A stretch of 64,000 bases of DNA from Tomocerus qinae (taxonomy: Eukaryota; Arthropoda; Collembola; Entomobryomorpha; Tomoceridae). The notes below the pieces were generated by a model. It saw nothing but the letters and a program-made list of their open reading frames with translations. It ran no database searches and had not been told where the DNA came from. A program made the translations under genes and the position numbers. Positions within the stretch are counted from its first letter, which is position 1. Every line of letters starts with the position of its first letter. The DNA lies in contig CM034547.1 in the NCBI GenBank assembly GCA_020055645.1, positions 9,719,280 to 9,783,279 on the forward strand. The letters run 5' to 3'. Of the stretch, positions 1 through 64,000 are shown piece after piece.

Positions 1-2630
1 ACATCTTAAAACGCAAATGTAAACTTGGGCTTGTCTAACAATAAACAACACTGCACAGTGTAATAACAATAAAGAACGGCGAAAACTTATATTTTTAAAA
101 CCAGCTATCAATATCTAATCTAAATGTTAAAACGTTCACTAGAGACTGAAATGAAAATGAACCGTACTAGAAATTTCTTCCTCCTGGGAAGACATTTTTG
201 GTCGAACTTGAACTAACTGTTTAGAAAGTCTTATTATGTAATATTGGTTGACACATCCTGCATCCTAAATATGATATGAATTATACGCTCATTCAAAAGG
301 AAGGTGTATGTATAGCATTATTTGTGGTGTCCGTAATATAAATGACAATACTTAATGGAAATCATGTCTCAGATGTATGAAACGAGAACGAGAGTGACTA
401 GAATCGAATGAGACAGGCAAAGCAAATGTTCTGCTAGTCATTCTTATTAATTTATGAATAATAATTTAACTTAAAGTTCTGGTTTGTCTTGTTATTACTA
501 CAACATACTAGGTACATGCACACATCCTGGGTGTACATTCTAAGGGGCTAGTGATAATTGCGATCATATTGAGTTATCTATACTTAGGTACCAATACTAC
601 TACCTACATTTCTAGTGTCTAAATGTCTACTACCTATATGCATAGGATGGCAAAAAGTATTTGCTTGAATGAGAGTAGAAGATTTTTGCATTGAGATTCG
701 TCTTTAGCCGAAGCTAGAATGGGAACGTACATCGTATCCTGTGTTCACTATCTTCTATACAACAATATATGCTAATGATGAGATTTCCTCAAAATGCTTC
801 AGAAATTGACAAAATGTAACTTCCGGTATGGAATACTTAGATGCCTATAAAGTATGCATAATAATTTGCAGTTGTACATCACTACGAAGATATTATTGTG
901 AGACACATCACGTTATCCACAATCATTACCGCCACTACTACAGTTGGTGCTGGTTTGCCAAGTGAGTGCAGTGAATGGAGACAGGTATCGTTCTTATGTA
1001 GTTAAGTATGATATCTTTCAATTAGGAATCTAATTTTTCTCTCGTGCAATCTATTTAGCTAAGTATGTCACAAATATGATAATATATAAATAAGTATGTT
1101 TAGAATAAAATCATTGCGGCACAGGTATACACTAATACAGATTTGTTCAACTGGTATTAAGATAAGGAAGTCCTTAGGGTGCAAATTAGCACATAATTTT
1201 ACTTAATAATACAATTATTAAAGTCTAGAGAAAATTCAAAGAATGGATAACAAAGAAGAGTTTATTATAGTACATGATAGTTACATTAAGACTTTGCGAC
1301 CTACATTCATATGTAAAAGATTTGAATGCTTTCAACATTGTTATAACATTTTCAATTGTTGGAATTCGGTCCATATAAAATAGCTATTTACAATAATTTG
1401 TATATCCTATTTTTCAGTTCAATGAAATTATTGCTTAGAGATTTCTTTAATCGAAGTTCACTATCTAAAGTATGGCATATTGCAAAACTTTCTTGTCATC
1501 ATGACGTATATACTGCAGTCATTCCATTGTACTATTGGCCCAAAGAGTATTATATGGATTAATGACACATCAATTATCTGACTAGTTTTTGCATTCTCAT
1601 GTCATGATCCCTTAGTTTGTTATGCAATTTACTATATTTTTAAAACCAACACCTGTGCTGCTACAATTAATGTAGATAAATACTTGTGTCAATGGAATTA
1701 GGTACTTCAATTACTTTCATTTATAGTGGTTATCATAATATGTAATATTTTGAGTAGTCAGGCAGTTATCTAACTATGTAACAACTGAGTTGTATTGATA
1801 GTACATTTTGAAAAATGTTCAATAATAAAAACGTAACCAGTTTACTAACCCTAGTACCTCTCCTCTACATACAACAAAGCTGTGCTTGGCAGTAATTTAT
1901 AGCAGAGCACGAGTAAAAGGTAAACATCTCACGTAGGATTTCCCCAAATTATCTGTACCTGTAGCGTCTGCAAAGTCGTTTCACAAATTGCACGACCACC
2001 CGTTGTACAAGTCATGCAAAATGCAAATTCAGATCACCACAAATGGACTGTTATGTCATAGCAATGTCATAGTCATTTTGTCATAGCCCCATTGGACGGA
2101 TTATGAGATGGATGCAGGTGTATTAACTTCTATCTGTACTTTGATACACTGTATTACATGCATAAGAATGACGTCGACTTAACTGTGTAGCGGAATAATA
2201 AAGAAATAGGATAGGAATGCATAAAGACTCCTCTTCTTGTCTCCTGTCAATTATGCACTCTCCGACTATGGTTTAAAATCTTTGTTTTGTTCACAGATAG
2301 ATTAAATCTGTACCATAGATCAGAGATAGGTTGAGGTTGGGAATTTGGGAATTCCTAAGTGCTATTATGGCCTTTTTGATGTTACCAAACTTCAAACAAA
2401 CTGTACTACTAGGTCAAGGAATTCCCAGTTGACCAAAACAAATCCTAAGATCGATTCCTTGTTCCGCAGACTAAAAGTTTATTAAGGGTAGTTCCTATAC
2501 TCCCATAAAATAAATGTGTTTTTAACTATACTTCTTTCTGCTACCTACACATTACGCGAGAACAACAACGATGAAAAAGATGCTACCCTTACTAGTAGAG
2601 AAAAATAATATCGAAGAAGATAGTAATGAC
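1..2630. other. Non-coding AT-rich stretch
   Basis: I see no exon with convincing splice sites, no RNA gene and no clear repeat here. The only open frame above 60 codons (1356-1562, plus) has an AT-driven composition and no recognisable domain. The stretch is best read as intergenic or as part of a long intron. Confidence 0.55.
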
Positions 2631-2761
2631 TTAAATGAACATTTTGCCACATTTTATGTAGAATATCCATTGCGATGCTTGTATACATACATATAACTGA
2701 TTATTTGTATAATTGGTAGTATAAAAAGTAAATATTAACTTACCCGCAACCGGGAGAGTGA

Positions 2762-5031
2762 ATTGATCGAAGTATGGGCAAGTGTCTTTGATATTGGAAC
2801 AACGTTGACAGTGACAATAACGGAGGACTCTTCTCAAATTGTGGTACCCGTGAAATAATGACACTTTGGCAAAGTAAATGTATAATTGCACGTGAGGACA
2901 TAAAATGTCAGAATTATTATTTGATCGTGGTTGAGTGATTTTTATGAGAACACTTTCTCTTGATTGACACAATCAAATGAAACAGACAGTGAATAGATGA
3001 AGTCAGGGCGCGCAGAGTGTTGTCTAGTCTAGGAATATCTCAAATCTTCTGTATGATTTGCATTTGTGGCATCCTCTTCTCCAATCTCGCTTTTATTTGT
3101 AGCCAGCCCAAGTCTCTATCGTTTATATACACACCTACAAAACATGCATATAGCTGCACAACAATGACTTCAACATTTATTAGAGTTGCTTTACATGACT
3201 AGGATGCATTTACATCCCTAATAGGTACTGCAAACACAAGGATTCTTCTCCGTTTCCTTTTAGCAGACAGATCACAGCGCTGTAGGCACTTATGCTCAGA
3301 CTACTACATGCACATACTTTAGTGTGTAAACGACATGTACTGAAGACGAGGGACCTTATAAAGGTACCTTTTAAGGTCTGTCTATCGAAGACAAGCGAAG
3401 AACCCCACCAAGTTCCCTACTACCCACACCTGATCAACTGGAGATAAACAGAATATTGGATTCATCCGGAATATGTAGAAAATATCATGAGATGAGACTG
3501 AGAGTTTAGATTACCTACCCTTACATGCATCTAGTCGTTTCTAGAAACGACTTATTTACTGTTAGCAGTAATATCTTTCCAGTGCATGTTATAGAATTTC
3601 GTGTAGTAGAGATTGAAAAGTAGTAAATAGTACTAGGTAGGTACTCAAGTATATTTACCTTCACAGACTAAGTACCGGAGCTTTAGCCAAACAGAAAGGA
3701 AAAGTCCTGTAAACAATGACAAGACTGCACACAGAGCCGATATGCATATTATTATGATTCTCGTGTATGTAAAACCTAGTCCTTGATAAGCTCTTACTGC
3801 TTACGTATACGCTGCAAGCTGGAAGAAAGAACAATGAGTACAGTTGGTTGGACAATTGGTACTGTTACACACAACTGCACCTTTAACAGCCCCGTCATCT
3901 TCCATTGTATGCCATTCCAGTTCTGTTGTTTGACTCCTACATAACTTTGCCTTGCGTCTATGACCCCAGTACCTTGACCTTTGAGGAAAGGAAAAACCGC
4001 TAAATGAAAATAACAAATATTTGCATCATTTGTGCACAATATCATCACTACTGTAGGCCTGATGCCCATAACGTATTATTCTAACATGGCAAATGGATTA
4101 AAAGATTACTATAAATAGAAATTCTCCTGAGTTGCTAAAATGCAGTTAAAATTAATATAATTAAATAATTAATAAATTACTGTGTAAATTATCATGCATT
4201 AAAAAAAGTCCACAAAATTACTTTTTTGTTATTACACTAAAATAAATGGAGTTGAAAATAGATTACGTTATTTATAGAAACTACTTTGAGTATAGTAGAA
4301 ATTAGATAATTCAGCAATTCATTAATACGTGAATAAGTCTTTACCGAAGTGGACGATTAGCTTTAAATTGGCAATACGGATTAAAAGTGCCAAATTGAAA
4401 TACTTATATTTAGTATGACGGTGAGCTCATCCTCAGCGTAATCATAGTTAGTGCCATATCACTATGAGAAATATCGAATCGGTATACCGATTTGTATGAT
4501 ATGACAGCAATATACTGTCATGCCAAAGTTGTTCTATCACAATGTGTTCGTTCACCTCTCATTGGCAATGCATTACTATCTCAAGTAGGGGCTTCTCAGT
4601 GAATTGCATTGCTGAACATCCATCAATTTCATCAAGATAGTAACCATTGCATTGTGAAGTCACTATATACGAAATAGTATAAACATTCTATTATGCTGCT
4701 TAAGAGATTGAATGGGATTGAGCATTGAACGCGGGCAACTACTATTATGGGTGGACTGAACTCTTTCTACATAAATAACCTTTAGGTACTTGACATTCAG
4801 ATTCTATAAACTGAAGGTAGCAGACGAGTCAAGGCCGGGCGACTTGTTCCCGTTACCACTATATCTCTGCCAATAACAGGTGCACTGCACCAAAGTCTAA
4901 ATAGCTTGTTCGCTTTAACATTCTCAATATGAACATCCGTGAAGTGATTTTTGTTGTCATTTCGATCCGTTTGTCCCGGTGTGCAGAATGTTGTATTTAT
5001 GTAAAACATGGACACTGCGGCAAACACCGAT
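2762..5031 (-). CDS. Possible multi-exon minus-strand gene, unknown membrane or Cys-rich protein
   Basis: This is a weak gene candidate built from splice-like signals. Three segments look exon-like on the minus strand. The first, about 5031 to 4852, follows a TCTAAACAG acceptor and ends at GTG|GTAACG; it reads as a hydrophobic start followed by INTTFCTPGQTDR and KLFRLWCSAPV. The second, about 3796 to 3659, ends at GAAG|GTAAAT; one frame reads as a textbook membrane helix (IIIICISALCAVLSLFTG, then LFLSVWLKLRYLVCE). The third ends near 2762 at a GTAAGT donor and is Cys-rich (RYCHCQRCSNIKDTCPYF). A strong pyrimidine tract with CAG near 3807 supports splicing. The frames between segments are ambiguous: the middle exon is open in two frames. 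No start exon is identified. The spacing of W and C residues loosely recalls four-pass claudin-like proteins, but that is inference. I do not recognise the family. Confidence 0.22.
4477..4492. repeat. 16-bp perfect palindrome
   Basis: AATCGGTATACCGATT is its own reverse complement. About 10 bp further on, a 7-bp stem (ATGACAG/CTGTCAT, 4501-4521) forms a small hairpin. The role is unknown; it could be a dimeric protein binding site or chance. Confidence 0.6.
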
Positions 5032-6236
5032 ATCTGTTTAGATTCGATAATTTAGAACATTACATTACATTATCGTAGTTATTTACCTCTATTTACCTTT
5101 AATTGAAAGCATAGATTTGGTTTAATAGTCCGGAACGATTGATTTTTGAATAAAACATGAATATGTAAGTCTCGATTTGTATTCATACAATACGATCTCT
5201 AGCTCATTATAAATAAGATAAATGCAAGTACAATTAATGATACCAGTGCAACTGATTTGCATAATACAATACAAATAGGAAAAAAGTTGGTACCTTACGG
5301 CTCTATTCCATACATGTGCTTTTGTATTTTTGCCTCCCTGGATTAACTTCATCAATTATACTAAATGCGTAGTTAATGGCTGTCGTACATGCAACTTACT
5401 AGCATTTATACAATTACGCATATAAGTTGACATGTATACATGCCTAATACTTATTTAAATGTTACAATACATTTATACATAGATAATATATAGTTAAGTA
5501 TAATAATATATACTTATACATACTGTAGGGGCAATATAATACAATCAACCTGACACGACAGCAAAAGCCAAATCCATATTCATATTTTGTGGGTTACATT
5601 ATATTGTTATTAACATATACTTTATACTCTACTCTTGTGCATGTTAATGTATAATAAATTTACAGAAAAGGTACCTAATGCACAAATAGGCGTGTCAAAA
5701 TCAAAAGAGAACATTGTGGAGTTGCACCACAACGTACTTCAACGTAGTACATACGTAAGACTTTTGTATGTAGAGAGAAGAGAATTGAGAACAACTCTCC
5801 TCACAAAGCAAAAGTGGAGAAGAAACGACAAACTGCTAAAAGTTGGCTTATAGCAATAGTGAAAATGCTATTTATAAAGTATTTGTATATGGTAACTGCA
5901 GGATTAAGTAAATATAGCGGATGTAGATACACATGTAAATGTGGAGTTAAGATCATATCGTGAACATGTGCTCAGCAGTGGGCTAGACCTTTTTTTTAAG
6001 ATCCACTTTTTTAAGACAGATCGAGCAAAGCATGCTTGGTTATCTTAATCGCACATGCTACGTTTACGTTACGTATTATTGCATTTGATCTAGCATTTGC
6101 TATATGCGGCCTCCTAACTAACCACACACTATAATACATTATTAGCCGACTGAATGGAACTTGGAGGGAACAAGGACACCAGACAAAGGGTGCTCTTACG
6201 AACAAATACAGCAATGTTCCAGTCGTCATTCAGTAA
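5032..6236. other. Non-coding stretch upstream of the tRNA gene
   Basis: AT-rich sequence with scattered ATTA/TACA runs. A 72-codon plus-strand frame at 5635-5853 is rich in basic residues but shows no domain and no splice context. Nothing here can be supported as a gene. Confidence 0.5.
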
Positions 6237-6309
6237 GCCCGGCTAGCTCAGTCGGTAGAGCACGAGACTCTTAATCTCGGGGTCGTGGGTTCGAGCCCCA
6301 CGTTGGGCG
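6237..6309 (+). tRNA. tRNA-Lys (anticodon CTT)
   Basis: A full cloverleaf of 73 nt can be drawn. The acceptor strands GCCCGGC and GTTGGGC pair with two G-U pairs. The D arm is GCTC/GAGC, the anticodon arm CGAGA/TCTCG with loop CTCTTAA, and the T arm GTGGG/CCCAC with loop TTCGAGC. The anticodon CTT at 6270-6272 reads AAG lysine codons. Box A (TAGCTCAGTCGG) and box B (GGTTCGAGCCC) are intact. No intron is present and CCA is not encoded, as usual for eukaryotes. A T5 run at 6316-6320 is the likely RNA polymerase III terminator. All pairs expected of a functional gene are present, so I read it as active rather than as a tRNA-derived SINE. Confidence 0.96.
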
Positions 6310-6315
6310 CAATAC

Positions 6316-6320
6316 TTTTT
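6316..6320 (+). terminator. RNA polymerase III terminator of tRNA-Lys
   Basis: A run of five T lies 6 nt after the discriminator base. A longer T-rich stretch follows at 6326-6332 and may act as backup. Confidence 0.8.
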
Positions 6321-7125
6321 GCCTCTTTTTTTCTCCTCCTCTTCTTCGAATTGAATCGCGTTAAATACTTTTTGCTAATATTATCATGATAGTAGAGGAG
6401 AACTATCTTAGGTTACAATTTCAACTGTAATTTTAGGATGCAGAATTCATAGAACACAAAGAAATTGACATCAGTAGCTGGATCCACTTTTAATCTTCCA
6501 CAACTGAAATGGATAACTACGTCTAATCATGTAAAACGTAGTTTGTTTTGCTTTGATATTCTGTGAGGTAACTGAGGTATTTGTTTATTGTGGCTATCTC
6601 GTAAATATAAATCATCCTTGATGTTTTAATAATGTTGGTTGAGGTTTACATTGCTACTTGCTACTGTACTTCCCGAAATAAATGAAAACCCACATCAAGC
6701 GTGTATAAATATAGCTAAAAGTGAAATCCTTTGTATAGTTTACAGGTTAATAGATTTTCATGCAACAAGCACATTATATCAGTCGGTTGTATTTGTTTCT
6801 TAAAATATGGAATACACACCGAAAGGAACACTGTTTGTCTGCAAATGTCGTAATTAATACTTTTTAGAAACATTTCTGCATGTTTTATTTTTTAAATTGT
6901 TATGTATAATACAAGCTTGGCGTTTTCGAAAAATTACTTCGAAAAATTATATTATCATTCCAAAGCTCCCGAAGTCGAGCGCTTTACGTTGTCTGGCATT
7001 GTATAAAATTGATACATAGTTTAGGTATAATTTATAAATATTAAATACTATAACTATAACACAGGTCGTAATAAATATGTTGTTTCGGGCTCAAAGTACG
7101 CATAGTACAAAAATAAAACTTAAGC

Positions 7126-7906
7126 TCATTTTCTCCAATAACTTAATGGACTTTTGTAACTTTTCGTCGAATCTTCTACATCGTAGAGCTTAGTATTTTT
7201 CTCCACAACCTTTTGGTTCAGACCAGCAATGTATTTGTCTCCCCTGTGCCCATACAGTTCCTGTAACGGGTTAAAACAGTTAAAAACTTGTGATATCGTA
7301 TTCAAACTCAAACTTCAATACAGAGACTCATCTATTCTAAAATCTAGAATTTTATTACTACGCAAAGAAAAGGTGAAGTTAAAAGAGTAAAGGGATGCAA
7401 GGGAGTGTAGGAATTAGGAAATAATGTATTTGAAAGAAATATCGCATGACTGAAATGGAAAATTGCAAATCATGTAAATGTAATTTTTGGAATTTGTACA
7501 TAATTTGAAGTCAAATTCGAATTAAATGCAAATGAATCTTCCCATACTCAAGAATAAATTAATCAAAACATGACATTAAAATTAAAATATTACCACGATG
7601 TGCTGACACATCAACTCCACAATGTATACTATATACAGCATTTTATTATTACATAAAGCATTCATTATTCAGTAGTAGTTAGTCTCATTGTGGACAGTAG
7701 AATATGTACTTGTAATTACGTAATAGCTATAGATGAAAATATAGTCTTACCCGAAAAGTTTTGCCATTTTGAACGGTCGCATTTCCATCGACATTGAATT
7801 TATACGGCTTATATAGAAATTGTGTCCCCCAAAGGAGATATCCAATGGACCATGATGAGGGCAGGCACAAAACGATTAGATATAAAACGGTTACAAGTAA
7901 ATGGAC
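7126..7906 (-). CDS. C-terminal two exons of an unrecognised protein
   Basis: Two minus-strand exons join cleanly at phase 0. The first is 7906 to 7751 (52 codons), preceded by the acceptor TTACTTTATCCAG and followed by GTAAGA. The last is 7260 to 7126 (44 codons plus TGA), preceded by CCCGTTACAG. The joined 96 residues begin with a hydrophobic segment (LLVTVLYLIVLCLPSSW), continue with GYLLWGTQFLYKPYKF and a likely N-glycosylation site (NAT), and then become polar and charged (ELYGHRGDKYIAGLN), ending in SPLSYWRK. This fits a protein with one membrane pass or a signal anchor near this region and a soluble tail. The start exon lies further upstream on the minus strand; the LTR element at 9336-14140 may sit in one of its introns. 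I do not recognise the family. The gene model rests on splice signals and frame only. Confidence 0.42.
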
Positions 7907-9330
7907 CTGGATAAAGTAATTTCATACGATTGTTACAAATCTAGTTCAAATATAGCACAATTACTAATTTTACGTTGTATTACAGTAGCGCTTTTAAAAC
8001 TGCGGATTTTCAAAACTTTTAAGATATAAAACTTCATTAACCTTCATTGTTGTATTTGATGATGTTTGTAGCACTTTTCGTCTTCAAACCGAGATTCAAA
8101 AACAGTTAAATGTGTAGTGTTAGTAAAATAATTATTTTCTGCTTATATACGATTGACGGTTAGGTTAAAGTTGACTTTGCTAAAACTTTTTGATGTAAGA
8201 TGTGATTTCTCGCTCCTCTGACAATCAAATAATAAGAATTGACGAGTGAGAAAGGTACAGATGATCATCGTATCAATTTTCAGTAGAGATTTCGTTAGTA
8301 CATATAAGTACTAATACAATAGTATGTGACGGTATTGCTTTCTAAGAATGCAAAATGGTCAAGTGGTTACGTTTTTGTTGCTTGCTATCACATCATACAA
8401 AGATCCTTTCGTCCAACAACACAAAAGTCGACTGCCTAAGTGCCAATATATAAAGTCCATTAAAAATGGTTGCTGTTTACTCTGCTAATATAGATATACA
8501 GAAACATTTGCAACAAGACGGCCTAAAAATTCAAGTTGTCAGCAGTTGTTTGTTACCATACTTCTCAATCTCAACTACGTAAATTGTAAATGAGCCTACC
8601 AACAATGTGCGAGTTGCAATCAACTTTTTCGTAATTTTGTTTACGTGCACACAACTGAAAATTGTATGAGTGTAATATTCTCAATGTATATTAAATACAG
8701 TCAAGTATAGATGTACAGAATATACAGCCAAGATGGATGTATAGATATCTTTTAAACGTAACGAAATTAGAAACAACACTCAAAATACCAAGTAAAATAT
8801 TCTCAGGAAAGACTGAATAAATTTAAAGACACAAAGGGCTTTTCTACATACGTTTTGCACCAAATTATTGGCCAAATTATGACATATCTAATCTCGAAAA
8901 TCTAATTAGGATACTCGCCATACTTTTATTTCGAGAAAGATTAATTTTTCATATACACAGATTTTATACAGATATTCTTAAAGCTTGGTTTAGGTCTAAA
9001 TGAGTCTAAAATAGTTTAAATCAATAAAGTATTGCGAAATTGACTGCTGTTTGCGAAATATATTCCTTTTGAATTTAGGGAGAGGGCCTCCAACCCCAAA
9101 TCTCCAATGTCCTAGATAAAAAATGAAAGATGAACATTAAATACTCTCTACTTATTTGTGTTTAGTTAAAATGCTAAATTGTTTGAGTGCGTACAGTGCA
9201 TTATGGGTATTATGGCATACAAGTAAATATAATGCGTGTCATAATATTCGCGAGGAATATAGATAGATTCATAACATCTTAAGAATGAATATGAATGACC
9301 GTGTTTCAAACTTTCTCCATTAATGTCATT
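7907..9330. other. Non-coding stretch, probably intron or 5' flank of the 7126-7906 gene
   Basis: AT-rich, with no exon I can support. Upstream exons of the minus-strand gene at 7126-7906 should lie here or beyond the LTR element, but none stands out. Confidence 0.45.
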
Positions 9331-9335
9331 ATTAC
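9331..9335. repeat. Target-site duplication, left copy (ATTAC)
   Basis: ATTAC lies directly against the left LTR and is repeated at 14141-14145 directly after the right LTR. A 5-bp duplication is usual for BEL/Pao and Copia insertions. Confidence 0.93.
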
Positions 9336-10001
9336 TGAAGAGGGCTAATAAGGCTGTGATATGAGTCATTTTTGGTTTCCTTACTTTTCCATGCTCCTGA
9401 GAATGATGTGGTGAACGTGCAAGCCGCAACTTGGTGTGTTGAACACCTTTTATTTATGTACAAATAAATATTACACTTACACACATATTCTAGGTTAAAA
9501 CTACTAACTAAGGCAGGTAAGTTAATAGGGGTTCAAAGGTGAGTACACAGTAACTTAATTAGGGCACTAATTAAGTATTGGAGAACAGCACCGAAAATTG
9601 CGTGCTTCTCCGTTAGGATTCGGAAGTGTACTACTTGCTAGCATTCAAGTTTGGGTGCTAGGCAAGTGCAGTTGTGTCACATGACACATTCATATATACA
9701 TAGGTAGGTATGGGCAATACAACTACATACTATGCTATACTAGATAGTACAAGTAGGTAGGTAGGTAGACTACACACTATTGTACATTACACATTCATAT
9801 TCATTACATTGCATATTTCATAATACAAGATAAGCCTGCACTAAGGGATTAACACACTTAGCCTAGTACGTCCATGTACTATAGCAGCATAAGGTCTACA
9901 GCGGAAGAGGAGGTTTCGAGCTAACGCCAAAGCGACCGTCCGTTCCATCGCTTCCATGGTGCTCATGGATGGAGGTGGCAGGAGGCCTTTGGGAGTAACT
10001 C

Positions 10002-10073
<72 letters not shown>

Positions 10074-10122
10074 ACTGTCCCTCTCTAGTCCTTATACTAG
10101 AGGAGAGCCTATGGCGTCTCCA
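9336..10122 (-). repeat. 3' LTR of the LTR element
   Basis: A direct repeat of 13354-14140, 787 bp, TG...CA bounded. Because the element reads on the minus strand, this copy is its 3' LTR. It contains AATAAA-like sequence and a short GTAG microsatellite. Confidence 0.92.
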
Positions 10123-10135
10123 TTCTCCCCACTTT
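10123..10135 (-). other. Polypurine tract of the LTR element
   Basis: On the minus strand AAAGTGGGGAGAA abuts the 3' LTR. This is the expected place and composition for the plus-strand primer of LTR elements, and it fixes the orientation. Confidence 0.85.
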
Positions 10136-10280
10136 GAAATGTACAATTTCAAACTAGATAGATACATTACATACAATACATTCAATTTCATTCTTATTTT
10201 ATCTAGGGGGAATACACACTAACATAATATCATCATTATTATGCACACATACAGACATATGGAGAAACAAATACATAAAA

Positions 10281-13103
10281 CTAATAATGCATGGCACTTG
10301 TAGCACTTTTGTGCTTGTAGCGTGTTTTCCAAATGCGTAGAATCTTCGTTCTGAAGAGTTGCAGGTTTCCAAAGTTGCATTGAGGAGCAGGATGCGTGAA
10401 TACGGCTGTCCAGTCCTCCATCATAAGTGGTGCGGCTGAGGCACCAATACACAATTTATGTCCATTGCACTGTAACTTAGACTTACGTGCAACTGGTGTA
10501 GCGGCGAGAGTTCCGTAGTTCCATCGTGGAGACGTTGAGAGCTTCTGCTGTACCTGTAGTTGCTTTCCAGTTGACGTAGCTGTGTAGTGCAGGAGTAGTG
10601 ATGCGACGATCGGCGAGTGCGATCTCCATCCGTACCATTCGTCCCGCGAAGAGATGCGCGTGATCGCTGAAGAGCGTTGAGTGTCTGTGCAGCTAGGCAG
10701 TGTGTGCACAGACGTAGTAGGCCGGTCCGGCCGTAGTAACGAGAAGCAGCTCACTTGCGACGTGCAGTCCGTAGTGATGCTCTCGTTCGACAAATCCTTC
10801 CATGAAGCTGCTGCATGTACATACTGTTGTTGCAGTTGGATGGGGATGGCGAGCGGAGAAAGTGGCGGAGGCAGCCAGACAGTTCCTGTGGAGTCCATCC
10901 ATCCGTAGCTTCTTCGACATAGATTCATGTAGGCTGCATGCGTGCAGCGCAGTTGTACTTGACAGGTTGTAGCACATAAGTTCAGTTCATTTATTATGCT
11001 ATGCACGTACGGTGCATAGCATTTCACTTGTACGCGCACTTGAACTGCAGAGTCACTCAGCATAGTGGCGTGCGTGGATATCATCGTATGGATGGACTTG
11101 TGTAGCTTGTGTAAAACTACATACCGTGCAGGTGTAAGCTCCATCGATGTGACTTCGTAGAGAAGTCCGTATGCACTGTCTTTGTAGCAGGGAAGCAGAA
11201 GTGTGTGCGTAGAATTCAATTCATGCATGTAGAGTGAGTACGTAGTATCACTGTGCACATGTGGCCGTTCTGGCGTAAGTCGTCGAATATCTTGCTTGCA
11301 GACCATTGCAAGCAGATTTCGTGCACTAAAAACATTCAGTGGTGCGTGTGACTTGTAACTAAGTCGAGTAGCACTAGCGTAGCGTCCAATTTCTTCGTTC
11401 GCCGCATGCTGTGATGCATACGTAGCACTTTTCATGTCTTCCACGTCGCCGCATATCCGTTGTAGAGCGAGTGGAATGAGATGCGTAGTTCTTATCGTGC
11501 AAGGATTTACTTGCAGAGGCCCGACGAGATACTTCCTTGCGGCTGAAGGACTTCTGTCGGGTGGCTTCTTTTCCTTGTCCAGGACTAGTTGCTGGACGGG
11601 TGCAGAGTTGGGTGCGGTGCGAGCACCAAGAGTTGAGATGAAACTCGAGTAGTGGTATGGAGGACGCACTAACGAGGTTTCACTAACACTTCGTTCAATT
11701 TCATTGCAGTGGTACGCTTGTACCTTGTGTGTGTTGATGCCTACATGGGCACATGTAAGACGTACTAACGAGGTTTGCTTTTCGTGTAATGTAATGCTCA
11801 TACACAGGGGCATGTACACTTTGTACGAGGCGATGCTGGCTGCAGTAGCCAAGTAGTCGAACGCACGTTCACTTTTTAGCACTGTAGAGTGCACAGAGTT
11901 GTCTTGTAGCAGAAGACAAACACAAACAATTTCACTATGGTGCACGGCACGGTGCACAGAACAGTCTTGCATATGAAGACTGACACAATCACATTTACTA
12001 CTTGGCGAGAATCTAGACGTAGAATCTGCCGTTCCGTCTGACACTGTGCGTGGCTGCACGGAGTGTGTAGACGGCATAAATGCTGCGGGCTGCAGCGAGT
12101 CGGACAAAGTAACATTTGTCGATGCGTGCGTAGGCACGGACATAGGCTGGTGAGAAATGAGTGTAAAGCATTTACTCACCAAAAGTTCATTTCCAAATTG
12201 AAGCGTAGGTTCCAGCTTCGGTGTCTTCGAGTGTAGAGAGTTGTCTTGCGGCTGAAGACGAACACTTACACTTTCACTTGCCATAACTCTAGACGTAGAG
12301 TATGCCGGTGCGTCTGAAGCTACGCGTCGGACACTGACGGTAGTAGACGACTTTACTTCAAGTAGTGGAGACTTGTGCAAAGTTCCACTAAACAGTTCGT
12401 GCGTCGGCACGGGTGCATGTGCAATCCTAGAGGCTGTGAGAGTTATACTCACCAAAGTGGATGTTCCATCGGATATTTCTGCGGCTCGTCTTGGCTCCAT
12501 TGAATGTTCCGACTGGATGTTCCTAGGCTTTTCTTCCTTGTTCAGTCTTGAGGACGCACTGTGGGATGTTTCTGTGGACGTTCCGTCTTTGGACTCCGGC
12601 GAATGTTCCGCTTGGCTGCTCCTAAGTGATGAGTGAGTGGATGCTCCGATGGATGACCTGAGTGGATGTTCCTTGGGATGTTCGCGCACGATGTTCCCGT
12701 AGATGTTCCGTGTGGATTCTTCTTCCATGGACGTTCCTTTTCTTTGTTCAATGTGGATAGCTAGCTTGTCTAGTCTATCATGTAGGACGGTGTAATGAGG
12801 TTCTTCTGACTCATATTCATCGTCCGTTGTAGCGAGGTTGCTACACTGCTGCAGTAGGCTACTGCATGAGTCTCGCAGGACGTCTACTTCTTCTTCTACT
12901 AGGTGGCGCTGGTCGGCTGACAGGCCATGCGTAGCTCCGTACGCAATAAAGAAATGCTCTATCCTAGTGATGCTTGTGCAAAGCGTAATCCTATCTTGTC
13001 TAACGGCATCCATTTCTGCTACTGAGTGAAGGAGGGAGACAAGGATATCTTTACTTACTGGGGTGATGTGCGATGAGACGTGCTGTCTAATGCAGGGATC
13101 CAA
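10281..13103 (-). CDS. Single 940-codon ORF of the LTR element
   Basis: The frame fills most of the internal region and starts 250 bp downstream of the 5' LTR. Roughly residues 25-125 are helical and acidic (RIEHFFIAYG, VEEEVDVLRD, DDEYESEEPHYTVLHDRL) and resemble the N-terminal part of BEL/Pao Gag. From about 130 the chain becomes rich in Ser, Thr, His and Cys and carries loose internal repeats with QDNSLHS / QDCSVHR / QDNSVHS and TSLVR. I see no zinc knuckle, aspartic protease, reverse transcriptase or integrase signature. Base composition is more GC-rich than the flanks. It may be a Gag-derived protein extended by unrelated sequence, or an open frame kept by chance in a young element. No host function should be inferred. 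Confidence 0.7.
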   Translation of the reverse strand: MDPCIRQHVSSHITPVSKDILVSLLHSVAEMDAVRQDRITLCTSITRIEHFFIAYGATHGLSADQRHLVEEEVDVLRDSCSSLLQQCSNLATTDDEYESEEPHYTVLHDRLDKLAIHIEQRKGTSMEEESTRNIYGNIVREHPKEHPLRSSIGASTHSSLRSSQAEHSPESKDGTSTETSHSASSRLNKEEKPRNIQSEHSMEPRRAAEISDGTSTLVSITLTASRIAHAPVPTHELFSGTLHKSPLLEVKSSTTVSVRRVASDAPAYSTSRVMASESVSVRLQPQDNSLHSKTPKLEPTLQFGNELLVSKCFTLISHQPMSVPTHASTNVTLSDSLQPAAFMPSTHSVQPRTVSDGTADSTSRFSPSSKCDCVSLHMQDCSVHRAVHHSEIVCVCLLLQDNSVHSTVLKSERAFDYLATAASIASYKVYMPLCMSITLHEKQTSLVRLTCAHVGINTHKVQAYHCNEIERSVSETSLVRPPYHYSSFISTLGARTAPNSAPVQQLVLDKEKKPPDRSPSAARKYLVGPLQVNPCTIRTTHLIPLALQRICGDVEDMKSATYASQHAANEEIGRYASATRLSYKSHAPLNVFSARNLLAMVCKQDIRRLTPERPHVHSDTTYSLYMHELNSTHTLLLPCYKDSAYGLLYEVTSMELTPARYVVLHKLHKSIHTMISTHATMLSDSAVQVRVQVKCYAPYVHSIINELNLCATTCQVQLRCTHAAYMNLCRRSYGWMDSTGTVWLPPPLSPLAIPIQLQQQYVHAAASWKDLSNESITTDCTSQVSCFSLLRPDRPTTSVHTLPSCTDTQRSSAITRISSRDEWYGWRSHSPIVASLLLHYTATSTGKQLQVQQKLSTSPRWNYGTLAATPVARKSKLQCNGHKLCIGASAAPLMMEDWTAVFTHPAPQCNFGNLQLFRTKILRIWKTRYKHKSATSAMHY

Positions 13104-13333
13104 TCTTCATGTCTTGCAAGTTGACTCCAGGAGTGACTTGAGACGAGGTGTGATGAGACTGAAGCTTCGGCTTCAGTTCGTAGCACAAGAATAAATACAA
13201 AATGGACGTTCAGCCTAACACTTCCATCGATGGGCGATCGATGATGATGACGTCACAGGCACAGTATCAGTTTCCCGTTGTGGAGTTCACGGTAGCACTA
13301 ATTCAATTGATGAAATAATGGTGATTACCGATA

Positions 13334-13351
13334 TCCGAGCACGAAGGACCA
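13334..13351 (-). other. Candidate primer-binding site of the LTR element
   Basis: Two bases after the 5' LTR the minus strand reads TGGTCCTTCGTGCTCGGA. The initial TGG suits pairing with a tRNA CCA end. I could not name the tRNA. Confidence 0.6.
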
Positions 13352-13353
13352 AA

Positions 13354-14019
13354 TGGAGAGGGCTAATAAGGCTGTGCTATGAGTCATTTTTGGTTTCCTT
13401 ACTTTTCCATGCTCCTGAGAATGATGTGGTGAACGTGCAAGCCGCAACTTGGTGTGTTGAACACCTTTTATTTATGTACAAATAAATATTACACTTACAC
13501 ACATATTCTAGGTTAAAACTACTAACTAAGGCAGGTAAGTTAATAGGGGTTCAAAGGTGAGTACACAGTAACTTAATTAGGGCACTAATTAAGTATTGGA
13601 GAACAGCACCGAAAATTGCGTGCTTCTCCGTTAGGATTCGGAAGTGTACTACTTGCTAGCATTCAAGTTTGGGTGCTAGGCAAGTGCAGTTGTGTCACAT
13701 GACACATTCATATATACATAGGTAGGTATGGGCAATACAACTACATACTATGCTATACTAGATAGTACAAGTAGGTAGGTAGGTAGACTACACACTATTG
13801 TACATTACACATTCATATTCATTACATTGCATATTTCATAATACAAGATAAGCCTGCACTAAGGGATTAACACACTTAGCCTAGTACGTCCATGTACTAT
13901 AGCAGCATAAGGTCTACAGCGGAAGAGGAGGTTTCGAGCTAACGCCAAAGCGACCGTCCGTTCCATCGCTTCCATGGTGCTCATGGATGGAGGTGGCAGG
14001 AGGCCTTTGGGAGTAACTC

Positions 14020-14091
<72 letters not shown>

Positions 14092-14140
14092 ACTGTCCCT
14101 CTCTAGTCCTTATACTAGAGGAGAGCCTATGGCGTCTCCA
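13354..14140 (-). repeat. 5' LTR of the LTR element
   Basis: The partner of 9336-10122 and the upstream LTR in the element's own minus orientation. It should hold the promoter; a TATA-like stretch (CTAGTATAAGG) lies near its start. Confidence 0.92.
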
Positions 14141-14145
14141 ATTAC
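14141..14145. repeat. Target-site duplication, right copy (ATTAC)
   Basis: Matches ATTAC at 9331-9335. Confidence 0.93.
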
Positions 14146-17100
14146 CGTCTATAGTCATAGTATACTGTATGTCATACATTTTGTATAATAATAATATAAT
14201 ATTTCCCTTCTGCCTTCTATGTACATAGAGAGGGAGAGGTAGTACATCACGACGTACTTATTAGGGTAATTCTTTCAACATGATACACTGCAGATATTAT
14301 AATATGTGTAATTTATTACAGGTGAGATGATGAGAAACAATGCAGATGAGCAAGAGATTCATCTGTGCTTTGTTATATTACTTAATTATGAAGTTACATT
14401 GTCATCGAAGTACTTAGCTTAGTCGGTACATTTGCAGTGGATGAATTATCTATAGTCAATTATATTGTAAGATTATACTCTGAAGGTAGTATATGGAATC
14501 TTCAAAATTTTAATTGTAATGAATGTGTGTATTAAAATTGAAAATGTTAATACATTTAACAAGACAATACACAAGCGAAATCCTTTAAACTTCATTAGAT
14601 TTCGCAATAAATGCGACTGTGACTCTGTGACAGTCTGGCTTACAATGTTATAAGTATAACACTCGACAACCCATTTGGTGAGCTTTACATTGAACCGGCC
14701 ATCTACTTAGATACATTTCTACTATCTGAAGTGAGAATGAAACTCTTCAACTTCTACACAAAAGGTTTGTTTCGCTTATACTAAATGGCGTTAGTGGAGA
14801 CTCTGATGGAGCGGAATGGACGCAGCAATCTTAATGGTAACAAAAGGACAAGAAAAAAAGTTATGATAATATGATACAAAAGTACAAAGTATTGCGATGT
14901 AACAGGGAATCATGTTATGAGTCCGTGTGCATGTCCATATCATATCTTTGACAAAAATATCCACATCTAAAATGAATAACTCAAGTTAAAAATGTAAGTT
15001 AGGGTAAAAACTCGGAATCTACATTCCAATTCATGAGAACAAAGCAGCTACAAAGAATTTACTGTTTTCAAGGAACTAATTATTAAAGCTGATTCAACTC
15101 AATTTTAACATCCGTTATTTCGTTCTGAAAATTAATCGCAGTCTCAACTTTCTCTGCTTCGGAGTAGAGGACTCTAAATGAAGATGGAGTCTTCACAATG
15201 GACCATAAAATTTATTATAGTTAATAGTAATATTGTCAATTGTGTCGAAGAAAACATTGGAAGTCATTTTTGCTTACATTAACTCCCTGGAAAACATAAT
15301 TCCATACCTTAGTTTGTCATTCATTTCTTGATATGGGACAATTGTGTGAATTACCCTTTTAGGTTCTTTGCATTTACAAACGAAATTCAAAGAGTAAATA
15401 AGAAGGTGTACTAGATATTGATAGAATGAGAGATTAGTTTGAAAATTGATATTTTTGTAGAATTTTTTCAAAAGTGAAAATATTTCTGTTCATTTAATTA
15501 TTGACCTATTTGGATTTAATTTGGCATTGTTTTCGTAATGGTTCAACTATTCACCTTACTGCATATTATGCAATTTACGTCCTCCTCCATATACTTTATA
15601 AACAATGATTTTGCGTTATTCTGAAATTCTTATTTTGATTTGCCACAGAATGACTTTGTTCACTAAGAATGGATCAGCAATCTCGTTTGTATTCTATTTA
15701 GTACGCGTTCGTCTATCCATGACAAAAGTAACGAATTTCCCCTTTAGAAAAAAGGTGATAATATTGGCAATGTATTTATACAATAGATATTATGCTGTAG
15801 ATAGGTACAGCTACAGCGATTAGTCAGTAAAAACTCCTACATTTATGACATTGGGGTCTGATATTATAAGTTCCGCCATGTTTAATGTGAGGGCTGAGCC
15901 ATACCTTTGCTCTAAATATTTGCGCTGAAGCACGTAGACAAACTGATAAAGTGTAAAACTGTAAAACGCAATAAGTAAAATAATTGTATTTTATTCTTGC
16001 CTCGTCTACACTCTGTAGTGCTACAGATTTGCAATAATAAAGTACAGCCCTACTACTTACTTGTTAATGTTACTCTGGTATGTAGTTTGTAATGTGCATG
16101 ATTTGTCCTCGTGAACGATGCATGTGCATTGTAAATGCGCAAATTTTGTGCAGAAATGATCAATTTCAAGGGTGAGTCCATAAAAGACATCCAGAAGAAA
16201 AAAGCAGATGAGCAGAGCTTTACAAAAAAATGGTTTTGTAACAACATTTCCTTAAAATCCACCTATTCTATTCTACTAGGACCATCTTCGGCTTAGCTTT
16301 AAGATTATTTCATTGCCATCCGTTAATACTCAAAAGCTTATTGCTGCTAAGTCGTAATATTTAAATCTGATTACGTTTCAGGAAAACCGTTTACAAAAAC
16401 ATCCATGGAAGTTGTTTTGATTTTGGTCATAATTTGAAAAGATCTGCGTTCTTCACAAAAGGTAGACTCATAAAAGAATAAAAAATATCCCCGTTGTTTG
16501 TTATTCTCCAAGATGAATATTAAAGCAGCTGATGGTGTAGGTGTAGTAGCAATAAAACCGATCTTTGGAATACATTATGCAATATTGCGCTAACCATGCA
16601 TAACTTTGGCATTGTGACCAGGTAGTCAGCAGAAAATGCCTCGTGATCAGAACGTGTTCGCTTGCTGCAACAAAGTAGTACCAAGACTTTTTCTCTGTGT
16701 GGGAGTTGACCACATCACATTTGATAGGTGGAAGGAAAAGGTATGGTCTCTCAGTGTTCCTGGTACACTCAACAAGATTCGCAATTTCGTCATACTTATT
16801 TAATCCTCCCCTGAATTCTAGTACTCATTTTTGCATGCAATCAGCATTTTCATGAATTTTATGTACACACTCTATTAAAATCAGAATTTCAACCAGTGCT
16901 ATCTATACATGCAAGTTTACATATGAATTTGTAATACTCAATAATCATCGTGCAGGATGAACGGATGAATCATCCAGAGATGTAAATTATTAGTATTGAA
17001 ATAATTATCATCTGCAATACATCAGCATTCCTAATTTCTTAAATTAACTCCGAAAATAATTTTTCAAATTGACAGATTGGCATTACTTAGAAGATAGTAG

Positions 17101-17800
17101 CAAAATTAAGTCAAATTGTATCGCTCAATAGATAAAACCACTCAAAAGTAACGTAAACGTAAAGTATTGTATTTTTGGAATTGAAGATATATTTGTACAA
17201 ATTTTATGGTTCTCGACTGTCATCTCATTATTATTGAGGACTTTCGTTCGTTAATCGTCATTTATCATTTCCAGAGCTATAAGTTTAAAAGTTCAATTAT
17301 CTTATGCATAAATCAGTCTCTGAGATAAATCTTAAGTCTATACTTCTTAATGCTTTAGTGGAATTAACGAATTCTCTGAAGAAATCAAAGAATTAAGACA
17401 CATCGAGTCTACTGTAAGTATATGGAAATGTGTGTTCCCCAATGTAGTGTTTAGACATGTCGCTTGTGATGTTTGGGATTTGTTATTGTACGTAGTAATA
17501 GAAAATGCCAATAGGTATGTGTGTACATAGATTTATATTGAGCAAAAGGGAGGTTTGTGTTGCATACAGCTTTATTCCAGTTAGTAGGAGAGAAGCGACT
17601 TGTTATAAGGGTTTTCACTCAAGCAACTTAACAGTACAGACTAGTCTGCATAACATGTAAATGAGAGTATGCCTACTTATGGTATATTATGTATGTAGGT
17701 GTATGTTTTCTCCACAGAATATAATAGGACGTGAGGGTAGGATGGTGTGGATATGTAACAGAAGGATATATGCAAGTCTGTATATAGGAGAGTAAAGGGT
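14146..17800. other. AT-rich stretch without a supported gene
   Basis: Mostly non-coding. One minus-strand segment (16262 to 16061) could be a start exon: it opens with Met, has a hydrophobic stretch (VKLCSSAFFFWMSFM) and meets a GTAAGT donor in frame. Another minus-strand segment near 16680-16500 follows a CTTTGTTGCAG acceptor. Neither could be linked to a downstream exon with matching phase. Confidence 0.4.
16061..16262 (-). CDS. Possible start exon, unknown protein
   Basis: A 67-codon open segment starts with Met (a second Met five codons later is an equally good start). It has a signal-like hydrophobic run and ends at ACAA|GTAAGT, a full consensus donor. I found no partner exon with matching phase, so it may be chance. 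Confidence 0.18.
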
Positions 17801-17820
17801 TAAAGTCGGTCTGGTAGTGA

Positions 17821-17836
17821 ATGAATGATCATTCAT
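17821..17836. repeat. 16-bp perfect palindrome upstream of cbt
   Basis: ATGAATGATCATTCAT is self-complementary. It lies about 700 bp upstream of the cbt start codon and 30 bp upstream of the paired E-box-like motif. Confidence 0.6.
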
Positions 17837-17866
17837 GCAGCCAGCACGCGGTGTTCATGCAGCTGT

Positions 17867-17883
17867 CACGAAGTGTGCACGTG
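17867..17883. promoter_or_regulatory. Possible carbohydrate response element (paired E-box) of cbt
   Basis: CACGAAGTGTGCACGTG contains a perfect E-box CACGTG (17878-17883). Exactly 5 bp before it is a second box that keeps the CACG half. Two E-box-like sites with a 5-bp spacer is the layout bound by Mondo/ChREBP-Mlx dimers. Drosophila cabut is a known Mondo-Mlx target, which makes the position, about 660 bp upstream of the coding start, worth noting. The first box matches only four of six bases, so chance is possible. Confidence 0.35.
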
Positions 17884-18003
17884 AACAGTTGGATTGGATT
17901 GGGTGCAAGAACCGCACCCACGGATTTCATTGGATCTCCACTCCCGACCGCCAATTGAACTCCTACGTTTATACACAGAACTCCTCCAACAGACTCCTCA
18001 TAC

Positions 18004-18020
18004 AGAGAGAGAGAGAGAGA
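18004..18020. repeat. GA microsatellite near the cbt 5' end
   Basis: A short pure (GA)n run in the region just upstream of the cbt coding exon. Such runs can bind GAGA-type factors at arthropod promoters; here that is only a suggestion. Confidence 0.5.
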
Positions 18021-18543
18021 CCTTTAAGCCTACAGCACTAATACTCAAGCACAGAATAACAATATTGGCTGCCTGTACACTATCATCTCTATCTGTGTGT
18101 ACCTACACATCTCCTGAATCCGCTCTTGACCATTCACCCAATTTTCGTGAAGCAGACTTTTGCCGAGCCTCCTGTATCAATGCACAGGAACATTTTGTAC
18201 ATGGAACTTTCTTGGTCCATCATATCACCTCATATCAGTATCGAATCAGTTTCTCGTCGACACACACCGAAAATAATCCAACCAACCAAAGGAAATATAC
18301 TGCTACGACTACTACTACTACATAGTTAGCCTTGTCATTACCAAACACAATTAAACCAGTTACATGTCAACGCATATCAGTTGCATATATTAATTATCTA
18401 CCAACAAGGAATTTATTCCTAATTGCCAGTGGGCAGAAATATCAATCTTATGAGAAAAAAACAAGTGATTTTTTAATTCAACTAATAAATACTACAGAAT
18501 CATGAAGAAGTTTATTTGCAGACAAATTAAAAGTGCAGCGGAG

Positions 18544-21500
18544 ATGGCTTTGGACTTATCTCTGCTATCTCCGCCCTCCACACCTCCAATGAACGATAAC
18601 TTTCACCCAAAGGTAATTAATTCTTTTATAAACTATTTAAATTGTAATTTCTAGAATAGAAATTCAATACCAATGAGGATAGTATCAAAAGAGTTAATTA
18701 CTTAGCATACACATTTAGCGCATAGAGAGGTAAGTTGAGACAGAAGAATGTCGCATGTCATATTGATTGGGAAACAGAAATAGAGCAGATGACAGATATT
18801 AGGATTAAATGGATAACTTGTGCTGCAGTAGGAAGTAATCTTCAAAATATGGTACATTATAATTATGTTAGTGTGTTTACGAACGGTTTGGATATTAAGA
18901 TAACTAGTAGAGTACATGGTGTGATGGAGTGGCAAGGACACTTTTTATGGCATTACACACGTCAGGATGACTTTGGAACGTTATGTATAGCACATAAATG
19001 ATCAAATGACCTTTGACTTCCCTTCTCCATGATTTTTAACATAATGCATTAATATACAGCATCCACACCTCTCTACTATCATCATTATCAAAGATTATGG
19101 TTACCTAAGACATTATTTCAGGTATACCTTTGTATTGTATAAATATTATCGCATGTACAGTGTAGGTTCACTTGGGATATTGTTTATGCATGCATCTATG
19201 TTGCTATATTGCACTATGGTCTATATTATAATACAAGCTATGTAGTAATACTCAAGATAAATGTAAGGTCGTAAGACGAATTATACCTGACTTATTGTTA
19301 GTTCTCGTAAAGCTAGCTCCTGCCTATGCATTAGTGCTAATGATGTGAAGGAAACTTGAGACAATTGCCTTTTTAATATTTTTGCAATTCAAGCAGCCAC
19401 CTATTCGCAATGCCTTCTCCCCTCTCCTCGCTCACCACTGGAGTCTGATTTGTTGCTTAAAGGAACGCAATGCAGTACTGAGAGTTTTCAATGATTCCAT
19501 TTCCATGCAGAATAGAAACAAGCAGACTAGAAGGCTTGTTTATATTTTGCTCCACTCGCTCTCATATCTGGAGCAAATATCTTTTTACAGTTAGGCATTT
19601 TGATTTTTATATGTCTGCATTCTAGTAAATCTCCAGATGAATTTATTGTATTGGAATCCATGAACATTTATACCAATAAACCTTTGGCTACGCAAAGTAT
19701 ACAGCAGAAAGGTAGGAGTTGCATCATTGAAGGAAAATGTATTGAAAATGCTGAATAATTGGAGTAGTAAATGGCTATACCACATTTGGCACTCAAGGAA
19801 ATAGACCAAGTTGTTGACATAAAGATTTTTGCTTGACACGCATGGCGAACGTGCTCAAGTTCTTTGTGACTTGACCTGGCTTCAAATCGTTGGGAATGCT
19901 TAGAGATTTAAAAGTGTTTCGGAAGGGAATCATGGTAGAATCAGGCGATGATGTCATTTCCCTTTACCTCTACTTTCTCACTCAGTTTCAAGTAATTTAA
20001 AATTAGCAAATAGTTAGTTCACTCTGCCAATACGCTTGGTTAGGGTGTGATGCTTGCATGTGCAAAGGTCGTGATAGAGGAAAGTAACTAAAGCAGGAAC
20101 TAAGTAAATAAATCTATTAACTTATCTAAATAAATTAACTCGGTTGAATGCCTGAATGCGTCACTAATATATTATTACTGCTAAGACTATACACGTTATT
20201 ATTCCCATAGATCAGTCACTATACTAGTTAGCGTGTAGTAATTCTAACCAGGCCAGGTAAATACTTTTGTTTATGAGTATAAACCACTTTGAAAGCGATT
20301 TCAGTAGGTAGTGACGTATGTTTCTTGACGTAACCTACAAAGAACGATTGGGGATGATAATATGTCCAACCTCTTGTCTCCACTTGGGATGTATGGGAAC
20401 AAAGTACATTGGACAAAGTGGCATTGGACTTTCAATCCCATCATCATGCATATTGAACGAACTCATTTCTCAGTCTGCCAATATCAATGAGTTTTCTACG
20501 TCAATATTGTGAATTCACTTAAACGACCTATACCTATAGGCAGCTACTTTATGAATTAATCATAGATATAAATTGTCTCAATTATATATAGCCCTTTAGG
20601 TATAGTTATGCATTGTCCCGTTATTTCAAGCATTTATTTACACAATAATATTGAACCCAATATTATTAGGTCTGCATGCATAAGTGGAATGATTACGTAG
20701 CAGCTTTAGCAATGGACTACTCTGTAGTATCAGGTTCCAACTTCTCCCCGTTGACATTTGTCTGCAGATTCAGTGTCATAAACAAATGTCGGCGTTTTCT
20801 TTATGATCCCAGATTTAATGCTGATAGTGTCTCTGTTAAATTAAAGTACATGGTAATGCAATATAAAAGTTTATAGCCACCGCCAGTACGATATGTTTAT
20901 GTAGAATGTAATTCGATGCCAATAATATAATAATAGAGTGGAATAGAAAGCCCAGGTTTATCAGAGTCAGAGGAAGGAGGAGGCTTGGCTGATCATGATT
21001 TGAGGACATGATACTTTTCAAGGGATGGGTTGCGTATCGTCTAGTCTCCCAATTCAGAACAGTCTGACACACATACGGATATAAACAGACGGAATTGCCA
21101 GGAATTCCATATCAATTTAACGTTAGATACCTATATGATTGTCTTCGGTGTTGGATTGCGGATGAGATAAACGCCAAGAAATCCAAAGAAAGGGAGGTTG
21201 GAATAAGAGCGAGATTAGACTTTCGCAACTTGCGAATTTCGACTGCAGATTATATCAAGAAATAACCAGAAATCGAAAGCCCTGCTGTTGTACCTATATA
21301 AAAGTGCCTTAGAATTCGTAGCCAAGATGAGGAAATAGTAGACAGCTTGGTCTGGTTGGTGTAAAGTCTAAGGACATCATCACACTTGAGAATACAAAAA
21401 CTTTTACATCTTAACATTGAACAGTGTTACGACTGGGTACATCGGTTGATTATTATGCATTTGTAATTTCATATTTTCTGAAGAATTATACTTATGAGAT

Positions 21501-24500
21501 TAGTAAGGGCAATATTAGTAAGCAGTAAATAATTATCAGATATGCATGTATTTATATAGAAGAAATCTAAAGCGGATGCAAGTGATAATTATTTACATAA
21601 ATACCCATACAAACATCGATATAATAATGCTTAAAAAGTTCAGAGTCCACATAAGTAGTATTTACGCATTATAATAATATGTTGATAAGTATGTAGTTCT
21701 TGTGGTGGTTGTGGCATTGGACAATATGGTATACACTTCCAAGTAGACATGTAACAAACATTCTGTGCTACTTATTATTATAAAATCAATAGCAATCGCA
21801 ATAGCATGTGTATAGTAATTATATGTATCTATTAATATTACGTTTGGTTGGTTATCTGGTGTGGGGAAATGAGAATGTACCTCATAGCTTAGTCTAAGCT
21901 GTAAAGTCAGATATAAATAACAATTTGGTTGCTCATATGGCATTAGCTGAACATGTGAAGAGTGCATGCAATTGCATGCACTCTAGAAAAAACTTGTGAA
22001 CAAAGTCCAATTTCTGTACAACGCACATGACTGTCTCTAGCTCAAGTATCTTAATACGTGAGGATTCACATGTAAATCAAAGCTGTTGTAATTTTTTCCT
22101 AATTTTTACTTTTGACAACGTAAACAGTAAGGGATTTTACTTCTAGGAACTCGAATGCGATGATTGTAAACACCCGCAATAAATGTCCATGGACATCCTC
22201 ATCGTCTTGCATGAGCTGACTTGTTTTCTGAAAATAGTATAAAGGGCTAGGCAAAATCACATGGAAATCATGCAGTCAGATGCTGATATTGTGTGATAAA
22301 ATGAAAGTTTTGTAATTCATGAGAGGACGAGCTGGAGCCTTATGCCTTATTCGCTGACAATTATTTAACATCCGTACTTGTGTGTATTTGTGTTCTCTGG
22401 GTGTGTCTGCCAATTGTTTGCCAACATGTCTTTTTACTGCCGAAGATAACAATTTCTGTATTTGCTTGCACTTTGCACTTGCCATGCTAAATAGGGAATA
22501 CAATTTATTTCGTCAAATGAAAGACAAATGGTAGTTCAAGTCTCATTAAAAGACCATATACATTGAAAGATTAATAATAATAAGTTAAAAAATTACAGCA
22601 GAAATGTTGCAAGATTATCCCATTTTGGTGCAATAAAAGAGTGAATTACATCAGTCTGCACATAGAGATAGCTAAGGCATTATTATTACATTATTATCAG
22701 GTTGGTAGATCAATTCTAGTACTAATTTCCTATATGAAAGATTTCATTTGCATGTAATTAGCAGGGAGCTGCACCTGACCTGAGCTATATTTATAGCCCT
22801 ACTTAACAATTTTAAGTGTGTTTGTGCATGTTTGTGTGCTATTTTTTTAAAACGAGGTATTTTAGTGATAATTAGTTAAAAATAATAAAAATGAAGCAAT
22901 CAGATGATAATGGAGTGCATGGAAAATGGCTTAGAGACGTCTCTCTTGATTCTGTATTTATTTTTTTGATGCTAATACAAACTACAAAGTTATTGCATGG
23001 ATAGAGGAGGTAGATAGAACTACGTCGAAAGAGATACAAAGTACAGTCATTCCGTTCACAGTCAATCACCTACCCACCACGCTCTGTTCACGTGAAATCA
23101 CAAACACAAATGCACGAGCTCATCACATGCACCTCGCCGTCTAGCCTCGCCTTCATCTCTCTATCTGGCTTAGCTATATGCCTATATCCCTAGATATGCA
23201 CATACACTATAAGGCAGTGGGATGGGATGCTACTTCACTTATTATTATGTGGCTCTCCTCCATTTGACTTGACTTGCTTGACTTCGTTTGACTTTCCTGG
23301 CCTGCCCTATCAACTTCAACTGCGTACTCACATTATCGTCATTATTATGAGATTTCAGTCCTACTGACGACTCCTATAATGTTATTGTTATTTTGTTTGT
23401 CTATCTATGTAAAATTATGTTTTCGTCTGCCTTTTCTATATGCCACATTAAGTGCTTATTTACATTCTCTCGTATACCTAAATATTATTATTATGCATTT
23501 GCATTATAGTCCTTATACTATTCTCCTTCATACTACGGCCACAAAATGATTTCTGACAATTATTTTCAAAGTAGACACAATTGGAGAATAATAGCCATTA
23601 AACATTCATGTAAGCAAATACTTTTGTTATTACAAAGCAATGGTCATCATTTTATCATTCCGATTAGCATTATTCGTAGGTACTTTAGTCCTAGTTAGCA
23701 TTTTAGAAAAACAACTCTGATTCGGAGTACAATGTGGATGTACCTCAAGCGAATTTCTAATCTAGGGTATTAATACTACCCGACAACGGACGAGAGTTGT
23801 ACTTTGCACCTTACCTTAAGCTTTATTTAGAATTGTTTACAATAAGAAATAGGAGTGGAAAGGTTTTGGTTTTAAAGTGGGATTTATGGCTCTTGCCTTG
23901 TTGACTCAGGATTAAAATGCATGAATCATTCTAGTAAATACTGGCTTTCTGTACATATCCAACTATAAATATGCTCACTGTACCTAAAGATATAGATTTT
24001 TGCTTGTCCCAAACTCAATTGTTTAACTAGAGTGCCCTGATTCACTATACACAACATTAAAAATGGTTTTATACACTAATATAATTGTCACGAGCTCATG
24101 CTAATCAGTTCATTTACCGCCCTATCTAATTGACAATGAGTAAGAGAAAGGAGAACTACAAGAAGAAAGTTGATACAGGAGTGTCTGTTCGCATTTACTT
24201 GTATACTCATTTAGATATTTTAGGATGGGCTAGACCTTGATTGCCACTTTTTGACTTGGACTATGGACTCTACTGTTTAGTAGCTAGCTAGATCACACTG
24301 ACTAATACTAGTCTATGGAATAATTCAACCATGACTTTCTATGTAAATGTTTAAGCATTATTATGCAGATTGGACTATTTCTGTCTTAATTTTAATGTAG
24401 ATGCTAATTCTACTGAAAATGCACTCTTATTATCCCACGTCATAAACGATAATTCCACTCATCTTTATGCAGTAGTAGTATAAATAGTACAAAGTTTTCC

Positions 24501-27500
24501 TTTGTGTATTTCCCAATGGGAATTTTTCATGAGAAAATACTGCGTACTATGTGGGATGGCACTACAGTGTAAATGAGTCACAATGATAAATGAACATAGC
24601 CAGCAGAAAGGATGTGATTGTAAAAAGGAACTAAATAATAGTTACATCAATTACAAGTTAGAGATACTCCTGTAACTGAGATAAGATCAACGATAGCCGT
24701 ATGTACTCTGATAATAAATAAACATAGATAGTCTAAGTGGGTACAGGTTTAAAAGTTGAGTAAAGAATTAGACTTTACACTGTGCGGCCATAAGGAAATT
24801 AAAGATCAATGCATAGAAGTAGTTTGACATGGGATATTCACTGGAACGGCAATCCTCAAGTTGTCCTTACATGTGGCCAACTGTCATTAACTGCTGGCTT
24901 ATCAATTACAAGAACATGCTCGCTCGCTGTAGTAGTACAATGCTTGTATACACGGACTGTTTAATATGTACCTATTTAGTATAGTAGTAGCAGCTTGCAT
25001 GGATACTGAATTACTACATAAATGACACAGCATTTAACTGTACCTATTGTGGGGTAAATATAGTTTAGTCTCATCTTTTAAAATATTAATAGCTATGAGC
25101 TAATGGATGGGACTGCTAATAAAACAGCAAATGTTTGATAGTATGAATTAGTAGGTAAAAGTGACAATGTTCTGACGAATAAGTAATACAATGAGGTACA
25201 ATAGGACAAACCCAACGGGAAAAGACATTATAAAATTGCCACGAGGTTGAGACGTGATGGAAATATATCCTTCGTTAGTGGCGTCTATTGCATTGCACTT
25301 ACATAAGGCAGATAAAAGATAGCAATATGTAATACTTTTTCACTTATTTATATAATGTGCTAATAAATATCATTAGATATTCCACCAAAGTCCAGTCGAC
25401 ACCATACTATAGCACAATACATGTAAGAGTAATCTTCATAATGTATAACTCTGTGAATGAGAAATCGAAAAGTGCAGGACGAGGACTTACTATTGTTATG
25501 TACATATTTACATGACGTATATTTGTATATAAATGGCTTTAGTAAATATTTATTCCGAGTCCAAGTATGTACTTATACTACAGACGCTGCAAGTGGCACT
25601 TTGGGATGTACAATTGAGTATAGTACTTACCAACACTGTTCTGTCTGCACTCCCTGTTTATAATCATCATCAATGTCTACGTAATACAATGCATAAGCTA
25701 AATACAATGTATCATCGGTGATCAGCTCATGTCCATGAGTTCTGTTTAGCCCCGCCCGAGCATAGAAATTCTTAAACATGGCTATACATCGTGATACTAG
25801 TACTGTCACCTTCACCGTACTTTCGTCGGACAATTTTCACAGGATTGAGAATGCTTTGATGATATTTGAGTTCATGTGTGCTGCAGATGACAGCATGGCA
25901 TCGACACCCAGACGGGGCAAGGCAGATTATGTATGATCGATTTTAATGGCAGTTACATAATTTAATGGTAGACAGCCTTCATATTAAGCAACATGAATAG
26001 TGGTGGTTAGCTTGTGGGATGCCTCTATTTAGTGATTCTGGAGAATCCTTATGGCTGATTATCACTGATTGTGTCGAAATCTGTGCCCTTTTGGTGTACA
26101 GTGTGGATTTCTTTGTAAACTGAGCGAGGGTTCATAGTACAACGATAATTTGGAGAATGCATGAGGACAAACCCTGATGAAGATGCCCTATGCTCCTGAC
26201 AGGGTCATTTTATTAGTCTATCAAATGGATTAATTATGCTAGCAGCTTGAAAAATTGAGAGTAAAACTGAAGATATAGAATATTAGAGTTGTCTTTGATG
26301 TGACAGAAGTGCTGTGCTGATATTCAGCACGTACTTGAGAATATACTATAGAGCTCATGAGGAGTACACACCACAACCAAATGAAACCAGAGTAAAGCAG
26401 ATCACGCAGTTGAAGAGTGGACGTAGTAATAGTAGAAGGGTGTTGGAGAGTAGACTTTAGTAACAGGACATTAGGTAAATGGATGTACGGATTATAATTA
26501 GGCTCTAGTAGTAACATATCGAATCACAATCAGTCAGATGCAATTGAATGACTACATTGATCATGTATTTTAATAGGAAGACACGGAGGCGGATTTGGAG
26601 GCTGTGAAAACCCTGTTATCGTTTTCGAATGGGAATCCACCAAAAGCTGCATCGCCTTTGGGAATGGGAGGACCATTGACACCTCAGCCATCAGACGAAG
26701 GGGAATCCGATGAAGAGAAAGACAAAGATTGTGCTCCGATGGACTTGGTTGTCAAACAGAATTTTGTCGCACCCAGAGCTTCTGTCATCATGATGGCACA
26801 CAGTGATGGTACATACGAACCTGCCAAAATGTCAGGAGACAAGAAAAATAGCAGGACTGCACGGGCTTTTGCCGAGCCTCTTAAAGAATTGCCTCCGCCA
26901 GAAGATTTACCTAGCAGAAAGACCAATGGGTCGGAAATGACCAGTGGACACCGTGACAAGAATATTCCTTTGACAGGGGGCGTGGTGGCTATGAGTGGCG
27001 ATGTTTTTTCGGGCTCACGCATCGCCACCTCCACTCGCGCCCCAGTATTTGCTTCGGAATCTCCGAATCCTCTTAGCAATGTGAACAGTAAGTTTTCCTA
27101 CAATTATTATTAATTGAGTTTGTCAAGATATTTGTGTTACCTAAGGGCAATTTAGTAAGAAATTATATAAACTAATAGTTGGGTATCTGATTTTGAATAG
27201 GTCAAAATAGTATTCGTCCCATAGCCATTGCTCCGAAAATGATGCCAATCATGACACTTATCCCAGTGGGTCAACAAAATCCCGGTGGGCCGATTTTGTA
27301 CGTGCCGTCTATGCTTAAACCTGGTCCAGTCGTTGGACAGGAAGGTCATCAACAACAGTCATACATAATGCCGCCATTCCTCCTGCCTGGAACTGCAGTG
27401 GGACTCAACAATAATAATGTCACCATGCCTATTAACAATCAGAAAGGACCAATTGTTCCCGATCGTCGCCGCACTTATTGCTGCCTTCGTGAAGGATGTG

Positions 27501-28910
27501 GAAAAACTTATTACAAGTCTTCTCATCTCAAGGCTCATGAAAGAACTCACACTGGTAAGCAATAATTTACGTCTTTCAACTGTGACATAATGTACAAACT
27601 GAAGGCAAAAATGCAGCAGTAGAAAATTGATAATAATAGCTATATGGTCAGGTTATCTCTCAAATGATCCAAGCAATTTGCAATTAAAAATATACACCGA
27701 CATAATATTGAAGTATGTACTTAGATCTAAAGCGTGCTACAAATAAACAGCATCAATGCAGTTAATCGCAGATTTTAAAGTACATATTATGAATGTTCAT
27801 TAAATGAACATCTTCAGATTAGAATCACATGAAATGGCAAATATTGTAATAGGTATATATATTTAAATTAATCTTGCATGTATATACTCGCTGATATCTC
27901 CGCAGCATCCGTCATGTCAAGATGTTTAAAAAAAATAGCTAATTTAATGGCCCATATTACAAAATGTCATTTTTAAGACAGCTTGATTACTGTAAAATAC
28001 ATTTACCTATAGGGATACTAGATGCTCATTAAATATGTGATAAATACCAGACAGTATTCTTGGCATTTAGTATTCGAGATGATTATAGCGAGAATAATTT
28101 AGGATCGTTGATGAAATTGTGTAATACACTTACATCATCTGCATACATTAGTATATCTGTACTGGAAGACAAACCCAAGTGATCGTATGATGAAACAGTT
28201 TACGTATAGCATCTTGAGAAGCAAAGATTTGCAAAGATGAACTAGCGAACTTAACCCTTCTTTATTTTTTAATTTTGTCGAACCACACTTGATGATTAGA
28301 ATGTCTAAATTAAGATATTTAATTATAATGCTAATGATACTTTGCACGACCACAGACAGTTCATAAGAAAATGAGAGAATATATCATTATTTATCTATAA
28401 CTGTAGCTTACGTCTCTTACATTTTACGTCAGAAAATTATTATCTAGCTATTTGCGTATTAGTGAACACCTGTGATCTTTGACTTACATTTGCGTCAGGA
28501 AATTAGTAACCTTTGCCTTTTGAATCTCTAGGTGAAAAACCATTCGCGTGTACTTGGGAAAATTGCGGTCGCCGCTTTTCTCGTTCGGATGAACTTTCGC
28601 GTCATCGCCGCACTCACACTGGAGAAAAACGATTTCAATGTACAACTTGCGGACGTCGCTTTCTCCGATCCGATCATTTGGCCAAACACACCAAACGTCA
28701 CTTGAAAGAGCAGAAGAAACCGATCACTCGGTAAGTAATAAAGATGATAAAGTTGACTAAAATGTGAATAGATAATATTCTGGGAAATTGATTGATTTTC
28801 AGTGAAATTGAATTTGGTTTTACTTTCTCTTTTACAGTGAGACTCAAATTGCCCCAGCTTTCCGTTTTCTGTTTCCTCAGACTGCTCAACCTCAACCCCA
28901 TCAGCAGTAA
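18544..28910 (+). CDS. cbt: TIEG-type Kruppel-like factor (cabut / KLF10-11 class)
   Basis: Zinc-finger transcription factor binding GC/CACCC boxes in the nucleus. Exons: 18544-18612, 26577-27087, 27201-27554, 28532-28730, 28838-28910; all joins keep frame with GT/AG sites and give 401 residues. Residues 3-15 hold a Ser/Pro motif ([13 protein letters not shown]). Residues 30-40 ([11 protein letters not shown]) match the Sin3-interaction helix of KLF10/11. Residues 77-81 (PMDLV) resemble a CtBP-binding PxDL motif. Three C2H2 fingers at the C-terminus have ligands C288/C293/H306/H310, C318/C323/H336/H340 and C348/C351/H364/H368, with the KLF helices [16 protein letters not shown] and RSDHLAKH. 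An in-frame ATG at 18502 is an alternative start, but a TTTATTTGCAG acceptor at 18521 favours 18544. The first exon has only 23 codons, and intron 1 is 8 kb. A 5' non-coding exon upstream is likely. Confidence 0.9.
18613..26576 (+). other. cbt: cbt intron 1 (8 kb)
   Basis: Bounded by AAG|GTAATT and TTTTAATAG|GAA. The open frames inside are short and AT-driven, with no domain. Its notable content is a 26-bp perfect palindrome at 21959-21984. Its size, against sub-kilobase introns elsewhere in the gene, suggests room for enhancers. Confidence 0.75.
21959..21984. repeat. 26-bp perfect palindrome in cbt intron 1
   Basis: The sequence is centred on GCAATTGC and reads identically on both strands over 26 bases, with arms built on AGAGTGCATGCAA. 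It contains overlapping TGCATGCA and ATGCAAT cores of the kind bound by POU or other dimeric factors. It could also extrude as a cruciform. Confidence 0.7.
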
Positions 28911-31517
28911 AATGGAACATGGAAAAAGCAAGTGAATTCCAATTCTAGCTTCATTGAAGAAGGACTGAAAATTCATTTACCAAAACGCCCATTTAATAAA
29001 ACCGTTTCGGTTCGTAGTTATGTAGTGAAAATAATAGGACGAAGTTGACTTAGGTAGTTGAATTGTTGATGTTAGCCTGTATTTAAAATAACTTTACCAT
29101 TTTTGAATCCCACATACATAATATTATAGAGTAATTTTTTGGCAATGCCGAATCACTTGAATCAATCCTATTACTTTAATAAGTAGACTGTTAAATAGAG
29201 AAATAGTTTTATCAGAGTCGAATCGTCAAGAGTAGTAAAGAGAACCAAACCAGACGGTTTATATTAGAAATATCGGGTCAAACTGGGTGCATGTACTTTT
29301 ACATTCATACGTAATTTATGGGTCTTACATAATAGTATAAAGTAGATTGTAAAAATTACAATCGTATCCTTAAGTCAGGTACATTGTGATTGTGATACAT
29401 AATACTTTGCTACACATTTACATACGTTATTATATCATATGCAATACATTATACATTCTTTGTTTAATTTATATAGTATGATAAAATAAGTAGTGTTAAT
29501 CCGATCGGTCGATCAGAATTCAGAACAGAACAGTGAGATCTTTAATAAGGAGATATACCTAAGTAAAGATAAACTGATGTCATCTTACCATCTGCTAATC
29601 AGTTTTACGGTTCACTTCTTCTAGAAAACCTTTAAGCAAACATTTGCTGCTATACTTCTGCTGCTTTCAAGAAATGGAAAACAACTTATTTCACTATATA
29701 TATACACCTACAGATAACACACATCAAATGAATCCACATCCAACACTATTACATCCATTGTGAACAAGAGAGTGTGGAATGAATTGAGGAAAGATTGACT
29801 TATATGAATGTCTTAAAGTCTGGAAGTTGAAGCACTACTTTGTGATGTTAATCACAATTAGGTATAAAAGCGAAAACAATTATGAACATCTGGGAATAGG
29901 CATTTTTACACATTACAAATTAAATACCATTATACCAACAGGGCAAGCAATATGATCATGGAATGGCACAGACAGATCCTAATGACGGAAAACCTAGTCA
30001 TTTTTTTCACCACTTGCTAATGGATTCAGTTCTAATAGCTTGTGGTGGAAAATAAGATACAAACAACAGACGTACACAATACAAAAAAGACTGGACTGAG
30101 AATCCCAGGGAAAATCAACGAATAGAAATTTTTCTGTTGTATTTGATATTGTACTTAAAATGCAAATCTAGAATTAACCAGATTTGGCTCTTACAAAGAT
30201 ATAAAAAATGCATACACAATTAAACTTTGTTCAGTTGTATCCTTTACAAATCATTAACGTTAATTCTTCCTGGAATCTCATCGAGTCTCTTTTTTACTTA
30301 CGAATACAACCTAATCCTATATTTATTATTGTTATTTACTATTAAACTTATAATTATGAAGGAATCATTGAGGAATAATGGCAATTGGGATTCGCAACGG
30401 GAGTATTGAAAATTATTACCTTTGGGTACCATATTAGGTTATACCAAAGCTAACTATTATTATTATGTAGGTATGTTCGTTTGTCATAAGAATAGTAATG
30501 TAATTTATAAGAGCTAATTAACCCAACCTATCTGTACAATATCCACTACAAAGAAACAATTACTTACTACTAAACACTCACATCGTGCATTTCTACATTT
30601 GATTGGATGAAATGCTAAACATGTATGTTATGTAATGTTGTTTAATGAAATGAACTAGAACATGAAATGAATGAGTGAATGTTCGTTATGTTGATTAATT
30701 AATGATTGATTAATCATTCATATATTTTATAATGATGTTTTTACAAATAAAACCAAGCAGCACATATTTTTGATCGACAATCAATATAATTTCGTGGTTT
30801 TCATTTCCCATTCAAAAATTTATCATATCACCCGACATTTTTAAGGCAGCTTTCACCTATTCGTAATTCATGACTTGTTAATTGACAGTTAATTATTCAT
30901 GATTCAGCTCATTATCGTTATTGCTGTCTACACTATATTCATTTAAACTGCCATTAGAACTTTTGCATACACTTTCAAATGTAAATTGATGAACAGCGAA
31001 ATCGTCATTTTCAATCACAATTCAAAGGTTAGTGTTAACAATATTATATACATTATTACATTAACGATAATTGCAATGTTAACACAATAAATAACCGCAA
31101 CTGTTTTAAAATGGCAACCATTATTACAATAATTTTAAGCATATCTACATACTAATTTCTAATTTCAATTCTGTTCTATTTTGCATAATTAGTAGTTGAC
31201 ATAATTTTAACAAGTAATTTCTATTTAATAGACGGCATGTGTTTAGTTTCCATTTTAAGGTGGCTTCAGTTCACATTAAAAAAGACGTATTCTAGTTGAG
31301 GTTACGATTATTAGTTCAGAAGAAACGTATAAATTAGTCTTAAATTGTTTTATGATGGCATCGTAGGTACTGAGTGTAGTTATCAGTTTTCAAGACAAAT
31401 AATATCAGCATATTATATCGAATTAAAGGCCAGCAAAATAACTATAATTACATAATATTACATCTAATGTACTAAGATAAAATCATAAAATATAATAATA
31501 ATAGTAATAATGCTGAC
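28911..31517. other. Intergenic region between cbt and lgd (convergent 3' ends)
   Basis: Contains the cbt 3' UTR and poly(A) signal and the end of the lgd transcript on the other strand. Otherwise it is very AT-rich; a 60-codon frame at 30227-30409 is not supported. Confidence 0.6.
28995..29000 (+). other. cbt: Poly(A) signal of cbt
   Basis: AATAAA lies 85 bp after the cbt stop codon, a usual distance. Further downstream signals could also be used. Confidence 0.55.
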
Positions 31518-34500
31518 TTAAACCCGGTCGATAGATAGCCACTTTTCCTTCTTCTGAGTTATTTGCTTAGTTAGTATCGGATCGCGAATTCTAATTTTGG
31601 CTTCAAGCTTTCCAACCACTTTTCGTCCATCCAAAATCTGCATTACAATGAAATGAAAATTAATACCATACATATTAGCATATTTTATCAGTTTTGGATC
31701 ATGTTGTGAATTATGTGAATTCTAAAAGATCGATCAAGAATGCAGAGCATAAAAATGTGAAATATAGATATCACGTTGCTTGTTTGCATAATGTGAACAA
31801 AAGACTAAACACCAGTAATTACTGGATAAAATGTTTGTCAATGTCAATGCTTTTGTGTAAATGGTAAACACAAACAAAGTTTTACTTCAGTACAGCCAAT
31901 AGGCAGCCTAATTCCACTGACCAGCCATATGTACATGAATTATATTAGTTAGTCTAAACCTATCTAGACTTGCCATCATCATAAATCATAACCCCTACTA
32001 TGTACTTGTACTTACAAAACATAACCAGGCCGAAGCATATTATAATTTATAATACAGATATTTGCGTCCATTCGATTTGCATTTGCACTAAGTTCAACAG
32101 TACAATGTAGTCCAAACGTTCTTAGCTAGTTAAACCACTCGACCAACCAACTGCTAAATTATTTATTGCATGTTTTTATACATATTGAAGACAGATTGTT
32201 TATCAATTACCCATCTGTTACATATGTAATACGGACATCACAATTGTGACAGTACCACGCAGAAAATGTTCACTCGTATATCTTTATTTATATTATTATC
32301 ATAATTAATTAAATTTCCCAAAAATAGTGATTCGTAAATAAGGTAATAAATAGGCAATATTTAAAATAATATTGCAAACGTATATCATTTATATTAGGTC
32401 TACAATAATCAGTTTATGTTGCAATGACGCAGTAGTACATAAATTTAACATTCACTGCTACATTTCACCATTTAATTTAATTATTTCCAATTTTCCAAAT
32501 TCCATTTTACTTTCCCTCACTCTTCTTCAACTTTTTATGTACTAATGAGATATGGAGATTAAATCCAAAGATGTTGGAACATTTCACCAAACATAAAAAT
32601 AACTTACGTCAAACCCATCATGAAGGGTACACTTGGTTTCCAGAGGTAGTAACTTCGCCGTGGCCTGTCCGATAAGTGTATTGGAACGCAAAAATCCTCT
32701 GTGACAAAAAAATATTCCTCCACTGCACAATCCCCTTTAGATAAAAATGAAAATAACAGACAAAACCGGAAGCTGACACCCACAACCTACGGTCACTATA
32801 TTATTTAGTGGGTTAGTCTTGTAAAGTTACTTACTGTTCTGAAAAGATTTGGGATACTGGGGACAGAGAAAAATACATACACATAGCTAATAGTATTAAT
32901 TAGGACAGTTGCTTCACAGTTTCATGCCACAAAATAGCCTCTTTAAGGAAATACTAAGTTGCCGAATTAAAATTACTTTAGTGTATTATGTTCAGCAGTT
33001 TAGACAAAAGCAACAAATGCTAGGGTGTAATTGTAAATGGAATTTAAAAAATTCTCACCCTTTGGAGTATACTTCGAACTTTACACCGTGTCTATGAACA
33101 AACCTTTGGAAATTTCTCGCTGTTCGATTTATAGTCATTTTGAAAGTTGCATTATAATTAGGATTGTTTGTATCTTTAATAATTTGAGTTTTGTTAGACT
33201 GAGCTTCTTCTACCTGTAAAAATACAAAAAAGTAAAATACATCAAACTTAGAGACAATCAATTTGCTCTAGTTTTAAAACCAAGCGAAAGTTATCACTTG
33301 ACCTTAACTTTGCACAATTTTGCTTTTTGTGGTCAATAGTCAATACGAAATAGGTTGAAATAACCAAACTCACCGATGGGTAAGGCAACTCGACACGAAC
33401 ATAAGTATCAACATCAGACGGATTCGAGACTTTATAGTTAACCCCTTGCAACACACTGATCTCTATTTCATCTTCGTTGATATCGGTATTGCACCTGAAA
33501 TTAAATTAAACGGATGAAGATTTTATACTTCGACCAAATACAAAAATGTTTTCTGAAAATTGCACTTACTCAGTGATGCTAAAAATTCGATTTTCATAAT
33601 GATGTTTGGGCAAGTCAGATCCTGTCCTAGCAGCTAGGCGTAAAGTGTCAAGATCTCTTTTAGACTCTAAGGCCATAGACTCAAATCTATTAGCTGAGCC
33701 GATATCGCCTATACTCTTAAAATGATCGCGTGTTCTCATACACATCTGTAAAATTAATAAGGGAACGTTGTACGATCTGATAATGGAAAGATACAAAGCA
33801 AATAAAAAGTCTTAAATAAAGGTAACCATAAATTTTATTAAATACCTTCATTTGGGCTTTTAAATCCTCTTCAAGTTTGGCGTACACTTCTGCAGCAGAT
33901 CCCGTAATTTGAATGCAGTCAGCTTGTGACACCACCTCAAAATCAGTGTCTTCCAACTCTAGGACTGCTTCCGGTGGAGCTGGGAGCTGGTAAAATTTAA
34001 AAAATATTTATTTAGAAATTCAGTTTGAATAGCTAAATAAAATCATCGTCACCAGTGTAACTATTTACCGTGGCCATATCTACAGGAAGACCAGCCTGTG
34101 AATGTGAAATTAATTTATCAAATCCTTTAGCAGTTCTGAGAAATTCTCTAGCCTGATCAATGTCACCTCTTTTCTTAGCATTAATCGCAGCTTCTCGGAA
34201 CTGTTTTTGTCTTAGCATAATGAGAGCTAATTGTTTTTCTTGATGTGTAAGTTTGGTTACAGGTTTTCCTCCACGTTGAATGCTGCTGGCGGGACCAGGA
34301 GAGCTCGAGGTTTTACCAGAACCAGGAGAACTTGAAGGTTCTACATTTGGCAGACTAGCAGCAGAAATTTTTCTCTCTGGGGGTAAGTCACTAGCAGCAG
34401 GTAAAACTGGTGCCGGTTGGGGAGCAACAGTTGGAGGAGCAGGTGGTGCTCCGTGAGGAATTGGGGCAAAGCCTGGAGGAGTTGGTAGCTCATCATAAGC

Positions 34501-36420
34501 TACAGGCTTCCCCTTTTTGTAGAAATTAATAGCTTCTTCATATTGTTTTACAATTCTCCCAATTCTGCGAGCCTTACTAGCATTGGACGTGCTATTAGCT
34601 TTTTCTACTTCAGACTTATACTTTTCTAAACGCTGTTCCAAAGCTTCCATTATAGTTTTAGGAGGAGGTGGTGCACCAAAAATATCTTCACTTGGTTGTG
34701 GTTGCTGTTGCTCATCAGGAAATGCTGGCGTTGGGACTGGTTCAGCAGGTGGATCAGTATTCGGGGCTATTACCGGAGCTACTGTTTCACTAGACGCAGC
34801 AGAGGGAATAGCAGGATAACTTGACAAATCTATCGGCTCTCCATTTTTAATTGCAGATTCTAGGGTCTTTATAAGGTTAGGAATTAGTTATTTACATCAT
34901 CACGCGATCACATTGCATTACATTTTTTATTTTATAAAGAATGACTTACTTTCGAAAGCTTCAAATATTGAACAGCACCTTGAGTATCCCCCGACCGTTT
35001 TAAAACTACAGCCACCCTCTTATAGTCCTTCAGACGCATTTCAATCTCAGGATCGACAACAGGGGCTGGAACTGGGGTTACTGGTATGTGTGCTTCGACT
35101 ACAGGATCCACAGGTACATCAACTTTTGATGGAACATATACTGGAACTGGTATTAGAGGCTCTGGTAAATTCATGCTCGTATTATAATCTGGTTCAGGTG
35201 TAAATGGCCTCGGTGGAGTCTTTATTACGGGATTTAGCAATGAATTGTCAGGCTCAATAATAGAATTTGATGCAGAAATAGGCGGATCAGGCAACTGTTT
35301 TGAAACAACACTACCTAACGACACTGGAGGAGGGATTTCAGATTCGTCAATAACCTTCCCAGATTTTGCTTTTGCGACTTGCTCCTTAAGAGTTTTAATA
35401 CTTCTAGTAAATCTGTGTAATACATGAAAATAACAGACATCATATTTATTGTCAATGTATATAATATTAATATATATTATTACAAAACATTTATTGTTTT
35501 TAATCATTACAATTACAAATTACAAACCTTCTTGATTTTCCTGAATCTCCGTTAGAATCGGCTATTGCCTTTGCCTTTTCATACAAATCTAATCTCTCAA
35601 CCAAAATCTTCATAATTTCTTCTTTACTTTTACTAGGTACTGGCGGGGGAGGGGCCTCATTTTCTTCTTCTTCTTCACACTCTGGTGTAACAGCAATTGT
35701 CTCTCCAGTTAGTTCACCTAATTCAGCCTAACGGCCGCATTAATTAGTCAAAAATAATATGAAATACAGTCACATTGTTGTGTCCTTTATCATTAAAATA
35801 TTTACTTGCCAAACTCAAAACTTCCTTACAGCAAGCTCAGGATCATCGAGATCAATATCACTATCTTCCCCATCTTCTTCATCTTCAAAATTTGCGTTAA
35901 GATTTTCTAGATTTACATTAGAAGGTCTTGATGTTTTCGGTCGACTAGGAATTGGTGGTGGCGCCCGTTGTCTCGAAGGCGCAGAAGGAGGTTTCGGTCT
36001 TCCCCTGATCGATATATCTTCGCCATTCAAAAGCATCATTAATTCATCCTCTAAGTCTGCATCATCAGCATCCAAATCAACATCATCTTCCACTCCAACA
36101 AGGAATCCTAGCTATCAAAACAAAAATAAAAACAATTTTATTGTACAGGTCATTATTATGTACTAGGATGGTGTTGGTATTGGTAGTATATATCCCCAAA
36201 AAAGCCACTTTACTTTCTTGCAAATATCGTTCTATATACAATATACAACATAACATGTAGAAACTGCAAAATAAAAGGAATATCTTTAGTTGTTAGTTAG
36301 AAGTAAATGTCACATCTTTACCTGGGCTACATTTTGTGCTTTTCTATCTTTACTATCTTGATCCCTTTTGCTGCTCCTAGCGGGGGGTTCGGGAGCTTTC
36401 TTTTTTCCGAAACCGAACAT
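31518..36420 (-). CDS. lgd: CC2D1 family protein, lethal giant discs
   Basis: Cytosolic regulator of ESCRT-III at endosomes: its DM14 repeats bind CHMP4/Shrub and its C2 domain binds phospholipid. Loss disturbs endosomal Notch traffic in flies. Exons (minus): 36420-36322, 36111-35830, 35727-35528, 35412-34950, 34866-34069, 33986-33846, 33745-33570, 33494-33374, 33213-33059, 32698-32608, 31637-31518. All phases match and give 881 residues, close to fly (about 816) and human (858-951) proteins. The start MFGFGKKK is typical. DM14 repeats lie near residues 161-215 (EEIMKILVERLDLYEKAKAI), 315-360 (RLKDYKRVAVVLKRSGD), 415-477 (ALEQRLEKYKSEVEKA) and 546-612 (QLALIMLRQKQFREAA). Pro-rich linkers separate them. 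The C2 domain is near 700-850 (VSNPSDVDTYVRVELPYP, IIKDTNNPNYNATFK, LLPLETKC). All introns are short. No damage is visible. Confidence 0.96.
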
Positions 36421-37422
36421 TTCCTTGTGTTAACTTTAATTCGTTGATTAATAAGCCGTCAATCTCAAATATTATTAAGAAATATCGCGAACAATAAATA
36501 ATGGTAAAGTTGCATTAGACGAATCTATTTTTTACACCACATGTGTCAGATTTGAACGTTAACTGATGACACAACTATTAATTTTAATTACAGTTTATGG
36601 AGACACATTCAAAGGGTCCAGTACTTCAATTTCCACTTATTTTTCTTCCACTAGTAAACTCTTTGAATGACATCAACACATAAATACTTAGAAAATCTGA
36701 ATTTCGTACTGTGCGCGCTTCACAAGTGCTTTGTTTATTTTGTAGCTGCCTATAGTCCTTTCGTACATTTAGAACATGACCAAACTAAAATCTTGGTCAT
36801 GTCAAGTTTTAACGATACATTTAATCAAATCCTCCTCATAAATTAAATAAAGCGAATTGCTTCCTGCTGCCTTTCTCCGGTTCTTTCCCCACATTTCTCT
36901 TTTACTAACGAAATTTTTTCAGCCCCAAAACCAGAAAGAAATCATTACACTTTTGTACATCCGTATAAAGAGATTAGAATCAGATAAATTGTTTTTACTG
37001 ACATCAAGTTTTCATGGCATGTAGTAAAAGTAAAATCTGACAAAAAGAGAAAGTAGTTTCCTTAAACCTTTCAATAATAACGAATCCTAAATTAGAAAAT
37101 GTTTACTTAAATTAGACAACCTAACTATTTTTAAGTTACTGTTCAATTAATGGTAGCTCTGTTAGACTCGTGAATATTAATTGTGCACCTCAATTTAAAA
37201 TTAACGGTCACTATTTGCATCTGGAGAAAGCATTCAGAAAATGAAATAATTTGACAATGAAAACGAACATGCATCATGAACTTTATTTTGTGCATATTTT
37301 ATATGATCTGAGGACAACCATGTTAAGTGATGACAAGCTCAATCGAGCCCTATAACGAATATATATGTTGGCTGTCAAAAAATTGACTTTTAAATTTGAA
37401 ATTAACAAGTACAAACAAGTAA
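36421..37422. other. lgd 5' flank
   Basis: Holds the lgd 5' UTR and promoter on the minus strand. I see no TATA box at a convincing place and no further gene. Confidence 0.5.
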
Positions 37423-37759
37423 CCCAAGCTGCAAAATAAAATTGGCCCTATATCGGCCCTGTATCGGCCAAAAATATTATTATTGGTTCCCACTAAATCG
37501 ACCATGAGGAATTCGAACTTGTCGGTGGCGCTTTCTAAAAATCTTAGGAAGTGCCTTTAAAATTGTTGCCAACTCTTTGCCGACTATATGCCGTCCGTGG
37601 GCCAGCTTTGGCTGTAAGACCTTTTGCCCGCCACGCCATTCCTGGGCCACTGTGGGGTAACTCATTGGCCCCGTATGGGGCCAATTTCCCGACAATGGAC
37701 CATTGCAGCCCCAGCGGACAAACACGGTAAAGGGCCAGCACAAAATCTTGCAGCTTGGG
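37423..37759. mobile_element. GGCC-rich MITE-like element with short inverted ends
   Basis: A 337-bp island of much higher GC than its surroundings. It starts with CCCAAGCTGCAA and ends with the reverse complement TTGCAGCTTGGG. The similarity extends inwards for about 15 bp to a GGCCC on both sides, with some mismatches. Inside, GGCC or GGGCC cores recur about every 10-40 bp, including TTGGCCCCGTATGGGGCCAA, itself a palindrome. Two overlapping minus-strand frames (87 and 65 codons) arise from the GC-rich composition and are unlikely to be genes. I could not find a convincing target duplication, so the superfamily is open. Confidence 0.6.
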
Positions 37760-38439
37760 AAACAGTATGTGACAGTCGATAATGTACTTTAGTATCTTTG
37801 GGTAGCTAATTTATTTATTAACGCGTTATCAAACTCACATTTGCATAATGGAAAATGTTAATTTCATACAGAAATCGATATTATTAGATTCCATGAAAAA
37901 CATTTTTAAAAGGATCAAATTATGTGATTTAAATACTTCAATGTTTATGTATGTTGACAATCTTGCATAACTGTACAATACTTCAATCAATCACAGTAAA
38001 CTAAAGTAGTTCGATGATACATAACTTATTTACAATATAAAAGACACTACTATTATTTATTTATTTATTACATTCAAATCCATTCGTTTTATCAAATACA
38101 TCACTTTGGTGCTTAACCGAATATGTTACACAAATGCTTTCATTCTAGGTGAAAGAAAGGTTTAAACATTATATTTAAGCTACAGCAAGCACTCTCAGCA
38201 GTACGACATTTGCTCATCTATACAACCGATATCGATACTTAAACAATTGCAAAACAAGAGTTATGAATGTGTGCATTTTTAAGGTTTTCGTAGTGCTAGG
38301 AGTTCATTCGGAATTTCTAGCCTATCTTTTAGATAAGGTAATTGCTATTTTGAAGTTCATCCATATCATCGTTTTATGACAGCCATTATATTATATTTAA
38401 CCATAGGATAACGTACTTACTAACTAGGTCGTAAATAAA
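37760..38439. other. 3' flank of TM9SF4
   Basis: AT-rich. Minus-strand AATAAA signals sit at about 38056-38070 within a TTTATTTATT run, about 375 bp beyond the TM9SF4 stop codon, and are the best candidates for its poly(A) site. Confidence 0.5.
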
Positions 38440-41400
38440 TTAATCGATTTTGACAGCAGCATAGATGCGGTTGAGGAATCCATATGCGGCGTAAAATCCT
38501 ATTGTAGCAGTCAGTAACCAGAATGTAAGTACCATAAGTCCAGTGTAACCGAAGTATAGTAGAGTTGGAATAAATTCCGTAATTTCCAGTCGAGTTTTAA
38601 AGTAAAACACTGCATACAGCAACATATAAATGGCTGACCCTCCAGAAGAGAAAAGTGCACGCCACCACCAGTTGTAGTCCTACATAATAACAATTATTCC
38701 ATTTTGTTTAAAATACACTTTGTAAATTATACTTAAACGATAAGTCATAGTCATAAATGAAAATTTTACCTCGCCACACAATTGAAAGTAAACCAACACG
38801 ACAGCTATTTGAGAAACCGATATGACCAGAATGAGAAATACCAAAAACAAGAAGCCAAACATGTAATAAAACTGATTTTGCCAAATTGCCGTGAAGATGA
38901 AGAACAATTCAATGAACATAGCTCCAAAGGGAAGTATTCCAGCCATCAATGAGCTACAAAAATAGAAATTCAGTTGTTATAAGAAATACAACACCGCAGT
39001 AACAACTATTTTTTAATTATTGTATACCTCGGGATCGGATTCATGTACCAATGCTGCTTCGGAACTTGTCTAGGAATTTGATTAGTTCTGACTGGGTGTT
39101 GGTACGGTTTTCTGAAGCCAAAGTATGATCCAAGATACACCAAAGGAAGAGAAATTCCAAACCATAGCAGTAATAACCACAACATCGTTCCAAAAGGTAC
39201 CGCTCCACTTGAAGATTTACCCCAGATGAAGAAATTTAGCAGGAAACATGTACTAAAAACGATTCCAGGGAATAGTGTTCCAGTCTGAAATTTTACAGTC
39301 ATGGTTTATTTTACATTTAAGCATACGACTTTTTAAATTTATACACACTTACGAGAAAAGCTTGCTTCTTCCATTCTTTTCCCTTAATAGTTCGGTAAAG
39401 TCTTGAGGAAAAATATCCAGCAACGGTCCCCATTATGACATACAAAAATATCATGCAAGACATTAATGCTCCTCTAGTAGCCGGTGATAGCATACCCAGC
39501 ATCGCGAAAACTGTTCAACACATTATCCATATTTAAACCCTTAGGATTAGCCATAGGTTAATTACTTGCATTAAATTTGTATTTAGAAATCGTGAAGAAT
39601 AGATAGAGAATTTAATTTATCGAAAGAATAAATATGTTAGCGAAAATAATCAAAGGTACACCCAAGAAGCATAAACTGTAGTCATAGCGCTGTATAAGGA
39701 GAGCCCAGTAGCGAATTTTGCTATTTAGAGTTCTGGGACGACATTCTGAACCCCTTAGCAAGGGGAAATCGCAAGCAAATATTGAGTTACCACAGGAGTT
39801 GCTATTGTCCATATTCTCATCATTGTCGTAGATTTAACTTTGCTATCGTTGTCGTAGGAATAGGGAAATTCCATAGCGCTGCTACAAAACACGATTCTCA
39901 TCCCATAATTTTGCCACAGCATAGCAAACATCTGTCGCAAAGTTAGCGCAAACTGAGAGCTACCGCAACTTTGCGATCACATTGTTGAAGGCACTTGGAG
40001 ATTGGAGACACTTGTGATCCCTATGGTTACTTTGACAATATCAATTGCAATTTGATAATCTCCGGTCTCGGACTCCGTAGTACGACTGTCAAGTGCCATG
40101 CATATTGAAGTGCAAGACATTAGGCAACTGTAATTTCCATGACTACAGTCACTCGTAAAGTAGTACCTCAATCAATGCCTAACACCCTTCCCACACTACT
40201 CCATACCTTGGAGTTGGAACATCCATGCCGATAAGTACCGTTACATAGGACAACTTATCAAAAACTGCTACAACGTCGCAAACTTGCTAGGACGCTGCTA
40301 ACTGACATGAGAATATGGATTTATTTTGACATCGCAAGTAGACATAGCAACTCTTGCGATATCGCAAATTTACCACAAAAGTTCAGAATACCGTCCCTGA
40401 AGATTTATAAGGGATTTTTTCTGAGAAAAGTCCCTTATCTCTACCTTTGCTATAATGCTTCAACACTGATTATCCCACTCCAGCATCCAAGTAATCGTTC
40501 TGCATTTATTCCGTTTCCAACCACATAGCAACCACACAAAGTTGGATATTTGGGGATAAAATTTGTCAAACATGTCCCTTATAAACTTTCAAAATCCCTT
40601 ACGGGAAGTTCTCTATTGGACCCTCCTTATACAGTTTATGCTTCTTGGGTACACCGAAATGTACTTCTTTAAAACTTACATATTGTAACAAGAGCCATTC
40701 CAAGAATCTGAATACCACTTCCTATAAGAGACGCAAATAGTCGAGGGTACCTCGGTGGTCGAAAGACATCTCCATGAACTAGCTTCCACCCAGTTTCTTC
40801 CAATGCTTCTTCCGCTGAATCTTCCATGTTATTATATCGGGCAATATCGCGACGAAGTGTGCGAATAATGATCATAGTAATAATTCCTGCGAGTTCAAAA
40901 AATTGTATACAATTGCATACGCATAAATTACATACAAAGCTGTCCAATAATGACTACTACGAGGAAGTCATTTCTAAAAGATGGAAATTGCTCATAAAGG
41001 GACAACTGTATTACCAAAATCGATTTCGCTCCTAAGACAATTGGGAGCGTATCATTTACTTTAAGAATTGTACCGCTCATAGGAGTCCTAATACGTCTTA
41101 ATAAGTCATACTTTGAGAATAGTTAATAGTTGCCTTTTAGGTATAACCATTCTTGGCAATAATTTCCCTGTAGTAGTCTTTAATCAACAACGATAATAAT
41201 ATTCATATAACAAGGCTCGAAATCTGACCTGTCAAGAAAAATACTACAACCAAAGAGTTGATGATAGAAAACCAATGAATGTTTACATCGCTCATCTTAA
41301 GATATACATCCCACCTAGAAGCCCAGCGAACCTATAAGTTGAGCATCAATACAGAATAGCATTTAAAATAACAATAAGAAGATTGGTAAGATGTCTCGGC

Positions 41401-43049
41401 AATACTCGGCATAGATCGCCATTGAATTAAGCAAGCATTCTTATGAATATGAAAGGTTCAATTTACATCGGAAGACTTCCAGCTAACGGTGTAAGTAAAG
41501 AATAGCGAAGTATCTTCATTTTGCTTAACTTCTTGAAATTCATCAGTTGAAACACGACTACATTGCTGTCCTGTAAATTGCATCTTTGTTTGACTCACAC
41601 TGGAAGGTTGAATTTCGCATCCAACTACTCTGAAATTCTTACTACAATGGAAAATAACAAGGGTCATTCAATAATTTACAATTCAATGATTAGATAGGAG
41701 AACAATATTTGGTTTAATTAGGCATTTGTAATTCTACTCGCGTACTTATCGTCTGTGTGGTAGTGCAGTAGGAAATCTAAGTGATTGTTGATATACGCCT
41801 TGTTTCCATCTCCAGACATGAAACCCAAACGATATCCAATTTCGAACTGTTGATTGGGAGAATCTTGAGATCCAACTCTTGTTACACATGGTAGGTTATC
41901 TACTATCCTAAAAGGTAAAACGTAATAAATTTAATGAAAGGCTTACTTAGCTCAATGCAGTAAATATCACCAGAATGACACATTGCAAGACTTTAACACA
42001 TAAATGTTGTTCAGTTTAATATACAGCGATGAATACTAATCAACCAGTGCGAGAGATTGAATTATCTGTACGGTATATCACTACTGAGATCAAAGATCTT
42101 ATTTATATTATAGTCAATTGAAATTGTAATGAACAAGTAGTTAGAGTGGTACTCTAAAATTCATTCCGTCTAGTCTAGTCCACTTATAGGTACCTAAAAC
42201 TAAAGTATAGTAGTAGCAACTAGCTAGCACTAAGGAATCATAAAGGCAATAAAATTAAAGAAGCCTATATAATACTTATCATACATTATTGTATTTCTTG
42301 ACAAATGAAAGGCAAGAAACTGGTTTATTTGTAGGTTAACGCAAGGCTACCGGCTAGTTGACGTGACAAGAAACAGACCATGTGTCTGCTCTTGGCTTTT
42401 ACATCAATTACATGTGGAACACACCAAAGAGAGATCCATAAAATTGATAACGTATCTATACCCTTCCACATTAAACACATAGTATCGATCATAAAAGACA
42501 TTATACATACCTCTTATTGTATTTAATGCTCACATTATACAATATTATATCTTTATTAATGCTTATATTATACCAAAAGTTACACTTAAACGAAGAAATG
42601 ATGTTATGCAAGTTAGAATTTATTAAATAAGGGTTGACTTACATATGGACGTAGTATTGATGAGAAATGTGAGAGAAGGCTACAGATGAGAAGGCAGTAG
42701 ACCAGTGCACCGGAGTACCTGAATTGCAGGCCAACTGACAATTTCGATCTTCGAGAACTTTGAACTCATAAGGTGTCGTGACAATTCGATCCCCCCGAAG
42801 TACCTCACCCAGATTTTCAGATTTATATACAAGCTTTGAAGCATTTGGTTTACAAAATGGTAGACTATAATAACTATAAGGGAGTTGAGTGATTGTTGAG
42901 GTCATTTTTACTGCTTTTACAATTATTGGTTCGTCCTTTTTGAATTCGACTGGTGCTACACCGGGTACGTAAAAAGCAACTATTGGATTCACCCACAAAA
43001 ACACTAAAGTCGCCGTCAAAAGCATATTGAAAGATTTCGAACGCTTCAT
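38440..43049 (-). CDS. TM9SF4: Transmembrane 9 superfamily member 4
   Basis: Nine-pass membrane protein of Golgi and endosomes. In flies TM9SF4 serves adhesion, phagocytosis and surface delivery of receptors; in mammals it also affects V-ATPase assembly. Exons (minus): 43049-42643, 41907-41746, 41641-41467, 41331-41229, 40886-40680, 39510-39353, 39284-39028, 38953-38770, 38679-38440; phases match and give 630 residues (human 642). A signal peptide occupies about 1-26 ([16 protein letters not shown]). The lumenal domain shows [23 protein letters not shown] and [12 protein letters not shown]. The first helix lies near 268-290 and eight more follow to the end. Diagnostic stretches include [38 protein letters not shown] and ENQFYY-like [15 protein letters not shown]. 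The C-terminus is AAVKID, the KxD-type Golgi signal of the family. The exon 2 donor (AA|GTACGC) is weak but keeps frame. Intron 5 hosts a DNA transposon. Confidence 0.95.
39655..39662. repeat. 8-bp target-site duplication, left copy (GGTACACC)
   Basis: Abuts the left end of the intronic element and is repeated at 40648-40655. Confidence 0.85.
39663..40647. mobile_element. 985-bp non-autonomous DNA transposon in TM9SF4 intron 5
   Basis: Both ends carry the inverted repeat CAAGAAGCATAAACTGTA (18 bp, exact), followed on both sides by TAAGGAG. The left copy has about 14 extra bases, apparently a local duplication of CTGTA sequence. An 8-bp direct repeat GGTACACC flanks the element. Weaker inverted similarity continues inward for 100-200 bp (TTCTGAAC, GGAGTTGCTATTGTC-like and CCATATTCTCAT on each arm), so the element is a long, imperfect palindrome. 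No transposase frame is present. The 8-bp duplication and CA start fit hAT or P superfamily MITEs. The right end is only about 25 bp from the intron's 5' splice site. Confidence 0.82.
40648..40655. repeat. 8-bp target-site duplication, right copy (GGTACACC)
   Basis: Matches 39655-39662. Confidence 0.85.
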
Positions 43050-43900
43050 GATTGTTATGTTAAGTTATTTTACTACAGTTCAGTGTAAGAGGTTTTTGCA
43101 CTAGATCCAAAATTTGTGAATGGAAAACAATAGAGCTGTTTATAATATTATTTGTAACAAAGTAGTTGAGCTCAAATAAGTGAACAGACAATCGAAGACC
43201 ACTCCCTCCGTAGACTGGCCAAGGATTTTAAACTATTCTGCAACCATTAATATTAAAGGTCAGCACAGAAAAAAATTTCATTGAAGAATTAATTTAATTA
43301 AAAAGTTCCTATACATTATAATTAAATAGTTTTTAAAGGATCACTTATCAAATCAACGAAATCAACTATACGTATAAAATCTCACCGAAAATAATTTTCT
43401 CGTATGGAAATCAGTTCAAGTCAAAAAGGCGGTGATAATTCCTGGTAATTCAGTACATGACAAGCACCGCATTCTATTTCTGACAACACAGCAAACATTG
43501 AACATTTTTACATAATGGCATAGTTAGAAAATTAACACTTTTTGTAACTTTGCCATTGTCTTCATTGATCGCCAACCATTATCCACTATTTGAGGTGCCC
43601 TATTTCTAGTTTTGACAATATGACAGCCACAGTCCAACCTAATTAAAAAAAATAATAATATGGCAATAATTTTATACCTTACTAACTTACAAATGTTAGT
43701 GTAATAATAATAGTCAATTATTATAATTGTCACTAAAAGAAAACTAAAAACACTTATACCTTGCCTTGACAGTCTTTGATTACTTTTATAAAAATGATTT
43801 CGAAACTTTTCGGCACACAGCAGCGTAAACCTGTCTTGTTGGTATTTATTGTAATGTTATTTAGGTTGGAATCTGTTGTCTGTCACGTCATACTCTTACG
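43050..43900 (-). promoter_or_regulatory. TM9SF4: TM9SF4 5' UTR and promoter region
   Basis: A possible leader intron is bounded by AAG|GTATAAG (exon end 43760) and TTTTAATTAG (exon start 43638), placing a 5' UTR exon further up. At 43881-43890 the minus strand reads TGACGTGACA, which resembles the XBP1/ATF6 or CrebA sites found in secretory-pathway promoters. Both points are inferred from short motifs. Confidence 0.3.
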
Positions 43901-46900
43901 TTACGTGCCGTCGTGTCCTTTTCTGTCAACGGGTGTAAGTAAATAGATAGATAAAAATAGATGCCTAAAACTAAAACACATTACATGAAGATTTGAATTA
44001 TGGTATTTCTGCAAATCTGCGATCTTCACTAGCGAGGTAATTTGCAATCAATCCGTTGCGTTGGTTGGTTGGGCAGATTTAAAGTTCACATTTAGCAAAG
44101 ATTCATGTCAAATTCAGTAGAGATTGGATGACTTTTAAATAGTACCGCACCGTGAGTAATTAGGGCAGTTCCAGTGTGCACAGCTGTCAAAATAACAGTC
44201 CGTACATAAAGTGACTTTTCATTCTACCGTCATAATGCTAAATATTACTGCCAAGTTTCCACAAAGCCTATTGCTCTATACGTTTTCTCCAGCTACAGGG
44301 CAGGTGCCGCTACCAATTCCGATTTTATCTTTGTGCAAACTGCAGAGAGCAAGTATAAACTTAGTAAACGCTTGCTTCCATAAACTTCCACAGTCTCATG
44401 TATTCCTTTTCATGTAAATAATTCGTTTCCAGCATGCGTTGAGATGTTGAGAATGTTCTTTCCTTTTCAGTCCTTTACCTTTCACAACTCACAATATAAC
44501 TCCGTGCGATTCGTCCGAACCGATATATTAGTATCGGCTCTGTATTTTATTAGTCCAAGGTATTACTTCATTATTTTTATTTAAAACTTTTTAATGACTT
44601 TTTTATCTACGATATTAAAATGATCAAGGAGTGCGTTGTAACTACTTTATGTAACTAGGAAATAGTGACCTACCTTAATATTATGTGTTTGTGTTGAGTT
44701 TTATCTTTATGTGCTAGAAAATATTGCAGTAGGTTACAGTTAGTTGCAGCTTACAAGTTCTGTTTGCAAAATTAATGGATGTCAGACACAGATAAAACCT
44801 CATCATTAAAATGAGCAAAAGTTATTGGAGATTGTGTTTCAGGGAACAAAGCGATTAGTCAAGTTGGACAATAATATAGTGTAATTTCAATCTGTATTGT
44901 GCCAGTAAGCTATTGATTTTATAAACTGTGAGTTTGTTTTTCGGTTTCTCATGCTTGCACACATTTCCCTGGCGGGATGCAATCGTTAAGCGTGTTAACA
45001 ATAAATTTATCAGGCAGGTCAGACGTCAGAGACATGCTCTATCAGTATAGAATCATGCAGACAGTGAGAAAAATTAGATAAAACAACATTGAACCAATCT
45101 TAGATATAAGATATATAAGATTATATTGACGCGTCATTTTTGTAAGGAAAATATCCCCTCAGTTTGCGTAAATCCCCAGTAGAAGGAATTTGATATTTGG
45201 GATAAATCCTGGAGGAAGAGAATGTATATGGCTGGAAAGGGTTTGACAACTGGAGAAGACAAAGAAAACAGACGAAAAGGTTAGATTTAAGCCACACTGA
45301 GATTTCTGTCCTTCATCCTGTCCTTCATAAGAGAGTATTTTCCTTACTTGTGCAAGAAAACCGACAATGTAAAGAAAGTTGCGGTAGTGCATAGTGTAGT
45401 GCATGTCTGCTTATATCAACTAGGCTCTTTATCTTTATTGGTGAAATATGGCAGACAATCAAATGAAAGGGTTATATATATTTATATGAGGATGATATGC
45501 CAATACATATTCCAGTGCTACAGAGGCAGTCGAATATGGAATATTATGCATTCTGGGTTTGTGTACAGTATTTTGACTTAAATAGGTGGCTTTGGTGGAG
45601 AATGCTTAAAAAATGTTAAAAAGGAAAGTTTCTGCTTAGTTAAAGGAACAGGTACCCTAGTTTTCTCAGTTGTTGTAAGGAACCAGAGCGGAAAAGGTAT
45701 ATGCATGAAGGAAAGAAAAATAGTTGGTACATATAAGGGACCTTAAATGAGAAGTCGTCGGATGTATATAGTTCCTTAATAACACCCATGCGAATTTATG
45801 GTGCACTTGAGCTGCGACAGGTCGTCGTTGTCATTGTCGTAGCCACAGACATTGAAACCCACAATCAACACACTTGACTCGTTTCATTCTCATCTCATCT
45901 CTGGATCAGTTCAGCTCGCCTTCAGTTCAAATTTTCCTTGTGTCGTCGGATTATATTTCAGGTCTCAGAGATGTGCAGATACGTCCTCTTCTGTCTCTAT
46001 CCACTTGTGCTGACTGTATGATATGTAGACAGAAAGTCTTTACATTCATTGTCATTTTGGCTCCATAGTGTCACTCCTCTCCATTAAGGATCTATCTGCC
46101 AACTCTTGAGCAACTTCGGTTTAGCATGTAGTCTTACCAAATTGAATCTCATTAGGGTTATGTCGACATTCTTGAGCTGTCTCCTCTTTTTTGGCTTTTA
46201 TTTTTTAGTAACGATAGCTCGAGGAAATGCTCAGGCTCTGGAAAAGAATCATTCACTGAGCTAACCTAATTAGTAAGTATAACTACTAGATGCATTTCGG
46301 TAATTTGATGCAAAACAGCCAAAGAGGCCAAAAAGAAAGCCTTCTACTTCACTCAATATTAAAAATTTCACATCAGCGTTTATGAAACTTTAGTCATAAG
46401 GATACTTGACTGTGTACATAATACTATACTGCGGATAATAGGAATATTTCTTAACAGTTTTAAATTCAGAGGGATTGGCTTATAGGCTATCTTCTCTTCA
46501 GCTCGTATTCCAAAGCAAATCATCTTTTTGGCAATTCTGGTTCTGATGCAGTAAATTAAAAAGGCTTTGTTTATGCAAATAAGTACTTGCCAAGTCAAGC
46601 ACCAGGAAGCATTCAACCTAATTAACATGTGTCCCATGTCAAGTCAAATTCAACTTTCTTCAATTATAAATTCCTTCAAATTAACATGCATGTTGTAACA
46701 AAATTGTTTAATATCTCGTATGTTTGGGATTTATATTTGCACATATTATATTACACAGGCAGACAATATTGATTGAGCTGTTTTTAGAAGCTAGTTGCCC
46801 CCAGCTTCTGTAGTATTTCTAGTTTTGTTGCCATTCGTGTAATGGAAGTTAGGATATTTATATCTGCTATAAGAGTAAAATGAACATTTGTTGCTAACTT

Positions 46901-49900
46901 TATTCTGTGTTGCTACTGTAGCTTGAATTTTTGTCCTTCTGTCCATTTAACTTTATCAAGTATTGACAAAAGAGTAAGATAGTGGAAGCATTTTGTCTTT
47001 CTTTCTAAAAGCAATCGTATCGTATCTTCTTCTCGAGTTCCTAGCGAATTACTTTGTGCTAAGGAAGTTGTTCCGCCATTTGGTTATGGTAGACGAAGCA
47101 TTAGATTCAACATTGCTCAAACGAGTGTATAACTGTCTTCTTTAACTCCTTCATCCCAAGTACTTATCCTTTAGATCATATAAATTGCAGTGAAGACGGA
47201 AACGGGGCACACAGAGAAGATTTCTGCTGCGTGAGCAAAAGTCTGTTGTTAAAGGCACAGTTGACTTGTCTACGACTGACTAACAGCGAAAGTTGACTAG
47301 AATGACTAAGGAAGTTCCTTTCCCTTTATACACTCCCAGTTTCTACCAAGCACAATTTTTCAGCTCCAATCTCTAGATAGAGAAAGTGGTGAAAGATAGT
47401 GAAAGAGCGTTTAGCGCTTCTATTCTACTTTCCCAAAAGACTTTCCTTCCCTGTTATGCTCTAAATAAAATGCACTGCACTATTTAACTCAACTCATTTT
47501 CCTCAGTACTTTATCCATATCTCAATTTTGCATGGACAAATTATCTGTAAGTCTTCTTTTCTCATCCCCATTTACATCTTTCGTTGAAAGACTACTAAAA
47601 TTGTCACAAGTCACGTTTCTCCTTATTGGTATTATTTTTACCACTCATTTTACGATATGAATGTTCAAATAATAATGATATAACTCTTTAGAGCACATAA
47701 AGACTATGAATAGACTCCCAGAGTTCTATAATCTAAATATAATGTCACTATAATATCTCCTATATCTAAGAGAAAGTTACTTTTCTTTTCTCCACAGTAG
47801 TTACCATTACAACTTTCACTGAAAGGAAAAACTTCATTATATTGTAGTAAATCTGAGATTCATCTAAGTAATATACACATTTAACTAAATTGTACTACAA
47901 ATTCTGATAACACGTCAACAAAAACACAAATTGGATGAATTAGATTGAAGTAAATATTCTACAACGTTTTTCAAAAATTCTTGTTTTTCATGTGGTTTTA
48001 TGGCATACTCTATTTTTAGATATTATCTGCATTGATGAATTTATTTCTTCATAACCATACGGATTAATTCTCTGTGCCCTGGCCCTGTGACTTACGGTAT
48101 TAAAGTGAATTTTAATGAAGTCATTTGTGTGGTAAGTTTATTTGTAAATAGATGTAAAGGTGTCTAATGAGAAGAATTTAGGCTTTGAAGCTTTGAATTA
48201 TTGTTCATCGGATTTCTGGAATGCTCATGTGGGTGGTTATTTACTTTTGGTCTTGGTGCTGTAGATTGTGAGAATGAATAGAAAATGTGGTTTGCAGATA
48301 GTCAATAGTAAAATCCCAAGAGAATGGAAAGCTCAATGCAAATTCTGTGTACCTTTAGAATGCGTCGAAGCAAATTCCAGTCTACTTATTTATTCTCCAT
48401 TAAAACATATTATGTATGTTCCTAGTTTCTATATATCCCCATATGTGATTCCCTGAGGCCAATTCATTTCGAAATGTATGTTTCAGAATCAAAACCCAAA
48501 GTCGAAAGACTTAATACACATACACCCATATGTCATTGTATTTTTTCCCTTGTGTTAGTGATGTACTGTAGTTTTCATTTATTCATTCGTTTTCCAGCCT
48601 AAACAAGCAAAACTTTGTGGTTTGTATATTCTTGTATTATTTTATATAGAATAGGTGAGTTCTAAGAACTGGCATTAAAATTGTATTAGTAGGTATGAGA
48701 ATTGCATTCTACACTTTGTTGCAATATTCTCTAGAGAGCTTTTTTATCGGGATCCGGGAGCATAATAGGATGTATCTTTCTGGTGGTAATGGAAAAGCCA
48801 AATAGGATTCTCTGGGCGGATTGGTGATTTGATGTCTGCTGCCGTTCTTCAAAATGTGATTTTTCGTCACATAAAGTTATACAAGATATAATAATTTACA
48901 AAATATACTTTATACATATGGTGCAATATTATTACTAGAGATAAAAAATAGTGAGGCAACTATTTTTAAACACTATTTTCTGGATGGGAAATTCATAGAC
49001 GAATCTTTTTTCCACAAATAGTACATGTGGTGTGAAATTTTGAGTAGATTTAGTGATTTCCATTATCATTTCTAATGTTAGAGAAATGTGTCCGGAGAAA
49101 TTCAAGTGAAAGTCTCTCAGTTTTGTATGCGATACTCCGTGATGATGAATATTGGTCCCCTTGGGATAATTCTTAGGCACTAGGCTTACTCATATCAAGA
49201 ACATGGAATTCCTTCTTTGCAAGCAGGTAGTCACTTTCCCCTGGATTACTCAAAGATATGGAAAGCACAACTAAGTGCAACAAGCCAAACAGTCTGAGAA
49301 TCTTGAAAGTCAACACAAACAACACATCATATTTTATTTCACTTTCACATGCACTCTCGTTGAACCGACTGCCGACGCTCTATAGATGACTAAAAGTAAA
49401 TCTCGCTCAAAGTGTTCTATCCCAAAAGTTTTTTAGCGATGAGTTTCGTCTCCGTTACATCTGTGCTCTTCTGTTGTGCAACAGAAATACGAAGTCGTCT
49501 GCGGCAGATTGTTGAAACTTTATGATGATGTGCTCGGCGATCGTATTATGATGAGTCCCCAGAGTTACAGAATTTCCTTTTGACTTTATCTTCACAAAAT
49601 TTCTTTTTCCTTTCCATACGTTCAAGTGGGGCTAGTCAAAAGAGTTCTTCAACCACTCTGCCTAGATATGCAATGGGACAGAGTCTATTCTATAAATGCA
49701 AATTCAAGTCGAGGCAGAGAAAGTTGTAAAAGATGTTTGTACTGCGGGCTCCTAGATTATTTTCACTAATATATACAAAACCTACTAGCTAGCGTAATGA
49801 AATTCGTCCTTTGTACTTACAGTTTTGCGTAGTCATTAATTTCCATAAAGAAAACCATTTATTGTGCATCTGCTGCTACTTACAATCTTTTTGGACATAA

Positions 49901-52900
49901 ATGTATGATTTTTTCCTGAGATACATTCTTACTAATGTTTACCAAAGGAGAATAGTATGGAAATTACAAAAATAATTTATGAAAAATACATTAGGGATAT
50001 ATTTATGCTTTTATAAACTCATGTCCCTTTACACAGCCCTACCAGTTCATGCATAATAATATCTCAAGATTTTAATATGATATTACTGGCTTATATTATA
50101 ATGTTGTTTGTTTGGCATGTTTTGTTGGAGGAATTCACCGAATTCAATTCATATGTGTTTTACTAACTACTTGTAATTATTAGCATATGAGAATAAGGAA
50201 ATCAATTTTTATGGATAGCATTGTCGTTGTATGCAATTGAATTGTAATCAACATCGGCACAACTTGCATGGGTAATCCGTGAATCAATAGAAACATATGT
50301 GCTACATTTTCATCTTCTTTTATACCTAGCCACAAACGAAATAAGTTGTACTAATATAATTTATGCCAGACAAGCCCGTATGTATAGTATCGAGTAATAT
50401 TTTTTTCAAAAAATATGTCTGCATTGTAGATTTCCGCATGTTATTAATTTTTGCCACTTGACAAACAATGACATGTGCTATACAAATATTCTATATCTGT
50501 AGATAAGCAAAGTTATAAATCTGAAGTATATGCTCTCGTTTTGTATACAATAACAGATAAGAATATTGTCAATTGCGGAATGATTCGGAAATCAGGATAG
50601 AACCGTTAGTGACAGGCTTTACAGATTTGAAACGCTCTTGAATCTGGCTTCAGCTGTCAATTTCGATTTGTATCAGCGTATCCACCTTATGTCGACGATA
50701 AGACTAGGTCATAAATAGACTTTACTGCTGCACTTGACTTTGGCTTCAGCTGCTAATGTCTATTCCCCTCCTGTTGACTTTGTTGTGTAGACTTCAAGAG
50801 TAAAATGCAGAATCGTAAGTAGATTAGTAGACATACCTCTTGTATTGACACCCTGCACAAGACAGAGAAAAATTAAACCTGCCTTCGACCTTCACAGCGT
50901 ATACAAACTGGTATCTGCCTCGTAGAAGGGAATACTAAACTAATTTCAATAACTTCTTGCCAACAAAATCTAATAATCTTCAAGAATTATGACAGGCACA
51001 GGCAAGACACATATGGCGAAAAGGGAGTTCTACCTCAAATTCACTATAAGACAATCTATGTTAGTTCTAGTTTCCAGCATATCGTTCTACTATCTCTTTA
51101 TTTGTTTTTATTACAAACTATGGTATAGAAAACACAATAACAAGCAGTCATCATACACAAAACATGGAAGCATATGCAATTTTCAACACAAAAGATTTTA
51201 TAACATGCTGGTCTGGCCTTTGTATTCAAGGAAAGACTTGTTAAGCTTCACTATAATATTTAATGGGTACTCATGCAGGTACATTGTGTGTCCACTTTTT
51301 AATCTACTTTGTATCTTTCCGTGGAATCTGGTATGAACGAATAAACAACATAAGGGCCACAACAAATGATTTCATTATACAACATACCAAACATTCTTAC
51401 GTGATATAGAAATTAGGTATTGAGTAGTAATTAATGGCATGCATTTCAAACCACGCTATTTTCGTGGAAAGGAGTACCTAAATTAGCAAAAAATTTGTTT
51501 TGCCTCCCAAAAAGTTTGAGCTAATATAACCAGATTTTTTGAGGATTTTAAATAAATCTTGCACATTTTGAAAATGATGTAATTTTATTTTATTTATTAC
51601 ACTGAAAATAAGAAAACTCTGAATGCGACCATTTAGTAGAGACAGATTATTTAGGTGGAAAATTCCTAGAATTAGAAGCTATATACATTACATAATACCC
51701 CCATGCATGTGTATAGAGAGTTACTTAGCTATTCTATTTATGCAGGTAAAGTTTTTGCTAAATTGTGCATTTAGATGGAAATTTTGCTTGCTAGGTTTTA
51801 GGCCTAACACCACATCACTTCTGTGTTACCGCGATAATTTATTGAATCAAATGGAATGACCTCTTTTCCAATGTTTGAACTGCAGATACTGAGATACTCG
51901 CAGATGCACAGTATTTGATTTTACGAATGTAGAGAGGTTCACTCAACAATAGGACTATCTCTTTGCAAAGTTATATAGTAATCAGAGCATTTGGTTCAAT
52001 TCGAGATTTGGGATAACAGTTTAGTGCTGCATTGTAGAGTACGGAACTAACTCCAATTTCTCGAGCGTCTATTCCGGCGAAAGTTTGGAACGAAGGCGCA
52101 ACTTCCATAAAGCTCAAATGTAAATAGTGAATTACTGATACAATCTCAATCTAGAGACAACTGGCCGAGCAGATGCTGGCAAATCGAATGCATAATACCC
52201 ACACTACTTTTACGAACTCCCAGCTATACTCACACACATACTATATGCACAAGTAGGACTGCACAAGCTGAAAATCTGTATACAAATATATTCAAGTAAG
52301 TGCATTACAGTAACCAAGCAAATACAGATAACTTACTGCAAAGTAATATACCGAAAAGTAAGTTAAGGTTGATCGCATCTGGATTGATTTCTTGGGAGAC
52401 AAAGCTGTCTTCTTGTAAGAAAAAGTAGACTTAGTCTACTGTGATTAACTCTTCTGTACAATTTGCCTAATGTTTATCTTACTTAGCCGCGTTTTTCAGC
52501 TTTTGATCAGCAGAAAAACAAATCTAGAGAGTACGACAGAGTTTATCTCTACATTCATTTAGCATCTGTCCAGAATCCAGGCTATTGATATGACAAATAC
52601 AATAAAGCTTTGTAGCAGTGAGCACCCCACAAGAGAAAGTAGACCTAGTCTAACAGGGCACTGTCTCCATTTATCCAAAGTTGGCCCACGAAATCCAACA
52701 GAAGCATAAAAATTATTCCATAAATATGTGTGCCAACGATATAAAGTAAGTCAGTAAGCCTGTTCCTATATCGTACAGTAGCAATTTTCTCTATGCTGCT
52801 GTTTGGCATCGTACTACTTATGTATAGCCGTGTGTCTAGAGATAGTTGTAATGCACCAACTCATCACATTGTTATCCATTTTAATATGCATTGTTTCGTA

Positions 52901-54290
52901 ATCGCCTACTAGAAAATCGTCGACGAATTAGCAAGGTAATAGAAATTGCGATGTATGTTGACCTTGCATAATCCTAAACCCCAACAAGTCGGAACTTTAT
53001 TTCGGCAATAAGCCGAAAATATGTTCAAATGAATAGCTTTCCATACCAAAGGATAAGTGTATCCGATCCTCAACCGTATTTAAGAATCTTTCCAAACAAG
53101 TTTGCACAAGGGACTTTAGTACTGCAAATATTCTACAGCGCTATCTATTCTCTTGTTCAGCCTCAAAAAGCCTTTGTGCTTCCATTTTGCAAAACCGCAT
53201 CAAAATGCACAGGCGGTTCACTAAAACACAGGTCAGCAAGTAATTGTACACCAAATATCAACAAAAACTATCAAAGGTTCTTTGAGGAGCTGAAAGAGAG
53301 AAAAAATTGAATACCAGATGAGTGAGATGAGACGCAGGCTTCCATCGTCCTTGTGTGCAAAAGTTAAAATGAAAACCCGAAGTTTCGGGGCAAAATTCGT
53401 TTTCTGAACTACAAAGGTGACATTTATAATGTACCTTGTTGGTTGAGTATAAAACTGCAGATAGGCTGGCCTAAAGGACTCATAGTTGGCTATCTTTGAG
53501 CTAGATAGAAATACGGATACAATGTACACAGACTGAGTGTACTTTCCCTATGTACGCTCTCTTTTGAAAATCCTTTGTTCTAAGTTTCGGTAAACAAAAA
53601 GTGTAACATGATATTATTGCTGATCGTACATCAGTATAGCGTATTGTTTTACAATTCCCTAAATTAGATCTCCGATTAAAAATGGTGCTCTGTATTCAAA
53701 TAACAGGACTTTAGATACTAATCACCTGTGTCGATTTTGATACCCTGGAGGATATTGATAATGATACGTACCGGCGTGCTAAGTAACTGCGTGGGATGAA
53801 ATGGATGTGATAGCATAGTAAAATTAATTTGTAGAAAATTAGAAGACTAATTTTTTGCGCACATTTTTCTGATGTAAATGATAAGTTATTTTTTATTTTT
53901 TGGATGCAGCTCTCTGAATCTCTGATGATTTGACGTTAAGAAATGCGTTGATGTGGATTTTTGAGCGTGTGTGCATGTGTCATATTTTAATGATATGGTA
54001 ATGGCAACCGAATTCAATGCATCATATCACCATTCTGCTCTACTTCATTCAACTGCTAAAATAAAAATGCTCAACTTATTTCATATCTTCATCGCGGGGA
54101 CAGGACGAAGGGGGTGGACATTGACTTGTCAAGCAACAATGCCTCACAAGTATATAGGGTGGCTAAAAATCAAAATGTCTTCATCGAGTTTAAAAGTAGT
54201 CTTCTTTCTGCTGTCGTATTTACCTTTTAGATGTTGATTGGTGTTGGTTAACGTTTGCAAAGTGATAGTGATGCAAATTAAAGGAGACAT
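43901..54290. other. 10-kb stretch without a supported gene
   Basis: Long AT-rich sequence with C/T-rich patches at 45.9-47.6 kb. The longest frame (50989-51336, plus, 115 codons) begins MTGTGKTH and has one hydrophobic run, but it lacks a full P-loop and has no splice or promoter context. No RNA gene or clean repeat was seen. It may be the intron or flank of a gene outside the window. Confidence 0.45.
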
Positions 54291-55050
54291 GTATTGTGCT
54301 CTTGACCAAACGTCGGTTGTACAGATAGGTATGGGTGCTATCCTGTATGTACAAAATTTGTTTCCATAGGGTTAGATTTGTCGCCCGTCCGGTGTGTGTT
54401 AAATTGGGTTTTAACCTGTGACAGCTATGTCACGCCTTACTGCCCTGTACGAAAGTCATTTTGGATATGAGAGCTAGGCTGTTTCCAGTTTCGGGGCAGG
54501 AATGTGAAAAATATATAAAATTGGGCAATGGTTATTTTCAGTCTACACTCTGTACATGTTCAAACAAATTACCTTTTTATTAACCTTAATTGTAATTATC
54601 AATTATTGAAACGTAACTCATTACAAATTAATGATAAAAACATGAAGCTACGGACGATGGATAGTTGTTATTAGAAGAAATCAATGAAATATTTACATTT
54701 TACGTATTTAAATGAGAATACAGATATAGCACTGCACTTTGAAATAGTTGTGGAGGTCATTGTTGCGTCTCATTGGATGTTGTAGCCAGTAAGTCCAGGA
54801 AATAAATAGCAAAGACCGGGGACGAAAGCGGTGAGAAGGCCGAGTTAAATTGCAATAAGGTACCCACATATTTAGAGTTGATCCACATATTACGTAATCA
54901 AAAATTTATCGTTTTTAGAAACACCTTTTCCCTCTGTCATCGAATGTCAACATTTAATTAGTTAATTTGAATTGAAAATGTTTATTTTTATTTTTTGGTT
55001 TATTTATTACCCGATTCTATTTAGTACTTATTTAAATGAGAATATTGCAC
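54291..55050 (+). repeat. Left arm of the long inverted repeat
   Basis: 760 bp. It carries an internal direct repeat: TATTTAAATGAGAATA followed closely by GCACTG occurs at about 54705-54735 and again, slightly altered, at the inner end (55028-55052). Confidence 0.88.
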
Positions 55051-55087
55051 TGTACTATCTGTAATATAATAAGATATAGTACAGTGC
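55047..55087. repeat. Perfect 12-bp stem hairpin at the inner end of the left arm
   Basis: GCACTGTACTAT and its reverse complement ATAGTACAGTGC are separated by 17 bases. The hairpin begins inside the arm and ends in the loop; the right arm does not carry it. Confidence 0.75.
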
Positions 55088-55120
55088 CATATATCGGTAT
55101 ATACATGCGATGTCAGTCAG

Positions 55121-55327
55121 CCAGAAAAGGATTATAAAAATCGGCAGCAAAAGATCGCAGAAAAGCAGCGTAAAATATTACAGGCACAGATACAAGCTGA
55201 TAAGGAGAAAGAAATGGAAGAGGTTGAGCGACAGGCTGCAAAGTTGAGAGAGGCAGAAGAGCATCTTAGAGCTAGACGAAATAGAATGACTCTATGCCTA
55301 GAAACTTTTGGTTGTCCATTATGTTAA
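55121..55327 (+). pseudogene. Exon-like coiled-coil reading frame in the loop
   Basis: 68 codons run open to a TAA. The frame contains no Met before residue 32, but it lies just after GATGTCAGTCAG, a usable splice acceptor, so it looks like a terminal exon without its upstream part. The chain is strongly charged and heptad-like (KIAEKQRKILQAQIQADKEK, then EEVERQAAKLREAEEHL) and ends LETFGCPLC. Codon use is clearly coding-like and unlike the AT-rich surroundings. It may be a fragment of a host coiled-coil gene captured by the inverted-repeat element, or the last exon of a gene encoded by it. The parent gene is not in this window and I do not recognise it. Confidence 0.45.
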
Positions 55328-55486
55328 CTAAGTCTGTAAGCTTAAATTATAAAACATAACTGTAAGAAACTATGAGGTTAATTGCCCTAATTATAATTAT
55401 TATCGTAATTCACATTATCATTCATCTGATATGCGATAGTGGAACAGTAACTCTCACTTAGCTTATTACACATTAAGTACATAGTA

Positions 55487-56245
55487 GTGCAATATTCTCA
55501 TTTAAATAAGTACTAAATAGAATCGGGTAATAAATAAACCAAAAAATAAAAATAAACATTTTCAATTCAAATTAACTAATTAAATGTTGACATTCGATGA
55601 CAGAGGGAAAAGGTGTTTCTAAAAACGATAAATTTTTGATTACGTAATATGTGGATCAACTCTAAATATGTGGGTACCTTATTGCAATTTAACTCGGCCT
55701 TCTCACCGCTTTCGTCCCCGGTCTTTGCTATTTATTTCCTGGACTTACTGGCTACAACATCCAATGAGACGCAACAATGACCTCCACAACTATTTCAAAG
55801 TGCAGTGCTATATCTGTATTCTCATTTAAATACGTAAAATGTAAATATTTCATTGATTTCTTCTAATAACAACTATCCATCGTCCGTAGCTTCATGTTTT
55901 TATCATTAATTTGTAATGAGTTACGTTTCAATAATTGATAATTACAATTAAGGTTAATAAAAAGGTAATTTGTTTGAACATGTACAGAGTGTAGACTGAA
56001 AATAACCATTGCCCAATTTTATATATTTTTCACATTCCTGCCCCGAAACTGGAAACAGCCTAGCTCTCATATCCAAATGACTTTCGTACGGGGCAGTAAG
56101 GCGTGACATAGCTGTCACAGGTTAAAACCCAATTTAACACACACCGGACGGGCGACAAATCTAACCCTATGGAAACAAATTTTGTACATACAGGATAGCA
56201 CCCATACCTATCTGTACAACCGACGTTTGGTCAAGAGCACAATAC
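55487..56245 (-). repeat. Right arm of the long inverted repeat
   Basis: 759 bp, the reverse complement of the left arm apart from about one substitution and one single-base length difference. Confidence 0.88.
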
Positions 56246-59200
56246 GCAGAGCAGATGGATGCTTGAACTACTTACTTTTCCACGCTAAGTCTACAAAGAA
56301 TGTGCACATCTTTTGAGTAAATAATCGTTTACTACAGATAAATTGCATCATTATGGTGACTTCTTTCTTCTTTGATAATGCCAGAGTGTGGGAAGACAAA
56401 ACTTGACATGCAGTAACAACTACTGAGTAGTCGTTGTAAATGGCTAGATTTTTCTTGGAAATGTATGTTTCTAAAGTATGTTTTCACTTTGATTTTGAAT
56501 AGTTTTCTGTAGTATGCTCTCTAGAATGTCGAAAGTTTATCTATTTTATGATAAAAAGGTAAAAAATTATCTTAATCTCAGTACTAAACGTATATTACAA
56601 ATGATAACTAGCTCTTGGAAGTGAACTAATTCCGCCTGTGATCTTCGAACTTCTAGTCATGTGGGTTGGCAAGTTCTTAAAAATAACTTTTGTGTCACTT
56701 ATTTACTAAAGTCCTCAATTTCAGCTACTTATTCAGATTTACAGAAGCTTAAATCTTCGATTGATGTCTTCTCACTCTCCCACGTTTATTATTTTAGCCT
56801 TTAATAAATGGAAAACTTTTTATCCATACGAAGGAAATTTTGCATCACACAGGTCTAACGGAAGACAAATAATACGTGGGTGAATAAAATACTTTTCTTA
56901 TGAAATTCCGCCTTCACGTGCCGTCAATCATTTACGAATATATTCTGTAGAAAAAGAAGACATTGAAAATGTAGGTCGGATATCTTCGTTTGGATTTGTC
57001 GTTTTGATTTAAAATTATCCATATTTTAGTGGATAGCCTTTCAATCTATTTAATGATTCACGATAAAATTATCTGCCCTATGGTCTTCAATTCAATCAGA
57101 TATCTAACAATTTGAATAGTAATGCAAGTAAAGCTTCCAGTTTTTGCGCGATTCAATTATTCCCATTCGAATTTCATGTGAGCCTAATGACTTTTCTGAA
57201 TCCCTTGATTATGGAGAATTACATCAATGGTTGTTCGATCTCACTTACCTGTGTAGGTGGAAACCTAACGACAATAATATAGCCATTCAGTGGAATGGAA
57301 CCGATGTTTAAATATCATATACTCTACACAGAGCGCGGATCATTGACCAGCGTCAACTATTGTTTCAACCATTTCGTTTATGGGAAAAGTGAGTTGACCC
57401 CAGGTTATGTGAACTATTGATTGTTTCTGAAGACCGATTTCTGCGAATACAGTTGTCAAAACTCCGATGCGTCAACTCTTTTGAGGAGGAATTGAATTGA
57501 ATCGAGTTAAGCCTATAGCATGTTGATTAGGTCTGGCACAGTACCTTAATTATTGTAAAGCACCCTTTCATAATTTCTTAGATGTTATATAATATCTAAA
57601 CATAATGGTGAATCATGTTCTCTTCTAACGTAATTGGAGTAGTACAATATGTAATGGTGGTATTAACAATAGCCAGTGAGGTAACGTAACTCAAACCCCC
57701 CAGGAGGCAAAGATCCCATTCTAACGAAATAATTCTCAGGTGGACTAAGATAGTATACCTATACTAAGACTATCCATTAGGTATAAACCACTAAAGCTTA
57801 GACATGTACGTATTATCGAATTCGTTTTATAACTTGCGGATTGTTTCGGTGGATGAGATTTTGCCCGTCAGTAGGCGACAAATGTAATATATACTGTTTG
57901 CTTGGTGTTAATCAAAACAAGATGTACCTAGTAAGTAATTCGATATAATTGAATGAGAAAGGCTGACTCCTTTGCCAAGTTAAGAATACTCTCAAATGTA
58001 TACCTATCTTATATCCTAAGAATTTGCTGTAAATTGCGTTTCTGGTGCCAAAAATACAGGGATCATTGCTAAGACAGCTTGTAAAGATGTCAAATACGCC
58101 CACAAACGCCTATCAAGTTAATTCAAATCATTTACGTCTTCGCACAATTTCTTTGGTTGAGTTCATCCGTCTTAATACGTTTGATAAATACTGTAAAGGC
58201 AAATTCAAGCGTAAGCAAAATCAATACTAGTGACACTGTGACACATAAACAGATTTCACTCAAACGGTATTACCATTATTTGTTTAAGCTTCAAATGCCC
58301 TTAATTGCATTTCATTTTATTTATGTAAATGTAGTTGTGACTCACTCACCCCAGTATGTCAGACTATTTCTCTCAGCCAACTTATTTTATTGAATAAACT
58401 ACTCTGTATAAAAATATCAAAATACTTCCAACAATATTCGCTAAATGAATTCAAATGGAGCATGATTTTTCATTGGACTAGGAAGCCCTGAATGGACCGT
58501 TCTAGATGAGAATTATTCTATTCAGAATTTGTTTTCAATGTTTTTCATTAGCTTCTTCTATATACAAGTATCACAGAACTGTGGTAGTCCTTTTTGTGGA
58601 AGCATTTCTGCTGTACATACATAAATGGTCCTTATGAAATTCTACACCTGCAGTAGTTATCTGTATAAATGAATTTGAGTTTATGTCATCCATGTAATCA
58701 ATACTAAATATTATTGTTCTCGATTTCGTAAATGTATATCTTTCCTCATTGATATCATTGAGTTGTATATAACAGTAAACAAGGAAGCAGTAGAAACTGA
58801 TTGCAATTACGAATTCATTAATAAATGTTGTTTTGGTGAACCTGAGCTGTTTCAAGAGTCTACTTTATCCTTTCAAGAGTACTATTTATTATCTAAAATA
58901 CCTATTGAATACTTAATCATAAATCTACCTAAGTATTGAGTTATACCTATAAATGCTTAATGCTCCAAAAAATGTTAATTTATTCATTTGCAAAAGATAC
59001 TGACAAGCTTTTGCACGTGCGGACACACTAGTAGGTATTTAATATGCATTTGGGGCAATTTTTTAACGCGAATGTGTATTTTATAGTATATAGCTTTATT
59101 GATTTATGTTATATAATGTACTAGGGATTGTGATATTATGCATGTCACATATTGTACACCAGAAATTCTAAGATGATTTAAAGTTTTGACATTGACCTGT

Positions 59201-62200
59201 GTTAACCTTCCGTTGCATCATCGTCGCATAAATAACATATGTGTACGTGACACACGAGTACATACACTATAGCTACAAAAATATAACTACAGGTTTGCAT
59301 GATAAGCTTACTAAACAAAAATATACAGCGATAACGTTATTTATTACGCAATCAGTTGACGGAAAGAAACAAGTGAGAATGAAGAGCAAGGAACATGATT
59401 AAAGTAACATAGACCTAATGTAAAAAACAACTGGACGCTTTTTATTAATGCAATAGTAAATTGCATCCCTTTGGAAATATCGATGCAGAATGTGTGTAGA
59501 ATGTTTTAACTTCCCGGTTTGTGACAACGCAAATCTGTATGTACAAGAAAACTTTGGAAGTGTCCTTGGTTAGTACTTATTAAGTTATCAAATTGAATTA
59601 AAATGGGAAAATTTATGGCGGTTGTTGCTTATTTAAGTATGCACAAGTACTACAGTCGTCACCGTCAGCATAATATAGTACCCAGTGCATTACTTAACCT
59701 ACTTCACTTCACGAAGCTCATTTTGGATTCCCTCTCTCACTTTCTGTATAATAACTCGATTTTAGAACTTATGGCTTTTAGTACAAGCCACGCTCAGTGT
59801 AAGTTGCAAAAAGAATTCTGGAAAGCTACTTATACCCATATTGTGTTTACACTTTGAGAGAGGATAGCTATAGTAGTGTCTGGGTTGTGTTCATGTAGTG
59901 CATCTGTATGGAGCAACATGAAAGAGTTAAGCTTTGAACTCTTTTTGTTTCTGTTCGCTTTGAGGGAATTTGATGATTTCAGCGAAGATCAGATAAGGTC
60001 TCTACTCAATTTAGACTTCAAAAAGAGTATTGGGTATTATTACGAACGAATTTATCAAATATTCATCTCCTGTTTGATATTTTCTGCCTTTACCTCATGC
60101 TCTAGGTCCGTCGTGGTTGAATGAATAGATAATACTACAGGCTGTGTCAAAAATAAGAAGTAGACATGGAAAAGAATGTCAAGAAATTGCAATAACGGAA
60201 ATTTGAGATGTTTTTAATGATGTCACTACAGATATGAAAAACAAATGCCTTTAGATTAGAATTAGAGTACTTACCTTTTGTACTTGCCCAATTTTGGATG
60301 CTAGTGGCAAACAATAAGTGACATGACACGACAGTTCTTTTATCCATGCTCTATTATCTGATCTGACAATCCATAATGCACCGGCGAACGATGTCGCACG
60401 AGACGAAGACCATGTCTCAGTGTACACTATCTGTGTACATGAAAAGACGAGACGAAAAGAAAAGTTTGGTTCCCCAAGGCGATATTTCCTTGAATTCTGT
60501 AGTCTACTTAACCAAATGAGAGACGAGACTGGGAACGTATCAACCCCAATTGTGAGAGAGGTTTGTCATGTCAAGACCAAGTACAGGGCAGACAACGTCA
60601 TGCATGGCACAGCCCCATAGTCATAGCCAGGTCATATTTGTGATAAATGTGTCGAGGAAAGTAATTTGGCGACGGTTTCTTGTTTCCGCAATTTGCTTTG
60701 AAATTCAAAGTTAAACCGTAGATGTTGGTGCGGTTTTGTGGGGTATTATGTACCATAGTTATTATTGTGCCTTTATAACTAACACGCGGCTTCCTCCATT
60801 CTGACTCTGCTTTAAGGGTGTTGCGTTTGCCTTAGTCAGAATTACCAACCTTGGGTTGAATACACAGTAATGATTACTAATAATAGAGCGTTCATAATAC
60901 CAAATGAAGGCCTACACACTCACGAGGTTTCCAATTCTCAACCGATTAATTTTCAATTTTTGTGGAAACCTCAAAAGACCATTTCCCAACTGTCTGCAAT
61001 TCATCTCGATAAAAATACGTAATGAGAGCACTACTTTGATCATCACGCCTTTTTACACGTGCTAAAGGAGAAGCTGATGTGAATTTTGATATTTTCTATT
61101 GGAATTTTCTGAGAGGATATTACGAAACGGTGGCTATTTTCTCTTTGTATGGTATGTAGTATGTGTGGGAGATAATATAATACACTCTTTTATGGACTTC
61201 TCGGTCAAACAAACGGAAAAGAGAGGGCAGGGATCGGTTAACCTAAAGACTCCTGAATAAATATGTAACCCGAAATCCCATTCTCATTCCAAAGGGTATC
61301 CACAATGATCTGGATCTCATATCTTTAGCTATTCCATAGATTCTGCTACCCTACTTTAGTAAATAGATATCACTTGAAGTAATGTCTAGGTATACTTAAG
61401 TATATGCCTAAGGGTATGTAACACATCTTCATGTCTGTTTGTTAACAGCAACTATAAATTCTGCTAATGTTTGCTAATACTGTGAAAATCCATATTAGAT
61501 AGGGATATATATGAAAGGAAGTGCAGATAGAGCGTAGGGTAATGATTGATGGTTTTCCGTAGAGTCGTAATACATTGCATCGCACCTTCATTTGTTATTG
61601 GATTGGGTCGTTTAGTCCACCACAGAGGATCAGATCAAATTAGATCAGCCAGAGTCGCATCACTTCCTTTCTTTCCAGTTTACTGATTTCTGTAGATGCC
61701 AGATGGTCGGAGGGAAATATCTACTGGCCTTTCCTCACAAAAACACACACATAATCACATAATCTACCCAACGAACGGATTTCACATTCTCACAAAGTGA
61801 AAGGACAAATATCCTTTCGTCTCATCTCACCCGTTCACCCGTTAATGCCTGTTGTATTTCATAGAGACATGCACTACTGCTTTACAAATAATCCAAACAT
61901 AAAGTTGACAAAGTGTAAATGGCATGAGCAAAGCATCTCAAATCGCATCTGGATAATAGTAGGAGCAAAAGAATAAGGCCATCTGCACAGATCATCTTTG
62001 ATATTATATTCCAAAAGTAATAGCTAAATACTACTGTGGTTGTCTGTTTATATCATTATTTGGCTGTTGGATAAAAAAGACTACCCACGTCCACACCACA
62101 CATAAAAGGAGTAAGCAGAAAACTCTTCCAGGCAAGAAGCTGTCTGTACCGTGGTAATCAATGAATAATTCTTCTAGGTAGATACATTCATACGTGTATT

Positions 62201-64000
62201 TTTCAACTTGTGTTGCTTATGTCACATTAAAAGAGCAGTAGGGCGACTCCTTGATTTAGAAAATACAGACAGGCGTCTTGATTAATAATTTTCTGTAGAT
62301 TCATCCAAATAGAAAATAAGCGATGAGTACTTATCTTTTATGCAATTATGACGGTGTACATTACATTAGAGTGTATGTGGGAGAAGATAGAGCTAGACAG
62401 TTGCACTAGATATCATGGGAATGGGATGGTAGTGTGTGGAGATGAGAGGCGAAGCTGAATTGGAGAATGAAGGAAACGCACGCTTGCGTTGGAAACGTTG
62501 GCAAAACTTATGTGTACTTGCTTTTCCTTTGCTTTACTTATCGTTAGCCTACGATAGCAATAGTACGTGTATGAAGTAGTGAAGTGAACGCAGAAGAGAA
62601 TAGCATTATTCCCTGACTTAACTCCTCGTACGGCCTGGCCTAACATAAACTAACGTAACTAAAGCCTATGCAAAAGGAAAGTTTCAGATCTTTCCCTTGT
62701 CCTGGCCAAGAAGAAGTCTCGAACAGTCAAACGACCACAATAGAAGCGACTGAACAGATCACAACTGAACGAACAGGTCTTCACATCTCCCAGTTCTCTC
62801 TGACTTGTTTACGAACTAAACCCTAATCAAGCAAATAACCTATCGAACTGAGTGATCTTACATATTTACTCACATCAAATAAGAATCTGCCTATTCTCAC
62901 TTCAAACATTCTGTCTCAACTTGTATTTCACTTTATTAACTCTTTGAACCGACAATTTTGAAAATCATTTCCTCCTACTAAATTTGTGTTTCTACCTTGA
63001 CATTTCAACTGTACTATTACATAAAATCTTTGCATATCTACAGTATAACTTGTGTGAGTGAAGTTTCCAAATGCTTTGATATTTGAAATACAGAAAAGCT
63101 ACTAAATTCCATGTGCACTTCGCATCTAATTTTCCGTCTCATTTCTTGTCATATCACTTTTCCAATCTGAAATCTGCAGTCGACTTCACTTGACATTTAA
63201 TTCCTTTCGCAGTGGACATTTCTTAATAAGAAAACTTTTAACATATTATTCTGCATTCATCTTACTTATTCAAAGTTTTTTATTTCAAACTTGGACATCC
63301 CTATTTAATCATAGAATTTTCCTGAGCTACATTATAACTTGTACGTACGTTTTGAACTCTATAATTCGCAGGTGAACGACAGATCCTTGACAAAAGGAAA
63401 CATTAGATTGAATTTTACTTCACAAAGAACATTCATTTACGTAAGATTGAATTGAACTTGAATTGATAGAGAACCAATCGGATTCTATTTAAAAAAGACT
63501 ACAGTGAATCCTCTTTGAATATAATGCGCCTTGACATTTTCACATCCAATCTCAGGTTCTTAACTTGTTTAGATAAATTCTAAGTGTGTTTGAGTAGCTA
63601 AATCTCATCTGTATACATCTGTACCTACATACAACTTGTGGTTTCCTTCCACTAAGCTAAACAGACCCAGAACGAGATGATTTACATCCACTACAACCTG
63701 TAAACCCACAATAAGAGCTCTGTTAACCATTTTCTGGGAACTCTCAATCCATGAACTTGTTTGCCTAAGCCAAAATCCCATTTGACTTCAAATCATACTT
63801 TCTAATCCCAAACTCATCTACGCTGAGATAAACCGAATTTCATCGCACAGCAAGCGTCCGGCCGCAGAACTCTAAATCAGTTAAGTCTTGATCTGTATTA
63901 AACTCTAGTTTACTTATTATTAATTCTACTTTAATGATCCTATATCTAAAGTCTTAAGATGGCAACCTAGTAGTATATGAACCTTGGTTTCCGCCACATG
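56246..64000. other. Stretch without a supported gene
   Basis: AT-rich with several frames of 60-94 codons, none with a domain. Two adjacent plus-strand frames (59603-59857 and 59876-60124) have amphipathic composition but no start context or splice partners. A minus-strand segment at 60347-60275 opens with MDKRTVVSCHLLF and meets a GTAAGT donor, yet no second exon could be joined. The last 1.3 kb is C/T-rich on the plus strand, perhaps a 5' region of a gene beyond the window. Confidence 0.4.

Follow-up and report, generated by a model that had tools for sequence, protein, structure and literature searches.

Analysis of a 64,000-nucleotide stretch of the Tomocerus qinae genome (contig CM034547.1; hereafter the window) revealed a long inverted repeat whose arms, at 54291-55051 and 55486-56245, are 761 and 760 bp long and are inverted copies of one another, with 759 of 761 alignment columns identical. 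The two differences, a T/C substitution at 54446 and a 1-bp indel at about 54459, agree with the initial annotation, which had described a near-perfect repeat of about 760 bp with about two differences. Of the two ungapped parts of the arms, the longer (592 nt) is 100% identical and the shorter (171 nt) 99%, and 434 nt of spacer lie between the arms. Inverted 20-mers numbered 1430 in the real window (1098 at 100 bp) and 0 in three window shuffles, which excludes a chance origin of the repeat. The outermost G/C pair (54291/56245) reflects chance pairing of the flanks outside the element, and the adjacent TA dinucleotides look like a duplicated target. With the G/C pair and the TA duplication set aside, the element proper spans about 54294-56242, or ~1.95 kb, most of which consists of the two long arms (Table 1). 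No tandem array was found in the window element by Tandem Repeats Finder.

Table 1. Features of the inverted-repeat element (window coordinates) and places of Dicer_dimer matches in the genome (contig:position)
Feature	Position	Strand	Remark
Left TA, putative target-site duplication	54292..54293	.	TA at both tips in 14/16 printed loci
Left arm, long terminal inverted repeat	54294..55051	+	TTGT tip, then the variable cassette of 20 bp; the conserved inner block starts at 54318
20-bp cassette, highly variable among subfamilies	54298..54317	+	Diversity 0.45 vs 0.04-0.05 at arm positions 41-590 (20 arms)
Small inner palindrome	55042..55092	.	55040-55095 folds at about -19 kcal/mol (predicted)
51 bp extending the inverted repeat in longer copies, missing on the right here	55052..55102	+	Spacer 1-51 in both orientations in L012, L014, L015
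Open stretch of 84 codons, stop-terminated; putative protein tail rich in lysine and glutamate	55073..55327	+	
Central region	55103..55485	.	Shorter than in L012 and L015
Right arm, left arm inverted	55486..56242	-	759/761 columns identical
Right TA, putative target-site duplication	56243..56244	.	TA beside tips, joined flanks
Dicer_dimer matches	C4:16795521, C1:137431023, C1:34473008, C1:34275308, C1:137393237, C1:8090785, C1:137016499		

Elsewhere in the window, positions 9336-14140 resemble an LTR retrotransposon, with 787-bp direct repeats carrying 2 differences, a flanking 5-bp repeat (ATTAC) and an interior of 48% GC. The minus strand of this interior holds an open frame of 941 codons (10281-13106), for which a Pfam search gave no match above the cut-off. 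An Rfam search of the window at gathering thresholds returned only a tRNA at 6237.

Copies of the arm were found throughout the genome assembly (334 Mb, 115 contigs; contigs are labeled C1-C9 and loci by L-numbers). The search listed 49 matches, 40 of them strong, including the two arms of the window itself; 40 of 619 first-look candidates were scored, so that at least 38 strong matches lie beyond the window. The search for further copies that the initial annotation had called for thus returned a dispersed family. Among 28 regions fetched around strong matches, 18 carried the arm in both orientations (at least 150 bp each) with differing spacers, and the other ten carried it essentially in a single orientation; two copies on C5, ~25.5 kb apart, had flanks 99.7% identical and were counted as one insertion. 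The copies read on C1, C2, C4, C5 and C7 had distinct flanks, spacers and arm sequences, and tip pairs were also present on C3 and C9. Near-identical inverted arms are a known form of assembly artefact, here a foldback chimera of a single arm, but copies that differ in flanks, spacers and arms on so many contigs make this origin, which the initial annotation had raised, very unlikely, as do the TA dinucleotides at both edges.

Comparison of the flanks, likewise proposed in the initial annotation, revealed that, of the 16 loci printed, 14 have a TA adjoining each of their two tips; in this set, L009 and L010 represent one local duplication and L017 and L021 have no intact right tip. No duplication longer than TA was observed in the 11 loci used for junctions. 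The joined flanks of L034 matched an element-free relative within L015 in 144 of 183 columns, with a single TA at the junction. Those of L009 aligned through the junction, at 80-83% and with small gaps close to it, to further copies of a palindromic repeat; both empty-site comparisons are with diverged paralogues rather than with an allele. Together, the edge TAs and the joined-flank matches support the limits of the element given above and a short, TA target-site duplication, as found for Tc1/mariner elements. The palindromic repeat at the L009 insertion site also matches the centres of the foldbacks L016, L033, L034 and L035, as if palindromes had inserted into palindromes.

The spacer, which had been described as unique, proved to recur in full (434 bp) at two other places in the genome and in part at many more. 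Comparison with the longer copies L012 and L015 suggests that internal sequence has been lost from the right side of the window copy, with 51 bp of the inverted repeat as part of the loss. The longest open stretch in the spacer is 84 codons, leaving the copy without a transposase gene of its own. A 70-residue part of this stretch had seven matches in the genome, all within family copies, and no match above the cut-off in a Pfam search; the stretch may represent the gene end of an ancestral element or a captured exon. Two family loci contained other open frames: those at L020:4881-6932, within an 8.6-kb family tip pair, consist of short repeated units in a minisatellite-like array, and those at L019:1-2375 are long, lie in a 1-kb inverted duplication (97.7%) and may resemble Polinton-type genes, with no Pfam match for the one L019 frame scanned.

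The arms of the window element differ at 0.13% of aligned bases, and within-element divergence did not exceed 1.31% in 11 of the 13 elements compared, the exceptions being L023 (2.2%) and L016 (5.0%). This comparison dropped L010 (a duplicate of L009), L012 and L030 and never took in L013, L015, L017, L024 or the one-armed loci. In only six of the 13 were the two arms of an element closer to each other than to those of any other element; much of the low divergence is therefore attributable to the recent age of the copies, and concerted evolution of the arms was rejected as a general account. L016 looks chimeric, since its arms fall in different clades.

The family is dispersed, its tips converge, TA lies at both edges, the arms are nearly identical and the spacers vary. 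From these computed features we conclude with high confidence that the window repeat is a non-autonomous DNA transposon of the foldback (two-long-TIR) type, recently inserted and belonging to a dispersed family, the alternative that the initial annotation had offered. The family is new but of a familiar type, and the window element has no gene content except perhaps a short C-terminal remnant. Movement would be by cut-and-paste, with a tip-recognizing transposase acting in trans, and internal deletions would arise during repair. Target duplication of a TA dinucleotide (2 bp) is consistent with Tc1/mariner-like chemistry.

A transcript across both arms could instead make the locus a source of hairpin RNA, diced to siRNAs that would act on host or transposon mRNAs. 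In silico folding predicted a single stem with 760 arm-arm pairs at about -1438 kcal/mol, and the genome contained eight Dicer_dimer matches, spread over about seven places and in three cases carrying an internal stop, suggesting several Dicer-type genes or pseudogenes and, with them, the probable presence of dicing machinery. Transposition, however, accounts for the structure without any RNA function, and the 49 listed arm matches resemble family copies or fragments, none being recognized as a host gene target among the matches read in part (40 of 619 candidates scored). We therefore consider a dedicated hairpin-RNA locus very unlikely, while a transposon of this shape may still yield siRNAs incidentally.

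No transposase or autonomous copy could be tied to the family among the copies read, a set that excluded the interiors of the tip pairs at C1:86440275-86446881, C9:282650-289888 and C4:1619211-1626322 and the right half of C2:205592-214222. The DDE_3 domain of Tc1, the sole Tc1/mariner domain searched, had seven matches in the genome, none of which fell within paired tips by eye, the longest pairs being outside this reading. Similarly, comparison of coordinates by eye placed none of 59 MULE-domain matches within paired tips, nor any of the listed matches to the P-type RNase H domain, of which there are at least 157 (150 of 257 candidates scored). P elements make an 8-bp duplication. Membership in the P superfamily, as for Galileo, was rejected given the TA-only duplication and the position of the listed P-domain matches outside paired tips, and membership among the Mutator foldbacks (FB, Tetris) was rejected given the same duplication, in place of one of 8-10 bp, and MULE matches outside paired tips. 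At L021:4576-6200, P-type transposase frames adjoin a family copy.

One locus, L049, showed a more complex arrangement, in which a 5.36-kb family tip pair encloses reading frames for a PIF/Harbinger transposase (DDE_Tnp_4) and a Myb protein (Myb_DNA-bind_5). On this reading, the family would be a foldback of the PIF/Harbinger type, with L049 as its autonomous copy. Within the family arms, however, the Harbinger core is bounded by a separate pair of exact inverted ends, GGAACGATATTCTGAAC. A sister on C5 with the same core (transposase 96% identical) had no arm sequence across the 2.55 kb of flank read. From these two observations, the L049 Harbinger is most likely nested in a family element. 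Simple nesting would have kept the whole of both arms, whereas the left end of L049 matches arm positions 28-665 and the right end only 28-164; with the right arm cut at about position 164, nesting alone is insufficient and a deletion is needed as well. The core occupies L049:2242-5318, and 246 bp from its left side recur as a direct repeat at 1299-1544. In addition, Harbinger elements usually have 3-bp duplications and 25-50-bp TIRs, according to the excerpted account in PMC9179366, compared to 2 bp and about 760 bp here. Even with the truncated arm and the enclosed genes taken into account, an autonomous copy in L049 remains improbable, and PIF/Harbinger membership was rejected given the 2-bp TA, the ~760-bp TIRs and the separate ends of the sole transposase found.

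The present foldback family shares features with several known systems. Tc4 of Caenorhabditis elegans has near-perfect arms of ~770 bp around a short loop and inserts at a TA-type target, and by this general description it resembles the window element in all three respects but differs in its 3-bp TNA duplication. In the excerpted account of Galileo, a Drosophila member of the P superfamily, two-TIR copies have TIRs that average 668 bp, non-autonomous copies consist almost only of TIRs, several subfamilies occur per genome, some copies are chimeric and TIRs have lengthened by recruiting inner sequence (PMC3573991), all of which recall the family described here; Galileo differs in its 7-bp duplications and its known P-type transposase. 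The Drosophila virilis foldback Tetris, as described in part of PMC4079207, is similarly noncoding, with a variable middle domain and a transposase that was not found, but has 8-10-bp duplications and 220-bp tandem repeats inside its TIRs in place of the TA and array-free arms of the window element. By these partial accounts, Galileo two-TIR copies and Tetris appear closest in form, both with longer target duplications.

Analysis of the tips revealed a pattern that is most likely the part of this family to interest specialists. The window tip (33 bp with at most three mismatches) had 23 matches in the genome compared to none for a reversed control, and a related tip type had 81 (control, 3). 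A two-box pattern consisting of TATTGT and TGTACAGATAGGTA with 12-30 bp between them identified 89 ends (control, 0), which formed 29 convergent pairs of less than 10 kb and left 31 ends unpaired under the exact pattern; the distance between the boxes was exactly 20 bp in 85 of the 89. When ends were not selected for the tip box, TATTGT still lay exactly 20 bp ahead of the inner block in 43 of 49, a count that set aside 11 further matches starting later in the inner block and included both L009 and L010. The six misses comprised point changes (L014, L034), a 26-bp spacing (L022) and altered or cut ends (L017, L019, L021).

Across 20 arms, diversity was 0.45 in this 20-bp cassette, 0.05 at positions 41-165 and 0.04 at positions 166-590, and reached 0.16 in the most variable 20-bp window outside the cassette, positions 1-6 and 27-40 being conserved by construction in arms chosen by pattern. 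The cassette is thus about tenfold more diverse than the remainder of the 600-bp end. In one group of tips, only 3-7 of the 20 cassette bases agree with the window copy, against 91-96% identity over the 135 bp that follow, a range that excludes the L030 plus and L036 minus ends (0.50-0.51 in the inner block). The cassette appears to change by degrees rather than in one swap, since the remaining tips are intermediate, sharing 13-17 of 20 bases with the window copy. Three elements, L016, L027 and L031, have unlike cassettes at their two ends.

We tentatively propose, as a possibility that we consider somewhat doubtful, that the tips form a two-box recombination signal in which the terminal TATTGT and inner TGTACAGATAGGTA would be held 20 bp, or about two helical turns, apart, and that the gap is a specificity cassette altered by new subfamilies while all else is kept. 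Such alteration might, for example, track a changing transposase or evade a host repressor. A limited literature search on foldbacks and tips found no title on a fixed-length variable tip.

In sum, the repeat that had been ranked the best candidate for an undescribed system is instead a member of a mobile-element family of known kind, a result that removes this candidate and helps repeat annotation of the genome. If upheld, the fixed-length variable tip would provide a natural series of transposon ends differing mainly in a 20-bp cassette, and such a series, if real, would make the co-evolution of transposase and ends directly testable.
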